Source: Natronococcus occultus SP4 (GTDB lineage Archaea; Halobacteriota; Halobacteria; Halobacteriales; Natrialbaceae). Taken from it: a DNA stretch of 64,000 bases. A model generated the notes under the pieces. The model was not told where the DNA came from. It saw nothing but the letters and a program-made list of their open reading frames with translations, and searched no databases. The DNA is taken from positions 1 to 64,000 of the forward strand of contig NC_019974.1 of the NCBI RefSeq assembly GCF_000328685.1, read 5' to 3'. The stretch's first letter is position 1; every line of letters starts with the position of its first letter. Shown here one piece after another: positions 1 to 64,000 of the stretch. Both the position numbers and the translations under genes were made by a program.

Positions 1-285
1 GAAAGAAAGACACGGGTGAAGATAGCGTTTACCAAACATACGTTATCGGTCATATGTGAGTTATCAGTTAACGTGCCAGTTGTGACGGGACGATTTGCCG
101 AGACGACTACCGACGTTGGAGACGACGGGACCAGTTGTGAGGACGTCGGGAACCAAGCGACGGTGGATCCGAGAGACGAACGGTACGGATCGGTCGAACG
201 GCAGACAGGACTTCCGAGTAGTACCGAGTTGGAATCGTCCGAGAAGGAACCGTTCGAGACGGGACGGAGTGTACCACTCACCCGT

Positions 286-315
286 AACCTACCAGCACCC
301 AACCTACCAGCACCC
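286..315. repeat. 15-bp tandem duplication at the edge of the first ORB
   Basis: The unit AACCTACCAGCACCC occurs twice back to back (286-300, 301-315) and runs straight into the C-tract of the first ORB-like palindrome. It may be simple slippage, or part of the origin's repeat array. Confidence 0.7.
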
Positions 316-359
316 CCCACCCCTTCGTTTCAACTGGAACTGTCGAAAGGTGGGGGGTG
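311..359. repeat. ORB-like element A, imperfect palindrome
   Basis: Outer arms CACCCCCCACC (311-321) and GGTGGGGGGTG (349-359) are exact reverse complements. They enclose a core that reads TTCCAGTTGAAACGAAGGGG on the minus strand. The T(T/C)CCAnTnGAAAC core followed by a G tract matches the general form of haloarchaeal origin recognition boxes. The minus-strand orientation points away from ORB B, with an AT-rich stretch (about 380-480) between the two. Confidence 0.75.
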
Positions 360-379
360 GGGGAGGGGGTTCTCTAGTA

Positions 380-480
380 GGAGAGGTTTTATGTAGATAG
401 GCTATAAACAGTAACCGTACTAGATCCCAAGCGTATAGTGTTGCTAGAGTTTACTAGTTTTGTTGTAACGTTCCTAGAGT
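380..480. other. AT-rich segment between ORBs A and B, candidate unwinding element
   Basis: This roughly 100-base stretch is clearly richer in A and T than the surrounding DNA and lies between two ORB-like elements pointing in opposite directions. That is the expected position for a duplex unwinding element. The AT-rich run at 711-850, which contains ATATATATTTATA-like sequence, is an alternative candidate. Confidence 0.45.
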
Positions 481-613
481 GTTCCTGACATCTCGTCGCC
501 GGTCACGGCTGTCCGAACTATCCAACCGATAACTCTCAAACCCTCGGAATCGTGTCCAAGCGGATTTCTCGCTCTGGTATTCGTCTATCGGCCGAACGCT
601 CACGCCCCCTCCT

Positions 614-667
614 CCCCCACCCACCCCTCGTCGATCTCCAGTTGAAACGAAGGGGTGGGGGAGGTGT
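614..667 (+). repeat. ORB-like element B
   Basis: The plus strand reads CTCCAGTTGAAACGAAGGGG from 637, followed by TGGGGGAGGTG. A C-rich partner arm at 614-629 (CCCCCACCCACCCCTCG) makes this a second imperfect palindrome, nearly the mirror image of element A. Confidence 0.75.
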
Positions 668-675
668 GAGCGACG

Positions 676-701
676 CCTCACCCCCGTTTCCACTCGAAAC
701 T
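676..701 (-). repeat. ORB-like element C
   Basis: The minus strand reads TTTCGAGTGGAAACGGGGGT followed by GAGG. It has the same core-plus-G-tract form as elements A and B and faces element B, so B and C converge on a short spacer. Confidence 0.7.
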
Positions 702-1336
702 GGTCCCACGATCATCAAATTACATCTCACAATTGGCAGAATATAACAAGATGCTACTTCCCATTCTTGCCATCTTGTTCACCCTTTCCGTTAAATACTG
801 TCATCCTTTCTGTCATATATATTTATACTTTCTCCAACATCCCTTCATACCGTATGGCCTCCGTCCGAGACGATTGCTTCGAACGATCGACCACGATGAC
901 TTCGAGTGATCGACCACGAGACAGGATCATGCTTGTCGAACCCCGGGCGCGTCGGTCGGTCGGTCGTCGAAAGCTGGCATCCCCAACCCAACCATTGCGG
1001 GACAGACCCGGTATCCGAGGACGCGATCGACTACGGCCCCCCAGCCCGAACGAGAACGACATCCTGAACGAGAGATCGGCTTTCGGAACGTTCGGCTCAC
1101 CGAGCGTCGATTCTCCCCACGATTCGATTCCGGTTCGGTCCACCCAAAAAGAATTCCATCCTACGTGAGTGAAAGGGAAGAATTTAATATCGCGGTCTTC
1201 CTCTATTTCGTTTGCATCAACTGGACCCGGTCCGGGTTCTCGCCGCGGTTAATCGGCCGCGCTGGCCGTTCAAACGCTGACTTCCCGATTCCGGGCTCGG
1301 GTCTCCACACGAAACCAGGGGGTATCCCAACGACGG

Positions 1337-2980
1337 ATGTCAGACGACAACTCAGAGCCGACACGAACCGAGGACGTCGAGACCGACGAGACGGACGGGT
1401 TCTCGACGAGCCTCGAGGAGACGGCGATCGGCGACGAGGAACCGAGCCAGGGACTGTTCGACGACCTCCTCAGCGGGGAACCGATCTTCGAGAACAAGGA
1501 GGTCCTGCGTCCGTCCTACACGCCCCACGAACTCCCCCATCGGACCGACCAGATCAACAAGATGGCGACGATCCTCGTCGCCGCGTTGCGCGGAGAGACG
1601 CCATCGAACATCCTGATCTACGGAAAGACGGGGACCGGGAAGACCGCGAGCGCGAAGTTCGTCAGCAAGGAACTCGAGAGCACCTCCCAGAAGTACAGCG
1701 TCCCCTGTGACGTCGAGTACATCAACTGCGAGGTAACCGACACCCAGTACCGCGTCCTCGCGCAGCTCGCGAACAAGTTCATCGAGAAAAACGAGGCCCG
1801 GATCGATCGGAAGGTCGACGCGCTCGAGGACCGGCTCGAGGCCCTCGAGGAGTACCACGAGGACGGTCGTTCCGAGACGACCGACGGCTCTCCGGACGAC
1901 GCCGATCCGACGGACGACGTTTCGTTTGCGACCGATACCGAGCCGCAGTCTACGGGTTCTCCAGTCGAAACAGAGGGGTCAACCCCCTCTGACGACGACA
2001 CCGGATCGACACACCCGCTCGCGTCCACGCCGTTTTCCGACCGCGAGGCAGTCGAAGACCGGATCGACGCCCTCGAGGAGGACAAGGAGTCGTTCCAGGA
2101 GGTACCGATGACCGGCTGGCCGACCGATCGGGTCTACAGCGTCTTCTTCGACGCCGTCGACTACGACGAGCGGGTCGTCGTCATCATGCTAGACGAGATC
2201 GACAAGCTCGTCGAAAAGAGCGGCGACGACACGCTCTATAACCTCTCGCGGATGAACTCCGAGCTCGAGAACTCCCGGGTGTCGATCATCGGCATCTCGA
2301 ACGATCTCAAGTTCACCGACTTCCTCGATCCCCGCGTCAAATCCAGCCTCGGCGAGGAGGAGATCGTCTTCCCGCCGTACGACGCCAACCAGCTGCGGGA
2401 TATCCTCCAGCACCGGTCTGACGTCGCGTTCAAGGGTGACGCGCTGTCCGAGGACGTGATCCCGCTGTGTGCGGCCTTCGCGGCCCAGGAACACGGTGAC
2501 GCGCGCCGGGCGCTGGATCTGCTGCGGACCGCAGGCGAACTCGCCGAGCGATCTCAGGCCGAGACGATCGTTGAGAAACACGTCCGCCAGGCCCAGGACA
2601 AGATCGAGCTCGACCGGGTCGTCGAAGTCGTTCGGACGCTGCCCACCCAGTCGAAGCTCGTCCTCTTCGCGATCATCTTGCTCGAGAAAAACGGCGTCCA
2701 CAGCATCAACACCGGCGAAGTCTTCAACATCTACAAGCGGCTCTGTGAGGAGATCGACGCCGACGTCCTGACCCAGCGTCGCGTGACCGATCTCATCAGC
2801 GAACTCGACATGCTCGGGATCGTCAACGCGGTCGTCGTCTCGAAGGGACGCTACGGCCGCACCAAGGAGATCAGCCTCTCGGTGCCGATCGACGAGACCG
2901 AGGCAGTCTTGCTGTCTGACTCCCGGCTGAGCAACATCGACGACGTCCAGCCGTTCGTTCAGGCGCGGTTCGAGAACTGA
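1337..2980 (+). CDS. orc1: Orc1/Cdc6 replication initiator
   Basis: AAA+ initiator of 547 residues that binds origin DNA and recruits the MCM helicase. Walker A GKTGTGKT is at residues 96-103 and Walker B VVIMLDEID at 281-289; a winged-helix region follows near the C terminus (around 440-547). The family is usually near 400-500 residues. The extra length is an acidic N-terminal tail and a Ser/Thr/Asp-rich linker at about 173-236, inserted in the AAA+ domain between two charged helical stretches that both contain a D-R-(L/I)-x-A-L-E-E pattern. The ATG at 1337 precedes the acidic tail; a TATA-like AATTTAATAT near 1180 would give a leader of about 130 bases. The origin repeats lie immediately upstream and another ORB lies just after the stop. 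An ORB-like motif is encoded within the linker itself. Confidence 0.96.
   Translation: MSDDNSEPTRTEDVETDETDGFSTSLEETAIGDEEPSQGLFDDLLSGEPIFENKEVLRPSYTPHELPHRTDQINKMATILVAALRGETPSNILIYGKTGTGKTASAKFVSKELESTSQKYSVPCDVEYINCEVTDTQYRVLAQLANKFIEKNEARIDRKVDALEDRLEALEEYHEDGRSETTDGSPDDADPTDDVSFATDTEPQSTGSPVETEGSTPSDDDTGSTHPLASTPFSDREAVEDRIDALEEDKESFQEVPMTGWPTDRVYSVFFDAVDYDERVVVIMLDEIDKLVEKSGDDTLYNLSRMNSELENSRVSIIGISNDLKFTDFLDPRVKSSLGEEEIVFPPYDANQLRDILQHRSDVAFKGDALSEDVIPLCAAFAAQEHGDARRALDLLRTAGELAERSQAETIVEKHVRQAQDKIELDRVVEVVRTLPTQSKLVLFAIILLEKNGVHSINTGEVFNIYKRLCEEIDADVLTQRRVTDLISELDMLGIVNAVVVSKGRYGRTKEISLSVPIDETEAVLLSDSRLSNIDDVQPFVQARFEN
1958..1985 (+). repeat. ORB-like motif inside the orc1 coding sequence
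   Basis: CTCCAGTCGAAACAGAGGGG starts at 1959 and encodes Ser-Pro-Val-Glu-Thr-Glu-Gly (residues 208-214) in the disordered Orc1 linker. It is followed by TCAACCCCCTCT, which pairs with the preceding AGAGGGG to form a small palindrome. The core matches the origin elements at 637 and 2998; binding by Orc1 is inference. Confidence 0.6.
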
Positions 2981-2997
2981 GAGATCGAATTTCTCCT

Positions 2998-3030
2998 CCA
3001 CACCCCAACCCCTCCGTTTCCACTCGAGCG
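2998..3030 (-). repeat. ORB-like element D downstream of orc1
   Basis: The minus strand reads CTCGAGTGGAAACGGAGGGG followed by TTGGGGTG. It lies in the 60-base gap between the orc1 stop and the end of the convergent signal peptidase gene. It is one of the cleanest copies of the motif in the window and suggests that the origin's binding sites flank orc1 on both sides. Confidence 0.7.
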
Positions 3031-3040
3031 ACGCGACCGA

Positions 3041-4027
3041 CTACTGCCGACGCCGTCCCGCGGCCATCGCGGCTCCCGCTCCGGTCGCGGCCAGTCCCGC
3101 CGCGCCCGTGCCGACCGCGCCGACGTTCGACAGCGGTGTCTCGGTTCCGGTCGCGCCCGCGACGGTTTCGAGCCCGGGCTGGGGCGCGAGGACGCCGCCG
3201 AGGATCGAGTCGAACGTGAGCCGGACGTAGCCGAGCCACGGGATTCGGAACGACGCCTTTCCGGTGATCCAGTCGGGCTGGACGACGTCGGTGTTCGCTC
3301 CGCCGCGCTGGTACTGGTCGTAGTAGGGGTTCGCGTCGCCTTTCGTGACGAAGCCGTCGTGGGCGGCCGGGCAGGTCTGGAGCTGATCACAGCTCGCTCC
3401 GTCGACGTACTCCGGTTCGGCCTTGGTGTCGACCCAGTTCTCCCCCTCCTCGACCCAGAAGTGTGCGCGGTGTATCACGGGTGTTTGATGGGCCTGTCCG
3501 TTGGGTTCGAAGACGACGACGTCGCCGGCCATGCCGAACTTCTCGTGGTCCTCGCCGTCCTCGTGAGTGACGACGCCGGTGTCGCCGGTGGCGCCGTCAC
3601 CGACGAACCGGTCGTCGGCGACGACGAAGATGAGGTCGCCGACCTCCATGTTCGGCTCCATGCTCCCGCTCTCGACGGCGACCAGCGGGGGCCAGACGCC
3701 GCTGATTCCGAACAGCAAGAGCCCGATCACCGCGACGATGGCGACGCTGCTCAGGACGTCACGTACCAGCACGACCGAGTCGTCGTCCGTTTTGAAAAAC
3801 CAGCGCACCACGCCGTCGTCCTCGATCGAGACGTCGTCGCTCTCGGAGCCCGATCCGCCGTGTTGAACGACCGATCGGTCGGCTCGGGAGTCGCGGTCGA
3901 CTCCGGGCTGGTCGCTCGCTCCCGACCCCGGTTCGTCGGGTCCGTCCGACCGGGTCTCGCTCGGGTCGTGGCGGTGTGGCTCGCCGGTGTCGTCGGTTCT
4001 CTCGTCGCCGGAATCGGGGCCGCTCAT
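3041..4027 (-). CDS. signal peptidase I (archaeal Sec11-like, S26)
   Basis: Membrane protease of 328 residues that removes Sec signal peptides outside the cytoplasmic membrane. After a hydrophilic acidic N-terminal extension (1-80) comes a membrane segment at about 88-109, then the nucleophile motif ESGSMEPN with Ser122, the VIHR box with His186 (the Ser-His pair of archaeal and ER-type enzymes), and a GDAN box about 50 residues later. A Gly/Ala-rich hydrophobic stretch near the C terminus (about 300-322) with an Arg-rich end suggests a second membrane anchor. The long N-terminal tail is common in haloarchaeal versions. It lies convergent to orc1 and divergent from the DP1 gene, with about 105 bases to the latter. 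Confidence 0.93.
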   Translation of the reverse strand: MSGPDSGDERTDDTGEPHRHDPSETRSDGPDEPGSGASDQPGVDRDSRADRSVVQHGGSGSESDDVSIEDDGVVRWFFKTDDDSVVLVRDVLSSVAIVAVIGLLLFGISGVWPPLVAVESGSMEPNMEVGDLIFVVADDRFVGDGATGDTGVVTHEDGEDHEKFGMAGDVVVFEPNGQAHQTPVIHRAHFWVEEGENWVDTKAEPEYVDGASCDQLQTCPAAHDGFVTKGDANPYYDQYQRGGANTDVVQPDWITGKASFRIPWLGYVRLTFDSILGGVLAPQPGLETVAGATGTETPLSNVGAVGTGAAGLAATGAGAAMAAGRRRQ

Positions 4028-4132
4028 CGTCCCGTGGTATTCCGGGCCCGGCCATCAAGTTTCTGTTCATCGGACCGACGCGAACGCCGACCATCCGCTA
4101 CCCTTTTGACGCCGCTCACGAATGCGAGGCGT

Positions 4133-5716
4133 GTGCCACTCGAGGGGCCCGCCCGGATCGTCAGCGAACTCACGAGTCGCGGCTACAACGCCGAACGCGA
4201 GGCCGTAACCCGGATCGCGTCGACCGAGGACCCGGCGGCGACCCTCGAACGCGTCCTCGAGGGACTGCCCGACGACGCGCTGGTCGTCCGTGCCGACCAC
4301 GTCGAGTCCGTCCTCGGGACCGAACCGGCCTCCGACGGCGGGCAAACCGCCGAACGGACGAGCGCTCCGACCGACGACACCCCCATTTCAACTGGACCTG
4401 AAAACGCGCTATCGTCTCCGGTGGATGGCGGTACTCCAGTCGAAACGAAGGGGGTTGAGGCGGGGCGTGAAAGTACTGACGACGGAAGCGGTCGGTCCGC
4501 GGATCCGCTCGAGCGCTCGCTCGAGATCGTCGGCGATATGACCGGCGAGAGCACGGGGACCGGCGAGTACGGCGACTTCGTCTCGGTGTTCCGGGATCGG
4601 CTCGAGCGACTCGGCTCGAAGCTCCGCGGGCGAGTCAACCACCGACCCGCGACGGCGATCCAGTCGATGCCCGGAGGCAGCGAAGCCGCGATGGTCGGGC
4701 TGGTCAACGACGTCCGATCGACCGCCAGCGGCCACTGGCTGATCGAGCTCGAGGACGCCACCGGAACCTTTCCGTGGCTCGTAATGAAGGACCGCGAGTA
4801 CGCCGATCTGGTCGACGAGCTCCTCTACGACGAGGTGCTGGCGATGGAGGGAACCCTCGCGGACGACTCGGGGATCGCGTTCGTCGACGCGATGTACTTC
4901 CCCGACGTCCCCCGGACTCACGAGCCCTCGACGGCCGACCGCCACGTGCAGGCGGCGCTGATTAGCGACGTCCACGTCGGTAGCCAGGAGTTCATGAGCG
5001 CGGCCTGGAACCGCTTTGCGGACTGGCTCCACACGCCCCATGCCCAACACGTCGAGTACCTGCTGATCGCGGGCGACATGGTCGAGGGCGTCGGCGTCTA
5101 TCCGAATCAGGACGAGGAGCTCGATATTATCGACATCTACGAGCAGTACGAAGTGTTCAACGAACGCCTGAAGCAGGTTCCCGGCGACATCGAGATCGTC
5201 ATGATTCCTGGCAACCACGACGCGGTGCGGCTCGCTGAGCCCCAGCCCGGCTTCGACGACGAGCTCCGGGAGATCATGTCAGCCCACGACGCTCGGATCG
5301 TCAGCAACCCCTCGACCGTCACGATCGAGGGCGTCTCGGTGCTGATGTACCACGGGGTCAGCCTCGACGAGGTGATCGCCGAACTCCCCGAGAAGAAAGC
5401 GAGCTACGACGATCCCCACCGGGCGATGTACCAGCTGCTGAAAAAGCGCCACGTCGCCCCGCAGTTTGGGGGTCACACCCGGCTCGCGCCCGAGGAAAAA
5501 GATTACCTCATCATGGAGGAGGTGCCAGACATCTTCCACACCGGCCACGTCCACAAGCTCGGCTTCGGGAAGTACCACGACGTCCTCGCGATCAACTCCG
5601 GCTGCTGGCAGGCCCAGACCGACTTCCAGAAGAGCGTCAATATCCAACCTGACGCCGGCTACGCCCCGATCGTCGATCTGGACTCCCTCGACGTAACCGT
5701 CCAGAAGTTCAGCTGA
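4133..5716 (+). CDS. polD1: DNA polymerase D small subunit DP1
   Basis: Small, exonuclease subunit of the archaeal replicative polymerase PolD, 527 residues from the GTG at 4133. The open frame continues upstream, but that part is antisense to the signal peptidase gene and has no family similarity I recognise. An N-terminal helical domain (1-65) is followed by an acidic Ser/Thr linker (66-135), an OB-fold region (about 165-265) and a calcineurin-like phosphoesterase domain. Metal-ligand motifs are DVH at 279-281, GDM at 314-316, GNHD at 360-363, His407 and GHVH at 471-474, so proofreading nuclease activity should be retained. Closeness to the origin and orc1 is common in haloarchaea. The linker DNA contains two ORB-like motifs. 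Its partner DP2 is not in this window. Confidence 0.94.
   Translation: MPLEGPARIVSELTSRGYNAEREAVTRIASTEDPAATLERVLEGLPDDALVVRADHVESVLGTEPASDGGQTAERTSAPTDDTPISTGPENALSSPVDGGTPVETKGVEAGRESTDDGSGRSADPLERSLEIVGDMTGESTGTGEYGDFVSVFRDRLERLGSKLRGRVNHRPATAIQSMPGGSEAAMVGLVNDVRSTASGHWLIELEDATGTFPWLVMKDREYADLVDELLYDEVLAMEGTLADDSGIAFVDAMYFPDVPRTHEPSTADRHVQAALISDVHVGSQEFMSAAWNRFADWLHTPHAQHVEYLLIAGDMVEGVGVYPNQDEELDIIDIYEQYEVFNERLKQVPGDIEIVMIPGNHDAVRLAEPQPGFDDELREIMSAHDARIVSNPSTVTIEGVSVLMYHGVSLDEVIAELPEKKASYDDPHRAMYQLLKKRHVAPQFGGHTRLAPEEKDYLIMEEVPDIFHTGHVHKLGFGKYHDVLAINSGCWQAQTDFQKSVNIQPDAGYAPIVDLDSLDVTVQKFS
4377..4466. repeat. pair of ORB-like motifs inside the DP1 coding sequence
   Basis: At 4377-4399 the minus strand reads CAGGTCCAGTTGAAATGGGG; at 4433 the plus strand reads ACTCCAGTCGAAACGAAGGG with further G tracts to 4466. 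The two point away from each other across about 35 bases. They encode PISTGP (84-89) and TPVETKG (101-107) in the disordered DP1 linker. Sequence match is direct; binding function is inferred. Confidence 0.55.
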
Positions 5717-5794
5717 CGCCGAGCCCCTGGCCGTACTCTGTCTCCCGGAGACGCCGATCCGCCGCTCGACGATCGATCCGCCCTATTTCGTCCC

Positions 5795-6380
5795 GCTATC
5801 GACGCCCACACCCACGTCCTCCCCGAGCGGCTGCTGGTGGCTGTCCGACGGTCGCTGCGCCAGCAAGCCGGCTGGGAGTTCTCGTTGCCTACCACACCGG
5901 CAGCGATCGAGGACGTCCTCCGCTCGGCCGGTTCGACGCCGGCGCGCGCGGGCTGAAGAGCCACTGTCCGGTCCAGGAGTGTCGCCCCGCGGAGCCGCGC
6001 CTCGAGCCCACCGCCGAGTACGATCGGCCGATCACCTACTACGGCGGGACGGCGCCGATGTTCGAGGACAGCCCCTACGTGGGCGCGGACGTGTTCGCCG
6101 AACTGCTCGATTCGCACCCCGAACTCCGGCTCTGCTGTGCCCACACGGGGACGTGCGAGGTCGATCGGTTCCTCGCGTTCGCGCGGGAGTACGATGGCGT
6201 TTCCCTGGATACGACGGTTGCGATGGCGAGGACGGCCCGAACGTTCCCTCTCCCTACCGCGAGGAACGAGCTGGCTTACTCGAACGGGACTTCTCGGACG
6301 AGACGATTCGCGAGATGTTCTTCGAGACGGCTCTCGAGTACCTGGACCTCGAGGCCGACGCGGTCGTCGCTCGAGACTGA
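5795..6380 (+). pseudogene. decayed amidohydrolase-family metal hydrolase
   Basis: Three reading frames in a row give pieces of one TIM-barrel amidohydrolase. The first (5795 to about 5940) starts AIDAHTHVLPERLL, with the metal-binding H-x-H. The second (about 5935-6230) contains GLKSHCPVQ, YYGGTAPMFEDSPYVG and the CCAHTGTCEVDRFLAFAREYD stretch. The third (about 6225-6380) contains PNVPSPYREERAGLL and ends ETALEYLDLEADAVVARD. About 60 residues expected between the first two pieces are missing, and a second deletion with frameshift lies near 6230. No single open frame could make an active enzyme. It lies 78 bases after the DP1 stop with no start codon I can defend. Confidence 0.8.
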
Positions 6381-6395
6381 ACGGCGGGCTGTGGA

Positions 6396-6833
6396 TCAGG
6401 ACTCGAGGCGAAACCGGACCGTCGAGGCGCCGTCGAACCGCGGCCCCGAACCGCGGCGATCGAACCCGAGCTCCCGGGCCGCGTCCTCGATCAGCTCGGC
6501 GTCGGTCCCGATCAGCACCTCGACGGCCATCCCCTCGCGCTCGGCGAACCGGACCGGTTCGGCGAGCAGCCGCTTGCAGGCTTCGGGGGTCCCGTCGAGC
6601 TGGGTGACGTGGACCGTGTCTTCGCGGGCGTCGAAGCTGATAAAGCCCAGTAGATCCTCCGGATCCGAGCCGGCGTACTGGGACTCCGAGACGTCGGCGT
6701 TCGGATCGTGGGTGCCGTCCTCGGCGACCCGGACCGTCCGGTCGTGGACCAGGTTTCGCATCACGTCAGTCGGGGAGTCGGCGATCGCCGCAAGCGCGTC
6801 AGCATCGGCCTCGAGTGCGTCCCGTACGTTCAT
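6396..6833 (-). CDS. GNAT-like acetyltransferase domain protein (haloarchaeal)
   Basis: Protein of 145 residues from ATG at 6833, which begins MNVRDALEADADALAAIAD, a typical GNAT opening. The middle holds strand-like segments (DLLGFISFDA, TVHVTQLDG) and a helix with RLLAEPVRFAEREGM, then VEVLIG and a C-terminal AARELGFDRRG segment like the GNAT fold's end. The usual acetyl-CoA loop (Q/R-x-x-G-x-G/A) is not obvious, so cofactor binding may be altered. The frame extends 18 codons further upstream, but those codons read into the AT-rich promoter. The substrate is unknown. Confidence 0.7.
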   Translation of the reverse strand: MNVRDALEADADALAAIADSPTDVMRNLVHDRTVRVAEDGTHDPNADVSESQYAGSDPEDLLGFISFDAREDTVHVTQLDGTPEACKRLLAEPVRFAEREGMAVEVLIGTDAELIEDAARELGFDRRGSGPRFDGASTVRFRLES

Positions 6834-7032
6834 TGGCGTGTGGTAATGATACCCACAAACATAAATCCAGTTGGAAGCCGCGCACACTCGAACGGCTCCA
6901 TTTCGCGTCGAGGCGGGGGAGAGATCAGTGGGGGTAAAAATGCGGACGATGAGACACAGTTATCTGCCCGCCCTTGCAACGACCTCGCATGAGTCGATCC
7001 ACCAGGTTACTATCGGACCGTGAGGTGTCAGT

Positions 7033-8211
7033 ATGCGCGTCGTAGCGAAGTTCGGAGGGACGAGTCTGGGCAGCGGCGATCGGATCAACCGTGCCGCGGA
7101 CTCGATCGCCGCGGCCGTCGAGGACGGCCACGAGATCGCCGTCGTCGCCAGCGCGATGGGGTCGACGACCGACGAACTGCTCGACGAGATCACCTTCGAG
7201 ACCGACGAGGCCGACCGCGCCCAGATCGTCAGTATGGGCGAGCGGACCTCGGTCCGGATGCTCAAGGCCGCGTTGACGGCTCGGGGCGTCGACGCCGTGT
7301 TCCTCGAACCCGGCAGTGACAACTGGCCCGTCGTCACCGACGAGCACGGCGAGGTCGACGTCGCGGAGACCCAGCGGCGCGCCCGCGAGGTCGCCGCCGA
7401 GCTCGACGAAACGGTGCCGGTGCTCACCGGCTTCCTCGCGGAGGGGCCCGACGGCTCGGTGACGACGCTCGGCCGCGGCGGCAGCGACACGACCGCCGTG
7501 ATGATGGGCAAGTACATGGACGCCGACGAGGTCGTCATCGTCACCGACGTCGAGGGCGTTATGACCGGCGACCCGAACGTCGTCGAGGGCGCCCGCAACG
7601 TCGGCGAGATCTCCGTCGACGAGCTCCGTAATCTCTCCTTCCGGGGTGCGGAGGTCGTCGCGCCGTCGGCACTTTCCTACAAGGACGGCACGCTGTCGGT
7701 TCGGGTCGTCCACTACCAGCACGGCGACCTGCTGTCTGGCGGCACCAGCATCGAGGGCGAGTTCGAGAACCTCGTCGATCTCCGGGAGCGGCCGCTGGCC
7801 TGCCTGACCGTCGCGGGTCGTGCGATCCGCAACCAGCCGGGCGTGTTCAACCACCTCTCGGAACCCCTTAGCGAGGCCGATATCAACGTCGACGCCGTCG
7901 CCAGCGGACTCGACAGCGTCACCTTCTACGTCGACGAGGACGACGCCGAACGGGCCGAGAACATCCTCCACCGTGAGGTGATCGCCCGCGACGAACTCTC
8001 GAGTGTCACCGTCGACGAGTCGCTGGCGGTCGTTCGGGTCACCGGCGGCGAACTCCCCAACCAGCCGGGGATCGTCGGCGAAATCGTCAACCCGCTTGCT
8101 GAAGCCCGCATCAACGTCCACGACATCATCACGAGCGCGACCAGCGTCGCGCTGTTCGTCGACTGGGACGACCGCGAGGAAACCCTCGAGCTGACTCAGG
8201 GGCTCTTCTAG
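7033..8211 (+). CDS. lysC: aspartate kinase
   Basis: Catalyses the first step of the aspartate pathway (lysine, threonine, methionine), phosphorylating L-aspartate with ATP. The protein has 392 residues and starts MRVVAKFGGTSLG, with the KFGGTS signature at 6-11. The amino acid kinase domain runs to about 245, including GRGGSDTTAV, a nucleotide and substrate loop, near 151-160. Two ACT domains follow (about 255-392), with an N-Q-P-G-V/I motif in each, as expected for feedback control by an amino acid end product. The length is slightly short of typical monofunctional enzymes (about 400-450). No other pathway gene is adjacent. Confidence 0.95.
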   Translation: MRVVAKFGGTSLGSGDRINRAADSIAAAVEDGHEIAVVASAMGSTTDELLDEITFETDEADRAQIVSMGERTSVRMLKAALTARGVDAVFLEPGSDNWPVVTDEHGEVDVAETQRRAREVAAELDETVPVLTGFLAEGPDGSVTTLGRGGSDTTAVMMGKYMDADEVVIVTDVEGVMTGDPNVVEGARNVGEISVDELRNLSFRGAEVVAPSALSYKDGTLSVRVVHYQHGDLLSGGTSIEGEFENLVDLRERPLACLTVAGRAIRNQPGVFNHLSEPLSEADINVDAVASGLDSVTFYVDEDDAERAENILHREVIARDELSSVTVDESLAVVRVTGGELPNQPGIVGEIVNPLAEARINVHDIITSATSVALFVDWDDREETLELTQGLF

Positions 8212-8281
8212 GCGCTCGAACCATCACCGTTTGGCAGGATCATGCTCAATGCACTTCTAGTATCCTCTCGAAGAACGAGGT

Positions 8282-8428
8282 ATGCTAGAACTGGCAATCG
8301 TGTTTTTCGTCATCGCACTGATCGCCGCGGCCCTCGGCGCGGGCGGCGTCGCAGGAATGTCCATGGCCATCGCGAAGTGGCTCGTCCTCGCGTTCCTGGT
8401 CCTGGCCGTCCTGTCGCTGCTGCTGTGA
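8282..8428 (+). CDS. DUF1328-type small membrane protein
   Basis: A 48-residue, almost entirely hydrophobic protein. It opens [19 protein letters not shown], then a Gly-rich turn [15 protein letters not shown] and a second membrane segment [15 protein letters not shown]. Two helices joined by a G-x-A/G-G-I/V-A-G turn match the UPF0391/DUF1328 (YtjA-like) family. Function is unknown; members are often reported as stress-related in bacteria. It is a stand-alone gene 70 bases after lysC. Confidence 0.8.
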
Positions 8429-8585
8429 CGGACGACGAGTCTAACCACGTATCGCCGCGACGACCAACCCTTTTCCGCCGCTTCCGCACTCGAGAGCCGA
8501 CGGCCCGCCGCGTCGAGGACGGACGAGCTGGCGAGCCCAGAACGGTCAGTCGGACCGACGCCGACTCCCCGCCCGACCTGTGGCG

Positions 8586-10214
8586 CTACTCGTCGTCGAG
8601 CAGGGTTTCGGTCTCGTACTCCTCGCGGAGCGTCTTCTTGTCGAACTTCCCGGTCGCCGTCTTCGGCACCTCGTCGATGCGGACGACCGCGTCAGGGGTC
8701 CACCAGTCGGGGTAGTCCTCGGCGACGAGCGACTGGACCTCGTCGTGGAGTTCGTCCTCGCTCATCCCTGCCGCTTCGGTCGGGACGACGAACGCGACGG
8801 GCCGTTCCTGCCACTTCTCGTGGGGTGCGCCGATAACCGTCGCCTCGCTGACGGCGTCGTGGGCCATGATGGCGTTCTCGAGTTCGACCGAGGAGATCCA
8901 CTCGCCGCCGCTTTTGATCACGTCCTTCGCGCGGTCGACGATCTTTACGTAGCCGTCCTCGTCGACGGTGACGATGTCGCCGGTCTTGAGCCACGACCCC
9001 TCGAAATCGGCCTCGTTCGCGTCGGGACGTTTGAAGTACGAGTCGGTGACCCACGGGCCACGAACGTAGAGCTCGCCGAACTCCTCGCCGTCCCATTCGA
9101 CCTCTTCACCGTCGTCGTCGACGACCTTGAACTCGAGGCCGGGGACGACCAGTCCCTGTTTGGCCTGCTTTTCGTACTGCTCCTCTTCGGGCAGGTCCTC
9201 GAGGTCGGCCTTGAGGTGAGCGACGGTGCCAAGCGGGGACATCTCGGTCATCCCCCAGGCGTGGACGACCTCGACGCCGCGGTCGTCGAACTCCCGGATC
9301 AGACTCTTGGGCGCCGCGCTGCCGCCGATAACGATCCGGTCGAGTGAGGATAGGTCGGCGTCGTGCTCCTCGATGTACTCCAGAACGCCGAGCCACACCG
9401 TCGGTACGCCCGCGGTGATCGTGACGCCTTCCTCCTCGATGAGCTGTACCAGGTCCGCGGGGTCGGGCGAGGGGCCGGGGTAGACGTGTTTCGCGCCTGC
9501 GGCGGTTGTCGAGAACGGCAGCCCCCACGCGTTGACGTGGAACATCGGGACGACCGGCATGATGACGTCGTCCTCGGCGATGCCCAGTCCCTGGGGAGTC
9601 AGCGTCATCATCGTGTGGCTCCAGAGCATCTGCTGGGTGTACTCGACGCCTTTCGGCTTCCCCGTCGTCCCAGAGGTGTAACACATACCGGCGGGGGCGT
9701 CCTCGTCGAGCTCCGGCCAGTCGTAGTCGGTTGTCCGGGCGCCGATAAAGGACTCGTAGTCGGTGATCGGCTCGAGCCCGGTTTCGGGAACCGACTCGCC
9801 CATCACGACGAACTGTTCGACGCTCTCGAACGCGTCGGGATCGTAGGCGTTTTCGAGGGGCTCGAGCAGCGACGGATCGACGAACAGCAACCGATCCGCG
9901 GCGTTCTCGACGATATACTGGATGTGCTCGGCCGGCAACAGCGGGTTGATCGTGTGGAGCTGTCGGCCGCTGTTTGGCACCGCGAAGTACGCCTCCGCGT
10001 GGCGGTGATGGTTCCAGCAGAACGTGCCCACGCGGGCGCCCTCCTCGACGCCGACGTCCTCGAGGGCGTTCGCCAGCTGTCGCGTGCGGTCGCCGTACTC
10101 CGTGTAGGTGTTGCGAACGATCCCGTCGTGCGTTCGCGAGACGACCTCCTGGTCGGGGTGCAATCGCTCGGCGCGCCAGAGGAACGGTCGCAGCGTCTGG
10201 TCGTAGCCAGCCAT
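8586..10214 (-). CDS. AMP-binding acyl-CoA ligase (long-chain fatty acid type)
   Basis: Adenylate-forming enzyme of 542 residues that would activate a carboxylic acid to its CoA thioester through an acyl-AMP. The P-loop [15 protein letters not shown] lies at about 178-192. Later motifs are [21 protein letters not shown] and [31 protein letters not shown], and the C-terminal catalytic Lys lies in [12 protein letters not shown]. The ATG at 10214 is preferred over the in-frame TTG three codons upstream. A TTAATAATGG-like element 25-30 bases upstream on the minus strand fits a leaderless promoter. It is divergently arranged with the tryptophanase gene. Chain-length specificity cannot be read from sequence. 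Confidence 0.92.
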
Positions 10215-10425
10215 ATGCGACAATTATTATCTATGCTTAATAATGGTATGTCTATGGTATGGTTAATTTACATTGTTTCAGACAACGTCCGTGTCCGCGA
10301 ACTCGTTCGCTGGTGACGGTCTTCGGACGCCGAACGCCGAATCGATCCGCCGACGATCGATCCGACCCGTTCGTGAGCACGTTCTTTCACTCGAATTGAA
10401 CTGCACGGCCCGCGTACCGGTCCCT

Positions 10426-11778
10426 ATGGTCGGATACAAGTCGAAGGTCGCCGAGCAGATCCACCTTCCCTCGAGAGCGAAACGCGAGCGCGCCCTCGAG
10501 GACGCCGGGTACAACGTCTTCAACCTCGATTCGAAGGACGTCTTCGTCGATCTGCTCACCGACAGCGGGACGGGCGCGATGAGCGACGAGCAATGGGCGG
10601 CGCTGTTCCGGGGCGACGAGGCCTACGCGGGCTCGCGCAGCTTCGGCGAACTCGAGGACGCCGTCGCCGACGTGATGGGCTTTTCGCACGTCGTCCCGGC
10701 CCACCAGGGCCGAGGTGCCGAGAACGTTCTCTACGGGAGCCTCGTCGAGGAGGGCGACGTCGTTCCGAACAACACCCACTTCGACACCACGCGGGCCCAC
10801 ATCGCAAACCAGGGTGCCGACCCCGTCGACTGCCCGGTCGACGACGCCCGCGACCCCGCGGCCGACGGGCCGTTCAAGGGGAACACCTCGCTCGAGCGCG
10901 CCCGAGCGGTCGTCGAGGAGTACGGTCCCGAGCGGGTGCCGGTCGTCGTCCAGACGATCACGAACAACTCCGCGGCGGGCCAGCCCGTTTCCGTCGAGAA
11001 CACCCGACGTGTACGCGAGTTCGCCGACGAGATCGGCGCGACGTTCGTGATCGACGCCTGTCGGTTCGCCGAGAACGCCTACTTCGTCACCGAACGCGAA
11101 GCGGAGTTCGCCGACGCCTCGGTCGCCGACGTCGCCCGCGAACAGCTCGGACTGGCCGACGCCGTCGTGATGAGCGGGAAGAAAGACGGGCTCGCCAACG
11201 CCGGCGGGTTCGTCGCCACCGACAACGAGGCGCTGTACGAGCAGTGCAAACAGCGGGCGATCCTCTACGAGGGGTTCCCGACCTACGGCGGGATGGCAGG
11301 CCGGGACATCGCGGCGATGGCCGTTGGTCTCCGGGAGGCAGTCGAGGAGGCCTACGTCGCCGACCGCGTCGAACAGGTCCAGGAGTTAGCCGACGCCCTC
11401 GAGTCGGTCGGCGTCCCGATCTACACGCCCGCGGGCGGACACGCGGTCTACCTCGACGCCGGCGCCTTCCTTCCCCACCTCGAACCCGAGGCGTTCCCCG
11501 GTCAGGCGCTGGTCTGTGAACTCTACCGGGAGGGCGGCGTGCGCGGGGTCGAACTGGGAAGTTTCGCGTTCCCCGAGGCCGACCGTCCGGAGCTAGTTCG
11601 GCTGGCGCTGCCCCGCAGAACCTACCACCGCGAACACCTAGAGCACGTCGCCGAAACCGCCGCCGCGGTCCTCGAGCGACGCGAGGACGTCTCTGGACTC
11701 GAGATCGTCGACGAGCCGGAGATGGAAGAGATCCGCCACTTCACGGCGACGCTCGAGCCGACGTCCTCGTCGCTTTGA
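10426..11778 (+). CDS. tnaA: tryptophanase (PLP-dependent beta-eliminating lyase)
   Basis: Protein of 450 residues from ATG at 10426, a start fixed by the family-like opening MVGYKSKVAEQIHLPSRAKR. It would split L-tryptophan to indole, pyruvate and ammonia; tyrosine phenol-lyase is the close alternative. Family stretches include GYNVFNLDSKDVFVDLLTDSGTGAMS (about 28-54), PAHQGRGAEN (91-100), TITNNSAAGQPVS, VIDACRFAEN, and the cofactor Lys in VVMSGKKDGLANAGG (Lys252 or Lys253). The frame stays open upstream to 10273, but that part does not resemble the family. Monocistronic; no tnaC-like leader or TnaB permease is nearby. Confidence 0.9.
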   Translation: MVGYKSKVAEQIHLPSRAKRERALEDAGYNVFNLDSKDVFVDLLTDSGTGAMSDEQWAALFRGDEAYAGSRSFGELEDAVADVMGFSHVVPAHQGRGAENVLYGSLVEEGDVVPNNTHFDTTRAHIANQGADPVDCPVDDARDPAADGPFKGNTSLERARAVVEEYGPERVPVVVQTITNNSAAGQPVSVENTRRVREFADEIGATFVIDACRFAENAYFVTEREAEFADASVADVAREQLGLADAVVMSGKKDGLANAGGFVATDNEALYEQCKQRAILYEGFPTYGGMAGRDIAAMAVGLREAVEEAYVADRVEQVQELADALESVGVPIYTPAGGHAVYLDAGAFLPHLEPEAFPGQALVCELYREGGVRGVELGSFAFPEADRPELVRLALPRRTYHREHLEHVAETAAAVLERREDVSGLEIVDEPEMEEIRHFTATLEPTSSSL

Positions 11779-11806
11779 CGGTTCCAGAGACGAACCGAAA
11801 CCGCAG

Positions 11807-12172
11807 CTACCGCGAGATGGCCGCTCGAGCGCGGTCGCGGAACGTCGGCTCCGGCTCGGGTTCGGACTCCTCGCCGAGCTTGCGCTTGGCAACCGACCGG
11901 ACGCCCCGTCTGGCGGCCTCGGACTGGGCGGCGCTTGCCAGCCAGTCGGGAATCTGCGACTCGATCTCTTCGCGTTTTTCGGCCTTGAGCTGGCTGTACT
12001 TCCGGAGCGTGATTCCAACGCCGAGAAAGAGCGCGGCGTCGATCAGCTCCCGCCGGAACCGATTGCGGTCCTTGTACACCACGATCGCTTTCGCGAGCGA
12101 GAGGAGGCCGATCCCGATGTACAGCTTCGAACTCTTCGCCGGGTCTCCGCTGAGCATCCGTTGGAGCGCCAT
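11807..12172 (-). CDS. conserved haloarchaeal hypothetical membrane protein
   Basis: A 121-residue protein with two hydrophobic segments, SKLYIGIGLLSLAKAIVVY (about 15-33) and ELIDAALFLGVGITL (about 42-56), followed by a charged Lys/Glu/Arg-rich tail. No catalytic motif is visible. The start ATG at 12172 is clear. I recognise it only as a typical haloarchaeal small membrane protein of unknown role. It converges with tnaA, leaving 28 bases between the stops. Confidence 0.65.
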   Translation of the reverse strand: MALQRMLSGDPAKSSKLYIGIGLLSLAKAIVVYKDRNRFRRELIDAALFLGVGITLRKYSQLKAEKREEIESQIPDWLASAAQSEAARRGVRSVAKRKLGEESEPEPEPTFRDRARAAISR

Positions 12173-12225
12173 GCGACGGATCGTACCACGCTCTCCGTGT
12201 TAAAGCTCCGCCGGCACGGGACGGG

Positions 12226-12633
12226 TCACCGCTCGCCGTCGATCGCGGCGACCCCCCGGTGTCGACGGTCGTCAACTGGCTCGATTTCGAAACCGAGCCG
12301 TTCGTAGAACGGCCGCACCCCCTCGTCGAACCGCGCGGTCAGCCGTCGCTCGCGCTCGAGGGCGCGTTCGACCAGCCGCCGACCGATCCCCCGACCGCGG
12401 TGGCGACGGCGGACGCCGACGGCCGCGACGTGGGCGCCACGCTCGCGGGGCTCGAGGACGAGCGCGCCCAGAAGCCGTTCGTCGGTTCCGTCGGCTCCCC
12501 CCCGTCGGTCGCCGGCGACGAGGACGTCGCCGTCCCCGATCCGGCCCTCGACGTCGCCGGGCTCGAGCATCGCGGCGTCGAGGATGCGTCTGACCGGAAG
12601 CGCGTCCTCGGAGTCTGCCGTCCGAACGTGCAT
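12226..12633 (-). CDS. GNAT family N-acetyltransferase
   Basis: A compact GNAT protein of 135 residues. It opens MHVRTADSEDALPVRRILDAAML, has a central strand LLGALVLEP and GAHVAAVGVRRRHRGRGIGRRLVERAL, where RRHRGRGIG is the acetyl-CoA pyrophosphate-binding Q/R-x-x-G-x-G/A loop. The end FYERLGFEIEPVDD is the typical F-Y-x-x-x-G-F segment. The substrate is not known. It lies 58 bases downstream of the SAMP2-like gene on the same strand, so the two may be cotranscribed. Confidence 0.88.
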   Translation of the reverse strand: MHVRTADSEDALPVRRILDAAMLEPGDVEGRIGDGDVLVAGDRRGGADGTDERLLGALVLEPRERGAHVAAVGVRRRHRGRGIGRRLVERALERERRLTARFDEGVRPFYERLGFEIEPVDDRRHRGVAAIDGER

Positions 12634-12691
12634 CGCTCGACCGTTCGTCGCTGCAGGGCAACAGTCCGTCGGTCGTCGTCGATCGCGGCGA

Positions 12692-12910
12692 TCAGCCGCC
12701 CTTGATCAGCCGCAGCACCGTCACGCGCTCGCTCTCGACGGGCTGGTCCTCGGGAACGGGTCTGCCCTCGACCAGCACGCTCACCTCGTGGGGACTCAAC
12801 CCGACCGCCCGGAGCAGGTCGGCGTAGGTCGGCTCGGGAGCCTCGGTCGCCACGTCCTCGAGGTCGAGTTCGTGGCTGTCCTCGCCCTTGACGTCGACGG
12901 TGACGCGCAT
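12692..12910 (-). CDS. samp2: SAMP2-like ubiquitin-fold small archaeal modifier protein
   Basis: A 72-residue beta-grasp protein ending in Gly-Gly (LRLIKGG), the tail that E1-like UbaA adenylates for isopeptide modification and tRNA thiolation in Haloferax. Features shared with SAMP2 as I know it are the opening M-x-V-T-V-x-V, the TYADLLRAVGLSPHEVSVLVEGRPVPEDQ stretch (about 28-56, here described by its key parts YADL, SPHEV and RPVPED) and VTVLRLIKGG at the end. Lys71 next to the Gly pair matches the SAMP2 LIKGG form. It is the last gene before the bactofilin-like gene on the same strand; 54 bases separate the two. Confidence 0.9.
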   Translation of the reverse strand: MRVTVDVKGEDSHELDLEDVATEAPEPTYADLLRAVGLSPHEVSVLVEGRPVPEDQPVESERVTVLRLIKGG

Positions 12911-12964
12911 AGTCGTCCTTGCTCGAGGGCGGACTTGAGCGCGTCGACTGCTGGCGTGTCCTCC

Positions 12965-14059
12965 TCAGTCGCTGGCGGGCTCGTCGGGACCGATCCGATC
13001 CCGCCGTTCGGGCTCTCGCGTCCTCGCGGTTCGGCGCCGGGCGTACAGCCCCCAGGCCAGTGCACCCAGGCCGAGCAGGAGAACCAGGAAGTCGACCAGT
13101 CCACCCAGGTACGGCACCTGCGAGAGGACGGCCCCACCGATCAGTCCAACGACGAGCGCCAGCCACCGGTTCTCGAGGTCGGCGTAGCTAAGCAGCCAGG
13201 CCGCGACCGCAAATCGGCCGTAGACGATCCCGATCCAGACGACGAAGGCGAACGCGAATCCGCCGACGATCGAGAACGGGATGCCGACGATCGTGATCGC
13301 GACGGCGACGAGCAGGATCGGCACCCCGACCAGCACGCCGAGTCCGACCAGTCCCGTTCGCACAGGGTCGGTCGAGACACGGTCGGCGACGCCGTCCGAG
13401 AACCGCGGGAACAGCGCGAGCAGGGCGGCCCCCAGCAGCAGGTTCAGCGCGAGGACGTACACCGACGCCAGCCAGGAGGCCAGTGGCTGCAGCGTCGGCG
13501 CGATATCGACCCCGAGCGTCGAGTCCTCGGTGATCGAGCCCGCGACGGCGTCGGTGTTGCCCTGCAGGTCGCCGTCGTAGCGCAGATCGCCCGCGATCTC
13601 GGCGTCCGAACCCAGCGTGATCGTCTCTGCGCCGATCGCCGCGTCGCCCTCGAGGACGCCGTCGATGACGGCGTTGCCGGCGCCGACGGTGAACTCCCCG
13701 CCGACGGTCGCGTCCTCGCCGACCTCGACGTTGCCGGCTCCAACGCCGACGTCGCCGTCGACGGTTCCGTCGATCGTCACGCTCCCCGCGGCGCCCTCGA
13801 GGCTGCCCCCGACCTCGCCGGTCTCGGCGATTCGGACGTCCCCACCGGCGGCCGAGACGTCGCCCGTCACCGTCCCCTCGACGACGACGGTTCCGGCAAC
13901 GGCCTCGAGCTCGTCGATCGTTTCGTCCTCGGCGACGACGGCCGTCCCGCCAACGGTCGATTCGGACTGTGCGACCACCCCTGTCGGCACCGCGCCGAGG
14001 AGGACGACGACGAGCAGGACGATCGCGAGTCGCTTCCGTACGGACGTTTCGGACGCCAT
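12965..14059 (-). CDS. bactofilin-like (polymer-forming) domain protein with C-terminal membrane helices
   Basis: 364 residues from ATG at 14059 (MASETSVRKRL). A signal peptide or anchor covers about 9-30 (LAIVLLVVVLLGAVPTGVVAQ). A repetitive Gly/Val/Thr region (about 35-190) follows, with short G-x-V/T-x-x-G/D-V steps such as VVEGTVTGDVSAAGGDV and GSVTIDGTVDGDVGV, the pattern of a right-handed beta helix seen in bactofilins and related polymer-forming proteins. Four or so membrane helices come next (about 200-340), and an Arg-rich charged tail. The signal implies that the beta-helix faces outside, unlike classical cytoplasmic bactofilins. An upstream in-frame start (14107) is possible but adds a non-typical leader. 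Confidence 0.78.
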   Translation of the reverse strand: MASETSVRKRLAIVLLVVVLLGAVPTGVVAQSESTVGGTAVVAEDETIDELEAVAGTVVVEGTVTGDVSAAGGDVRIAETGEVGGSLEGAAGSVTIDGTVDGDVGVGAGNVEVGEDATVGGEFTVGAGNAVIDGVLEGDAAIGAETITLGSDAEIAGDLRYDGDLQGNTDAVAGSITEDSTLGVDIAPTLQPLASWLASVYVLALNLLLGAALLALFPRFSDGVADRVSTDPVRTGLVGLGVLVGVPILLVAVAITIVGIPFSIVGGFAFAFVVWIGIVYGRFAVAAWLLSYADLENRWLALVVGLIGGAVLSQVPYLGGLVDFLVLLLGLGALAWGLYARRRTARTREPERRDRIGPDEPASD

Positions 14060-14226
14060 AGCGCACCTCTCACCGTGGAGGATGAAAAACACGGGACCCG
14101 CTCTCACGAGTTCGAGAGGGTTCGGCTCGGGGACGTCCTCGGGTCGGACGGCGGGATCGTACTGGCGCCTTGAGAACGGCCACGGCCTTCGGGCGATTTA
14201 TCTGGCGGCTCCCCCTCGTGGTGGGT

Positions 14227-15219
14227 ATGAGCGAGGCCGACGCCGAGGCGGCGGAGCCGACTCCCGGCAAGACCGAGGTCTGGATCGAGAAGTATCGCCC
14301 GGAGCGGCTCGACGAGATCAAGGGCCACGAGGACATCGTGCCGCGCCTCCAGCGGTACGTCGAGCAAAACGACCTGCCCCACCTCCTGTTTGCAGGTCCT
14401 GCAGGGACGGGAAAGACTACTGCCGCACAGGCCATCGCCCGCGAGGTCTACGACGACGACTGGCGCGAGAACTTCCTCGAGCTGAACGCCTCCGACCAGC
14501 GCGGGATCGACGTCGTCCGGGATCGGATCAAGGACTTCGCGCGCTCTTCTTTCGGTGGATACGATCACCGAATTATCTTCCTCGACGAGGCTGACGCCCT
14601 CACCTCAGACGCTCAGTCGGCACTCCGTCGGACGATGGAGCAGTTCTCGAGCAACACCCGCTTTATCCTCTCGTGTAACTACTCGAGCCAGATCATCGAC
14701 CCCATCCAGTCTCGCTGTGCCGTTTTCCGGTTTACCGAGCTCACCGAGGACGCCCTCGAGGCCCAGATCCGCGAGATCGCGACGGAGGAGGGGATCGAAG
14801 TCACCGACGACGGCGTCGACGCCCTGATCTACGCGGCCGACGGCGACATGCGCAAGGCGATCAACGGGCTTCAGGCCGCGGCCGTGATGGGCGAGGTCGT
14901 TGACGAGGAGACCGTCTTCGCGATCACCTCCACCGCTCGCCCCGAGGAGGTCGAGGCGATGGTCGACCAGGCTATCGACGGTGACTTCACGGCGGCCCGG
15001 GCCGCCCTCGAGGACTTGCTGACCGAGCGCGGGCTTGCGGGCGGAGACGTGATCGACCAGCTCCACCGCTCGGCCTGGCAGTTCGACATTTCTGAGACGG
15101 CAACGGTGCGACTGCTCGAGCGACTGGGGGAGGTCGACTACCGCATCACCGAAGGGGCCAACGAGCGGCTCCAGCTCGAGGCGATGCTGGCCTCGCTGGC
15201 GCTGGAGAACGAGAACTGA
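14227..15219 (+). CDS. rfcS: replication factor C small subunit
   Basis: Clamp-loader subunit that places the PCNA ring on primed DNA. The protein has 330 residues from ATG at 14227. Motifs in order are [15 protein letters not shown] (21-35), Walker A GPAGTGKT (57-64), Walker [11 protein letters not shown] (116-125), sensor 1 FILSCNYSS (147-155) and the SRC arginine-finger motif (162-164), then the C-terminal oligomerisation domain. Haloarchaea often carry inteins in this gene; none interrupts the frame here. An earlier in-frame start would extend into DNA with no family match. alaS follows about 110 bases later on the same strand. Confidence 0.96.
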
Positions 15220-15328
15220 GCGCGACGGTTGCGATCCGGTCGACACCCGAAAGCAGGGCCGTGAGGCGATCTACCTCGAATAACGGTTGCGGAACTATTT
15301 TACCCGCTGCGGGGCCAACAACTGTGTA

Positions 15329-18106
15329 ATGAGTGAACTGGAGGAGGAGTACCGCCTCGAGTACTTCGAGGAGGAAGGGTTCGAGCGCAAGGAGTGTCCC
15401 TCCTGTGGCGCGCAGTTCTGGACGCGGGACCACGAACGGGAGACGTGTGGCGAGCCACCCTGTGAGGAGTACGACTTCATCGGGAACCCCGGATTCGACG
15501 AGGAGTACAGTCTCGAGGAGATGCGAGAGACGTTCCTCTCCTTCTTCGAGGGCCACGACCACGAGCGGATCGAGCCGTACCCGGTCGCGGCCAACCGCTG
15601 GCGCGACGACGTCTTGCTGACCCAGGCGTCGATCTACGACTTCCAGCCGCTGGTGACCAGCGGCGAGACGCCGCCGCCGGCGAACCCGCTGACGATCTCC
15701 CAGCCCTGTATCCGGATGCAGGATATCGACAACGTCGGGAAGACGGGCCGCCACACGATGGCCTTCGAGATGATGGCCCACCACGCGTTCAACACGCGCG
15801 AGGACGTCGAGGAGGACGAGTACGCCTACCACGGCGAGGTCTACTGGAAGGACCGAACCGTCGAGCTCTGTGATGGGTTCTTCGACTCGATGGGCGTCGA
15901 TCTCGAGGAGGTCATCTACATCGAGGACCCGTGGGTCGGTGGCGGCAACGCCGGGCCTGCGATCGAGGTCATCTACAGGGGCGTCGAGCTCGCGACGCTC
16001 GTCTTCATGTCGATGGAGCAGGATCCGGAGGGCGAGTACGAGATGAAAGACGGCAACCGCTACAGCCCGATGGACACCTACATCGTCGACACCGGGTACG
16101 GGCTCGAACGGTGGACCTGGGTATCCCAGGGGACGCCGACCGTCTACGAGGCGATCTACCCTGACATGATCGAGTTCCTGAAGGAGAACGCCGACCTCGA
16201 TCACACCGACGACGAGAGCGAGCTCGTCCACCGCGCCGCCAAGCTGGCGGGCCACATGGACATCGACGAGGCCGAGGATATGGAGACCGCCCGCGGGGAG
16301 ATCGCCGACGAGCTCGGGGTCGACGCCGACGAGCTCGCCGAGCTGATGGAACCGCTCGAGGACATCTACGCGATCGCCGACCACTGTCGCACCCTCGCGT
16401 ACATGCTCGGCGACGGGATCGTCCCCTCGAACGTCGGGACGGGGTATCTCGCGCGGATGGTGCTGCGCCGCACCAAACGGCTCTGTGACAACGTCGGCGT
16501 CGACGCGCCGCTGGACGAACTCGTCGACATGCAGGCCGAACGGCTGGCGTACGAGAACCGCGACACGATCCGCGACATCGTCCGTACCGAGGTCGAGAAG
16601 TACCGCGAGACCCTCGAACGGGGCGGCCGTCGAGTCGAGAGCCTCGCCGCGGAGTACGCCAAGAAGGACGCCCCCATCCCGACCGAGGAGCTGATCGAGC
16701 TCTACGACTCCCACGGCATCCAGCCCGACATGGTCGAGGAGATCGCCGCCGAGGCCGGGGCCGAGGTCGACGTTCCCGACGACTTCTACAGCCTGGTCGC
16801 ACAGCGCCACGACACCGTCGAGGCCCTCGAGGAGGCCGAAAGCGACACCGACGCCCGATTCGAGGACCTCCCCGAGACGGAGAAGCTGTACTACGACGAC
16901 CAGCAACGCACCGAGTTCGAGGCGGTCGTGCTGGACGTCTTCGAGCGCGAGGACGGGTACGACGTCGTGCTCGACCAGACGATGTTCTACCCCGAGGGCG
17001 GAGGCCAGCCCGCCGACACCGGGACGCTCTCGACCGACGACGCCACCGTCGAGGTCGAGGACGTCCAGATCGAGGACGGCGTCGTTCTCCACCGGACCGA
17101 CGCCCACCCGGGCAAGGGCGAGTTCGTGAAGGGATACCTCGACGTCGATCGGCGCCAGCAGCTGATGCGCCACCACACGGCGACCCACATCGTCATCCAC
17201 GCGGCCCGTCAGGTACTGGGCGATCACGTCCGTCAGGCCGGCGCCCAGAAGGGCGTCGACTCCTCGCGGATCGACCTGCGCCACTACGATCGGATCTCCC
17301 GCGAGGACGTCAAGGCGATCGAACGGGAGGCAAACGAGATCGTGATGGACAACGCTCCGGTGACCCAGGAGTGGCCCGACCGCCACGACGCCGAGGCCGA
17401 ACACGGGTTCGACCTCTACCAGGGCGGAATCCCGCCGGGCGAGCAGATCCGGCTGATCCACGTCGACGAGGACGTCCAGGCCTGCGGGGGGACCCACGTC
17501 GCTCGCACCGGCGAGATCGGCACGATCAAGATCCGCTCGAGCGAGCGGGTCCAGGACGGGGTCGAGCGGCTGACGTTCGCGGCCGGCGAGGCAGCGATCG
17601 AGGCGACCCAGGAGACCGAGGACGCCCTCTACGGGGCTGCCGACGTCCTCGACGTCTCCCCCGAGGAGGTTCCCGACACCGCCGAGCGGTTCTTCGAGGA
17701 GTGGAAGGCCCGCGGCAAGGAGATCGAGGACCTCAAAGAGCAGCTCGCTGCGGCCCGCGCTGGCGGCGGTGGCGACAGCGAGGAGATCGAAGTCGGCGAG
17801 ACGACGGCGGTTATCGACCGGATCGACGCCGACATGGACGAGCTGCGCGCGACCGCGACCGCGATCAGCGACGAGGGGAAGATCGCGATCTTAGGGAGCG
17901 GCGAGAGCGGCGCGCAGTTCGTCGTTGCCGTCCCCGACGACGTCGGCGTCAACGCCGGCGAGGTCGTCGGCGAGCTCGCCGCGAAGGTCGGTGGCGGTGG
18001 AGGCGGCCCGCCGGACTTCGCTCAGGGTGGCGGTCCGAACGTCGACGAGCTCGAGGACGCGCTCGAGGACGCGCCCGACGTCGTTCGACAGATCCTCGAC
18101 GCCTGA
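15329..18106 (+). CDS. alaS: alanyl-tRNA synthetase (archaeal type)
   Basis: Charges tRNA-Ala. The protein has 925 residues from ATG at 15329. The N terminus is archaeal: it has a CPSCG pair followed by CGEPPCEEY, a probable metal site absent from bacterial enzymes, ahead of the class II catalytic core (about 60-480). The editing domain carries HHTATH and the zinc-site CGGTHV motifs, with a GGQPADTG element ahead of them. A Gly-rich GGGGGGPP stretch precedes the C-terminal oligomerisation end. The Lys/Glu-rich linker before it ([16 protein letters not shown]) is a coiled-coil. Length agrees with archaeal AlaS. The gene is monocistronic as far as I can tell. Confidence 0.97.
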
Positions 18107-18206
18107 TCGGCGCCGAATCGCTTCATACGGGTGGCTGGAAGTCGTTTCCGGCGCAACCGCTGTCCTGGATCGCGGTCGCGCCGGGAACTCGGTACAGCAA
18201 TCCGTC

Positions 18207-19193
18207 TCAGTCGTCGTCGCCGTCCTCGTCCGGGAAGATGCTCTCGGGCAGGTACGCCGAGACGACCCAGTTCGGGGCGTCGACGACCTCGTTGATTTTC
18301 AGGTCGACCGCGGCCGAACAGAGGATGTACGCCTCCCCGCGGGTGAGCCCCCGCTCCTCGTGGAGGTGATCGATCATGTGTCGCACCGCGAGCCGCGTCG
18401 CCTCCATCAGGTCGTCGGCGATCCCGGTCGTCCCGTACATCCGCTCGTCGCGCCCGGTCGGGGTGAACGGGCCGTCGGTCTCGAACTGGGGCTGTTCGAT
18501 CTCGGCGTCTTTTTTCAGGTCGAACCGGGCGGTGACGAACATCGGCGCCTCGATCCCCGTCACCGACACCTCGCCGTCACCCTGTGCGGCGTGACAGTCC
18601 CCGATCGAGAACAGGGCGTCCTCGACCTCGACGGGGAGATACACCGTCGAGCCCGCGGTCATGTGTTTGACGTCCATGTTGCCGCCGACGCGACGGGGCG
18701 GGAGCGTGTCGTGTTCGCCGTCCTCGGCGGGTGCGATCCCGATCGTCCCCGGGAACGGGTCCAGCGGTACCTCGATCCCGTTCACGAAGTGGCCCACGTC
18801 GTCCTCGAGGTCCCAGACGTGAACCCCGGCCTCGGGGAAGTCCTCGGGGAGCAGGCCGAGCCCCATCTCGCCGGGGAGGAAGCCGGTGTACCCCCACCCT
18901 TTGTGCTGGAGGCTGAGTAACTCGACGACGAGGACGTCGCCCGGTTCGGCACCCTCGACGGCGACGGGGCCGGTCAGCGGGTGGACCGGGTCGAAGCTGA
19001 CGTCCGCGAACTCGTCGGGGCTACACTCGATCGTCACCTGGCCGTCGACGGCGTCCCGACACTCGAATCGGACGACGTCGCCCGGCTCGACGGTGACCGC
19101 GGGCTCTAAGCTGTTGTCCCAGACGTGGTGGACGTTGTGGTCGGCGTCACTGAGCGTGTAGTCGACGCGGTGGCCGTGGTGTTGTTTCGCCAT
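18207..19193 (-). CDS. acetamidase/formamidase family protein
   Basis: 328-residue FmdA/AmdA-type enzyme that hydrolyses small amides to acid plus ammonia. It contains HVWDNSLEPAVTVEPGDVVRFECRD, the LTGPVAVEGAEPGDVLVVE block, GNMDVKHMTAGSTVYLPV and FSIGDCHAAQGDGEVS. The last holds the GDCHA/GDxHxxQGDGE motif with metal or catalytic residues of the family. Length fits short archaeal members. A TTTATTTA element about 30 bases upstream of the ATG on the minus strand suggests a leaderless transcript. No amide transporter is adjacent; the actual substrate is unknown. Confidence 0.9.
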   Translation of the reverse strand: MAKQHHGHRVDYTLSDADHNVHHVWDNSLEPAVTVEPGDVVRFECRDAVDGQVTIECSPDEFADVSFDPVHPLTGPVAVEGAEPGDVLVVELLSLQHKGWGYTGFLPGEMGLGLLPEDFPEAGVHVWDLEDDVGHFVNGIEVPLDPFPGTIGIAPAEDGEHDTLPPRRVGGNMDVKHMTAGSTVYLPVEVEDALFSIGDCHAAQGDGEVSVTGIEAPMFVTARFDLKKDAEIEQPQFETDGPFTPTGRDERMYGTTGIADDLMEATRLAVRHMIDHLHEERGLTRGEAYILCSAAVDLKINEVVDAPNWVVSAYLPESIFPDEDGDDD

Positions 19194-19554
19194 CTCATCT
19201 CACGGTAGAACGGTCCGGTAAATAAACGAGACGCTACCGGGGGTATAATAGAACTATTCTCATGGGCTTATTTCATCTCTATTTCTGTGAACCAGCCGCT
19301 ACATAGGAACGCGTATGGAACGGAGCGGGTCGGAGAAGCGTACGCCGAGCGAAGCGAGGCGTTTCACCGACGGCGAGCCCGACGGGCGAGCCGTCGGCCT
19401 TTTTTCATCGAAGTTTTTTGCCGGGGGTTGAGGCTGGTGTCGCAGACGCCAGCCGATGCCCTCGGTAAAAAAGTTCGCTGTACGTACCGTTCGTCGGGTA
19501 GCCAAAGATGGGTATGCGAACCGTTCTATGATACCCCTGAGACGTTATCGGGAG
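19194..19554. other. gene-poor gap with structured DNA
   Basis: No open frame here has a protein-like composition; a 68-codon minus-strand frame (19299-19505) translates to a low-complexity, Arg/Pro-rich peptide and is not called. The gap contains the acetamidase promoter at its left end and three successive stem-loops between 19342 and 19477. The right part (19478-19554) shows nothing I can name. Confidence 0.6.
19342..19477. ncRNA. candidate structured RNA or MITE-like palindrome array
   Basis: Three stem-loops follow one another. First, ACGCC/GGCGT arms at 19342-19346 and 19358-19362. Second, CCGACGGC (19367-19374) with GCCGTCGG (19390-19397), whose loop contains a nested GCCCG/CGGGC pair and which is followed by six T (19400-19405), the form of a terminator. 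Third, a 69-base imperfect inverted repeat (19409-19477) with about 33-base arms that both carry T6/A6 runs, CCG tracts and GGCTGG/CCAGCC. Strand and function are unknown; an RNA, a terminator plus a mobile palindrome, or a dispersed repeat are all possible. Confidence 0.45.
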
Positions 19555-20859
19555 TTACTTCGCGAGCCCGCAGTAGTCGATCGCCGACGTCGCGAGCGTC
19601 TGGGCGGTCTCGACCAGCGACGTGAGGGTGGTGTACTCGTCGACGCCGTGGAGGTTCGGCCCGTAGGGACCCGCCGTGACGACCGGGACGTCGTAGTAGC
19701 GCTGATAGAACCGCTCGTCGAGCGCGGCGTTCCCGCCGACGAAGGTTCCCGACTCGCCGGTGATCGACTCGGCGTTGTTCTTGACGATCTCGACGATCTC
19801 GGCGTCCCGGGGAACCTCGTGAGGTGCCGCGTTCCAGCCCGTCCACTCCACCGTCGGCGGGTTCTCGGACAGCCACTCGTCCCCGTCGGCGACGTCGGCG
19901 ATCGCTCCCTCGATCGCCTCGCGAACCTCGGCACGGGTCTCTCCGGGCGGCCACCCCACGCGTCCCTTCAGGGTCACCTCTGCGGGCACCGAGGCGGGCC
20001 AATCTCCGCCCTCGACGACGCCCAGATTGATGTTCGTCACGTGGCCCTCGAGGTCGGGATCGGCGCCGTAGGCGGGCGGGAAGTCGATGGCCGCCTGCCG
20101 CTCGTCGTTTAGCTCCTCGAGGGCCTTCCGAACGAGGCAGGCTTTGTCGAAGGCGCTGACGCCCTGGTGACCCCAGGCGGCGTGGGCCTTCTTCCCTGGT
20201 ACGGTGACGTCGAAGAACATCACCCCAGCGCTGGCGATGCCGACGTTCGGCAGGCCGAACGGCTCCGGGACGATCGCCGCATCGGGAACGTACCCCCGCT
20301 CGAGGACGGAGAGGAGGCCGCCAACCCCGCCCGCCTCCTCCTCGATCGTGCTCTGAACGTAGAGGTCGCCGGCGAGTTCGACGTCCTCGTCTTGCAGGGC
20401 GTCGACGGCGACGAGCATCGCGGCGAGCCCGCCCTTCATATCGGAGACGCCGCGGCCGTAGAGCTCGTCACCCTCGCGGCGCAACGTCCAGGGGTCGGAC
20501 TCCCAGGCCGATTCGGGGTCGGCGGGAACGACGTCGACGTGCCCGGAGAGCGCGAGCGTGGGTCCGTCGCCGGTTCCCGAGAGAGTCGCTACCGCGTTCT
20601 CCCGCCCCTCGTAGCCGTGCTCCTCGTACGAGGACGTCCGGAAGAAACCGGGGTGGTCGGCAAGCGCCTCGGCGCGTGGCTCCCAGGTATCGACCTCGAG
20701 GCCGAGGTCGTCGAACGCCTCGCAGATCACCGCCTGTCCCCGCGGTTCGTGTCCCGTCACCGACTTCGCCGCGACGAGATCCTCGAGCAGCGCCAGCAGC
20801 TCGTCTGCCCGGTCTGCGATCGCGTCCTCGACTCGCTTCGTCGCCGTTCGTTCGTCCAT
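19555..20859 (-). CDS. M20 family metallopeptidase (ArgE/DapE type)
   Basis: 434 residues from ATG at 20859 (MDERTATKRVEDA). A two-zinc amidohydrolase that removes acyl or peptidyl groups from amino acids. Metal-site motifs are SGHVDVVPA (His and Asp), YGRGVSDMKGG (bridging Asp), IEEEAGG (Glu pair), AAIVPEP, and a C-terminal HGVDEY where the last metal His lies. The dimerisation domain sits between. The frame extends 26 codons upstream, but a TATATGT element about 25 bases upstream of 20859 on the minus strand supports the internal start. It is divergent from the tricarboxylate-type transporter. Exact substrate (N-acetylornithine, succinyl-DAP, acetyl amino acid, dipeptide) is not determined. 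Confidence 0.9.
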   Translation of the reverse strand: MDERTATKRVEDAIADRADELLALLEDLVAAKSVTGHEPRGQAVICEAFDDLGLEVDTWEPRAEALADHPGFFRTSSYEEHGYEGRENAVATLSGTGDGPTLALSGHVDVVPADPESAWESDPWTLRREGDELYGRGVSDMKGGLAAMLVAVDALQDEDVELAGDLYVQSTIEEEAGGVGGLLSVLERGYVPDAAIVPEPFGLPNVGIASAGVMFFDVTVPGKKAHAAWGHQGVSAFDKACLVRKALEELNDERQAAIDFPPAYGADPDLEGHVTNINLGVVEGGDWPASVPAEVTLKGRVGWPPGETRAEVREAIEGAIADVADGDEWLSENPPTVEWTGWNAAPHEVPRDAEIVEIVKNNAESITGESGTFVGGNAALDERFYQRYYDVPVVTAGPYGPNLHGVDEYTTLTSLVETAQTLATSAIDYCGLAK

Positions 20860-21024
20860 GCGAGACGGTCGGCGGGACGAACGATATATGTACGGGCGAC
20901 TCGGCTGGCACTGGTGAAAGCAATATATTACTACCATGATATATAAGCCGGAACATGGGCTTCCTACTTGCCTCTCTGTCGCATAGCTTTCTCAACACGT
21001 CCTCGACCGGCCTTCGAGAGATTC

Positions 21025-21045
21025 GAAACTACTATATACTTCTGA
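21025..21045 (+). promoter_or_regulatory. TATA box for the tctC-type gene
   Basis: ACTACTATATACTT lies 25-35 bases upstream of the ATG at 21064, the distance expected of an archaeal TATA box when transcription starts at or very near the start codon. No Shine-Dalgarno sequence is evident. Confidence 0.55.
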
Positions 21046-21063
21046 TTCATGCTCTTCGTTATC

Positions 21064-22107
21064 ATGGACCGCCGAACGTTCGTCCAGACAACGGGTGCAG
21101 TTGGGGCTGTGGGATTGACCGGATTAGCTGGATGTCTCGGTGACGAGGGCAACGGGGACGACGACTTCCCGTCAGAGTCGCTCACCTGGATGATTCCGTG
21201 GGGAGAGGGCGGCGGAACCGACACGTACGCCCGCCAGATGGCACCGCTGATGGAGGACCCGCTCGATCAGTCGATCGAGATCGACAACCGGGAGGGAGCC
21301 GGCAGCATGCTCGGAAGCGAGTGGCTCGTTGATCAGGATCCGGACGGCTACACGTTCGGGACCGTCAACCCGCCAGGCTGGTCGTTCACCTGGCGAGCCC
21401 AGGATGTCGACGGCTGGCACCCCGACGATCTCGAACCGATCGCCCACTCGGGGGTGTTCGGCTACACGATCATCATCAACGACAGCTACGACATCGAGAC
21501 GTACGGCGAACTCCGGGACGCCTACGCAGACGACGAGATCAGCGGCTTCGCGTACCAGGGAGCCGGTAGCGACAGCCACCTGGTGACGCTGTTGCTCCAG
21601 AACGAGTACGACCTCAACGCCGACAACATCGTCCCCTACGACGGCGGTGGGCCGGTGCAGGAAGCGGTCCTGAGCGACGAGGTCCCGGCCGGGATCGCGA
21701 CGAACACGTCCGCGATCTCCGCCGTCGAGTCCGGCGAGGCACGCGCCATCGTCAACCTGATGGACATCGATCTCACGGACACGTTCCCGGATATCGATCC
21801 GATCACGGAGTACGGCGACAGCCTGGCCTGGATCACGGAGTTCTACCAGGTGCAGGTCGCGCCGCCGGACACTCCCGAGGAGGAACGCGAAATTCTCATG
21901 GAGGCGGTCCAGGAGGCGACCGAGCACGAGGACACCCAGGAGTGGGAGGAAGAGACCGGAAACATCGTCGAGTTCGGTGACATGGACGACGCGGCGGACC
22001 AGTACGTCGGCAGCGTCGACGAGATCGAATCGCAGGTCGACGACACGATCGGTGGCTTCGACGAGTTCCAGCAGCAGGTCGAGGAGGCGGAAGACGAGGA
22101 AGAGTAG
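21064..22107 (+). CDS. tripartite tricarboxylate transporter substrate-binding protein (TctC family)
   Basis: Extracytoplasmic binding lipoprotein of 347 residues. The N terminus MDRRTFVQTTGAVGAVGLTGLAGCLG has a twin-Arg motif, a hydrophobic core and a lipobox LAGC, so export through Tat with a lipid anchor is expected. The mature part has the family's IPWGEGGGTDTYAR opening, IDNREGAGSMLGSEWL, GYTFG and FAYQGAGSDSHLVTLLLQ. It ends in a Glu-rich tail (EEAEDEEE). The ATG at 21064 matches the TATA box; an upstream in-frame GTG/TTG is not needed. It is the first gene of a binding-protein, small permease, large permease set, with 193 bases before the next gene. The ligand is unknown; di- or tricarboxylates are typical. 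Confidence 0.92.
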   Translation: MDRRTFVQTTGAVGAVGLTGLAGCLGDEGNGDDDFPSESLTWMIPWGEGGGTDTYARQMAPLMEDPLDQSIEIDNREGAGSMLGSEWLVDQDPDGYTFGTVNPPGWSFTWRAQDVDGWHPDDLEPIAHSGVFGYTIIINDSYDIETYGELRDAYADDEISGFAYQGAGSDSHLVTLLLQNEYDLNADNIVPYDGGGPVQEAVLSDEVPAGIATNTSAISAVESGEARAIVNLMDIDLTDTFPDIDPITEYGDSLAWITEFYQVQVAPPDTPEEEREILMEAVQEATEHEDTQEWEEETGNIVEFGDMDDAADQYVGSVDEIESQVDDTIGGFDEFQQQVEEAEDEEE

Positions 22108-22300
22108 TCGGCGCCGAACCGGAACGACGAAGCGGTTCCCGAATCGAGACGCAGACTACGTTGCTTTCGACGCTAGCAAAAAGAGAGATGTCACGGAACG
22201 AATCTACTGTTATCGACGCTGCTCGCGGTTCCCGCGGCCGCCGTCGTACCGGAACCGGTGCCGACCGAGACGCGACCCACGCCGTTAGACGGGATCAGCC

Positions 22301-23179
22301 ATGGAACAGGACGACACCGTAGGCTCGGTCGCGGACCGCGTTCGGAACCCACTCGAGACGGTGCTCGGCGAGCGGCCGACGATGGAACACGTCCTGTTGC
22401 TGTTGTTCCTCGTCGTCGGCGTCTACATGTATCAGGGCGCCTCTGAGTTCGCGCCGGACGCCCAGACGTTTCCCCGGCTCATGGCCGGCGGAACGGCCGT
22501 CCTGGCCTTCCTCCTGCTCGCCCGGAACTATCTGACCGTCGTCGGCCCGCTGGTCGGCGCCGGTCTCGGCGCGTACCTCGTGTACGACGGTGCCACCGCG
22601 TTTCTCGCCGACGACGGCGGGCTCGCGTCGCTCGTCGCGGGCGGTGTGCTCCTGGTCGTGGTCATCGGGTTCCGCGAGCGGTTCGGCGAGGCCCTCGAGT
22701 CTTTCGTCGCCGAACCGATGCAGGTGATGGGCGACGCCGACGCGACGGAGACGCCGGACGAGGACGTCGAGGAACCCGCAACCGTCGACGCCGACGAAGC
22801 GACCGCCGCCGATGCGCCGTCGAGCGACGCGGAGAGCGACTCGGCCGGGATGTACACCTACGAGATCGACGACCCGAAGGGTCCGGTCGTCACCGGAGTG
22901 CTCTGTATCGGCTACATGCTGCTGACGTTTACGATCGGGATGCTGTACGCGACCCCGATCTTCGTCGCCGCATGGGCGCTCTGGGCCCGGATGGACGTCC
23001 TCAGAGCCGTTGCGCTCACCGTGCTCGGCTTCGCCAGCGCCTACCTCTTCTATGCCCTGATCCAGGACGACATCGCCGAGGGGTGGCTCACCGGGTGGGA
23101 GCTCCCGGCACCGGACGACCTGCTCGGACTGTGGATCCACGCCGGTGACCTGCTCCAGTGGGGCGTGGTGCTTGCATGA
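22301..23179 (+). CDS. tripartite tricarboxylate transporter small permease (TctB family)
   Basis: 292-residue membrane protein with about five hydrophobic stretches: MEHVLLLLFLVVGVYMY, the Gly-rich LMAGGTAVLAFLLLA, VGPLVGAGLGAYLVY, then after a long acidic Asp/Glu/Ala loop (about 145-185) GVLCIGYMLLTFTIGMLYATPIFVAAWALWA and LGFASAYLFYALI. The acidic loop separates two halves and is longer than usual. The stop overlaps the start of the large permease gene as ATGA, a sign of translational coupling. Part of the tct-like set. Confidence 0.85.
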   Translation: MEQDDTVGSVADRVRNPLETVLGERPTMEHVLLLLFLVVGVYMYQGASEFAPDAQTFPRLMAGGTAVLAFLLLARNYLTVVGPLVGAGLGAYLVYDGATAFLADDGGLASLVAGGVLLVVVIGFRERFGEALESFVAEPMQVMGDADATETPDEDVEEPATVDADEATAADAPSSDAESDSAGMYTYEIDDPKGPVVTGVLCIGYMLLTFTIGMLYATPIFVAAWALWARMDVLRAVALTVLGFASAYLFYALIQDDIAEGWLTGWELPAPDDLLGLWIHAGDLLQWGVVLA

Positions 23180-24687
23180 CCGTCGAATCCTTCGTCGGCG
23201 CGGTCGAAGCGCTGTTGACCCTCGAGACGATGCTCTGGCTGCTTGCCGGCGTCCTCATCGGGATCGTCGTCGGCGGGCTCCCCGGGCTCGGACCGCCGCT
23301 GGGGATGGCGATCATCCTGCCGCTGACCCTGCCGCTCGACCCCGCCAACGCGATCATCCTGCTGGTCGGAGTCTACAGCGGCTCGATGTACGGCGGCTCG
23401 ATCGCCGCGATCCTGATCAACACGCCGGGGGTGTCCTCTTCGGCGGCGACGATGTTCGACGGCTATCCGATGTCACAGCAAGGGCGGGCGGCGACGGCGC
23501 TGGCTATCTCCGCGACTGCCTCCGCGCTCGCCGGCCTCCTGACGATCACAGTGTTGATCCTGTTCTCGCCGGCGCTGATCGAGATGGTACTTGCGGTCGG
23601 GACGCCGGAGCGGTTCCTCGTGGCGATCCTCGGGCTGGCGATGATCACCGTCGTCACGCGAGGATCATTCGCGAAGGGGATCCTCGCGGGCGTGGCCGGA
23701 CTGCTGGTCACGACCGTCGGGATCGCGCCGATGTCGCTCGACCAGCGCTACAGCGAGACGATGTATCTCTACGACGGCATCGACTTCGTCGCCGTCCTGA
23801 TCGGGCTGTTCGCGATCGCGGAGATGATGAAACTCGCCGGCCAGGAAGGGGGCATCGCCAAGGGCGAGGTCACGATCGACAGAGCCGGCATCACCGAGGG
23901 GATCACCTCGACGATCAACCACCCGATCACGGTGTTCAAGTCCGCGAATATCGGAATGATCGTCGGCGCGATCCCCGGCGCTGGTGCGACGGTGTCGAAC
24001 TTCGTCGCCTACTCCGAGGCAGTCCGATCATCGAGCGATCCCGACTCCTTCGGCTCGGGCAACGAGATCGGCGTCATCGCCTCCGAGGCCTCGAACAACG
24101 GCACCGTCGCGGGGTCGCTCGTCCCCGCGATCTCCTTCGGTATTCCGGGGAGCTCCTCGACGGCCGTCCTCATCGGCGGACTGTTGATGCACGACCTCCG
24201 ACCGGGGCCAAGCATGTTTGATCCCAGCGGCGAGCTGACGCTCACGTACACGATGTTGCTGGCGCTTTTGGTCGGCAACGTCGTTATTCTGCTGTTCGGG
24301 CTGTCGATGGTGACTCGGCTCGGGTACCTGACGAAGATCGACACGGACTACATCATCCCGATGGTTGTCGTCCTCTCCTTTTTGGGTACCTACGCGCTGC
24401 GGATCAACCCGATTGACATCCTCACCGTGATCGTCTTCGGCGTGATCGGCTTCTACATGGTGCGGTACAACTACTCGGTGATCGCGTTCGTCCTCGGGGT
24501 GGTGCTGGGCGATATCGCCGAGGAGAACCTCTACACTGCGCTCCAGCTGTCGGACGGCTCCTATATGATCTTCATCAACCCGTTCGAGTACGGCCGCTGG
24601 CTCTCCCTTATCCTCTCGATCCTGATCGTCGCGTTGGTCTTCGGGCCGTTCGTCAAGCGCTGGTGGGAGAACAGGCAGTCTGCCTGA
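23176..24687 (+). CDS. tripartite tricarboxylate transporter large permease (TctA family)
   Basis: 503-residue polytopic permease that moves solute delivered by the binding protein with an ion gradient. It contains the TctA hallmark G-L-P-G-L-G near residue 32, LVGVYSGSMYGGSIAAILINTPG, and in the second half IPGAGATVSNFVAYSEA and SFGIPGSSSTAVLIGGL. The ATG at 23176 overlaps the preceding gene by four bases. About 12 membrane segments are apparent. The C terminus has a short charged end. Immediately downstream, 62 bases on, is an M20 peptidase, and another lies divergently upstream of the set; the imported solute could therefore be an N-acyl amino acid or small peptide, but this is inference. 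Confidence 0.95.
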   Translation: MTVESFVGAVEALLTLETMLWLLAGVLIGIVVGGLPGLGPPLGMAIILPLTLPLDPANAIILLVGVYSGSMYGGSIAAILINTPGVSSSAATMFDGYPMSQQGRAATALAISATASALAGLLTITVLILFSPALIEMVLAVGTPERFLVAILGLAMITVVTRGSFAKGILAGVAGLLVTTVGIAPMSLDQRYSETMYLYDGIDFVAVLIGLFAIAEMMKLAGQEGGIAKGEVTIDRAGITEGITSTINHPITVFKSANIGMIVGAIPGAGATVSNFVAYSEAVRSSSDPDSFGSGNEIGVIASEASNNGTVAGSLVPAISFGIPGSSSTAVLIGGLLMHDLRPGPSMFDPSGELTLTYTMLLALLVGNVVILLFGLSMVTRLGYLTKIDTDYIIPMVVVLSFLGTYALRINPIDILTVIVFGVIGFYMVRYNYSVIAFVLGVVLGDIAEENLYTALQLSDGSYMIFINPFEYGRWLSLILSILIVALVFGPFVKRWWENRQSA

Positions 24688-24749
24688 TCCCGCTTCCGGG
24701 CACCCCCGCGCCACGCGGTATTTTGTAGGTGTGAACCCTCGCCTCGTGC

Positions 24750-25988
24750 ATGGACTTCGCGACGGCGTGGGACGCCGACCTGCGATCGTTCGCCGACGAA
24801 CTCTGCCGGTTCGAGACGACGGCCGGAAACGAAGCTCCCGCCCAGGAGTGGCTCCACGAACGGCTCGCGGAGTGGGGGTTCGAGACCTACCGCTGGGAGG
24901 CCGACGCCGAGACGCTCGCCGCTCATCCATCCTTCCCGAGCGATCCCGCCGAGATCGAGACCGCCGACAGGCCAAGCGTCGCCGGCGTCCTCGAGTTCGG
25001 GGACCCCGACGCGGGGCGAACGCTCGTCCTGAACGGCCACGTCGACGTCGTGCCGGCGGGAAGCGGCTGGGAGGGCGACCCGTTCGAGCCCAGACGGGCT
25101 GACGGTCGGCTCACGGCCCGCGGCGCGGCCGACATGAAGTGTGGACTGGCAGCCTGTCTCTTCGCGGCCCGACAGCTCGAGGACGTCGACCCGAACGTCG
25201 ACGGGCGGATCGTCGTCGAGAGCGTCGCCGGCGAGGAGGAGGGCGGGATCGGCGCGGCCGCCGCGGCGCGTTCGAACCCCTACCCCTTCTCGCGGGACGC
25301 GGCAATCGTCGGCGAGCCGACCGACCGTCGGCCGGTGGTTGCGACCGAGGGAAGCCTCATGAAGCGGCTCCGGCTCGCGGGGCGATCGGCCCACGCGGCG
25401 ACGCGCTGGCGCGGCGAGTCGGTGCTGCCGGCGTTCGAACGGGTCCGGCAGGCACTCGAGGAGCTCGAGGCCGAACGGGCCGAACTGGTCTCCCACCCGC
25501 TGTACGAGGCGTTCCCGATCCCGTGGCCGATCTGTATCGGCCGCCTCGAGGCGGGCCGCTGGGCGTCGTCGGTCGCCGACGAACTCACCGCGGAGATCCG
25601 CGTCGGGGTCGCGCCGGGCGAGACCGTCGACGTGGTCGAACGAGAGGTCGATCGTCGGATCACCGAGGCCGTCGCCGAGACCGACGTCGACTGCGAGTGC
25701 GAGCGGTTCTCGATTCAGTTCGAGCCCGCCGAGATCGAGCCCGACGAACCGGTAGTCCGGGCGGTGCAGTCGGCGATGACGGCCCGCGGCCACGAGCGGA
25801 CCGATCCTCGGGGTGTGACCTACGGCGCCGACAGCCGCCACTACGTCGCGGCCGGGATTCCGACGGTGCTGTTCGGCCCCGGGAGCGTCGAACAGGCTCA
25901 CTTCCCCGAGGAGACGATCGCGTGGGATGACGTCCTCGAGGCCGGCGAGACGCTCGCCACGGCGGCCGAGGCGTATCTCGCGAACTGA
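24750..25988 (+). CDS. M20 family metallopeptidase
   Basis: 412-residue amidohydrolase, second of its family in this window. Motifs: LNGHVDVVPAGSGW, LTARGAADMKCGLAA, VAGEEEGGIG, AAIVGEPTDRRP, RSAHAATRWRGES of the lid domain, and YGADSRHYVAAGIPTVLFGPG near the C terminus. All four metal-site regions look intact, so activity is expected. It starts with ATG at 24750 and follows the TctA-type permease closely, consistent with an operon in which the import system feeds it. Substrate not known. Confidence 0.9.
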   Translation: MDFATAWDADLRSFADELCRFETTAGNEAPAQEWLHERLAEWGFETYRWEADAETLAAHPSFPSDPAEIETADRPSVAGVLEFGDPDAGRTLVLNGHVDVVPAGSGWEGDPFEPRRADGRLTARGAADMKCGLAACLFAARQLEDVDPNVDGRIVVESVAGEEEGGIGAAAAARSNPYPFSRDAAIVGEPTDRRPVVATEGSLMKRLRLAGRSAHAATRWRGESVLPAFERVRQALEELEAERAELVSHPLYEAFPIPWPICIGRLEAGRWASSVADELTAEIRVGVAPGETVDVVEREVDRRITEAVAETDVDCECERFSIQFEPAEIEPDEPVVRAVQSAMTARGHERTDPRGVTYGADSRHYVAAGIPTVLFGPGSVEQAHFPEETIAWDDVLEAGETLATAAEAYLAN

Positions 25989-26044
25989 CGCGTCCGTCCT
26001 CGGGAACCGAAACCGTCCTGGGCCGCGAACGCTATCCCTCGAGT

Positions 26045-26842
26045 ATGTCCACCGTCTCGAACGACGGCGTCTCGCTGTACTACCACCGCGAGGGCGAGAG
26101 CGAGGACGCGGGCGACCCCGTCGTCTTCGTCCCCGAGGCCGGCCTCGGGGGCTGGTCGTGGGGGTGGCAACACGCCGCGCTGACCGGGCCCTCCGAGACC
26201 GTCGTCTGGGATCTCCGGGGGACCGGTCGGTCCGACGCGCCGCCCGGCCCCTACGAGCTGGCGACGCTCGTCGCGGACCTCGAGGCAGTCCTCGCCGCCG
26301 TCGACGCCCGAAATGCTCACCTCGTCGGCGCGGGACTCGGCGGCGCGGTCGCCCTCGCCGCGGCCCGCGACTCGACGCGGGTCGCGACGCTGTCCGTGCT
26401 CGGCACTGCGGCTCGGGGTGAGGCGTTCGCCCTCGAGCCCCTGCTGGCCTCGCCCGACGACCGCGAGGCACTTCGGGACTCGCTCGAGGCGGGCCTCTCG
26501 GCCGACTTTCGTGAGGGGCAGCCCGACGTCCTCGAGGGGATCGTCGACTGGCGGGCCGACGGCGACGCCACCAGGGAAGGGTGGGAAGCGCAATTGGTTG
26601 CCCTCGAGGGGTTCGACGCCCGTGACTGGCTCGTCGAGGTGACCCAGCCCGCACGTGTCATCCACGGCACCGCCGACGAACTCGTCTCGCCCGAGGCGGG
26701 TCGCGAGCTGGCTGCCGGACTACCCCGCGGCGAGTTCGTCCCGCTCGAGGACGCGGGTCACCTCGTCGGGATCGAGCGCTCGCGGACGGTCAACGATCGG
26801 CTGCTGGGCTTTCTCGAGGATCGCTCGGACGGCGATCGGTGA
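26045..26842 (+). CDS. alpha/beta hydrolase fold protein lacking the nucleophile serine
   Basis: 265-residue alpha/beta hydrolase fold protein. VVFVPEAGLGGWSWGWQ and VVWDLRGTGRSDAP match the family's oxyanion region and D-x-R-G-x-G-x-S/T block. At the nucleophile elbow, however, it reads LVGAGLGG (93-100), with Gly97 where the Ser of G-x-S-x-G should be. The acid (HGTADELV) and histidine (DAGHLVGIE) positions are present. Catalysis by the classic triad is therefore unlikely; a binding or regulatory role, or a different mechanism, is possible. It precedes the AMP-ligase-like gene by 42 bases and was probably cotranscribed. The start ATG at 26045 is clear. Confidence 0.85.
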   Translation: MSTVSNDGVSLYYHREGESEDAGDPVVFVPEAGLGGWSWGWQHAALTGPSETVVWDLRGTGRSDAPPGPYELATLVADLEAVLAAVDARNAHLVGAGLGGAVALAAARDSTRVATLSVLGTAARGEAFALEPLLASPDDREALRDSLEAGLSADFREGQPDVLEGIVDWRADGDATREGWEAQLVALEGFDARDWLVEVTQPARVIHGTADELVSPEAGRELAAGLPRGEFVPLEDAGHLVGIERSRTVNDRLLGFLEDRSDGDR

Positions 26843-26884
26843 CGGCCGAGCGGAGGCTTGCGCTTGTCTCCCCGTGCTACTACG

Positions 26885-28090
26885 GTGTCGGCGGTCGAAG
26901 ACGCCGTCGTGACTCTCTCGCTGGCTCGTCGCGCCGAGCGCGTCCCGGACCGAACGGCGATCGTCGACGCGTCCGAGGACCGCCTCTACGCGCCGGCCGA
27001 AACCGTCCACGAGGACCGCGTCACTTACGAGGAGCTGTCGACGGCTTCGGGTCACCTCGCCGGCGCGCTCGAGGACCGCGGCGTCGATCCCGGTGACACC
27101 GTCTGTCTGGTCACCCGAAACCGGGTCGCCTCGCTGGCCTTGCTCTTCGCGTGTCGTCGACTCGGGGCGACGTTCGCCCCGATCTCCCACCGGCTGACGC
27201 CCGCGACCGTCACCCGACCGTTCGACGTCCTCGAGCCCGCCGTCGTCGTCGGCGAGCGCGCCCAGCGGGACCTCATGCGCTCGATCTCGTCCGATCGAAC
27301 CGTCTTCCTCGAGGAGCTCGCAGAAACCGACACGCCGGCCGTCGACGCCGGAACGGAGCGGGCCGACGACGCCACACCGCTGCTCGCTGTCCACGGCGAG
27401 GGCGGGACGGCGATCGCGACTCTCTCTGCGGAGACCGTCGAGTGGAACTGCATCGACGCCGTCCTCGAGTGGGGACTCTCCTGCGAGGACTCGGGGTTCG
27501 TCCTTGACCCGCTCTCGACGGCCGACGGGCTGTTTCGGACCGCGCTTCCGTTGCTGTACGCTGGCGGCCGTCTCCTGCTCGACCGGGCGTTCGACCCCGG
27601 TGACACGCTGACGGCGATCGACGACGGCGAGGTGACGGTCGTCTCGGGTCGACAGGTGCCGATCCGCGAGCTCGCGGCCGACGAGAACGCCGCCGCGCTC
27701 GCGGCACTCGAGCGCGCGATCTGTGCCCACGCCGTCGAGGAAGAGTCCGTCGAAACGCTGCTCGAACACGGCGTCTCGGTCTCGCGGGCCTACGGCCGCC
27801 CGGCGTGTCCGACGGCGACGAGCCGAAGGGTGTCCGGACCGACCGACGCCGACGCCGTCGGCACGCCCGTCTTCGACTGCGACGCGCGACTGGTCGACGA
27901 CGAGGGGGACGTCCTCGAAGGGGAGGCGACGGGACGAGTGTGGCTCTCCGGCCCGGTGGTCGCCGACGGGTACGCAACACCTGCCGACGACCGCGACGAC
28001 GACGAGATGGAGTCGGGGTTCGTCGACGGCTGGTTCGACACCGGCGAGCGGTTCCACCGGAGCGGCGACGGGAACTATCGCCGGACGTGA
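26885..28090 (+). CDS. truncated AMP-ligase-like protein lacking P-loop and C-terminal domain
   Basis: 401 residues from GTG at 26885 (SAVEDAVVTLSLARRAERVPDRTAIVD). The first 110 residues are clearly the N-terminal domain of an AMP-binding acyl-CoA synthetase: VTYEELSTASGHLAGALEDRGVDPGDTVCLVTRN and LLFACRRLGATFAPISHRLTP. Where the P-loop T-S-G-T-T-G-x-P-K-G should be, it reads LLAVHGEGGTAIATLS, with no TSGTTG and no Lys. The DGWFDTGERFHRSGDGNY end matches the point just before the C-terminal swivel domain, which is absent, including its catalytic Lys. The gene is open and not broken by frameshifts. Adenylation is unlikely. It sits in an apparent operon with the nucleophile-less hydrolase. An in-frame TTG at 26858 is a weaker start. 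Confidence 0.78.
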   Translation: MSAVEDAVVTLSLARRAERVPDRTAIVDASEDRLYAPAETVHEDRVTYEELSTASGHLAGALEDRGVDPGDTVCLVTRNRVASLALLFACRRLGATFAPISHRLTPATVTRPFDVLEPAVVVGERAQRDLMRSISSDRTVFLEELAETDTPAVDAGTERADDATPLLAVHGEGGTAIATLSAETVEWNCIDAVLEWGLSCEDSGFVLDPLSTADGLFRTALPLLYAGGRLLLDRAFDPGDTLTAIDDGEVTVVSGRQVPIRELAADENAAALAALERAICAHAVEEESVETLLEHGVSVSRAYGRPACPTATSRRVSGPTDADAVGTPVFDCDARLVDDEGDVLEGEATGRVWLSGPVVADGYATPADDRDDDEMESGFVDGWFDTGERFHRSGDGNYRRT

Positions 28091-28196
28091 GGGCACTACC
28101 GACCCGTGACGACTCGATTCCGCGGTGGGTTCGAGGTCCCGGCAACGCCCGTCCGTAGCAGAAGGTCTTTTTCTCCCGAGCCGCCAGAGAGTGTTG

Positions 28197-28928
28197 ATGA
28201 GTCAGCTTCGTATCGCCGTCCTGAACGCGGCTCACGAGGACGCGAACACGACACGGAACTTTCGACGCGAACTCGACGCCTCGCTGGCGGAGTTCGACGT
28301 CACCGAGGGGGAACTACCCGAGACGTTCGGCTTCGATGGGGCCGTCGTCACCGGGTCTCGAACGTCGGTCTACTGGGAGGAAGAGTGGATCGCGGCTACC
28401 AAGGAGTGGGTCGAGGAGGCCGTCGCCCGCGATATCCCGTTTCTGGGGATCTGTTGGGGTCACCAGCTGCTCGCGGACGTCCTGGGTGGGACCGTCGAGG
28501 ATATGGGTGCCTACGAGGTGGGCTACAGCGAGATCGAACGCACCGGGGAGTCACGGCTGTTCGAGGGGATCTCGAGCGAGTTCACCGCTTTCACGAGCCA
28601 CGCCGACGAGGTGTCGGCGCTGCCCGACGGCGCCGAACCGCTCGCCGAGAACGACTACTCCAACCACGGCTTCCGCAAGGACCGGGTCTTCGGCGTGCAG
28701 TTCCACCCCGAGTACGACCAGAAAACGGCCCGCGAACTCGTCCACCGCAAGGGGCTGTCGGACGAACGGCGTGACGCAGTGCTCGCCGAGATCACCGACG
28801 AGAACTACCAACAGGCCTGCGAGGCGAAGCTCGTCTTCGAGAACTACCTCGAGTACGTGGCGGAACTGCAGTCGGCCGAGGCCACTTCGAGCGGAGCAAC
28901 GTCGGTGAGGGCCAGCTCCTCGGACTGA
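28197..28928 (+). CDS. class I glutamine amidotransferase domain protein (GMP synthase-like)
   Basis: 243-residue protein with a complete class I GATase triad: GICWGHQLLADVLGG holds the nucleophile Cys in G-I-C-W-G-H, FHPEYD holds the His and Glu, and FTSHADEV precedes it. It opens MSQLRIAVLNAAHEDANTTRNFRRELDASL, as in stand-alone GATase1 proteins. Such proteins hydrolyse glutamine or related gamma-glutamyl bonds; no synthetase domain partner is adjacent, so substrate is unknown. The Ser/Ala-rich tail looks disordered. The ATG at 28197 is preferred over an extension with no family match. Confidence 0.88.
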   Translation: MSQLRIAVLNAAHEDANTTRNFRRELDASLAEFDVTEGELPETFGFDGAVVTGSRTSVYWEEEWIAATKEWVEEAVARDIPFLGICWGHQLLADVLGGTVEDMGAYEVGYSEIERTGESRLFEGISSEFTAFTSHADEVSALPDGAEPLAENDYSNHGFRKDRVFGVQFHPEYDQKTARELVHRKGLSDERRDAVLAEITDENYQQACEAKLVFENYLEYVAELQSAEATSSGATSVRASSSD

Positions 28929-28935
28929 CTGGTAC

Positions 28936-29070
28936 GGTTTTGGCGGTTCGCTCGGTCTGCATCAGTCAGGGGTGATGACCGTGAACGCTACTGAAGTAGC
29001 GTCCGACACTCCCGTGTCGGGAGAACGAGAGTCAACTGACAAGCCCATTCCTTTAGGAGTGGGTAGCTGA
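28936..29070 (+). mobile_element. IS200/IS605-type (IS1341-like) TnpB 3' remnant with end hairpin
   Basis: A plus-strand frame through this stretch ends VNATEVASDTPVSGERESTDKPIPLGVGS and then stops in the hairpin AGCCCATTCCTTTAGGAGTGGGTAGC (arms CCCA-TTCC and GGAG-TGGG, 29042-29066, given here by its arms). A coding frame running into a terminal hairpin is how haloarchaeal IS1341-type tnpB genes end. Nothing of the catalytic RuvC-like domain is present, so this is a scar of a former insertion. Confidence 0.6.
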
Positions 29071-29074
29071 CCGA

Positions 29075-29320
29075 CACGTACCAGTCGAAGGAGGAACTGA
29101 TCGAATCGTTTCGCGATGGTTTCGAGCCGTTGCCCGACGACGAGATCGATCAGTGACTCTCCGGAACGGTAAATTCGGGCGTCGAGAGTACCGAATACGA
29201 AATCGACGACGTACTGTACAGCGATCGATGGTTTTCATCGACATGGCCATTTTCGTCGCTGTCCGGAACGACCGTGATCGACACCGCGACGCTGCGACAG
29301 AGGAACTGGAACCGTTCTAG
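29075..29320 (+). pseudogene. remnant of a VapBC-like toxin-antitoxin pair
   Basis: One frame reads TYQSKEELIESFRDGFEPLPDDEIDQ, a stop at 29154-29156, then LSGTVNSGVESTEYEIDDVLYSDRW, similar in style to haloarchaeal antitoxins that end just before a PIN toxin. Overlapping its end in another frame, from ATG at 29228, comes VFIDMAIFVAVRNDRDRHRDAATEELEPF and a stop. This looks like the first 30 residues of a PIN-domain toxin (its first acidic residue is in FIDMAIF, where FIDTNIF is usual). Only stubs are left, so neither is functional. Confidence 0.5.
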
Positions 29321-29399
29321 CTGCTGGATTCGGTGCTCTCGAATCGTTTCCGACGAATCTCTTTGGTGATTGCCGACCCCACTTTGAGTGGCCCTCACA

Positions 29400-29435
29400 A
29401 ATAGTATATAAACTTACCAAAAGTTGTATACTATT
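29400..29435. promoter_or_regulatory. palindrome over the TATA box of the agmatinase gene
   Basis: Arms AATAGTATA (29400-29408) and TATACTATT (29427-29435) are exact reverse complements, with an inner pair AACTT/AAGTT (29411-29415, 29421-29425). The left arm overlaps the TATATAAA promoter element (about 29406-29413), so a regulator bound here would block TBP. The regulator itself is not known and none is encoded intact next to the gene. Confidence 0.6.
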
Positions 29436-29479
29436 CGACAGGAATAATGTGTTCGGTCGGCGTACCGGTGGATAGAAAC

Positions 29480-30581
29480 ATGACGGATGAAACATCTGAC
29501 AACCTCTACGATACTGACGGTAGCGAACTCTACGGCGACGCATACGATAGCGCTGAGAAGCCGATTTTCTCCAACGTTTCGTCGTTTCGGAACCTCCCGG
29601 TAACGAGGGATGTAGACGGCCTCGAGGACACCGATCCGGATATTGCAATCGTCGGTGCCCCATTAGACACCGGAACGACGGCTCGGCCGGGTGCGCGGTA
29701 CGGTCCGCAGGCGATTCGAGCGGGGTTTACCGAGCCATCGCCACCATACTGTCACTTCAACGTCGAAACCGGTGTCGATCCGTTCGATACGCTCAAAGTC
29801 GTCGACAACGGTGACGTTGCGATCACCCCCCGGGGATACGCGTGCGAGTTTGGACGAGATCGAGGACCGGATCGAAGCGATAGCCGAGCGCGGTATCTGT
29901 CCGTTCGTCCTCGGTGGTGATCATTCGATCACCTACCCGAACGTGAAGGGGTGGGCCGAGGCAAACGGCTACGAGAACGTCGGCCTGATCCACATCGATG
30001 CACACGCGGATACCGGTGATGGTGAGGGGTTCGAATACGATCACGCGACGTTCGTTACCAATCTCGTCGAGAGCGGTCTCGTCGACGGAGAGAATTACAC
30101 GTTGATCGGTTCCCGGGGGTTCTGGCCGCCCGACGCCTACGAAGACATGCGTGAGGCTGGGATGAATTGGTACACCGCTTCCGAGGTCGCACAACAGGAG
30201 ACCACGGCGATCGCAGCAGAGGCAGTTGAACGAGCACAGGACGGAACGGATGCCGTCTGGCTCAGTTTCGACGTCGACGCCCTCGATCCGGCTTATGCAC
30301 CGGGAACCGGAACTCCGGTGACGGGTGGGCTGACCTCCCGTGAAGCGTTCGCACTCGTTCGGACGATGGCGACGGAGTTCGACGCTGATTCCTTTGGATT
30401 CGACGTCGTCGAAGTCGCACCACAACTCGATACGAGCACCAGCGAACTGAACGGCGGGATCACTGCCAACTTCGCCAATCGCCTCTGTCTGGAGGTGATG
30501 GGCGGACTCGCACTCAGCGAGATGGGACTCGACAGTGGATCACCAATCAAGCCGGCAGACAGAGACGAGAACCCGTCATAA
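29480..30581 (+). pseudogene. speB: agmatinase/ureohydrolase family gene with a one-base frameshift
   Basis: Two overlapping frames join to give one ureohydrolase of about 366 residues. The first (from ATG 29480; 29447 is an alternative start) runs MTDETSDNLYDTDGS through IAIVGAPLDTGTTARPGARYGPQAIR to DVAITP. The second continues GDTRASLDEIEDRIEAIAERGICPFVLGGDHSITYP, then HIDAHADTGDG, TLIGSRG and SFDVDALDPAYAPGTGTPVTGG, the manganese-site motifs. The frame changes in a run of six C at 29826-29831; five C would give an intact protein reading DVAITPGDTRAS. Either the gene is recently inactivated or the extra C is a sequencing error. All metal ligands (GGDH, DAHAD, DVDALDP) are conserved, and codon use fits a working gene. 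It would convert agmatine or a similar guanidino compound to urea. Confidence 0.85.
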
Positions 30582-30982
30582 CGAGACGGCTGGGAAGAAC
30601 AGCTCTCAAGGGTCAGAACTGCGTATCTCGAGGTCAGATCGGATCTCAGAGATATTCCCGGCGTGTCCGCCCATCGAAACACCCACCTGTTCGATATCAG
30701 CCGTCGGGTTGGAAACGAACCTCCTCGCAACACCCGATACAGCGGTGAGACGGGTGTACCGGACCCTGGTGAAGCGACCGCCCCTCATAGACACCAGCGA
30801 GATGGTCGAGTGGAAATCCAACCGACTCTACTTGGGAGAGATCAGGGTAGTGTTCCGTTCACCCGCTCACTTCTGGGTGATGCCGCCAAAACGGTGACGC
30901 CTCGGAACTCGATTACAGAGATACAGGAGAAAGCCCACGACTTCAGTCGTGGGAGTAGTCACTATCCAAACGACCCTCGAGA
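30582..30982. other. gap with degenerate sequence and an insertion-element end
   Basis: No intact gene is visible. Both strands have short frames; the minus-strand frame at 30606-30821 contains RFVSNPTADIEQVGVSMGGHAGN and could be the tail of a former regulator or enzyme, but I cannot assign it. The right end (30881-30958) carries the TnpB-tail hairpin described separately. The iron-sulfur reductase gene ends at 30983. Confidence 0.5.
30881..30958 (+). mobile_element. second IS1341-like TnpB tail with end hairpin
   Basis: A short frame ending GDASELDYRDTGESPRLQSWE stops in the hairpin GCCCACGACTTCAGTCGTGGG (arms CCCACGAC and GTCGTGGG, about 30934-30953), a form I know from right ends of haloarchaeal IS200/IS605 elements. 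It is in the same orientation as the tail at 28936-29070, so the two remnants are direct repeats in type around the agmatinase gene. Confidence 0.55.
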
Positions 30983-33196
30983 TCAGTCCGCCGCGACCTC
31001 GAGGCCCGCTTTCTCCCGCGCGTCGATCGCCTCGACGAGCAGCTCGGCGACGTCGACGACCTCGATGTGGTCCTCGAAGCCGCCGGTTTTGCGGCCGTCC
31101 TCGTACATCGTCATACACATCGGGCAGGCGACGACGAACTTCTCGATCCCCGAGCCGGCGTCGGTGTCCTCGAGGGCCTCCCGGAGTCGTTCCTCGCTGG
31201 GTTTGGGATCTTCCTCGAAGTCCATCCAGAGCCCACCGCCGCCCCCGCCACAACAGAACGAGTCGTCGCGGTTACGGGGCATCTCGTCGAGCGTACAGCC
31301 AGTCGCTGTGATGATCTCGCGGGGCGCCTCGTACTCGTCGTTGTACCGCCCCAGGTGACAGGGGTCGTGGTAGGTGACCGTGTAGTCGAGCTCCGTCCCG
31401 TCGAGATCGAGTTTCCCGTCCTCGACGAGCTCCTCGACGGCCTGGGTCCAGTGGAGGACGTCGATCTCGCCGTCTTCGTTCCACTCGTCCTCGTAGTCGA
31501 ACGGCATCATCGGATCGTCGGCGAACTCCTCGAAATCGAGTTCCGGATACTCGTTTTTGAACGTGTTGTAGGAGTGGGGGTCCGTACAGACGATCTTGTC
31601 GAACGCACAATCCTCCCAGGTCTCGACGTGGTGGCCGGCGAGCTCGATGTAGAGGAACTCCTCGCCGACCCGCCGGATGTCGTTGCCGTCGTACTTCTCG
31701 TCATCGAAGAGGATGCCGAAGCTGACGTCGGCCTCCTGGAGGATGGTCGCCAGCGAGCGGGCGACCTTCTTGTTGCGCTCGTCGTAGCTGGGGTAGTCGC
31801 CGACGTACCAGAGGTAGTCGACCTCCTCCTCGCGAGCGTCGGTAACGTCGAACTCGAGGTCGTCGGCCCAGTCGGCCCGGTTGCGCTGGCTGTCGCCGAA
31901 GGTGTTGCCGTCTTGCATGACGTTCTGGAAGACGTCCTGCATGCTGGGAGCGATGTCGCCCTGATCGGTCATCTGGCGGTTGAGCCGGGTAAACGACTGG
32001 AGGTGTTCGATCTCGACCGGGCAGGCGTCCATACAGGCCATACAGGCCATGCAGGACTCCATCGTCTCGGTGTCAATCACCGAGGTCCCGCCGTCGGCAA
32101 TGATCGGTTGCTCCTCGCCGCCCTCCGCGCGCTGCTCGCGGTACTTTTTGAGATCGAGGATGACGTTGCGGGGATCGAGCGGACGATCCGAGGCCTTGGC
32201 GGGACAGACGGCCGAACAGCGCCCGCACTTGGTGCAGGCGTCCTGGTCGAGCATCTCCTTCCAGGTGAAGTCCTCGATGGACTCGGCGTTGGTCGCGTCC
32301 AGATCGGCGGGAACGTTCGGCAGCCGCGTGCCGGCCTTCTCGTCGCGGGTGACGACGTTCGCGAACGACGAAAGCATGTGGAACGGCTTGGCGTAGGGGA
32401 TCCACGCGATGAAGAAAAAGGCGATCAGCGAGTGGGACCACCAGGCCAGCCAGTGGAAGGTTTCGGCGTTGAAGCCGAACACGGCCAGCGTGACGTGGTT
32501 CGGGTCGGTCCCCGTTCCGGCGATCGTCGGCAGACCGATCGTCTGGAACAGCAAGGCAAGCCCCCAGCCGACGAAGCTGACGATCTCGTGATCCGGCATC
32601 CCTGTCGCGTAGATGCGCAGCCCCTCGAGCAGGAAGCCGCCGACGCCGAGGGCAAACAGCGTCCAGATGAAGATGTCGTCCTCGTTGGAGGTGTGGCGAT
32701 CCCAGAGCCGCTCGTTGCGAACCCAGTATCGGCGGTACATCGCCATCCCGATCCCGACGACGAAAAGCAGCCCCATCGCGTCGACCATGAACTGGTAGGC
32801 GAGATAGAAGTCGCCGACCCAGAACGAACCCTGGAACGGTTCCCAGAAGTAGCCGTCGACGAACAGGATCGTCGTTGCGATCAGCAGGGTCAGAAAGCCC
32901 CACATAATGAAGGCGTGCATCAGCCCGCCGTAGAGGTCCCTGTCGAACTGCTTCTCGTTCGAGAGCACGATCTTCGTGCTCGAGACGATCCGGCTCGCGA
33001 GGTCGTCCAGGCGGGCGAACGAATCGTCGTCGCCAGCCGTATACCGCGTGAATCGTGTGTACACTCCGTAGAGGAAGACGAGGATCGTCACGGTCGCCAG
33101 GAGATAAAACAGCGCGTACTCAGTGCTACTGAGCCCCCAGTACGTTTCCCTCGTCGCCTCCGTCTGCGCGAGGACGTTCGTATTCTTCATATTCAT
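30983..33196 (-). CDS. HdrD/GlpC-like membrane iron-sulfur oxidoreductase
   Basis: 737-residue protein joining a membrane domain to iron-sulfur and CCG domains. About six hydrophobic segments (28-45, 95-113, 135-155, 176-190, 205-222, 250-267), some with His, resemble the cytochrome b-type subunit of nitrate reductase gamma. Two 4Fe-4S motifs follow: C321-x2-C-x2-C-x3-C331-P and CMACMACMDACPV (382-393). Then come cysteine-rich CCG-type regions, the second with DPCHLGRYN and CCGGGGGGLW. This layout matches haloarchaeal heterodisulfide reductase-like proteins that probably pass electrons between the quinone pool and an electron-transfer flavoprotein or dehydrogenase. The partner is not adjacent. 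Two possible ATGs (33196, 33190) differ by two codons. Confidence 0.9.
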   Translation of the reverse strand: MNMKNTNVLAQTEATRETYWGLSSTEYALFYLLATVTILVFLYGVYTRFTRYTAGDDDSFARLDDLASRIVSSTKIVLSNEKQFDRDLYGGLMHAFIMWGFLTLLIATTILFVDGYFWEPFQGSFWVGDFYLAYQFMVDAMGLLFVVGIGMAMYRRYWVRNERLWDRHTSNEDDIFIWTLFALGVGGFLLEGLRIYATGMPDHEIVSFVGWGLALLFQTIGLPTIAGTGTDPNHVTLAVFGFNAETFHWLAWWSHSLIAFFFIAWIPYAKPFHMLSSFANVVTRDEKAGTRLPNVPADLDATNAESIEDFTWKEMLDQDACTKCGRCSAVCPAKASDRPLDPRNVILDLKKYREQRAEGGEEQPIIADGGTSVIDTETMESCMACMACMDACPVEIEHLQSFTRLNRQMTDQGDIAPSMQDVFQNVMQDGNTFGDSQRNRADWADDLEFDVTDAREEEVDYLWYVGDYPSYDERNKKVARSLATILQEADVSFGILFDDEKYDGNDIRRVGEEFLYIELAGHHVETWEDCAFDKIVCTDPHSYNTFKNEYPELDFEEFADDPMMPFDYEDEWNEDGEIDVLHWTQAVEELVEDGKLDLDGTELDYTVTYHDPCHLGRYNDEYEAPREIITATGCTLDEMPRNRDDSFCCGGGGGGLWMDFEEDPKPSEERLREALEDTDAGSGIEKFVVACPMCMTMYEDGRKTGGFEDHIEVVDVAELLVEAIDAREKAGLEVAAD

Positions 33197-33208
33197 TTAC
33201 GTGCGGAG

Positions 33209-33231
33209 CCGTGACTTAACTCTTGTCACGG
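33209..33231. promoter_or_regulatory. inverted repeat upstream of the iron-sulfur oxidoreductase
   Basis: CCGTGAC (33209-33215) and GTCACGG (33225-33231) are perfect reverse complements separated by nine bases. The centre lies about 24 bases upstream of the start codon at 33196, where the TATA box of a leaderless gene would be. A repressor site is possible; a chance palindrome is too. Confidence 0.35.
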
Positions 33232-33404
33232 TGTTGTCCATCCCACCCCGACGGCGTCCTGCGTAAATTATCTACCGATTCTGAGTTCATCGTGGAGATA
33301 TCTTTGAGCCCGGTCGAATCGTCTCAGCTCCGGTCTCCGCGTCCGGTGACGGCGACTCGGCCTGCCAACAGGCTTATATGGCCGCCCCCCGCGAGTGTCC
33401 ACCC

Positions 33405-33995
33405 ATGAACGACAAAACCGAAGAGCTCCGGGACATCTTCACCGACGTTACCGACGGCGAGGAAACCGTCACCGAGGCCCAGGAGAACGACCGAGGCTCA
33501 CTCGAGAAGGACGAGCGAACGGACCGGGAACGACTCGAAAGCGTCGTCACGCAGATGAAAGAGCGCTACGGGTTCGAGGGACCGTTCTCGACCGACGAGT
33601 ACATCGAGATCGCCGAAGGGTTCTACGACGGCCGTTCGGACGCCGACCTCGCCGACGAACTCGGCGTCGACGAGGACGACGTCTTCGAGGCGCGACTCTC
33701 CCTGCATCTCGTCGACGAGAACGACGCCGACGAGGTCGACCTCGTCGCGATCCGCGAACGCGAGGAAAACGACGCGACGCTTGCCGAGGAGTACGGTGTC
33801 GACGAAGAACGGATCGAACGCTACCGTCGAGTCGCCGCGGCCCAGGACGAGTCCCGCGCAGCCAACGACCGCTACCGCGACGAGTTCGACAGCGTCCTCG
33901 CCGACGCCGACCTCTCGGAGCGGATGGCCACTGACGTCCGCGAGGACGGCCTCGAGGACGCAACGGAGGGGATGGAGACGGACGTCGAGTTCTGA
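33405..33995 (+). CDS. Cmi4-like protein (conditioned-medium-induced protein 4 family)
   Basis: 196-residue, very acidic soluble protein beginning MNDKTEELRDIFTDVTDGEETVTEAQENDRGSL, which resembles haloarchaeal 'conditioned medium-induced protein 4' as I remember it. Two helix-turn-helix-like repeats follow: FYDGRSDADLADELGVDEDDVFEARLSLHLV (about 75-105), then ATLAEEYGVDEERIERYRRVAAAQDESR (about 125-150). The pattern 'x-L-A-x-E-x-G-V-D-E' suggests DNA-binding or protein-binding helices. The reported link to cell-density signals in Natrialba is from memory; no function is proved. The gene ends 40 bases before the Cas4-like gene. A TTATATGG element lies 30 bases upstream. Confidence 0.75.
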   Translation: MNDKTEELRDIFTDVTDGEETVTEAQENDRGSLEKDERTDRERLESVVTQMKERYGFEGPFSTDEYIEIAEGFYDGRSDADLADELGVDEDDVFEARLSLHLVDENDADEVDLVAIREREENDATLAEEYGVDEERIERYRRVAAAQDESRAANDRYRDEFDSVLADADLSERMATDVREDGLEDATEGMETDVEF

Positions 33996-34035
33996 TCGGT
34001 CGAGATTTTTATACCAGGGAGCGGCCAGACGGCTC

Positions 34036-34719
34036 GTGTCCCGACCACACGTTCCGTTCAGCGACCTGCGGACGGCAGCCTACTGCCCGCGGAAGTGTTA
34101 CTACCAGCGTCGCCTTGATTCCGACGAGCGCGAGCCCCCGCCGGAGGTCGCGACGATCCGTGACCTCGAGCGGCGCTACGAAACGTTGCTCGAGACTGAC
34201 AGCGAGCTCACGGACGAACCGATCGGCGTTTCCCCGTCGGCCTACCGCGACCGACTCGCCGCCACACAGGAGCGACTCGTCGCGGACGGCCACTGGGAAC
34301 GGCTCCGCGAGCCCGCTGCCAGGGACGTCCTCGCCACCGGACGGCACTGTCGGGGGATCGTCCACAAGGTCCTCGCGGATCCCCTCGAGCCCGTCCTCGT
34401 CTCCCCGGGAAAACCGCCGGAGTACGGCGTCTGGGAGTCCCAGTCGGTCCACGCTGTCGCAGCCGCGAAGGCGCTGGCCTGGGAGCACGAACGGTCGGTG
34501 GAGAACGCCTGGCTCGAGTACCCCGCCTACGGAACGGTCCGTCAAATTTCGCTGACGACCCGCCGGAAGGCCCGCTACCGCCGAGCGCTGCGGACGGTTC
34601 GGGAGCTCGATGGGCCGCCGGCCAGGACCGACAACCGCTCGAAGTGCGAAAGCTGCGAGTTCGCCCCGGAGTGTGGCGTCAGAACCCGAACGCTGCGGTC
34701 ACTGCTCGGGTTCGGCTAG
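34036..34719 (+). CDS. Cas4-like (RecB-type) protein with degraded nuclease motifs
   Basis: 227 residues from GTG at 34036 (SRPHVPFSDLRTAAYCPRKCYYQRR). It has the four cysteines expected of the Cas4/AddB-type iron-sulfur cluster: CPRKC at 16-20 and C-x2-C-x5-C in KCESCEFAPEC near the C terminus. In the nuclease core, Cas4 has a D in I-D-x-V and an E-x-K motif; this protein reads GIVHKVLADPLEPVLVSPGKPPEYGVWE, so neither is in place. A QSVHAVAAAKAL helix matches the following Q-x-x-x-Y motif only weakly. Probably a stand-alone haloarchaeal member with altered or no nuclease activity. There is no CRISPR array or cas gene in the window. The end overlaps the convergent sua5-like gene by four bases (CTAG). 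Confidence 0.72.
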   Translation: MSRPHVPFSDLRTAAYCPRKCYYQRRLDSDEREPPPEVATIRDLERRYETLLETDSELTDEPIGVSPSAYRDRLAATQERLVADGHWERLREPAARDVLATGRHCRGIVHKVLADPLEPVLVSPGKPPEYGVWESQSVHAVAAAKALAWEHERSVENAWLEYPAYGTVRQISLTTRRKARYRRALRTVRELDGPPARTDNRSKCESCEFAPECGVRTRTLRSLLGFG

Positions 34720-35300
34720 TGGCTCTCGAGCCAGCGCTCGATCTCGTCGGCCCGCGCACCCCGCCGGTGGATCGTTCCGCTCGCGACGTCGACGACGGTG
34801 CTTTCGGTCCCCGGCGTCTCGCCGCCGTCGATAACGGCTGCGGCGCGGTCGCGGATCGTCGGCGCGAGCTCGTCGAGGCGGCGGACGCTCCCGCTTCCGC
34901 TTTCGTTCGCGCTCGTTGCGGTGATCGGCGTTCCGGCCCGTTCACAGAGCCGGAGCGCGACGGCGTGATCGGGGATCCTGATGCCGACGCGGTCCTGCCC
35001 TGCGGTCAGCTCGTCGGGGACGTCCTCGCGGCGCCGACAGAGGACGGTCACGGGTCCGGGTAGAAACGTCGCCATGAACTCCCGCTCGCGGGAGTTCGCG
35101 CGCACGTAGTCGAGCGCCGACGGTACCGACGAGACGGCCATCGAGATCGGCTTCGATCGATCGCGGCCCTTCGTCTCGAACACCCGCTCGACGGCGTCGG
35201 CATCGAGGGCGTTCGCACCGAGGCCGTAGACGGTCTCGGTCGGGTAGACGACCAGCTCGCCGCCCCGGATCGCCGCAGCGGCGTCCTCGAGTTCGGTCAT
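34716..35300 (-). CDS. Sua5/YciO/YrdC family threonylcarbamoyl-AMP synthase
   Basis: 194-residue protein from ATG at 35300 (MTELEDAAAAIRGGELVVYPTETVYGLG). It makes threonylcarbamoyl-AMP from threonine, bicarbonate and ATP for the t6A37 modification of tRNA. YPTETVYGLGANALD, KGRDRSKPISMAV, the FLPGPVTVL strand, RIPDHAVALRLC and TSANESGSGSVR are the characteristic YrdC steps. The end GTESTVVDV is the Sua5 substrate loop. The frame extends upstream but the start after the ATG at 35300 matches the family. The protein is the YrdC-only form; the Sua5 C-terminal domain is absent. Confidence 0.92.
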   Translation of the reverse strand: MTELEDAAAAIRGGELVVYPTETVYGLGANALDADAVERVFETKGRDRSKPISMAVSSVPSALDYVRANSREREFMATFLPGPVTVLCRRREDVPDELTAGQDRVGIRIPDHAVALRLCERAGTPITATSANESGSGSVRRLDELAPTIRDRAAAVIDGGETPGTESTVVDVASGTIHRRGARADEIERWLESH

Positions 35301-35337
35301 ATCAGTTACTCGGCTCGGCGACGGCAAAAACGCACCG

Positions 35338-35844
35338 TCAGTCGAGTCCGAGTTCGCTCTCGAGTTCGTCGTAGTTAGGGAACTCCGGCCACTCGTCGGC
35401 GACCCAGATCGCCTCGACGGCTCGGTCGGCATCGAGGACGACGAACGCGAGGCGGGGTTCGCTGACGCCGGCCATCCCGTCGAGGTCGTGAGCGAGGCCG
35501 TAGTCGTCGGCGACCTCGTTTGCGGGGTCGGCAACGATCCCGACCGGGAGGTCGTTCTCGTCGAGAAAGCGGGAGACGCCGTAGGGTGTCGAGGCCGTCA
35601 CGCCGACGAACCGCTCGTCGCGATCGAGCCACCCTCGGTCGGCCAGCTCGTCCCAGACGTACTTGGCGACGAACGAGCCGATCATCGGTGTGAACACGAG
35701 GACGGTTCGGCCGTCGACCAGGCCCGCGAGCGAGCGGTCCTCCCAGAACTCGTCGGTGACAAGCGGTCTGGTAAAGTCGGGCGCCGTCTCGCCGGGTTCG
35801 ATGTGATCGGTCGGCTCGAGTTCGACGACGTCGAACTCTGGCAT
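35338..35844 (-). CDS. redoxin (thioredoxin-fold) protein without the peroxidatic cysteine
   Basis: 168 residues with the peroxiredoxin-like layout: APDFTRPLV near 21-29, VLVFTPMIGSFVAKYVWDELADRGW (about 48-72), and the later strands GVTASTPYGVSRFL and FVVLDADRAVEAIW. The position that normally holds the peroxidatic Cys, following the VLVF strand, has no Cys; in fact the whole protein has none. A thiol peroxidase role is therefore unlikely. The start overlaps the end of the glutaredoxin-like gene as ATGA, so the two are one transcription unit, and the partner does carry a CPFC motif. Confidence 0.82.
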   Translation of the reverse strand: MPEFDVVELEPTDHIEPGETAPDFTRPLVTDEFWEDRSLAGLVDGRTVLVFTPMIGSFVAKYVWDELADRGWLDRDERFVGVTASTPYGVSRFLDENDLPVGIVADPANEVADDYGLAHDLDGMAGVSEPRLAFVVLDADRAVEAIWVADEWPEFPNYDELESELGLD

Positions 35845-36173
35845 CAGTCCTCACCTCCGGCGTCGGCCGCGGCCCCGGCTGGGGTCGCCGAGTCGACGTC
35901 CTCGCCGCCGTAGGTCGACTCGAGGTAGTCGACGATGTTGGCGCTCTCGGCCATCGTCACGCCGGTTTTGTGATCGACGATCGCCGGAACGGTCCGAACG
36001 CCGGCGACACGCTTGACGACGTCGCGTCGGGAGTGAAGCGGTTCGACGAACCGCGAGCGGTACTCGAGTCCGTGTTCCTTGAGAGACCGGGTGACGCGTT
36101 CGCAGAACGGACACGCCTGGAGCCGGTAGAACGTGATCGTCGGCTCGCCGTCGGTACTCGGCTGCTCGCTCAT
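35844..36173 (-). CDS. glutaredoxin/glutathione S-transferase N-terminal domain protein
   Basis: 109 residues from ATG at 36173, with a thioredoxin-fold active site ACPFC at about 21-25 (C-P-F-C), a strand-helix sequence RVTRSLKEHGLEYRSRFVEPL, the cis-Pro region VRTVPAIVDHKTG and the family's ESANIVDYLESTYG helix. The last part is typical of the GST N-terminal domain and of stand-alone archaeal glutaredoxins. The Ala/Gly/Asp tail looks disordered. A GTG at 36191 is a less likely start. Overlaps the downstream redoxin gene by one base of stop and start. Confidence 0.9.
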   Translation of the reverse strand: MSEQPSTDGEPTITFYRLQACPFCERVTRSLKEHGLEYRSRFVEPLHSRRDVVKRVAGVRTVPAIVDHKTGVTMAESANIVDYLESTYGGEDVDSATPAGAAADAGGED

Positions 36174-36268
36174 AGCCGTTCGTTCGGTCACCGACGGGGT
36201 AAACGTGTCGTCGGAGGGGTGGGAAGAATGGTAAACGGTTAACCGATCGGGTGGTAAGTCAGTACATC

Positions 36269-37645
36269 ATGGCGTTGTCTTCGTTGCTCGCTGTCTACGA
36301 GGTTCCAGTCGTCGGCCTCGAACTCGATCAGACGACAGTCACGATTCTGGGCGTTCTCGCCGTTAGCGTGCTCATCGTCCTATCCGGCTTCTTCTCCTCG
36401 TCGGAGATCGCGATGTTCAACCTGTCGAAACATCGCCTTGAGGGGATGGTCGACGAGGGTATCGAGGGTGCGGAACTGGTCAAAACCCTCAAGGACGACC
36501 CCCACCGGTTGCTCGTCACGATCCTCGTCGGGAACAACATCGTCAACATCGCGATGACCTCGATCACGACCGCGCTGCTGGGGCTGTACTTCGGCGGCCT
36601 TGCGGCCGTTTTGCTCTCGACGCTCGGGGTCACCGCGATCGTCCTCCTGTTCGGGGAGAGCGTTCCCAAGTCCTACGCCGTCGAGAACACCGAATCGTGG
36701 TCGGTTCGGATCTCGAAGCCGCTGAAGGCCACCGAGTATCTGCTGTACCCGCTGATCGCTCTCTTCGACTATCTGACCCGGCAGGTGAACAAGCTCACCG
36801 GCTCGACGGGCGCGATCGAGTCGCCCTACGTCACCCGCGACGAGATTCAGGAGATGATCGAATCTGGCGAGCGCGAGGGGGTTCTGGAGGAAGAAGAACA
36901 CGAGATGCTCACCCGGATCTTCCGGTTCAACCAGACAATCGTCAAGGAGGTGATGACTCCGCGGCTCGACATGACGGCGGTTCCGAAAGACGCCAGTATC
37001 GACGAGGCAATCGAGACCTGTATCCAGAGCGGACACGCCCGGGTACCGGTCTACGAGGGGAGCCTCGACAACGTCCAGGGAGTCGTTCACATCCGGGATC
37101 TCGTTCGCGATCTCAACTACGGCGAGGCCGAGACCGACGACCTCGAGATCGCCGACCTCATTCAGCCGACCTTACACGTTCCCGAGTCGAAAAACGTCGA
37201 CGAACTGCTGACCGAGATGCGCGAAAACCGGATGCATATGGCGATCGTCATCGACGAGTTTGGCACCACCGAGGGGCTGGTGACGATGGAGGACATGGTC
37301 GAGGAGATCATCGGCGAGATCCTCGAAGGTGGCGAGGAACAGCCTATCGAGGAGATCGACGACGAGACGGTACTGGTCCGGGGCGAGGTCAACATCGAGG
37401 ACGTTAACGAGGCCCTCGAGATCGAGCTCCCGGAGGGCGAGGAGTTCGAAACCATCGCCGGCTTCATCTTCAACCGTGCGGGACGACTCGTCGAGGAGGG
37501 CGAGGAGATCGAGTTCGACGGCGTCCGGATCACGGTCGAGGCCGTCGAGAACACCCGTATCATGAAAGCGCGGCTGCAGAAACTCGGCCACTACGAGGAC
37601 GCTGACGACGAGGCCGACGAAATCGAGGAGACCGACGCGAACTAG
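36269..37645 (+). CDS. CNNM/CorC family membrane protein with CBS domains
   Basis: 458 residues from ATG at 36269. A DUF21/CNNM membrane domain comes first: ILGVLAVSVLIVLSGFFSSSEIAMFNLSKHRL, the four-helix part with AMTSITTALLGLYFGG, and a segment GESVPKSYAVENTE. Then two CBS domains (about 215-345; VKEVMTPRLDMTAVP and IADLIQPTLHVPESKN) and a CorC_HlyC domain (about 365-445). The family is thought to mediate magnesium or cobalt transport or its control, with CBS domains sensing adenine nucleotides. An in-frame GTG six codons upstream is possible. Its stop codon overlaps the convergent gene's stop in a CTAG tetranucleotide. Confidence 0.92.
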   Translation: MALSSLLAVYEVPVVGLELDQTTVTILGVLAVSVLIVLSGFFSSSEIAMFNLSKHRLEGMVDEGIEGAELVKTLKDDPHRLLVTILVGNNIVNIAMTSITTALLGLYFGGLAAVLLSTLGVTAIVLLFGESVPKSYAVENTESWSVRISKPLKATEYLLYPLIALFDYLTRQVNKLTGSTGAIESPYVTRDEIQEMIESGEREGVLEEEEHEMLTRIFRFNQTIVKEVMTPRLDMTAVPKDASIDEAIETCIQSGHARVPVYEGSLDNVQGVVHIRDLVRDLNYGEAETDDLEIADLIQPTLHVPESKNVDELLTEMRENRMHMAIVIDEFGTTEGLVTMEDMVEEIIGEILEGGEEQPIEEIDDETVLVRGEVNIEDVNEALEIELPEGEEFETIAGFIFNRAGRLVEEGEEIEFDGVRITVEAVENTRIMKARLQKLGHYEDADDEADEIEETDAN

Positions 37646-38346
37646 CGGGCGTCGACGGCGGCGACGACCTCGCTTGCGACCCGCGGCGGCAGGACGACCC
37701 GTCGGGGGCCCTGGACGTAGCGGCCGTCGGGCTGTGCGTAGTCGAAGTTGACGATAGCGACGTCCCCGATCCGCCGGACCGACGCCCCCTCGATCACGTC
37801 GAGATCGATCGCCTGATCGGGGTCGTAGAGGTAGATCGTCCGCTCGTCGGGGTCGTAGGCGCCGACCGAGCGCAGGAACGAGGCGAGCAACAGCGCGACG
37901 AGCGCCAGCGGGAGCGACAGTGCGGCCAGACCGGTAAACGGTCCGGCGCCGATGCCGTCCAGCAGCCCCTGCTGGGCGACGACCCGACCGGCGATCATCA
38001 GCGAGCCGATGGCGACGACCATCGCCGTCGTCCCCAGAATTGCGTCTTTCAGCCGGGCGAGCGAGACGTCCCGATCGACCGAGATCGGCAGTCGATCGGC
38101 GATGCGCTCGAACTGTCGATCGGCGTTGCTCGAGAGGGCGAACGCGACGGCTGTGACGAGCACGGCGGCCAGCGCGGCGACGACGATCGACTGACCGCCG
38201 ATCTGTCCGGCCATGTCGAACAGGCGCCAGAAGACGATGATGATGCTCACGGCGAAGAAGGTCCCGACGCCGAGTGACCACAGTAGACGGACGGTACGGG
38301 AGGTGTCGGGATCCCGTCGCCACTGAAGCGGTTCGGACGCGTCCAT
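37642..38346 (-). CDS. hypothetical membrane protein (haloarchaeal)
   Basis: 234 residues from ATG at 38346 (MDASEPLQWRRDPDTSRTVRLLWSL). Four hydrophobic stretches can be seen: LGVGTFFAVSIIIVFWRLF, SIVVAALAAVLVTAVAFALSS, AILGTTAMVVAIGSLMIAGR and GLAALSLPLALVALLLASFLR. A soluble C-terminal domain of about 75 residues follows, opening AYDPDERTIYLYDPDQAIDLDVIEGASVRRIGDV and ending in a strand VAIVNFDYA. This last part looks like a PH-like or YdbT-like domain, but I cannot assign it. Upstream frame to 38661 is mostly Arg/Pro-rich and not included. Confidence 0.7.
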   Translation of the reverse strand: MDASEPLQWRRDPDTSRTVRLLWSLGVGTFFAVSIIIVFWRLFDMAGQIGGQSIVVAALAAVLVTAVAFALSSNADRQFERIADRLPISVDRDVSLARLKDAILGTTAMVVAIGSLMIAGRVVAQQGLLDGIGAGPFTGLAALSLPLALVALLLASFLRSVGAYDPDERTIYLYDPDQAIDLDVIEGASVRRIGDVAIVNFDYAQPDGRYVQGPRRVVLPPRVASEVVAAVDAR

Positions 38347-38443
38347 ACCCGATCCTCGCTGCCGGTCGTGTAAAGGCTGTTCGGTGTCGGGCGCACGGCG
38401 GGCCGTCGACTCCCCGCGTGTGCCTCGTGGGCCGGGACCCACC

Positions 38444-39631
38444 TCAGAGCAGAACGGCCTCGACGGCGAGATAGCCCCCGAACGCGATGACGATCGATCC
38501 CGCAAGCGAGAGGACCCAGGCGAGGACGGTGTACCCCATCTTGCGCGCGCTGACGCCGCCACCGGAGCCGGCGGCGTAGCCGCTACCGATGATCGAGCTG
38601 ACGATGATCTCGTTGAACGAGACGGGGATGCCGAACAGCACTGCCACCTGCGCGATGACAAACGACGGGATCAGCGCGGCGATCGAGCGCCGGGGGCCGA
38701 GCGAGGAGTAGTCCTGCGAGATCGCCTTGATCATCCGTGGCGCGCCGGTCCAGGAGCCGAGCAACAGCCCGAATCCGCCGCCGACGAGCAGGGCGAGCAA
38801 CGGCAGTCCGACGTCGCCCGACAGCGGGATCAGCGGGCCGATCGCGAGCCCGACCTGGCTACCGCCGGCGGAGAACGCGACGAGCGCGCCGAGGATGAGC
38901 AGGAAGTGTCGCTCGCCACGTTCGAGGCCAATCCGGAGATCGAAGCCGATGGCAAGCGCCCAGACGGCGGCCATAAGCGTCGTCACCGCGGCGGCGCCGA
39001 CGAGTTCGGGCCCCGGAAGCCAGCCCCCCGCGCTCTGGGCGATCGAGGCCCCGCCGTCGGGCGGTCCAAGGACGGCGAACTCGATGTTGGCGACGATAAC
39101 TCCGACCAGGGCCGCCAGTGCGACGATGAGGTACTCCTCGGCGATCGGTTCGGCCCGCAGCGTTCGCGCGATCGCGTAGGCGATCCCCCCGCCGACGAAC
39201 GGCGTCAGGACCCAGAGCGTGACGATTTCGGCGTACTTCGGCCAGGCGGGGTCGCCGCCCATCGCGAGCCCGGCGCCGACGACGGCACCCGTGACGGTGA
39301 ACGCGGTCGCGATCGGATACCCCGCGAAGACGCCGATCGCAACCAGTCCCGCGGCGATGATCAGGGCAATCGTCGCGGCCGCCGGCGACAGCGTCACGCC
39401 GCCGATCAGCTCCGTTCCGACCGCCTCGGAGACGTTCGCTCCCTGCAACACCGCCCCTGCGAACCCGAGAATCCCGACGAAGAAGCCGGCCCGCATCACC
39501 GAGATCGCGTTGGCTCCGACTGCGGGGGCGAACGGGGTCGATCCACTCGATCCGGCGCCGATCGCCCAGGCCATAAACAGACTGGCGACTGCGGCGATCA
39601 GAAACGTCGCAACCGTCACCAGTTCGACCAT
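38444..39631 (-). CDS. PiT-family inorganic phosphate transporter (divergent)
   Basis: 395-residue protein of about ten hydrophobic helices with two internal repeats. First-repeat signature: AIGAGSSGSTPFAPAVGANAISVM; second: SAGGSQVGLAIGPLI. The canonical PiT motif G-A-N-D-x-A-N is altered in both; the order of small residues is kept but the Asn-Asp pairs are missing. So the fold and family assignment rest on the repeats and general length, while substrate (phosphate or another oxyanion) is open. Divergent from the polar amino acid ABC transporter genes, with about 120 bases between starts. Confidence 0.72.
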   Translation of the reverse strand: MVELVTVATFLIAAVASLFMAWAIGAGSSGSTPFAPAVGANAISVMRAGFFVGILGFAGAVLQGANVSEAVGTELIGGVTLSPAAATIALIIAAGLVAIGVFAGYPIATAFTVTGAVVGAGLAMGGDPAWPKYAEIVTLWVLTPFVGGGIAYAIARTLRAEPIAEEYLIVALAALVGVIVANIEFAVLGPPDGGASIAQSAGGWLPGPELVGAAAVTTLMAAVWALAIGFDLRIGLERGERHFLLILGALVAFSAGGSQVGLAIGPLIPLSGDVGLPLLALLVGGGFGLLLGSWTGAPRMIKAISQDYSSLGPRRSIAALIPSFVIAQVAVLFGIPVSFNEIIVSSIIGSGYAAGSGGGVSARKMGYTVLAWVLSLAGSIVIAFGGYLAVEAVLL

Positions 39632-39754
39632 CCGTCGAACACTACTCGAACCCCGTACAAGTGTGTGCCGACCTGGATTCGCCGTCCTCGCCCCCGAGCG
39701 TCGCCGTCGATACCGTTAGATGTTAAGTGGCTGGCCACCGATCGAAGCGTATCC

Positions 39755-40615
39755 ATGCGTGATCAGCAGCGGAGATTCGACAGGCGGGAGTACCTGACGC
39801 TGGCCGGGGGAGCCGGGGTCGCCACGACGATCGGGCTGGCCGGCTGTCTCGAGGATGCCGAGACCGGCGATGATGACGAGGGCAACGGTGACGACGCGGA
39901 CGATGGCGTCGACGACGCGGACGATACGGACGACGGCGAGCTCGAGACGATCGTCGCCGGAACGAATCCGGGCTTCGAGCCGTTCCAGATGAACGTCGAC
40001 GGCGAGCTCGTCGGCTTCGACGTCGACCTGCTGGAGGCCGTCGTCGCCGAGACCGACGGCTACGAGCTGGCAGACGACTGGGAGGAGCTCGAGTTCGACT
40101 CCCTGATCCCCGCCCTCGAGAACGAGAACATCGACGTCATCGCCGCGGCGATGACGATCACCGAGGAACGCGAGGAGTCGATCTCGTTCACGGAGTCGTA
40201 CTACAGCGCCGACCAGTCCGTGCTGGTCCAGTCCGGCGGCGACGTCGATCCCGACGAACTCGAGGACCTCGAGGGGCTCGAGGTCGGCGCCCAGTCCGGC
40301 ACCACGGGGGAGGGCATCGTCGAGGACGAACTCGGCGACGACGTCGACTACACCTCTTATGACAACTACGTCCTCGCAGTCGAGGAGTTAGAGCGGGGCA
40401 CCTTAGACGCGATCGTCATCGACGAACCGGTCGCCGAGTCGTTCGCCGACGATCGGGACGTCGAGGTCGCCTTCACGTTCGAGACCGGCGAGGAGTACGG
40501 GTTCGGAGTTCGCCAGGACGACGACGACCTCCAGGAGGCGCTCAGCGAGGGGATCGCCGCCGTCGAGGAATCCAGCGAGTACGACGAGATTACCCAGGAG
40601 TGGTTCGGGGAGTAG
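39755..40615 (+). CDS. polar amino acid ABC transporter substrate-binding lipoprotein
   Basis: 286 residues from ATG at 39755. The N terminus MRDQQRRFDRREYLTLAGGAGVATTIGLAGCLED has a twin-Arg region, hydrophobic core and the LAGC lipobox, so a Tat-exported lipoprotein is likely. A long Asp/Gly/Asn-rich acidic spacer (36-65) separates the anchor from the folded domain (GELETIVAGTNPGFEPFQMNVDGELVGFDVDLLEAV, DWEELEFDSLIPAL, AAAMTITEEREESISFTESYYSADQSVLV, VGAQSGTTGE). These are family 3 extracellular-solute-binding features (amino acids or opines). First gene of a four-gene set binding protein, permease, ATPase, permease; only 11 bases before the next gene. Confidence 0.93.
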   Translation: MRDQQRRFDRREYLTLAGGAGVATTIGLAGCLEDAETGDDDEGNGDDADDGVDDADDTDDGELETIVAGTNPGFEPFQMNVDGELVGFDVDLLEAVVAETDGYELADDWEELEFDSLIPALENENIDVIAAAMTITEEREESISFTESYYSADQSVLVQSGGDVDPDELEDLEGLEVGAQSGTTGEGIVEDELGDDVDYTSYDNYVLAVEELERGTLDAIVIDEPVAESFADDRDVEVAFTFETGEEYGFGVRQDDDDLQEALSEGIAAVEESSEYDEITQEWFGE

Positions 40616-40626
40616 TCTGACCGGCT

Positions 40627-41460
40627 ATGGAAGGTCTCGTCGCGCTGACCGAGCTCGCGGCAGCGCTGCCGACGGGGCAGCTCCTGCCCGTTAGCGAGGA
40701 GCAGGTCGGCCAGTATCTCGGGGAGGACTGGGAGTTCGTCTACCGGAACAGCGACTACCTGCTGTGGGGGACCGTCGTCACGATCCTCCTCACGCTGACC
40801 AGCATCCTGCTTGGCTTTCTCGCCGGCTTCCCCGCCGGTGCGATCGAGGCCTACGGGAGCGGCTACTCGCGGGCGTTCGTCCGGAAGTTCGGCGTCCTGC
40901 TGCGGGGGACGCCGATCCTGGTCATCATGATCTTCACGTACTTCGTGTTGCCCATCGAGATCGTCCTCGACGCCGCCCAGTTCGGACTGCGCTCGATCGA
41001 GTACGTCCTCGGGCCGACGCCGTTTACCGTGCCGACGGACGTCCCAGACGCCTTCATCGCGGCGACGATCGCGCTCGGCTTCCGGAGCGCGGCCTACCAG
41101 TCCCAGATCTTCCGGGGGGCACTCGGGAGCATCGACGAGGGACAGATGGAGGCCGCCCGCTCGATCGGGATGAGCCGCCTATCGGCGATCCGTCACGTGA
41201 TCGTCCCCCAGGCGATGCGTCGCAGCGTCCCGGGCTTTCAAAACGAGTTTACGATCGTCCTGAAAGACACCTCGATCGCGTTCGCGATCGGGCTCGGCGA
41301 GCTGCTCAAACGCAGTCACGACCTATTCACCCAGCAGACGACTGCGGTACTCGAGGTCATCCTCTTTATCAGCCTGATCTACTTCGTGTTGACGTTCGGA
41401 ACCAATCGCACGCTCGACTACGTGAGCAATCGCTTCGCAATCCCAGGTGAATCGTCGTGA
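40627..41460 (+). CDS. polar amino acid ABC transporter permease (HisM family)
   Basis: 277-residue permease of the HisMQ type. Five or six hydrophobic segments are visible from about 45 (TVVTILLTLTSILLGFLAGFPAGAIE). The EAA cytoplasmic loop is EAARSIGMSRLSAIRHVIVPQAMRR (about 178-202), the coupling site for the ATPase. The stop overlaps the GTG start of the ATPase gene. The first 40 residues are an extra hydrophilic extension before the transmembrane domain. Confidence 0.92.
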   Translation: MEGLVALTELAAALPTGQLLPVSEEQVGQYLGEDWEFVYRNSDYLLWGTVVTILLTLTSILLGFLAGFPAGAIEAYGSGYSRAFVRKFGVLLRGTPILVIMIFTYFVLPIEIVLDAAQFGLRSIEYVLGPTPFTVPTDVPDAFIAATIALGFRSAAYQSQIFRGALGSIDEGQMEAARSIGMSRLSAIRHVIVPQAMRRSVPGFQNEFTIVLKDTSIAFAIGLGELLKRSHDLFTQQTTAVLEVILFISLIYFVLTFGTNRTLDYVSNRFAIPGESS

Positions 41461-42269
41461 GTGATCGTTCGAAGACGACCGACGGAACCGTCCGTGAACG
41501 CGGCGCCGACGCCTCCGAGTCGGCCCGCGGGACCGAACCGCTGTTGCGCATCGAGGACGTCCACAAGTCCTACGGCGACGAGGAGGTGCTCCGGGGGATC
41601 GACCTCGAGATCGACCGCGGAGACGTCGAGGTGCTGGTCGGCCCCAGCGGGAGCGGGAAGTCCACGCTGTTGCGGTGTCTCAACCGTCTGACCGAGGTCG
41701 ACAGCGGACACATCTACCTCGGGGAGACGGAGGTCACTGCCCCCGATACCGACCCCAACGCCGTCCGCCAGCAGATCGGGATGGTGTTCCAGGACATCAA
41801 CCTCTTCGCCCACCTCACCGCGCGCAAAAACGTCACGCTCGGGCTGCGGAAGGTCCGCGGGCTGAGCGCGGCGGAGGCCCGCCAGCGCGCCGACAGCGAA
41901 CTCGACCGGGTCGGGCTGGCCGACCAGGCCGACTCCTACCCGGCTCAGCTGTCGGGCGGCCAGAAACAGCGCGTCGGGATCGCCCGCGCGCTGGCGATGG
42001 ATCCCGAAGTAATGCTGTTCGACGAGCCCACCAGCGCGCTCGACCCCGAACTCAGCAACGAGGTCCTCGAGGTGATGCAAGGGCTGGTGGCCGAGGGGAT
42101 GACGATGGTCGTTGTCACCCACGAGATGCGTTTCGCCCGCGGGGGCGCAAGCGAGATCACGTTCCTCGCCGACGGCGAGATCGTCGAACGTGGGCCGCCG
42201 GAGACGCTGTTCGAGAACCCCGAGCACGAACGAACGAAGCAGTTCTTCGAGAGCATCCGCCATGAGTAG
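41457..42269 (+). CDS. polar amino acid ABC transporter ATP-binding protein (GlnQ family)
   Basis: 270-residue ATPase from GTG at 41457. Walker A is GPSGSGKST (about 64-72), the Q-loop is GMVFQDINLFAHL, the ABC signature is LSGGQKQRVGIARAL (about 160-174), Walker B is VMLFDEPTSALDPEL, and the H-loop is VVTHEM. An N-terminal extension of about 30 charged residues precedes the core. It overlaps the HisM-like gene by four bases and is separated from the second permease gene by 36 bases. Confidence 0.95.
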   Translation: MSDRSKTTDGTVRERGADASESARGTEPLLRIEDVHKSYGDEEVLRGIDLEIDRGDVEVLVGPSGSGKSTLLRCLNRLTEVDSGHIYLGETEVTAPDTDPNAVRQQIGMVFQDINLFAHLTARKNVTLGLRKVRGLSAAEARQRADSELDRVGLADQADSYPAQLSGGQKQRVGIARALAMDPEVMLFDEPTSALDPELSNEVLEVMQGLVAEGMTMVVVTHEMRFARGGASEITFLADGEIVERGPPETLFENPEHERTKQFFESIRHE

Positions 42270-42305
42270 CGACGCAGACGCCGATCGCGGAGGGCACGCG
42301 CGAGC

Positions 42306-43301
42306 ATGAGCGTCGCCGACGCCCTCGGGATCGACGTCGGCCGACTCCGCGAGTCGACCGACGACCTCGGTCGGGTGGCGATGGTCGTCGCCGGGATCGC
42401 CTTCTGGGGGTGGCTGGTCACGCGCTGGCTCTACGACTGGACGCTCGGCCGCTGGGGTATCGGTCCCGGAGCGGGCGAGAACGTCCTCTCGCCGGCTCCG
42501 TTCGAACAAGCCGCAGCGGCGCTCGAGGGCTCCGTCGTCGCCCTCGGTCCGGTTAGACTCCCCGTCGACTGGCTCGCCACCCTCGTCGACGGGGTCGCGC
42601 TGGCGATCGACATCGCGCCCGCGCTGGCGACCGGCGCGTGGTATACGGTCGTCCTGACGACGGTCGCGATCGTGCTCGGCTTCTTTATCGCCGTGCCGAT
42701 GGCCGTCCTGCGGGTCTACGGCGGCCCGTTCCGGTGGATCGCGCTGACCTACACCGAGCTGATCCGGGGGACGCCGCTTTTGGCCCAGCTGTTCGTGCTC
42801 TACTACACGCCGTACCTGGCGCTGTGGCTCAACGACGCCTCCGTCGTCGGCCAGGGGTTCGTCCCCGACTACGCGTTCTGGATCGCCATCATCGGCTTCA
42901 CGATCAACGGCTCGGCTTACCAGGCCGAGTACATCCGAGGGGCCTTAGAGAGCGTCGACGAGGGCCAGCTCACCGCGGCCCGCGCGATCGGGCTCTCCAA
43001 ACTGGAGGGGATCCGCCACGTCGTGCTCCCCCAGACGCTGCGGTACGCGATCCCCGCCTGGACGAACGAGCTGGTCTACCTGATCAAGTACTCCTCGCTG
43101 GCGGGATTCATTACCGTTCCAGAACTGTACTACCGGGCCAGCCGGATCGCGTCCTCGACGTTCGAGTACACGCCGATCTTTACGCTGCTGGCGCTGGTCT
43201 ATCTGGGCATCGTGCTGTCGGCGACGAACCTGATGGACCGCGTCGAACGTCGCTACGCTGTTCCGGGAATCGGCCAGGCCGAGGGCCGACAGCAGGGTTA
43301 G
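42306..43301 (+). CDS. polar amino acid ABC transporter permease (HisQ family)
   Basis: 331-residue permease that forms a heterodimer with the upstream permease. The HisMQ core begins near 105 with YTVVLTTVAIVLGFFIAVPMAVLR; the cytoplasmic EAA-like loop is TAARAIGLSKLEGIRHVVLPQTLRYAIP. Before it lies an extra hydrophobic segment (about 25-40, VAMVVAGIAFWGWLVTRWL) and a periplasm-like segment, longer than in bacterial homologues. The stop codon interleaves with that of the convergent DUF5828-like gene (TTAG). This completes the binding-protein/permease/ATPase/permease set. Confidence 0.92.
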   Translation: MSVADALGIDVGRLRESTDDLGRVAMVVAGIAFWGWLVTRWLYDWTLGRWGIGPGAGENVLSPAPFEQAAAALEGSVVALGPVRLPVDWLATLVDGVALAIDIAPALATGAWYTVVLTTVAIVLGFFIAVPMAVLRVYGGPFRWIALTYTELIRGTPLLAQLFVLYYTPYLALWLNDASVVGQGFVPDYAFWIAIIGFTINGSAYQAEYIRGALESVDEGQLTAARAIGLSKLEGIRHVVLPQTLRYAIPAWTNELVYLIKYSSLAGFITVPELYYRASRIASSTFEYTPIFTLLALVYLGIVLSATNLMDRVERRYAVPGIGQAEGRQQG

Positions 43302-44014
43302 TTCGTCGTCGACTTCGAGTTGTCCTCGGCCTCCGGCGGCGGCTCGGCGCCCTCGATCGCTTCGGCGGCCTCGGTGTCTTTCTCGACCTCGACGTGCCAG
43401 CGGTCGATCGAGTCCTCGAACTCCGCGAGCTGACCGGAGACGTCCTCCTTCAGAACGTCGTCGTTGACGTTGACCTCGAAGATGAACTGCTCGCCCTCGC
43501 CGCGGGTCGACTGCTGGATGTTCGCGCTGATGAGCTCGTTGTCGAAGTAGTACGGCGCGAGCTGGGTCATCACGTTCTGGTAGACCGTGTCCTCGACCCG
43601 CCGGAGCGCCTTGCGGCTCGCGGAGTCGGCCGCACGCGCGACGTAATCGATCGACTCCTTCCAGTCGTCGACTGCGGCGTCGGCGTCGTCTTTCTCTAAG
43701 TGTTCGTACGACTCCGACAGCTTCTCGCCGGCGGTCTTGATGTCCTCGTCGGGTTCTTTGCCCGCTCGCTCACCTTTCCCCTCTTCGACGCTGGCCTGGT
43801 CGGCCGTCTTCTCGCTGACGTCCCGCTCGAGCGTTTCGTGGGCTTTCGGGCGCCACTCGTCCCACTCCTCGAAGGCGCGGGCGAAGCTGGCACCGTAGTC
43901 GTGGTCGGGATCGTGTACGCCGGCCTTTCGCAGCGCACGCGTGATGCGCTCGCCGTGCTCGACGACGTCTCCCCAGTCGCCGCGAACCTTGAATCCCGAG
44001 ATGCTCTCTTCCAT
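43298..44014 (-). CDS. DUF5828-like haloarchaeal protein
   Basis: 238-residue acidic soluble protein from ATG at 44014 (MEESISGFKVRGDWGDVVEHGERITRALRKAG). Long charged helices follow (SESYEHLEKDDADAAVDDWKESIDYVARAADSASRKALRRVEDTVYQNVM), with a strand-rich section TRGEGEQFIFEVNVNDDVL and a Lys/Glu/Ala tail ending SKSTTN. I recognise it as a family found in haloarchaea and possibly methanogens, DUF5828 from memory; nothing catalytic is evident. The three upstream candidate starts are all in frame, and the one used precedes a G-x-W motif. It converges with the ABC permease gene. Confidence 0.68.
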   Translation of the reverse strand: MEESISGFKVRGDWGDVVEHGERITRALRKAGVHDPDHDYGASFARAFEEWDEWRPKAHETLERDVSEKTADQASVEEGKGERAGKEPDEDIKTAGEKLSESYEHLEKDDADAAVDDWKESIDYVARAADSASRKALRRVEDTVYQNVMTQLAPYYFDNELISANIQQSTRGEGEQFIFEVNVNDDVLKEDVSGQLAEFEDSIDRWHVEVEKDTEAAEAIEGAEPPPEAEDNSKSTTN

Positions 44015-44159
44015 TCGGCTGCGCGCTGCTATGCGTTGGACCGACATAAGTTTCGTCGCTGCATGGGATCGTCATTCTCGTGAGGTGCTGGCATACGCCC
44101 CGATCGTCCGTCGAGACGGACCGACACCGTGAAAATCCCGGCGCCCGCCCATTCAGGTA

Positions 44160-44837
44160 ATGACGATCGAAGACCGGGAGAACGCGCATCTGGTCACGCA
44201 CGCACTCGCAAAACACACGCTCTCGCAGCTTCGGGACGTCGAGACCGAGCAGGTCAGCTTCCGGAAGGGGCTTGTCAAGCTCGGTCGGATCTGTGGCTAC
44301 GAGATCATCGACGGCCGAATGGAGACCGAGTACGTCGAGATCGAGACGCCCCTGGAGCCGACGATGGGCGAGCGGGTCCGAGGACTCGACGACGTCGTCA
44401 TCATCAACGTCTTGCGGGCGGCGACGCCGTTCGTCGAGGGACTGCTGAAGGCGTTCCCGCGTGCCCGCCAGGGCGTCATCAGCGCGAGCCGCGACGAGGA
44501 CGCCGGTCGCGGGGACGACGGCTCGTTCCCGATCACGGTCGACTACGTCAAGCTCCCCGAGATCACCGAGGAGGATACGGTGATCATCGCCGACCCGATG
44601 CTCGCGACCGGGAGCACGATGTGTACCGTTCTGGACCACGTCATCGAGAACTCCCCCGAACCCGAGAACCTGATCGTTCTCTCGGCAGTTTCGGCACCGG
44701 AGGGGCTGCTCCGGGTCGACGAGACCCATCCCGAGGCCGACCTGCTGACGGTCTCGATCGACGATCGCCTCGACGAGGACGGGTTCATCGTGCCCGGGCT
44801 GGGCGACGCCGGCGACCGGGCGTTTCGGACGACCTAG
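44160..44837 (+). CDS. upp: uracil phosphoribosyltransferase
   Basis: 225-residue enzyme converting uracil and PRPP to UMP (pyrimidine salvage). The N-terminal part has [32 protein letters not shown]; the PRPP-binding loop [15 protein letters not shown] sits at about 147-161, where uracil phosphoribosyltransferases have D-P-M-L-A-T-G-x-T. The C-terminal [12 protein letters not shown] is the uracil-binding G-D-A-G-D-R block. The ATG at 44160 is the only good start. The stop overlaps the convergent gene's stop in CTAG. Confidence 0.96.
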
Positions 44838-45028
44838 CTACAGGTGTCGATTCCGAGGAGTTCGTTGGCGGGACAGCGCTGGACGATCGCGGTCGCGAAA
44901 ACGTCGCTGCCGGCGACGAACGCCAGCGTCCCGAGCGTTCGGTCGCGGTTCCGGTAGCCGACGACGAGCAGGGCGATTCCGACGACGATCCGCAGTATGC
45001 GATCGAGTCCGCCGACGTTTGGATTCAT
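44834..45028 (-). CDS. YgaP-like DUF2892 small membrane protein
   Basis: 64 residues from ATG at 45028: [64 protein letters not shown], described by its parts. It has the M-x-x-N-V-G-x-x-D-R-x-x-R opening and the C-P-x-x-x-x-L-G-I-x-T-C ending of the DUF2892 family (membrane part of bacterial YgaP), with a single hydrophobic hairpin between. Two Cys near the end are family-typical. Role unknown. Confidence 0.85.
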
Positions 45029-45068
45029 ACGCGAGGCCACGCGGGCCAGACCCGTCACTCTGTTCCCT

Positions 45069-45175
45069 GCACCCCTCCGTTTCCGGTCGAGTCGTCCTCC
45101 AGTACTGCGATTCGGCCCGTCAATCTCGAGTCGAAACGGTCCCAAAGTGTTTCCGGTCGAGTCGTTCGATTCGGC
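45069..45175. repeat. degenerate ORB-like motif cluster, intergenic
   Basis: The minus strand at 45069-45091 reads CTCGACCGGAAACGGAGGGG plus TG, close to origin element D. A second copy, CTCGAGTCGAAACGG, lies on the plus strand near 45126, and a third shortened one (GTTTCCGGTCGAG) near 45151. They fill the gap between the DUF2892 and M48 genes, about 40 kb from oriC. This shows that the motif is not confined to the origin. Confidence 0.5.
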
Positions 45176-45186
45176 CGAGCCAACTC

Positions 45187-46335
45187 TTACTCGCGCCGGC
45201 GTCGCTCGAGCGTTCGCAGCCGTTCGATCCGCGCCGTCGCCGGCGGATGCGTGGCCGGGCGCCAGCCTAGCAGCCGACGTGCGCCGGCCGCTGCCGGCGC
45301 GAGGAGTCGGGCGTGGATCCGCGTGCCGATCCCGATCACTGCCCGCTCGAAGCGGTTCGGCTCCCCGATCAGTTCGAACGACACCGAGGGGAAGAATCGC
45401 TCGACCCAGCTCTCGTCGGTCCCGTCGTCCGCGGTCGCTTCGAGAGCCAGCGACCGCGGCACGATCCCGAGAGTCGCGCTGGCGTCTACCCGCGCGTCCG
45501 TTCGGGGACGAGCGCCCTCACCGAGCGCCTCCAGTGCGCTCGCGAGCGCCGCCGGATTCCCGGTGAGACGGCTCGCGCCACGGTCGGCGGCGTACTCGCG
45601 GGTCCGCGAAAAGAGCCCGAGGACGATCGCGTTCGCACCCAGTACCGTCCGGGCGACCGCGCTTACGGCGAGGTAGACGACGCCGAGGACCAGGATCGGC
45701 ACCGCGAAGACGACGACGCCGATCCCCGTGACGAGGGCAATCAGCACCGTATTCTCGAGGACGCGCCGGAGCAGTCGCTCGCGTTCGAGCAGCCGATCGC
45801 CGATCGCGACGGTCGCGGCGACGGCGGTGACGACCGGCAGATCGCGGTTCGCGACGTGGGCGATCTCGTGGGCCAGCGCGGCCTCGAGTTCGTCGTCGTC
45901 GAGCTCCTCGAGCAGCCCCGTCGTGAGGACGATCGTCGGCGACCGCTGGCGCCCGACGGTCAGACAGCCCGGCTCGGGGCGGTCGGCGACGGCCACCGAC
46001 GGAACGGGGACGTCGGCCTGGGTCGCCAGCCGTCGGACCCGGCTCGCGACGTTTCGCGGCCCGTCGCCGCCGCCGTCGACGTCCTCGAGGTCGAGCCCGG
46101 AGACGGCCCGCCGCGAGCCGTACCGCGCCTGGACGGCGACGAGACCGACCGCGCAGGCGAGAACCGTTCCGACCGCGGCCGGGAGCCCCGGCTCTATCGC
46201 CGAGCGACCGCTGGCCGAGAGGACGGTGGCCCCGCTCCAGGCGATCGCCGCGATGAGGACGGCGTTGAGCCCCACGACCAGCGCGAGCGCGCCGGCGATC
46301 CGGAGCTGCAGCCGTCGGTCGGGCGCGAGCGGCAT
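45187..46335 (-). CDS. M48 family metallopeptidase (HtpX-like)
   Basis: 382 residues from ATG at 46335. A membrane-anchored zinc protease thought to help in membrane protein quality control. Two hydrophobic segments (about 12-35, 45-65) precede the protease domain; the zinc motif is ALAHEIAHVANRD (H-E-x-x-H) and the third ligand is in REYAADRGA (E-x-x-A-D). Two further membrane segments lie between them (about 195-245), as expected in HtpX. A large C-terminal part with FFPSVSFELIGEPNRFERAVIG and THPPATARIERL follows; the PPATARIERL motif is the family's usual end. The upstream GTG at 46377 is in frame but extends into an AT-rich promoter. Confidence 0.9.
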   Translation of the reverse strand: MPLAPDRRLQLRIAGALALVVGLNAVLIAAIAWSGATVLSASGRSAIEPGLPAAVGTVLACAVGLVAVQARYGSRRAVSGLDLEDVDGGGDGPRNVASRVRRLATQADVPVPSVAVADRPEPGCLTVGRQRSPTIVLTTGLLEELDDDELEAALAHEIAHVANRDLPVVTAVAATVAIGDRLLERERLLRRVLENTVLIALVTGIGVVVFAVPILVLGVVYLAVSAVARTVLGANAIVLGLFSRTREYAADRGASRLTGNPAALASALEALGEGARPRTDARVDASATLGIVPRSLALEATADDGTDESWVERFFPSVSFELIGEPNRFERAVIGIGTRIHARLLAPAAAGARRLLGWRPATHPPATARIERLRTLERRRRE

Positions 46336-46383
46336 ATAGCGATATTTCGAGTCAAAGAACAAACCGTTTTCCGCCACGTTCCG

Positions 46384-48456
46384 CTACTCGTCGGCTTCGT
46401 CCGCCGTCGCCGCGCTCGAGAGCCCCGCGTCCCGCTCGCGTTCGAGTGCGGGCGGCGCGTCGCAATAGCTCGAGTAGCCGTCGAACCAGCGGGCGATGCG
46501 CTCGATGCGGTCGACGACGTGACCCGGCTCGCCGCTGCGGGAGAGCTCGTGGCCCTCGCGGGGGTAGCGGACGAGCCGCGTGTCGACGCCGTGTTTCTTG
46601 AGCCCGAGGTAGAACAGCTCGGCGGTGTTGGCGGGGGTCCGGTAGTCCTGATCGGAGTGGACCACGAGCGTCGGCGTCTCGACGTCGGGGACGTGGGCGA
46701 CGGGTGAGCGCTTCCAGAGGAACTCGGGCTCCTCCCAGGGGGTCGTCCCGAAGTCGCCCTCGAGGAGCTTGAACGCGTCCGTCGAGCCGTAAAACCCGGC
46801 CAGATCGTAGACGCCACGCTGGGAGACCGCCGCCGTGAAGCGGTCGGTGTGGCCGACCGTCCAGGCGGTCATGAACCCGCCGAAGCTACCGCCGGTGACG
46901 AACAGCTCGTCCTCGTCGACGTACTCGCGTTCACAGACGGCGTCGATGCCGGCCAGAACGTCGGTCAGCGTGACATCGCCCCAGTCGCGTTCGATAGCGC
47001 TCATGTGGTCCTCGCCGTACCCCGTCGACCCACGTGGGTTCGACCAGAAGACGACGTAACCCCGCGCGGCAAGCGTCTGGAACTCGTGCCACATCGTCCC
47101 CGCGGTCGTCCACTGGGAGTGGGGCCCGCCGTGGATCTCGACGACCAGCGGGTACGTCTCGTCGGGGTCAAAGTCAGGCGGCGTGAGGACCCAGCCCTGA
47201 ACCGCCGTCCTCTCGCTCTCGAACCACACCTCCTCGGGCTGACGGACGGCCCGGTCCGCGAGGAACCCGTCGTTGAGCCGGGTCAGTCTGACCGTCTCGG
47301 CACCCCCACGGGTCGTGAGAAAGAGATCGCCGGGGTGGTCCCACTCGCTTTGGACGACGGCGACGGCGTCGCGTCCGACCGAGAACGACTCGACGGTGAC
47401 GTCCTCGCCGTAGACCCGCGTCGGCTCCTCGCTCCCGTCGGCGGGAACCGTCCAGAGAACTTTCGAGCCCGTGTCGGGCGTCGTGAAGTACAGTGACTCA
47501 CCTTCCGGATCCCACTCGAAGGTCGACTTGTGATCGACCGTTCGGTCGAGCGGCACCGTCGGCGTGGTCTCGGTCCCCGTCTCGCGGTCGTGGACCCGCA
47601 GTTCGGTCTGGCCGAGTGTCAGCCGCTCCTCCGGCGTGTACTCGAAGGCGACTCGACCGTCCGCCGTCGCGTCGAGCCCGCCGATCCAGCCCGTCGTCCG
47701 CGTGAATTCTGTGCGCTCGTCGGTCTCGACGTCGTGCTCGACGAGATCGTAGATCACCGAATCGTCGGGTTGGTCGCCCGCTTTCGTCGCGTAGTAGACG
47801 GTTCCGGCGTCCCCCCACGTCGGGCCGACGTAGTCGTCGTCGCCGTCGGTAAGCCGGGTGATCGCCGCACCCGTGTCGTCGCCGTCCGCGGGATCGACGG
47901 CTCCTTCGAGGGCTGCCTCGACCTCGAGGACGTAGACGTGGCTCCGTCTTCCGTCGACGTACTCCGTCCCGGCGCGGTAGATCATGCGGTCGATCACCCG
48001 CGGATCGGGCGTCTCGGGTTCGTAGTCGGGATCGACCGTGCGGTCGCGTCCGTCCTCGCGGTCGGCCGCAGTGACTCGCTGGGTGAAAAGCAGCCGCTCG
48101 CCGTTGGGGCTCCACTCGAGGTCGTCGATCCCGCCGACGACGCCGGTAAGCCGTCGAGCTTCGCCGCCGTCGGTCGGCAGGAGCCACAGCTGCTGGCGGT
48201 CGTCCTCGCCGCGGGTGCTGGCGAACGCGAGGAACTCGCCGTCGGGGCTCCAGCGGGGCTGGCCGTCGACGCCGTCGGCCGCGGTGAACTGTCGCGGCTC
48301 GCCGCCGCCGACGGGAACGACGTGGATCGTCGCCGCGGTGGTCTCCTCGTCCTCGGGGGTTCGGCGAACGAACGCGACCCGCTCGCCGTCCGGCGCGAGT
48401 CGCGGCTCCGTCGCGTGTACGATCTCGTGGTAGTCGGCCGCCTCGATCCGGTTCAT
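46384..48456 (-). CDS. S9 family serine peptidase (acylaminoacyl-peptidase-like)
   Basis: 690-residue cytoplasmic peptidase with a seven-bladed beta-propeller N-terminal half (repeated W-S-P-D/N-G-E blade motifs: QPRWSPDGEFLAFAST, DLEWSPNGERLLF, TFEWDPEGESLYF) and a C-terminal alpha/beta hydrolase. The nucleophile elbow is VTGGSFGGFMTAW, the acid lies in VHSDQDYRTP and the His in YPREGHELSRSGEPGH, so the triad is complete. It releases N-acylated amino acids or short peptides. Monocistronic. Start ATG at 48456. Confidence 0.95.
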   Translation of the reverse strand: MNRIEAADYHEIVHATEPRLAPDGERVAFVRRTPEDEETTAATIHVVPVGGGEPRQFTAADGVDGQPRWSPDGEFLAFASTRGEDDRQQLWLLPTDGGEARRLTGVVGGIDDLEWSPNGERLLFTQRVTAADREDGRDRTVDPDYEPETPDPRVIDRMIYRAGTEYVDGRRSHVYVLEVEAALEGAVDPADGDDTGAAITRLTDGDDDYVGPTWGDAGTVYYATKAGDQPDDSVIYDLVEHDVETDERTEFTRTTGWIGGLDATADGRVAFEYTPEERLTLGQTELRVHDRETGTETTPTVPLDRTVDHKSTFEWDPEGESLYFTTPDTGSKVLWTVPADGSEEPTRVYGEDVTVESFSVGRDAVAVVQSEWDHPGDLFLTTRGGAETVRLTRLNDGFLADRAVRQPEEVWFESERTAVQGWVLTPPDFDPDETYPLVVEIHGGPHSQWTTAGTMWHEFQTLAARGYVVFWSNPRGSTGYGEDHMSAIERDWGDVTLTDVLAGIDAVCEREYVDEDELFVTGGSFGGFMTAWTVGHTDRFTAAVSQRGVYDLAGFYGSTDAFKLLEGDFGTTPWEEPEFLWKRSPVAHVPDVETPTLVVHSDQDYRTPANTAELFYLGLKKHGVDTRLVRYPREGHELSRSGEPGHVVDRIERIARWFDGYSSYCDAPPALERERDAGLSSAATADEADE

Positions 48457-48682
48457 GCCAACAGGCGCCGTGGAATCGGCGAAAGTATTTCGATTCGTAG
48501 GCGGCTCGACCGTCTGCCGAGGACGACGTCCTCGACGCTCGTCCGCTCCAAGCGAATACTGTTGTGGTTCTCAATCGTTCCGAACGTCGCGAGTGTACTT
48601 TCCGTCACCCTGGTCGTTCGGGCGCGAACGAACGGGAAAAATCCGAAGCAGCTATTAACGTATTCCTCATTATATATCCCGT

Positions 48683-49762
48683 ATGGTTCGAGACATCAAG
48701 CGGCGCAAGTTCATTGCGCTCGGTGGGGCTGCTGGAATCGTGGGAGTTGCCGGTTGTATCGGCGAGGACGCCGAGGAGGCGGAGAACGGAGACGACGAAA
48801 ATGGCGACAACGGCGAGGACGACCTCGAGGAGGCCCAGCCCGAGGAAGGCGGGGAAACGCTCTCGCTGCACGCCGGGGGGACCGAAGGGACCTACTACCC
48901 GCTCGCGGGTGACATGAAGTCGATCGTCGAGGATCAGACGCCACACGGCATTCAGGTGCAGTCGACGGGAGCGAGCGTCGAGAACGCGGCCAGCCTCGGC
49001 CGCGAGGACACCGAGCTCGCACTGGTTCAGAACGACATCACCTACTTCGCGTACAACGGCGTCGAGCTCGACGAGTTCGAGGATGAACCGCTCGAGAACA
49101 TCCGCGGCATCGCCTCGCTGTACCCGGAGACGATCCACATCGTCACTCAGGAGGACTCGGATATCGAGACCGTCGAGGATCTCGAGGGCGCGTCGGTCAA
49201 CACCGGTGACGCCGGCAGCGGGACGCAGGTCAACGCCCTGCAGATCCTCGAGTCGGCGGGCGTCGAGGAGTTCGACGAACAGAACACCGACTTCGGGACC
49301 GCGGCCGACCAGATCGGCGACGGCGACGTCGACGCCGCAATCACCGTGGGCGGCTACCCGCTGGGTGCGATCGAGGACCTCTCGGCGACCCAGGACATCT
49401 CGTTCGTCGAGATCACCGACGAGGCCCGCGACAACCTGCTCGACGACGCGGAGTGGCTCGCCGAGGACGAGATCCCCGGCGGCACGTACGACGGCGTCGA
49501 CGACGACGTCGAGACGGTCTCGGTGCAGGCGATGCTGGCGACCCACGAGGGCGTCGACGCGGAGGTCGTCGAGGAGGTCACGGCGGCGATGTTCGACAAC
49601 GTCGACGACTTCACGACCCAGTCCGAGTTCATCGACGTCGAGACCTCCCAGGAGGCGATGCCGATCGACCTCCACGAGGGCGCTGAAGCGTACTTCGACG
49701 AGCAGGACGTCGACGACGAGGACGCCGACGACGAGGACGCCGACGACGAAGACGAGGAGTAA
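48683..49762 (+). CDS. TAXI family TRAP transporter substrate-binding protein
   Basis: 359-residue Tat-type lipoprotein. The N terminus MVRDIKRRKFIALGGAAGIVGVAGCIGED has twin Arg-like RRKF, a hydrophobic core and the lipobox VAGC. An acidic Glu/Asp/Asn spacer (30-58) follows, then SLHAGGTEGTYYPLAGDMKSIVE, the TAXI hallmark, plus VQSTGASVENAASLGREDTELALVQND. It ends in an acidic repeat of Asp, Glu and Ala (DDEDADDEDADDEDEE), coded by near-exact 15-base repeats. First gene of a cassette with DUF1850 and a fused permease. Ligand unknown (glutamate, alpha-ketoglutarate and others are known for TAXI systems). Confidence 0.94.
   Translation: MVRDIKRRKFIALGGAAGIVGVAGCIGEDAEEAENGDDENGDNGEDDLEEAQPEEGGETLSLHAGGTEGTYYPLAGDMKSIVEDQTPHGIQVQSTGASVENAASLGREDTELALVQNDITYFAYNGVELDEFEDEPLENIRGIASLYPETIHIVTQEDSDIETVEDLEGASVNTGDAGSGTQVNALQILESAGVEEFDEQNTDFGTAADQIGDGDVDAAITVGGYPLGAIEDLSATQDISFVEITDEARDNLLDDAEWLAEDEIPGGTYDGVDDDVETVSVQAMLATHEGVDAEVVEEVTAAMFDNVDDFTTQSEFIDVETSQEAMPIDLHEGAEAYFDEQDVDDEDADDEDADDEDEE
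49707..49761 (+). repeat. 15-base tandem repeats coding the acidic C-terminal tail
   Basis: GACGAGGACGCCGAC repeats with few changes up to the stop codon of the TAXI binding protein. It codes DEDAD units and could expand or shrink in frame by slippage. Confidence 0.7.
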
Positions 49763-49804
49763 CGGCTCACAACGACGCACTCGGCCGACCGTCGGCACAC
49801 CACC

Positions 49805-50353
49805 GTGGATCACCCGACCCGACGAACCGTCCTCGTTTCCGCGGTCGCGCTGTTCGGAGCGACGGCCGTTACGACCGCCTCGGTCGCCGACAGGACGCTG
49901 GTCGTCGCCGACGCCGAGTCGGGTGATCGACTGTTCGAGATCCCCGTCGATCAGGGCGATGCGGTGACGATCGCCTACACTCACAGCGTCGAGAAGACGC
50001 CGATCGAGGACGTCTACGTCGTCGAGGACTCGTCCCTGCGGGCCGATCGGTCGGTGTTTCATTCCTTCGGCGCGGGGTTGCCGACGAGCGACGTCGAGCG
50101 AACCGAGGAGGGGTACGTGGTCGAGGGCACCGAAACCCACGACGAGCTTCGGCTCGCACCCGGCGAGATCGCCGGCCACGAACTGCGTGTCGGGGAACGA
50201 CGGTATCCGCTTGCGGAGGCTGCCGATGGTCGGGTCGTCCTGTTTCTGACCGACCGGGGGATCGGCGACGCCGTCACCGACGGTAACTCGAGCGAACGAA
50301 CCGAAAGGATAACATCACCGACGGCGGCAAAAATCACTGGGACGAATTTATGA
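49805..50353 (+). CDS. DUF1850 domain protein of TAXI-TRAP cassette
   Basis: 182-residue protein from GTG at 49805. It starts with a hydrophobic stretch in MDHPTRRTVLVSAVALFGATAVTTASVADRTLVVAD, a likely exported or anchored N terminus, and has VTIAYTHSVEKTPIEDVYVVEDSSLRADRSVFHSFGAGLP, the core of the DUF1850 family (T-H-S-V-E-x-x-x-x-E-x-Y). DUF1850 proteins sit between TAXI binding proteins and fused TRAP permeases and may modulate binding or delivery; this is not established. The stop overlaps the permease start as ATGA. Confidence 0.88.
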   Translation: MDHPTRRTVLVSAVALFGATAVTTASVADRTLVVADAESGDRLFEIPVDQGDAVTIAYTHSVEKTPIEDVYVVEDSSLRADRSVFHSFGAGLPTSDVERTEEGYVVEGTETHDELRLAPGEIAGHELRVGERRYPLAEAADGRVVLFLTDRGIGDAVTDGNSSERTERITSPTAAKITGTNL

Positions 50354-53058
50354 GCGTAGATAGGGGCGACGAAGCGGGACTCAGCGACGAGGAACAACAG
50401 GAACTCATGGAGGAGGTCCAGCGGCGCCGATCCCACCGGGGGCTGGCGGTCGTGGTCGTCGCCCTGATCGCGATCGCGTTCTCGACGTTCCAGATATGGA
50501 TCGCCGCACGCGGGTACGCGTTCGGCGCCGAGCTGCCGGTGATCGGGGAGGTCCAGCTCGCTGCCCTCCAGCAGCTCCAGGTCAACGCGATCCACGTCGC
50601 GTTCGGGCTGGTGCTCGCGTTCCTGCTGTTCCCGACGAGTCGCGGCGAGGGGTTCCTCGCCCGACAGCTCGGCCGGATCGAACCGGCCGTCAGGAGCCGA
50701 TTCGGCGACGACCACCCGCTCACGCGAGGCACCGCGAACGCCGCGGGCGCGACCAGGTGGGCGTTCCTCGATCCCGACATGGACCGGGTCGCCCCGGCCG
50801 ACGTCGTCCTGGCCGTCCTCGCGATGATGCCGGCGTACTACACCGCGACGAACTACGACGAGATCCAACAGATCGCGGTCCACCGCTTCGAGGACACCCA
50901 GTCGCTGGGCGAGGTCTTCGCTCCCCTCGCCCCGATCGAGGCGGGGCTGACCGCGATCGGTATCCCGATGGCCGACGTCTCGGCCGCGTTCGTGCTGAGC
51001 GTCCTCGGGATGTTGCTCGTCCTCGAGGCGACCCGCCGGGCGCTGGGCCTCCTCCTGACGTCGCTCGTCGCCCTGTTTATCGTCTACGCCCGCTGGGGAT
51101 ACCACATTCCCGGAGATTCGGCGATCGGCGCGCTGTCGATCCAGCCCGACACGTGGGCTAACATCATGTACAACCTCTGGTATACGGTCGAGGCGGGGGT
51201 CCACAGCCAGCCGGTTTCCGTCAGCGTTCGCTTCATCTACATCTTCATCCTGTTCGGCGCCTTCCTCGAGATGAGCGGGGCCGGCCGCTGGTTCATCGAT
51301 ATGGCTTACTCCGCGACCGGGACTCGCAAGGGTGGTCCCGCGAAGGCGAGTGTCGTCTCAAGCGGGTTCATGGGGATGCTCAGCGGCTCGTCGATCGCCA
51401 ACACGGTGACGACGGGGGCCTTTACGATCCCGCTGATGAAACGGTCGGGCTACTCGCCGGAGTTCTCCGGAGCAGTCGAGTCCTCGTCGTCCTCGGGCGG
51501 GCAGATGCTTCCGCCCGTGATGGGTGCTGCGGCCTTCCTCATCGTCGAGTTCACGGGGACCCCCTACGCCGACGTGATCATCGCCGCGACGCTGCCCGCA
51601 CTGGCATTCTTCTTTGGGATGTGGGTGATGGTCCACTTCGAGGCGGTCCGGGGCGGAATCGGCGGGCTCCCTCGCTCCGAGCTGCCTGACGTCCGTTCGG
51701 CGCTGCGCAGCGGCTGGTTTTACTTCATTCCGCTCGTCCTGTTGCTGTACTTCCTGGTGATCGCCAGATACTCGATCAACCGCGCCGGCTGGCTCACGAT
51801 CGTCGCCGTCGTCGCCCTGCTGGCGATCGTCGCCGCCTACGACGAACGCACCCGGGTTCCGCTACTGGCGACGCTCGCAGCGGCGTATCTCGCCCAGGCC
51901 GGCTCCTACGTGGTCTTCGGCGGCGGGCTCCTGGATACCGTCCAGGCGCTTGCCGGCCTCGAACCCGCCGGTGAACCGCTTGCGATCACCGACGCTGCGG
52001 TGGCCGCGATCGGCGACTTCGGCGTGATCGCGATCCTGGTCAGCGCCGTCTTTATCCTCCTGCGGCCCCGCGCCGACGCGCCGTTGCTCGATTTCGACCC
52101 CGAGGTCGACGCGGCGGCCGAGCGAAGCGCGAAGACGTTCAACCGGCCGTCTCTGGCGGGCAACCGGGGCTACCGGTTCGGTGCCTTCGTTCTGAAGTCG
52201 ATGGATTCGGGGGCCCGAACCGCGACCACCGTCGTCGTCGCCGTCGCCGCCGCGGGGGTCGTCCCCGGCGTCATCAGCGTCTCCGGGCTGGGGCCGAACC
52301 TGGCCGCGCTCATCAGCGAGGTCAGCGGCGACTCGATGCTCATCCTGCTGACCCTGACCGGTGTCGCCGCGATCATCTTCGGGATGGGGATGCCGACGAC
52401 GGCGATGTACATCATCCTGGTCGCGATGCTCGAGGCGCCGCTGGTCGAAGCCGGCGTTATCGTCCTCGCGGCACACCTGTTCGTCCTCTACTGGGGACTG
52501 ATGGCCGACGTCACCCCGCCGGTCGCCGTCGCCGCCTTCGCCGGCGCTGGTGTCGCGAAAGCCGAGGAGATGAAGACCGCGGCGATCGCGTTCCTGCTGT
52601 CGCTGAACAAGGTGTTAGTGCCGTTCGCGTTCGTCTTCTCGCCGGGCATCCTGTTGTTGCGTGACGGCGAAATCATGGGCTGGGGAGACCTCACTGACCT
52701 GGGCTACGTCGTTCCGGATGTCGTGATTCCGGTCGTAGGGATGTTCCTCGGGGTCTACGCGCTCGGCGTGACGATCATCGGCTACCAGTACACCGAGGTC
52801 ACACAGGTAAACCGCGCGCTGTACTCGATCGCCTCGATCCTGCTGATGGTCCCCGAGATTCCGCTGTTGCTCGTCGAGGGAATCCTCACGCTCGCGGGCG
52901 TCCCCTCGGCGCTGACGATCTTCGAAATTACCGCCTCGCTGCGCGGTATCGGCCTTGCGATGCTCGTGGGACTGAGCTATCGGAACCGCTCGCGGGCCGA
53001 CCTCGAGGACGCCGACGCCGACACGGCCACCTCCGCGCCGGCAGCCGGCGACGCCTGA
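50350..53058 (+). CDS. TRAP transporter fused permease (DctQM type)
   Basis: 902-residue polytopic permease fusing the small (DctQ) and large (DctM) TRAP subunits. Membrane segments start near 33 and run throughout, with about 18 in all. The DctM part has the signature residues GFMGMLSGSSIANTVTTGAFTIPLMKR, SSGGQMLPPVMGAAAF, the AIIFGMGMPTTAMYI motif with G-M-G-M-P-T-T and PPVAVAAFAGAGVAKAE. An N-terminal charged segment (MSVDRGDEAGLSDEEQQELMEEVQRRRSHRG) is cytoplasmic. It uses an ion gradient to import solute delivered by the TAXI binding protein. Overlaps the DUF1850 gene by four bases. Confidence 0.95.
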   Translation: MSVDRGDEAGLSDEEQQELMEEVQRRRSHRGLAVVVVALIAIAFSTFQIWIAARGYAFGAELPVIGEVQLAALQQLQVNAIHVAFGLVLAFLLFPTSRGEGFLARQLGRIEPAVRSRFGDDHPLTRGTANAAGATRWAFLDPDMDRVAPADVVLAVLAMMPAYYTATNYDEIQQIAVHRFEDTQSLGEVFAPLAPIEAGLTAIGIPMADVSAAFVLSVLGMLLVLEATRRALGLLLTSLVALFIVYARWGYHIPGDSAIGALSIQPDTWANIMYNLWYTVEAGVHSQPVSVSVRFIYIFILFGAFLEMSGAGRWFIDMAYSATGTRKGGPAKASVVSSGFMGMLSGSSIANTVTTGAFTIPLMKRSGYSPEFSGAVESSSSSGGQMLPPVMGAAAFLIVEFTGTPYADVIIAATLPALAFFFGMWVMVHFEAVRGGIGGLPRSELPDVRSALRSGWFYFIPLVLLLYFLVIARYSINRAGWLTIVAVVALLAIVAAYDERTRVPLLATLAAAYLAQAGSYVVFGGGLLDTVQALAGLEPAGEPLAITDAAVAAIGDFGVIAILVSAVFILLRPRADAPLLDFDPEVDAAAERSAKTFNRPSLAGNRGYRFGAFVLKSMDSGARTATTVVVAVAAAGVVPGVISVSGLGPNLAALISEVSGDSMLILLTLTGVAAIIFGMGMPTTAMYIILVAMLEAPLVEAGVIVLAAHLFVLYWGLMADVTPPVAVAAFAGAGVAKAEEMKTAAIAFLLSLNKVLVPFAFVFSPGILLLRDGEIMGWGDLTDLGYVVPDVVIPVVGMFLGVYALGVTIIGYQYTEVTQVNRALYSIASILLMVPEIPLLLVEGILTLAGVPSALTIFEITASLRGIGLAMLVGLSYRNRSRADLEDADADTATSAPAAGDA

Positions 53059-53104
53059 GCCGCGATCCCATCATTATTTCAACCAGTCCGGCGTAGTGGG
53101 TGGC

Positions 53105-53962
53105 ATGTCCGACGCCAGCAAGCAGCCCGCCGATTCTTCGAGTCGCGGGTTCCGGACCGTTCTCGGTCTCTACCTCGGCGTCCTCGTCGCCGGCGTCGCC
53201 GCCTCGGTGGCGGCGACCCAGTCGGTTTCGGAGGCCGTCCTCGTCGCGGTCTTCGCCGGCGGCCTCGCGACCGGGGCGATCCTCGGGGTCGTCGCCGCGC
53301 GACTCGATGACGATCTCGCGATCCGTCTCGGACGGAGCCGACGCCGTCGCGCGCTGTTGTACCTGCCCGGGATCCCGGGCCTGCTCGGCGCGGCGGCCGT
53401 CGCCACGTCCTGGTCCCCGATCGCCTCGACGTTCGTCGCGACCGGGTCCTCGCTCTCCGTTCTCGTGGTCGGGTACGTCCTCGGCGGTATCGCCCGAAGC
53501 GAGTACGTGGAGGCAGTCACCGCGGGCGAGCCGACAGCCACCTGGAGCTGGACCCCGCCGGGCGGTGGCAAGGTCGATACGTTCGTCGCCCTCGCCTGGC
53601 TGTTCATCGCGTTCGCCAACGCCGTCGGTGGCAACTGGGCCGCCGCCGTCGTCTGGCTGCTGATCGCGGTCGGCTGGATCGTCGCCGGCGCTATCGAAGG
53701 TCGCTGGCAGACACGATGGGGAACCCACCCCGAAATTCGGGTTCACGATGACGGGCTCGTCAAGCGTCGTCCGTTCACGAAGACGTTCGTCCCCTGGGAC
53801 GAGGTCTCTCACGTTCGGCTCCACGAGGACGAACTCGTCCTCGATCGCGGGCTGTTCGACGTCCGCCTCGAGCGCTCGGAGCTCGCCGAGCTCGAGGCTG
53901 CTCGGGAGACGATCGAACGGTGTATCGAGACCGCAGGCGCGGACGCACGGTCCGTACCGTAG
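53105..53962 (+). CDS. membrane protein with PH-like C-terminal domain
   Basis: 285 residues from ATG at 53105. About six hydrophobic segments (GLYLGVLVAGVAASVAA, VLVAVFAGGLATGAILGVVAA, ALLYLPGIPGLLGAAAVAT, VLVVGYVLGGIA, FVALAWLFIAFANAVGG, AVVWLLIAVGWIVAGAI) are followed by a soluble part IRVHDDGLVKRRPFTKTFVPWDEVSHVRLHEDELVLDRGLFDVRLERSEL. That part has the strand order of a bacterial PH domain. I do not know its role. Lies 46 bases after the TRAP permease, possibly cotranscribed. Confidence 0.72.
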   Translation: MSDASKQPADSSSRGFRTVLGLYLGVLVAGVAASVAATQSVSEAVLVAVFAGGLATGAILGVVAARLDDDLAIRLGRSRRRRALLYLPGIPGLLGAAAVATSWSPIASTFVATGSSLSVLVVGYVLGGIARSEYVEAVTAGEPTATWSWTPPGGGKVDTFVALAWLFIAFANAVGGNWAAAVVWLLIAVGWIVAGAIEGRWQTRWGTHPEIRVHDDGLVKRRPFTKTFVPWDEVSHVRLHEDELVLDRGLFDVRLERSELAELEAARETIERCIETAGADARSVP

Positions 53963-54571
53963 CTACGCGAGGTCGGCTCGTCCGCTGGTCGCACTTTGGA
54001 GCCGATCCCGCAGCGCGTCGGCCTCCGCGACCGGAACCCGAACCTCGAACGTGACCTCGGCCTCGTAGTCGGCCTCGAACTCGAGGGCCTCGCTCTCGAG
54101 GACGCTGCGGACGGTCCCCGAGTCGTCGTACGCGACGGTGATCGTCACCCGCTCGTGGGGGCGCTGTTCGACGATCCCCGCGTCCTCGACGGCTTCTTTC
54201 ACCGCCCGGGAGTAGGCCCGCACGAGCCCGCCGACGCCGAGGTTCGTCCCGCCATAGTAGCGGGTGACGACGACCACGCAGTTCTCGAGTTCTTGCTGGG
54301 CGAGGACGTTCAGCGCCGGCTTGCCCGCCGAGCCGGAGGGTTCGCCGTCGTCGCTCGAGTACTCCCGGAGAAACTCCCCGTCGGAGTCCGCCCGCACCCG
54401 GTAGGCGGGGACGTTGTGGGTCGCGTCCTCGTACTCCGTGGCGACGCGGTCGATGAACGCCTCGGCGTCGGCGACGGCGTCGACGGGCCGGACGTGGCCG
54501 AGAAACTCCGACCCCTGAACGACGAACCGCGCCGTCGCGGCGTCGGCGACGGTTCGGTACGTCTCGCTCAC
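53963..54571 (-). CDS. IMPACT/YigZ family protein
   Basis: 202-residue protein from GTG at 54571 (SETYRTVADAATARFVVQGSEFLGHV). The YigZ/IMPACT core includes FLGHVRPVDAVADAEAFIDRV, HNVPAYRVR, SSDDGEPSGSAGKPALNVL and VVVVTRYYGGTNLGVGGLVRAYSRAV; the DDGEPSGTAG and RYFGGxxLGxGGLxRAY motifs are diagnostic. A C-terminal UPF0029-like ferredoxin fold follows. In eukaryotes IMPACT regulates Gcn2; in bacteria and archaea the role is unclear. Ends one base after the stop of the convergent membrane protein gene. Confidence 0.93.
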   Translation of the reverse strand: MSETYRTVADAATARFVVQGSEFLGHVRPVDAVADAEAFIDRVATEYEDATHNVPAYRVRADSDGEFLREYSSDDGEPSGSAGKPALNVLAQQELENCVVVVTRYYGGTNLGVGGLVRAYSRAVKEAVEDAGIVEQRPHERVTITVAYDDSGTVRSVLESEALEFEADYEAEVTFEVRVPVAEADALRDRLQSATSGRADLA

Positions 54572-54704
54572 CCGGGTTCACCCCGGCTCCCTCCCGGATC
54601 GATCATGGAGGTCGTACTCCCGCTATCGAAAAGAGCTCGTCGGTCGCCGCGGGGCCGGTTCCGGATCCGCTACGTTATTGACCCTCGGTACGGTCTGTCA
54701 CCGC

Positions 54705-55094
54705 ATGGACGACGCGATCATCGACGAGACGCTCGTCGACGAACTCCGTAGCGCCTGTCGAACCACCGTCGGCGACGAGCTTCGCAGCATCACGTATCTC
54801 ACCGAGGACGACGTCGAGCAGGTGTACCTGCGGTCGGATCTCGACCGGACCGCCGATCTGGTTGGGTTCGCCGAACACGAGCGACGCGGGTTCCACTCCC
54901 AGTCGGCCTACCGCAACACTCAGCTCGGCGAGTACCAGGCGACGATTCGGATGTTCGAGAACGGCTACCTGTCCCGCGTGATCCGTGGATCACACGGCGT
55001 CTGGGTGACGACGGACAACATGTCGATGGAGCGGTTCGAGGAGCTGACGAGCGCGCTCAGCGCCATCCTCGAGGACCACGAGCCGGCACCCTGA
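54705..55094 (+). CDS. conserved haloarchaeal protein (DUF7522-like)
   Basis: 129-residue protein with ATG at 54705, opening MDDAIIDETLVDELRSACRTTVGDELRSITYLTEDDVEQVYLRSDLD, then AYRNTQLGEYQATIRMFENGYLSRVIRGSHGVWVTTDNMSMERFEELTSAL. It looks like a small alpha+beta regulator-type domain found widely in haloarchaea, probably DUF7522. No catalytic or binding motif is evident, and the gene stands alone. The in-frame TTG at 54678 is an unlikely start. Confidence 0.7.
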   Translation: MDDAIIDETLVDELRSACRTTVGDELRSITYLTEDDVEQVYLRSDLDRTADLVGFAEHERRGFHSQSAYRNTQLGEYQATIRMFENGYLSRVIRGSHGVWVTTDNMSMERFEELTSALSAILEDHEPAP

Positions 55095-55096
55095 CC

Positions 55097-55600
55097 TCAC
55101 TGCAGTTCGATCTTGCGGACGAACTCGAGGTCGCGGATCTCGGTGATCACCGCACCCGGCAGATCCTGGTCCGTGACGAGATAGAGCCGGGGCTCGTCGG
55201 TAAACTCGGGGTCCTCGCTGATCGTCTGGCGGATCGAGATCCCGTTGTCGGCAAGCGTCCCCGTAATCCGGGCGACGATCCCCTCCTGGTCGGCGTCGTC
55301 GACCGCGATCGACAGCACCGTCAGATCGAGGACGGGCGCCAGATCCATCAGGCTGGGGACCTGCGAGATGTTCTGGAAGATCCGCCGAAGCTCGGGGTCC
55401 TCGAGAATAACGTCGGTCGTCGAGTCGACGACCCGTCGATCGACGCCGATCTCGCGTGCGATCCCCGTGTTCGGGATCTCGATGCCCCCGGAGACGACCC
55501 GGCCGTCGTCGTTGACGGAGAACCCGCGCTCGAGCAGCAGGCGGATCACCGCCTGCTGGCTCGGCGATCCCTCGAACTTCTCCATGATCTCGTCGAACAT
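55097..55600 (-). CDS. ACT domain-containing regulatory protein
   Basis: 167 residues from ATG at 55600. The first half reads like a winged helix: SPSQQAVIRLLLERGFSVNDDGRVVSGGIEIPNTGIAREIGVDRRVVDSTTDVIL. The second half is an ACT domain: LDLTVLSIAVDDADQEGIVARITGTLADNGISIRQTISED, with N-G-I-S-I-R as the usual first strand-loop pattern, and a partial further strand RLYLVTDQDLPGAVITEI. An amino-acid-binding transcriptional regulator is a fair inference. It lies 79 bases upstream of hisB on the same strand. Confidence 0.85.
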   Translation of the reverse strand: MFDEIMEKFEGSPSQQAVIRLLLERGFSVNDDGRVVSGGIEIPNTGIAREIGVDRRVVDSTTDVILEDPELRRIFQNISQVPSLMDLAPVLDLTVLSIAVDDADQEGIVARITGTLADNGISIRQTISEDPEFTDEPRLYLVTDQDLPGAVITEIRDLEFVRKIELQ

Positions 55601-55679
55601 GTCCGTGCAGTACGCGGGCCGAGGTATAAGGATCGGTGATCGACGCCTGTCCGTGCTCGGAACGGGACCACCGCGGCCG

Positions 55680-56267
55680 CTACAGGGTTCCCTTCGTGCT
55701 CGGGGTTCCCTCCCGGCGGTCGTCGATCCGGGTCGCGTCGTCGAGGGTGCGCGCGAGCGCCTTGAACAGCGCCTCGACCTCGTGGTGGGCGTTCTCACCG
55801 TCGACCTCGAGATGCAGTGTCAGCCCGGCGTTCATCGCCAGCGATTCGCCGAAGTGGCGAGCCATGTCGCTCGTGAACTCGCCGATCGCGTCCTGAGAGA
55901 ACTCCCCGTCGAAGTAAAACCGTGGTCGGCCGCTAACGTCGACGACGGCACCCGCGACGGCCTCGTCCAGGGGAACGCGGCGATCGGCGTAACGGACGAT
56001 CCCCGTGCGATCGCCAAGCGCCTCGTCGAACGCCGTTCCCAGCACGATCGCGACGTCCTCGACGGTGTGGTGGTCGTCGATCTCGAGGTCGCCGTCGCAG
56101 CTGATCTCGAGGTCGAACAGCCCGTGTTTGGCCAGCGCCGTCAGCATGTGATCGAAGAAGCCGATCCCCGTCTCGACGTCGGCCACGCCGGTTCCGTCGA
56201 CAGCGACGGAACAGTCGATGGTCGTCTCGCTGGTCTCGCGGCTCGCTGTCGCCGTTCGATCGCTCAT
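55680..56267 (-). CDS. hisB: imidazoleglycerol-phosphate dehydratase
   Basis: 195-residue enzyme of histidine biosynthesis (sixth step). The protein has the two manganese-site repeats: [20 protein letters not shown]...[18 protein letters not shown] in the first half and [38 protein letters not shown] in the second, with H-H-x-x-E pairs. The start at 56267 ([19 protein letters not shown]) is the natural one; the upstream extension is Arg-rich and lacks family match. Followed on the same strand by the ACT-domain regulator. hisA lies 2 kb away on the same strand. Confidence 0.95.
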
Positions 56268-56507
56268 GGTGAACCGATACCGCCGCCGGTACAAGGTGGT
56301 TCCGCTCGGCCCGGCGGCGCGGAACCGCCGCCGACGGGCACTCACTGAGAACGGGCCATAAAATCTCTAACTAGTTCTGGGCCGGTTTCGAAACGTCCGT
56401 TACGACACGGTGACACGATAAAATAGCGCTAATCAGCCCTAGTATTCTATTGTTTATATGACGGCTGTAGTGAATGTGTTGGGTACAAAGAGGTCGGTCA
56501 CGCTCCC

Positions 56508-56774
56508 ATGTCGAACCACTCCCCGCTCTCGAACGAATCGGTCGCCCCCTCCAACCCGGACGCCGGAGCGGAGCGGTACCACCGCCGGCTCGCCCGCTCG
56601 ATCAAAGGCCCCGCCCAGTTCCTCGCGTTCTGGGCCGCGATCGCCCTGCCGTTCGTCCACCTCCCGCTGCTCGCACGCGGCCTCGGCGACCCCGACGCCG
56701 TACTGGCGTTCTCGTTGCTGCTTGGCTGTAACGTCGTCGCGCTCTACGTCGGTCACGACCACAACCGTGAGTGA
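56508..56774 (+). CDS. small conserved membrane protein
   Basis: 88 residues, opening MSNHSPLSNESVAPSNPDAG, then a cytoplasmic helix RYHRRLARSIKGPAQ and two hydrophobic segments, FLAFWAAIALPFVHLPLLARGL and AVLAFSLLLGCNVVALYVG, ending HDHNRE. A TTTATATG element about 50 bases upstream could be the promoter. It lies just ahead of trkH and may accompany it. I know no function. Confidence 0.6.
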   Translation: MSNHSPLSNESVAPSNPDAGAERYHRRLARSIKGPAQFLAFWAAIALPFVHLPLLARGLGDPDAVLAFSLLLGCNVVALYVGHDHNRE

Positions 56775-56870
56775 CCGCCAGCGACCGTCGCCGCCTCCGG
56801 AGCGGTTCCCGACCCTTGCGTTCGCGTTCCGAACTCATTATCTACCCGCCACCCACACCGTCGGACACGC

Positions 56871-58400
56871 GTGACCGTTCGTGTCGACTGGCGCTCGAGC
56901 TGTAGCCTCACCGGGACGGTACTCAAGTGGCTCGCCGTCCCCCTAGCCGCGCCGCTGGCGCTTGCGGTCTTCGACGGCGACGACCCCCTGCCGTTTCTCG
57001 TTGCGATCGTTCTTACCGGGGTGGTTGGAATCGCGCTCGAGACCCTCTCCGAGGAGCGCTCGCTCGGCCAGCGGGAGGCGTTTCTGATGGTCGCGATCAC
57101 CTGGCTCGGGGTCGCCGCGGTCGGTGCCGTCCCGTTCGTCCTCGCCGGGCTCGCGGCCGGGCCCCAGTCGGCGTTCTACGGCGGCCTCGGCGGACCGGTC
57201 AACGCTCTCTTCGAGAGTATGAGCGGGCTGACGACGACGGGTGCGACCGTAATGAGCGGCTGGGACTTCGCGAACCAGTCGCGAGCGATCCTGCTCTGGC
57301 GCCAGCTGATCCAGTGGCTCGGCGGGCTTGGGATCCTGATCGTCGCGATCGGTCTGCTCTCGAGTCTGATGGTCGGTGGCGCCCAGCTGATGGAAACCGA
57401 GACCCAGACCCGGAACGTCCGCAAGCTCCGGCCCCACATCAGCGATACGGCCCGGCTCATCTGGGGGCTGTACGTCGGTATCACCGTCTTGGCGGCCGCG
57501 ACGTTCTACGCGCTTCACCTGGCCGGGCTCGGACCGAACATGGATCCGTTCAATGCTGTCTCCCACGCGTTGACCAGCGTCGCTACCGCCGGCTTCTCGC
57601 CGGAACCCGGCAGCGCCGGCGCCTTCTCCCCGGCCGTCCAGTGGGCGATCATTCCGTTCATGATCCTGGGGTCGACCAACTTCGTCCTGCTGTACTACGT
57701 CACGCAGGGCGGCTACCGCCGTCCGTTCGAGTCCCAGGAGTTTCGCTTCTACATCGGCGCGCTCGGGGTTTTCTCTGCGCTGGTCGTGGCGATCCTCCTG
57801 CTCGATCCCGACGTGAATACGGGTCTCGAATCGACGATCCGACACGGACTGTTTAACGTCACGTCGCTGGTGACGACGACGGGCTACGCCTCGACGGACT
57901 TCGATCTGTGGGGGCCCGGCGCGAAACACCTCCTGTTTCTGTGTATGTTCATCGGCGGGATGGCCGGCTCGACGACCTGCTCGATCAAGTCGCTGCGCTG
58001 GCTGGTGACGCTGAAGGCGTTTCGCAGAAGCCTCTTCACGTCGGTCCACCCCGAGGCGATCCGCCCGCTCCGGCTCGGCGACGAGGTCGTCGACGAGGAG
58101 ACGGTCCGGGACATCTACGCCTACATCCTGCTCACGCTCGTGATCTTCTTCCTGCTGACGATCTTCGTGGTCGTCGATGCGGCCCGCACCAGCGACCCCG
58201 TCGGCGAATTCGAGGCGATGGGCGCCTCGGCGTCGATCTTCCTCAATATCGGCCCCGCCTTCGAACGCGCCGGCCCGATGGACAACTACGCCGGCTTCTC
58301 GGTTACCTCTCGGAGCGTGATGGTGATCATGATGTGGATCGGTCGCATCGAGATCATCCCGGTGCTCGTACTACTGACACCAGCGTTCTGGAAATCGTAG
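56871..58400 (+). CDS. trkH: TrkH family potassium uptake protein
   Basis: 509-residue ion-translocating subunit of a Trk-type potassium uptake system. Four P-loop-like repeats are present: MSGLTTTGATVMSGWD, FNAVSHALTSVATAGFSP, LFNVTSLVTTTGYASTDFDLW and SIFLNIGPAFE/SVTSRSVM; the TTTG and VATAGFS motifs are filter-like. It starts with GTG at 56871 in MTVRVDWRSSCSLTGTVLKWLAVPL. A TrkA-type cytoplasmic NAD-binding partner is not encoded in the window. The preceding gene codes a small membrane protein. Important in a high-salt cell, where potassium is a compatible solute. Confidence 0.93.
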   Translation: MTVRVDWRSSCSLTGTVLKWLAVPLAAPLALAVFDGDDPLPFLVAIVLTGVVGIALETLSEERSLGQREAFLMVAITWLGVAAVGAVPFVLAGLAAGPQSAFYGGLGGPVNALFESMSGLTTTGATVMSGWDFANQSRAILLWRQLIQWLGGLGILIVAIGLLSSLMVGGAQLMETETQTRNVRKLRPHISDTARLIWGLYVGITVLAAATFYALHLAGLGPNMDPFNAVSHALTSVATAGFSPEPGSAGAFSPAVQWAIIPFMILGSTNFVLLYYVTQGGYRRPFESQEFRFYIGALGVFSALVVAILLLDPDVNTGLESTIRHGLFNVTSLVTTTGYASTDFDLWGPGAKHLLFLCMFIGGMAGSTTCSIKSLRWLVTLKAFRRSLFTSVHPEAIRPLRLGDEVVDEETVRDIYAYILLTLVIFFLLTIFVVVDAARTSDPVGEFEAMGASASIFLNIGPAFERAGPMDNYAGFSVTSRSVMVIMMWIGRIEIIPVLVLLTPAFWKS

Positions 58401-58417
58401 CCGTCGACGGACGCGGT

Positions 58418-59158
58418 TCAGTCGTCGACCGCGGCCGTCGCTTCCTCGAGCGTAAACCGTCCCTCGTACAGCGCGCTCCCGACCACGACCGCGGCTGCGC
58501 CCGTCTCCTCGATCGCCCGTACGTCCTCGAGGGTCGCGACGCCCCCGCTCGCGATCACCGGGATCTCGGTCGCCGTGACCAGCTCCGCGACGGGCTCGGT
58601 CGCGACGCCCTCGAGCTGCCCCTCGACGTCAACGTTCGTAAAGAGGATCGCCGCGGCACCCAGCTCGGCGTAGCGTTCGGCGGCCTCGACGGGCGTGACG
58701 CCGGCGCCCTCCGTCCAGCCCTCGACGACGACCTCGCCGTCCTTGGCGTCGAGGCTGACGACCACGCTGTTGGGGTATTCCTCGCTGATCTCGGCGACGA
58801 TCTCGGGGTTTTCGACGGCCGCGGTGCCGAGGACAACCCGGTCGACGCCGCGCTCGAGCAGGTCGGCAGCGTCGGCTGCGGTTCGGATCCCCCCGCCCAG
58901 CTGGGTGGGGACGTCGACGGCGTCGATCACGGCGTCGATCGCGTCGGCGTTCGCGCGCTCGCCCTCGAAGGCGCCGTCCAGATCGACCAGGTGGAGCGTC
59001 TCCGCGCCGGCGTCGACCCAGCGCTCGGCGGCCTCGACGGGCTCGCCGTAGCTCTTTTCGGTACCGCGCTCGCCCTGAACCAGCTGGACGACCTCACCGT
59101 CCTGGACGTCTACCGCAGGAATCACCTCGAACCCGTCGTCGCTCGCGTCGGCGGTCAT
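58418..59158 (-). CDS. hisA: phosphoribosylformimino-5-aminoimidazole carboxamide ribotide isomerase
   Basis: 246-residue TIM-barrel enzyme of the histidine pathway (ProFAR isomerase). It opens with FEVIPAVDVQDGEVVQLVQGERG, with the catalytic Asp in P-A-V/I-D-V. The LHLVDLDGAF and VPTQLGGGIRT phosphate-binding segments follow, with VDRVVLGTAAV and IPVIASGGVAT in the second half and ASGGV as the other phosphate site. The ATG at 59158 is preferred; a further 18 codons upstream are open but atypical. It ends 17 bases from the convergent trkH stop. Confidence 0.94.
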   Translation of the reverse strand: MTADASDDGFEVIPAVDVQDGEVVQLVQGERGTEKSYGEPVEAAERWVDAGAETLHLVDLDGAFEGERANADAIDAVIDAVDVPTQLGGGIRTAADAADLLERGVDRVVLGTAAVENPEIVAEISEEYPNSVVVSLDAKDGEVVVEGWTEGAGVTPVEAAERYAELGAAAILFTNVDVEGQLEGVATEPVAELVTATEIPVIASGGVATLEDVRAIEETGAAAVVVGSALYEGRFTLEEATAAVDD

Positions 59159-59397
59159 ACTCGAGTGCGCGGGGCCGAGGCGAGTAAAGGCGACGGTTCC
59201 GGCGACTGCCACCGACCGTCGATCCGCCGGCGTCGCTTCTCGCTTCAGTGACTCCTTTCGAGTCGGTGTGTCACCGCAGTCGTTCCTGTCGACGTCGCTG
59301 TTAGGGTAACCCCGAAGCTCCCGTCCGTTTCAGTATCACCGTGGCGTACAAAGAGAGTTCAACATCTACTTGAAGATACCACTCGCAGTACTCAACA

Positions 59398-60579
59398 ATG
59401 GTCGAGACTCTTCTACTGATCGGGGTAATCGCATCGATCTTCGTCGGCTTCAACATCGGTGGCTCCTCGACCGGGATCACGTGGGGACCGTCGGTTGGCG
59501 CCGGAATCGTGACAAAGTCGACTGCGGCGGCGATCATGACGGTTTTCGTCTTTCTCGGCGGGATCACCGTCGGACAGAACGTCATGGAGACGCTCAGTGA
59601 GGGGATCATTACGATCGATCTCACGCTATCGGCGGGGGTCGCCGTCCTCTTCTTTATCGGACTGGGCATTCTCGTCGCCAACGTCTTCGGCGTCCCTGTT
59701 CCGACCTCGATGACGACCGTCGGCGCGATCGCCGGACTCGGACTGGCGACCGGGACGCTCAACTACACGACGATCGCCGAGATCATCTCGTGGTGGGTCG
59801 TGACGCCGATCATCGGCTTCTGGATCGGCGGGATCATCGGCCGGTACATCTATCCGGAGGTCAACCGTCGCGTACAGATCGAAAAGACCGACGGACCGCT
59901 GCTCACGCTCGAACGGGACGGAGCGATCCCGAAACCGGTACTCGGGCCGAACACGACCCCGTCGGAGGTCGCTACCACCGCCGTCGTCCTCGTTATCGGC
60001 TGTTACATGGCGTTTAGCGCCGGTGCGAGCAACGTCCCGAACGCCGCCGCACCGCTTGTCGGCGAGGCCGGACTGGAGGTAAACACCGCGGTCGTCATCG
60101 CCACCCTCGCGATCGGGATCGGTGCGTTCACCATCGCTCGCCGAACGATGGACTCGGTCGGCGGGGAACTGAGCGATATCCCGCTGCTTGCAGCGCTTTT
60201 CGTTATGGTGACGGCGTCGACGATCACGACGATCCTCTCCTATATCGGGATCCCGATCAGCCTCGTGATGGCGACGGTGATGACGATCGTCGGGATCGGC
60301 TGGGGTCGGGCGACCCGACCGATCACGTTCCGCGAGGCGGTCACTCGCGACACCGAGGCCCAGGAGCGCGATATCAAACTGGGCGCGATCGTCACCGAGG
60401 AAGAGAAGGATAAACCGGCGCCCCCGATCGGCGAAGCGGAGACCGAAGAGGTGCTTCACGGGAGCGACCTGTTTAACCCGCGAGCGGTGATCAAGTACGT
60501 CTCGATGTGGATCATCGGCCCCTCCATGTCGACGTTGCTTGCCTACGGTTTCTTTACGCTTCTTCCGGGTGTCGCCTAA
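59398..60579 (+). CDS. PiT-like inorganic phosphate transporter family permease (paralogue 1)
   Basis: 393-residue polytopic protein with two internal repeats of the PiT family: FVGFNIGGSSTGITWGPSVGAGIVTKSTAAAIM in the first half and AFSAGASNVPNAAAPLVG in the second. The classical G-A-N-D-x-A-N motif is reduced to N-I-G-G and A-S-N-V-P-N, so phosphate specificity is uncertain. A soluble, charged loop (about 155-190) separates the halves and a second hydrophilic region precedes the last helix. The ATG at 59398 follows an AT-rich leader. UspA and the coiled-coil gene come next, and a close paralogue lies 1.2 kb on. Confidence 0.78.
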   Translation: MVETLLLIGVIASIFVGFNIGGSSTGITWGPSVGAGIVTKSTAAAIMTVFVFLGGITVGQNVMETLSEGIITIDLTLSAGVAVLFFIGLGILVANVFGVPVPTSMTTVGAIAGLGLATGTLNYTTIAEIISWWVVTPIIGFWIGGIIGRYIYPEVNRRVQIEKTDGPLLTLERDGAIPKPVLGPNTTPSEVATTAVVLVIGCYMAFSAGASNVPNAAAPLVGEAGLEVNTAVVIATLAIGIGAFTIARRTMDSVGGELSDIPLLAALFVMVTASTITTILSYIGIPISLVMATVMTIVGIGWGRATRPITFREAVTRDTEAQERDIKLGAIVTEEEKDKPAPPIGEAETEEVLHGSDLFNPRAVIKYVSMWIIGPSMSTLLAYGFFTLLPGVA

Positions 60580-60620
60580 TCGACAGGAGACTTACATCAT
60601 CGGCTGTCGTATCTCGGCCC

Positions 60621-61049
60621 ATGCTCTCGCAAATTCTCGTTCCGATGGACGACTCTGACCCTGCCAGCCACGCCCTCGAGTACGCGCTCGATAACCATCC
60701 CGACGCCGAGGTCACCGTCTTGCACGTCGTCGGCGTTCCGTCGATGATGATGGGCGATGCGGTAGGGCTGACCCTCGAGGGCGACATCAGCGAGGGCGCT
60801 GCCGACCGCGCCGAGCCGGTGTTCGACCGCGCCCACGAAGTCGCCGACGAACGGGATCGAGAGATCCGGACGATCGTCGGCGTCGGGCATCCGGCTCGGA
60901 ACATCATCGACCGCGCCGACGACTACGAGACGATCGTGCTCGGAGCTCACGGGAAGGATTGGAACCGTGCGACGCGTCGCTTTCTCGTTGGAAACGTCGC
61001 CGAGACGGTCTCGAAGCGGTCTCCGGTACCCGTGACGATCGTCCGCTAA
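60621..61049 (+). CDS. universal stress protein A family protein
   Basis: 142-residue UspA domain protein, opening MLSQILVPMDDSDPASHALEYALDNHP and closing with the nucleotide-binding end GAHGKDWNRATRRFLVGNVAETVSKRSPVPVTIVR (G-x-x-G-x-x-R/K-x-x-x-G-S/N is the ATP-binding pattern; here G-K-D-W-N-R-A-T-R-R-F-L-V-G-N-V). It probably binds ATP and assists stress response or transporter regulation. Lies 41 bases after PiT-like paralogue 1 on the same strand, so it is likely cotranscribed with it. Confidence 0.92.
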   Translation: MLSQILVPMDDSDPASHALEYALDNHPDAEVTVLHVVGVPSMMMGDAVGLTLEGDISEGAADRAEPVFDRAHEVADERDREIRTIVGVGHPARNIIDRADDYETIVLGAHGKDWNRATRRFLVGNVAETVSKRSPVPVTIVR

Positions 61050-61065
61050 CGCGCGAAGCCGGTTC

Positions 61066-61587
61066 CTACTGGTTCGAGTCGTCCTCGACGGACTCCTCGA
61101 CGATCTCTTCGACTTCTTCCTCTCTGGGACGCCGATCGACGCGTTCGTCGACGGCCTCGACCTGTGCTTGCACTTCGTCGACCTGTTTCTTGACAGTATC
61201 ACCGACGGTCTCTTCGACCGTCTCCTCGACGGTCTGCTCGACCTGGGCCTGTACCTCGTCGACCTGTTTCTCGACGGTCTCGCCGACAGTTTGCTCGACA
61301 GTCTCGCCGACAGTCTGTTCGACGGTTTCGCCAACCTGTTTCTCGACGGTTTCGCCGACCTGTTTCTCGACGGTCTCACCGACGGTTTCTTCGACCGCCT
61401 GAGTCATCCAGTCGGGGTCGAACCGGGCCATCTTCCAGACGACGTGGACGACGTAGGAGGCAAAGACGCCAACGCCGAACGCGATCCCGATGTTGGTATC
61501 TAGTGTCGCGATCAGAACGATCGAGAGCGCGATCAATGCCCCGTAGGCGAGATCGATGGCTGCGTCGACTCGAATCGGATTCAGCAT
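61066..61587 (-). CDS. repetitive coiled-coil membrane protein
   Basis: 173 residues. Two hydrophobic segments at about 11-28 and 33-51 anchor the protein, followed by MARFDPDWMTQAVEETVGETVEKQ and a long repetitive region. Five copies of an eight-residue unit (V-G-E-T-V-E-K/Q-Q/T) run from 69 to 108, and QVDEVQAQVE occurs twice (108-117 and 135-144). The Val spacing suggests a coiled coil, with eight-residue rather than heptad periodicity. The corresponding DNA (61264-61383) is a 24-base tandem repeat. The acidic tail ends EESVEDDSNQ. Its place between two PiT-like transporters suggests a link to them, but no function is established. Confidence 0.75.
   Translation of the reverse strand: MLNPIRVDAAIDLAYGALIALSIVLIATLDTNIGIAFGVGVFASYVVHVVWKMARFDPDWMTQAVEETVGETVEKQVGETVEKQVGETVEQTVGETVEQTVGETVEKQVDEVQAQVEQTVEETVEETVGDTVKKQVDEVQAQVEAVDERVDRRPREEEVEEIVEESVEDDSNQ
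61264..61383 (-). repeat. 24-bp tandem repeat array coding the eight-residue units
   Basis: Five 24-base units, each coding V-G-E-T-V-E-x-x, follow one another with a few synonymous changes. Slippage could add or remove units in frame without breaking the gene. Confidence 0.75.
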
Positions 61588-61749
61588 CGTCGACCGTCAC
61601 CCGCCCACTCCAACCCGGCACCTTCCGATCGTGCGATGCCGCGATCGCATCGCTCGCGTCCCACCCAACGTTCGATCGATCGCCGATCCCTCGACTGCAG
61701 CCGGTTCCGGACGGTGGTCATACGCCCGGGGTTCGGCGCGCGAGCGGTT

Positions 61750-61765
61750 GAATCCTTTGGGATTC
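61750..61765. other. small hairpin upstream of PiT-like paralogue 2
   Basis: GAATCC (61750-61755) and GGATTC (61760-61765) are exact reverse complements with a four-base loop. It lies about 60 bases upstream of the GTG start and could act as a terminator for the preceding transcript or as a regulator site; evidence for either is thin. Confidence 0.25.
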
Positions 61766-61823
61766 GGCGGCGAATCGGTCTTGGAACAGGCGCACTTTTA
61801 GGCTTCCTCTGAAAAGTATATCT

Positions 61824-63005
61824 GTGAGCGAATTACTGCTCGTTGTCGGGCTCCTCGTCGCAGCCTTCGTCGGTTACAACATCGGCGGCGCGACGACGGG
61901 ACCCGCGTTCGGACCGGCCGTCGGCGCGAACGTGATCACGAAGCTCATGGCGGCTGCGCTGATGGCGGTCTTTTTCTTCCTCGGCGCGATCACCATCGGT
62001 CCGAACGTCGTCGACACGCTCGGCGAGGAACTGGTCACCGATACGGCGATCTTCACGATGCGGTCGAACGTCGCCGTCCTCTTTTTCATCGGCGGCGCGC
62101 TGTTCGTCGGCAACTACGCCGGCGTGCCCGCCTCGACGTCGATGACCGCCGTCGGGGCAATCGCTGCGCTCGGTCTCGCGACCGGCGAGCTCGACTTCGC
62201 CGTCCTCGGGGAGATCGTCGTCTGGTGGATCGTCGCTCCGATCATCGGATTCTGGGTCGCGGGCGTTGTCGGCCGGTACTTCTATCCGCGAATCAACGAG
62301 CGGATCGCCATCGAAGGCAACCGCGAAGGTCGCGAGATGATCACGCTCGATCGTTCGAGAACGGTCCCCCGTCTACAGTTCGGTGAGGGGGCCAACCGCC
62401 GCGAGATCACCGGCGCGTTCGTCGTCGTCGGGATCGGCTGTCTGATGGGCTTTTCCTCTGGGACGAGCAACATCGCGAACGCAATCGCCCCGATCTACGG
62501 TACCGGTGACGTCGACATGATCCCGCTGATCCTGATCGGGTCGGCTGCCGTCGCGGTCGGCTGTTTTACCATCGCCCGACGAACGCTCGACACGCTCGGC
62601 AACGACATCACCAACCTGCCGCTGACGGCCGCGATCGTGGTCGCGGTCATCAGCTCAACGATCGTCGTCGGCCTCTCCTGGATCGGTATCCCCGCTAGCT
62701 TCGTCGTCATCGCGACGATGAGTATTATCGGGCTCGGATGGGGCCGAGCCTCACGGACGACGACGATTTCGGACGCACGAGAGGGCGAAGAGACCCACGT
62801 CTCGGTTGGTGCACTCGCCGCAGAAGAGGAAGGCGAACAGTCACCAGAGATCGGCGAGGAAAACCCTGAGGATATCCCGAAAGCGTCGGATCTGTTCGAC
62901 CCCTCGACGACAGCGCGAGTGATCCTCATGCAAAACGTCGTCCCGATCATCTCGACGGTCGGTGCCTACCTCACGTTTCGGTTTATTCCCGTGTTCGGGC
63001 TGTGA
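61824..63005 (+). CDS. PiT-like inorganic phosphate transporter family permease (paralogue 2)
   Basis: 393 residues from GTG at 61824, closely similar in layout to the gene at 59398: FVGYNIGGATTGPAFGPAVGANVITKLMAAALM, then FFFLGAITIGPNVVDTLG, ASTSMTAVGAIAALGLATGEL and, in the second repeat, GFSSGTSNIANAIAPI. The N-I-G-G-A-T-T replaces the classic A-N-D; the second repeat keeps A-N-A. The C-terminal charged segment with a Glu-rich stretch (EEEGEQSPEIGEENPED) matches a similar one in paralogue 1. Tandem duplication with interposed UspA and coiled-coil genes is the simplest reading. Upstream hairpin at 61750. Confidence 0.78.
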   Translation: MSELLLVVGLLVAAFVGYNIGGATTGPAFGPAVGANVITKLMAAALMAVFFFLGAITIGPNVVDTLGEELVTDTAIFTMRSNVAVLFFIGGALFVGNYAGVPASTSMTAVGAIAALGLATGELDFAVLGEIVVWWIVAPIIGFWVAGVVGRYFYPRINERIAIEGNREGREMITLDRSRTVPRLQFGEGANRREITGAFVVVGIGCLMGFSSGTSNIANAIAPIYGTGDVDMIPLILIGSAAVAVGCFTIARRTLDTLGNDITNLPLTAAIVVAVISSTIVVGLSWIGIPASFVVIATMSIIGLGWGRASRTTTISDAREGEETHVSVGALAAEEEGEQSPEIGEENPEDIPKASDLFDPSTTARVILMQNVVPIISTVGAYLTFRFIPVFGL

Positions 63006-63169
63006 TGGGTTTCGATCGCTCGCCCGCGCCCGAGAACCGCCGATTTTGGTAACTGAGGGTACAGGATCCGGCGCTGAGACCCCGTTAGTCAGTAAGACGC
63101 CTGCAGTAGCCGGCAGCGGGTCGGAACGAACAGCAAGCTATACCAAGGCGGGCCTCGAATCGCCGTGTG

Positions 63170-63559
63170 ATGCCCACGGTAGAATACCTCAACTACGAAG
63201 TGCTAGACGACCAGGGCTGGGAAATGGACGACGACGACCTCTTCGAGCAGGCCGCAGACGCCGGCCTCGACGAGGAGGACTACGGTACGCTCGACGTCGC
63301 CGAGGGCGAGTACATCCTCGAGGCCGCTGAGGCACAGGGCTACGACTGGCCCTTCTCCTGCCGTGCCGGCGCCTGCGCGAACTGCGCAGCGATCGTCTAC
63401 GAGGGCGAGATCGACATGGACATGCAGCAGATCCTCTCGGACGAGGAGGTCGAGGACAAGAACGTCCGTCTGACCTGTATCGGCTCCGCCGAGACCGACG
63501 AGGTGCAGATCGTCTACAACGCGAAGCACCTCGACTACCTGCAGAACCGCGTCATTTAA
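63170..63559 (+). CDS. 2Fe-2S ferredoxin (haloarchaeal, plant type)
   Basis: 129-residue ferredoxin that carries electrons for oxidative decarboxylation and nitrogen metabolism. The cluster is coordinated by C-x4-C-x2-C in [19 protein letters not shown] (about 63-81) with a fourth Cys in LTCIGS (about 104-107). An acidic N-terminal insert ([21 protein letters not shown]) is the halophilic ferredoxin adaptation domain. ATG at 63170; an upstream GTG one codon earlier is possible. Monocistronic. Confidence 0.96.
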
Positions 63560-63717
63560 CGACTCGGCCTCCGACTTTCCGTTTTGCTGTACGTGCCCGT
63601 AGCGGTGGTGCTCTCGTTCGACGAACCGGTCCCCTATACTTTCCTATGGGGAGAGTTTGGAAGCAACCTCTTCCGCGGCCGAAAAGATAACGCCGGAGCG
63701 CTCGAGAGTGGCGACCC

Positions 63718-64000
63718 GTGACACCGCTCGACGCCGCGACGGCTCCGGATCTGCTCAGGCTGTGTGCCGTTCCCGTCCTCGGCTGGGCCGCCGTGCGCGA
63801 CGTCAGAACCAGGCGGATCCCGAGTACGCTCTGGATCCCGCTCGCGCTGCTAGGAGCCGTGCTGTTGGTCTGGGACGGACTGCTAGCTCGCGGCGTTAGT
63901 TCAACGATCTGGCAGTACGAGTTTCTCGTCCCGGCGGCGATCAGCCTCGGGTTCGTCGTCCCCTTCGCGTACCTGTGCTGGTGGGTCGGCGGGTTCGGCG
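63718..64000 (+). CDS. prepilin peptidase (A24 family), N-terminal part, cut by window end
   Basis: 94 codons from GTG at 63718 to the last base, reading MTPLDAATAPDLLRLCAVPVLGWAAVRDVRTRRIPSTLWIPLALLGAVLLVWDG. The first conserved aspartate lies in AVRDVRTRRIP, matching the family's D-x-R-x-x-x-I-P block after the first helix, and further hydrophobic segments follow. These membrane aspartic proteases cut the leader of archaellins and pilins. The second Asp block (G-x-G-D) lies beyond the window. Confidence 0.75.
   Translation, partial: MTPLDAATAPDLLRLCAVPVLGWAAVRDVRTRRIPSTLWIPLALLGAVLLVWDGLLARGVSSTIWQYEFLVPAAISLGFVVPFAYLCWWVGGFG

Follow-up and report, generated by a model that had tools for sequence, protein, structure and literature searches.

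The linker of DP1, the small subunit of DNA polymerase D, carries two cores of the origin recognition box (ORB) placed back to back in its coding sequence in Natronococcus occultus SP4, and this segment is very probably a selected Orc1-binding site. The complete reading, in which the DP1 linker is an off-origin Orc1 site whose ORB cores, with heads 40 nt apart, restrain re-initiation, is given a probability of about 0.6. From sequence we infer both the binding of Orc1 to the DP1 boxes and their function. The results point to a control site of chromosome replication that is unreported: in the part of the literature that was covered, we found ORBs described neither for polD1 nor for coding DNA in general, and a 2012 survey covered only the intergenic regions flanking orc/cdc6 genes (PMC3528665). 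The pair represents an unusually clean case of a putative DNA-binding site maintained in coding sequence across a whole class.

The box pair and its surroundings

The window, a stretch of 64,000 nt at the start of contig NC_019974.1, is the oriC1 region of the genome. The left and right oriC1 ORBs are located at 320–337 on the minus strand and at 638–655 on the plus strand, both with an extended G-string. The orc1/cdc6 initiator gene of oriC1, orc1 (1337–2980, plus strand; NCBIfam NF001625), is separated by a signal-peptidase gene (3041–4027, minus strand) from polD1 (4133–5716, plus strand; Pfam DNA_pol_E_B), the host gene of the boxes, which starts with GTG at 4133 and matches NCBIfam NF003116, archaeal DNA polymerase II small subunit, with an E value of 1e-295. 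The DP1 pair is found 3–6 kb from oriC1. The genome contains about 15 clear orc1/cdc6 paralogues, spread over two of its three contigs.

A divergent pair of ORB-like boxes had been described in the DP1 linker by the initial annotation, and its presence was confirmed. The minus-strand box (4378–4395, CCAGTTGAAATGGGGGTG) and the plus-strand box (4436–4453, CCAGTCGAAACGAAGGGG) have their G-runs on the outer sides and code PISTGP and PVETKG, respectively, as claimed. The separation given earlier, 35 bases, is also right: the CCA heads are 40 nt apart, or 34 nt if the core takes in the three preceding bases. The spacer between the heads (4396–4435) has 57% G+C in the window and contains no AT-rich unwinding element; across the class its sequence is free and its length nearly fixed.

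Scores were obtained with a matrix made from 136 oriC1 ORBs, which themselves score at least 27.7 bits of a possible maximum of 38.8; the training loci partly overlap the test set, but the sites used were those of oriC and not of DP1. With an exact core and 28.7 bits, the plus box falls within the range of oriC1 ORBs (27.7–38.8) and counts as a full ORB core. The minus box scores 5.4 bits in the window, below this range, and is degenerate in other Natronococcus too; its orthologues are intact in many relatives (20–36 bits, some of them 31–36). The boxes code residues ~82–88 and ~102–107, inside a segment (residues 64–145) predicted to be disordered by AlphaFold2 in a model of modest overall quality (mean pLDDT 56), which agrees with the earlier view of a linker where the coded peptide is harmless.

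Codon choice and conservation

Synonymous codons in the first 160 codons of DP1 were resampled 2000 times per locus according to each gene's own usage. For the gene in the window, the resampled medians were −9.5 bits for the plus box and −24 bits for the minus box, and none of the 2000 resamples reached either observed score; the ORB core is not what codon use alone would be expected to give. The summed best plus and minus score was unmatched by resampling in 80 of 80 loci (p < 1/2000).

The box is also rare in the genome. With up to one mismatch allowed, ORB cores occur in the 4.31 Mb only at 320(−), 638(+), 1961(+), 3009(−), 4436(+), 88464(+) and 3980518(−), and all seven sites are near oriC1; the last one, provided that the 4,013,216-bp contig is circular, lies 32.7 kb left of the contig's origin end. 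In 35 Natrialbaceae genomes, exact ORBs number 109; 108 of these are no farther than 160 kb from DP1, and 32, from 22 genomes, sit in DP1 itself. On these distributions we reject a mobile or spreading repeat. A strict divergent-pair pattern was matched in 163 of 391 genomes of the class, a count which includes some pairs located outside DP1, and the reversed-pattern control in none of the 391. Strings coding PVETxG number only 11 in the six frames of the whole genome. Five of them match the ORB core with no more than one mismatch, and each of these five belongs either to the oriC1 cluster or to the tRNA-Gln site; the other six are located elsewhere and have no ORB-core match; the peptide is thus not common with unrelated codons.

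A fair test of codon choice requires sites located by the peptide alone, blind to the DNA. For VST found in this way, Val is GTT in 84 of 87 cases (background 7%) and Thr is ACT in 84 of 87 (4%), while the following Gly is GGA in 75 of 78 (7%); ordinary codons for VST were used in only three of the 87. In matrix-located boxes, Pro is CCA in 138/138 and Glu is GAA in 144/144, a biased test as these sites were chosen by score. PVE peptides from the core of DP1, taken as controls, employ ordinary codons (CCC or CCG for Pro, GAG for Glu), and third codon positions of the boxes vary only where ORBs vary (GTC or GTT). The ORB letters are fixed by synonymous codon choice against a strong codon bias, and comparison of the genes shows selection acting on the DNA letters and the spacing of the DP1 element.

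It could be argued that the peptide is selected, with VSTG and PVETKG as short linear motifs of DP1 and the likeness to an ORB incidental, and the codon phase and the peptide of the boxes are indeed identical in all DP1 genes. This is very improbable, as rare synonymous codons are fixed to the ORB letters, third positions are free only where those of ORBs are, the decay of the DNA box in Haloferax is accompanied by peptide change, and the box is present outside coding DNA too. An RNA stem-loop in the DP1 mRNA is extremely improbable. Divergent ORBs inherently form an inverted repeat, but the arm match is 0.779 within and 0.772 between genomes (sd 0.005), the predicted fold of the window segment is no better than that of shuffled sequences (z = −0.76), and a single arm is kept in many genomes. 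One C/T position is the sole exception where the arms match more within than between genomes.

Conservation was surveyed within class Halobacteria using 80 named loci and 100 further genomes of other families, sampled evenly over the class, which gave 173 distinct DP1 genes; a box was counted as present above 14 bits, and the counts are of loci and not of independent events. Both boxes were present in 80 genes, the plus box only in 54, the minus box only in 10 and neither in 29, which amounts to 134 plus boxes and 90 minus boxes. Natrialbaceae and Haloarculaceae have mostly kept both boxes, Halorubrum-like genomes (group g33) have the plus box only and have lost the minus box, and in Haloferax the pair is decayed (seen in five loci), with the peptide changed as well. 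Because the minus box is degenerate or lost in some groups and the pair is decayed in Haloferax, the pair is not essential to all haloarchaea. Most of the class has probably inherited the DP1 ORB element from a common ancestor.

The head spacing of 107 scored pairs is 40 nt in 97, 37 nt in six and 52 nt in four; rare exceptions of +15, +18 and +21 mean that it is nearly, not absolutely, fixed. About 12 spacing changes were inferred on the tree. The spacer sequence has a mean nucleotide identity of 40%, the linker upstream of the pair ranges from 28 to 151 amino acids, and the pair shifts along the linker by as much as ~100 codons. Two interpretations had been offered initially. Placement of the boxes for initiator binding is strongly favoured by vertical class-wide conservation, near-fixed spacing and codons that follow ORB tolerance, while the spread of an element into linkers finds no support, since the box is not dispersed and the DP1 copies appear ancestral.

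Off-origin ORBs and the extended G-string

Further ORBs surround orc1. One is located at 1305–1322 on the plus strand, 32 nt 5′ of the orc1 start codon; an ORB at about this distance was found in 98 of 145 loci and looks like initiator autoregulation. Another (1961–1978, plus strand, 26.7 bits) is coded inside orc1 as SPVETEGS in the same codon phase, and the claim that P-V-E-T-(E/K)-G results in Orc1 as well as in DP1 is thereby borne out. It was found in 28 of 145 loci, nearly all of Natrialbaceae, and is a separate, narrower gain than the DP1 pair. An ORB-like box (3009–3026, minus strand) lies directly 3′ of the orc1 stop codon.

More distant from orc1, an ORB 3′ of tRNA-Gln(CTG) was detected with a strict pattern in 45 of 145 class genomes, typically 5–160 kb from DP1 when on the same contig. 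In the genome of the window this box is at contig position 3980518 on the minus strand and has full strength (35.3 bits). In some genomes it also occurs as a divergent pair whose gap is shorter, and the tRNA-Gln ORB is still present in three genomes that form group g46 and may be Haloferax. The ORB-like box at 88464, which has one mismatch, is intergenic and 5′ of a predicted membrane protein gene (possibly HtpX-like, by eye).

A clear sequence difference divides origin from off-origin ORBs, namely the extended G-string (four or more G in positions 19–23), which is essential for oriC1 activity in Haloarcula hispanica (PMC3936714). At almost all loci the oriC pair has it. Among DP1 boxes it was found after 4 of 119 plus and none of 76 minus boxes; it was present in 0 of 98 orc1-promoter boxes, including that at 1305–1322, in 0 of 28 orc1-coding boxes and in none of the tRNA-Gln boxes read. 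The plus box of the window continues with GTTGAGG and has no extended G-string.

Proposed restraint of initiation and competing functions

In the proposed mechanism, the Orc1 of oriC1 would bind the two outward ORB cores in the disordered coding segment of DP1. Because it is only 3–6 kb from oriC1, the site would be duplicated at once after initiation. The DP1 pair, together with the ORBs of the orc1 promoter and tRNA-Gln, would then draw Orc1 into complexes unable to start replication, because these ORBs are without the G-string required at oriC1. With Orc1 drawn away, re-initiation would be restrained, as in oriC2D of Haloarcula or bacterial datA. Restraint of initiation as such, by titration or by a regulatory complex, is a plausible mechanism to which slightly less than an even chance is assigned. 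An off-origin site finds support in the tRNA-Gln ORB, which is conserved independently of any DP1 peptide need. Against pure titration, two boxes are few, oriC2D having 11. Conservation in a replication gene and in the orc1 promoter would also fit transcriptional control.

Such control is the main rival: Orc1 bound in the first 250–430 nt of polD1 would regulate DP1 transcription by road-block or repression and tie the polymerase supply to free initiator. The location early in the coding region of a replication gene and the conserved ORB that orc1 has 32 nt 5′ of its own start speak for it; nevertheless, a like site is found downstream of tRNA-Gln, and a linker position that shifts by up to ~100 codons is odd for a promoter-linked operator. 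We consider transcriptional control unlikely, though to be taken seriously. That another protein of the same specificity uses the boxes, be it a paralogue of Orc1 or some nucleoid protein, is improbable; many orc1/cdc6 paralogues are available in the genome, but the matrix was derived from oriC1 ORBs, and origins are each specific to the cdc6 located with them (PMC3936714). The outward polarity that the DP1 pair shares with the oriC1 ORB pair would suit an auxiliary origin or a site of helicase loading, yet such a role is quite improbable because the heads, only 40 nt apart, enclose no unwinding element and the boxes have no extended G-string.

Among known systems, the haloarchaeal oriC1 pair of Orc1/Cdc6A boxes has the same 18-nt core and the same outward polarity as the DP1 pair, but the DP1 boxes lie in coding DNA and are 40 nt instead of ~200–340 nt apart, in addition to the missing unwinding element and G-string. 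In Haloarcula hispanica, oriC2 is under the negative control of oriC2D, an ORB-rich region 3′ of cdc6E that probably acts by titration (PMC3936714). OriC2D resembles the DP1 pair in having ORBs outside the origin, on the initiator-gene side, and is a proposed initiator sink; it is intergenic, with 11 ORBs over 722 bp, and is part of a different origin, whereas the DP1 pair consists of two boxes with near-fixed spacing in a gene and is conserved in the class (PMC3936714). Viewed as a titration site, the DP1 pair offers conserved boxes outside the origin but, with two boxes, no high box density. Bacterial datA and DnaA-box clusters also present conserved initiator boxes outside the origin. The comparison with datA is one of working principle only, as the initiator, the boxes and the domain of life differ, and the nucleotide-hydrolysis role of datA has no evident parallel in the DP1 pair.

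The DP1 site and the G-string difference offer concrete, testable handles on how initiation is restrained in archaea. Tentatively, a class-wide control system with two kinds of ORB may be envisaged, in which G-string ORBs license initiation and off-origin ORBs build non-initiating Orc1 complexes of defined geometry, as an archaeal counterpart of datA placed partly in coding DNA. If this is true, the off-origin ORBs would be the pair in the polD1 linker, the ORB in the tRNA-Gln flank, and those in the promoter and coding sequence of orc1. The near-fixed spacing of the DP1 pair suggests that two Orc1 molecules touch or bind cooperatively. The spacings observed (37, 40 and 52 nt, rarely 55, 58 and 61) are suggestive of a helical-phase constraint, which we do not claim from only ~12 inferred changes. 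In some relatives, two divergent ORBs separated by 30 nt were seen 2–3 kb 5′ of DP1, probably within orc1.
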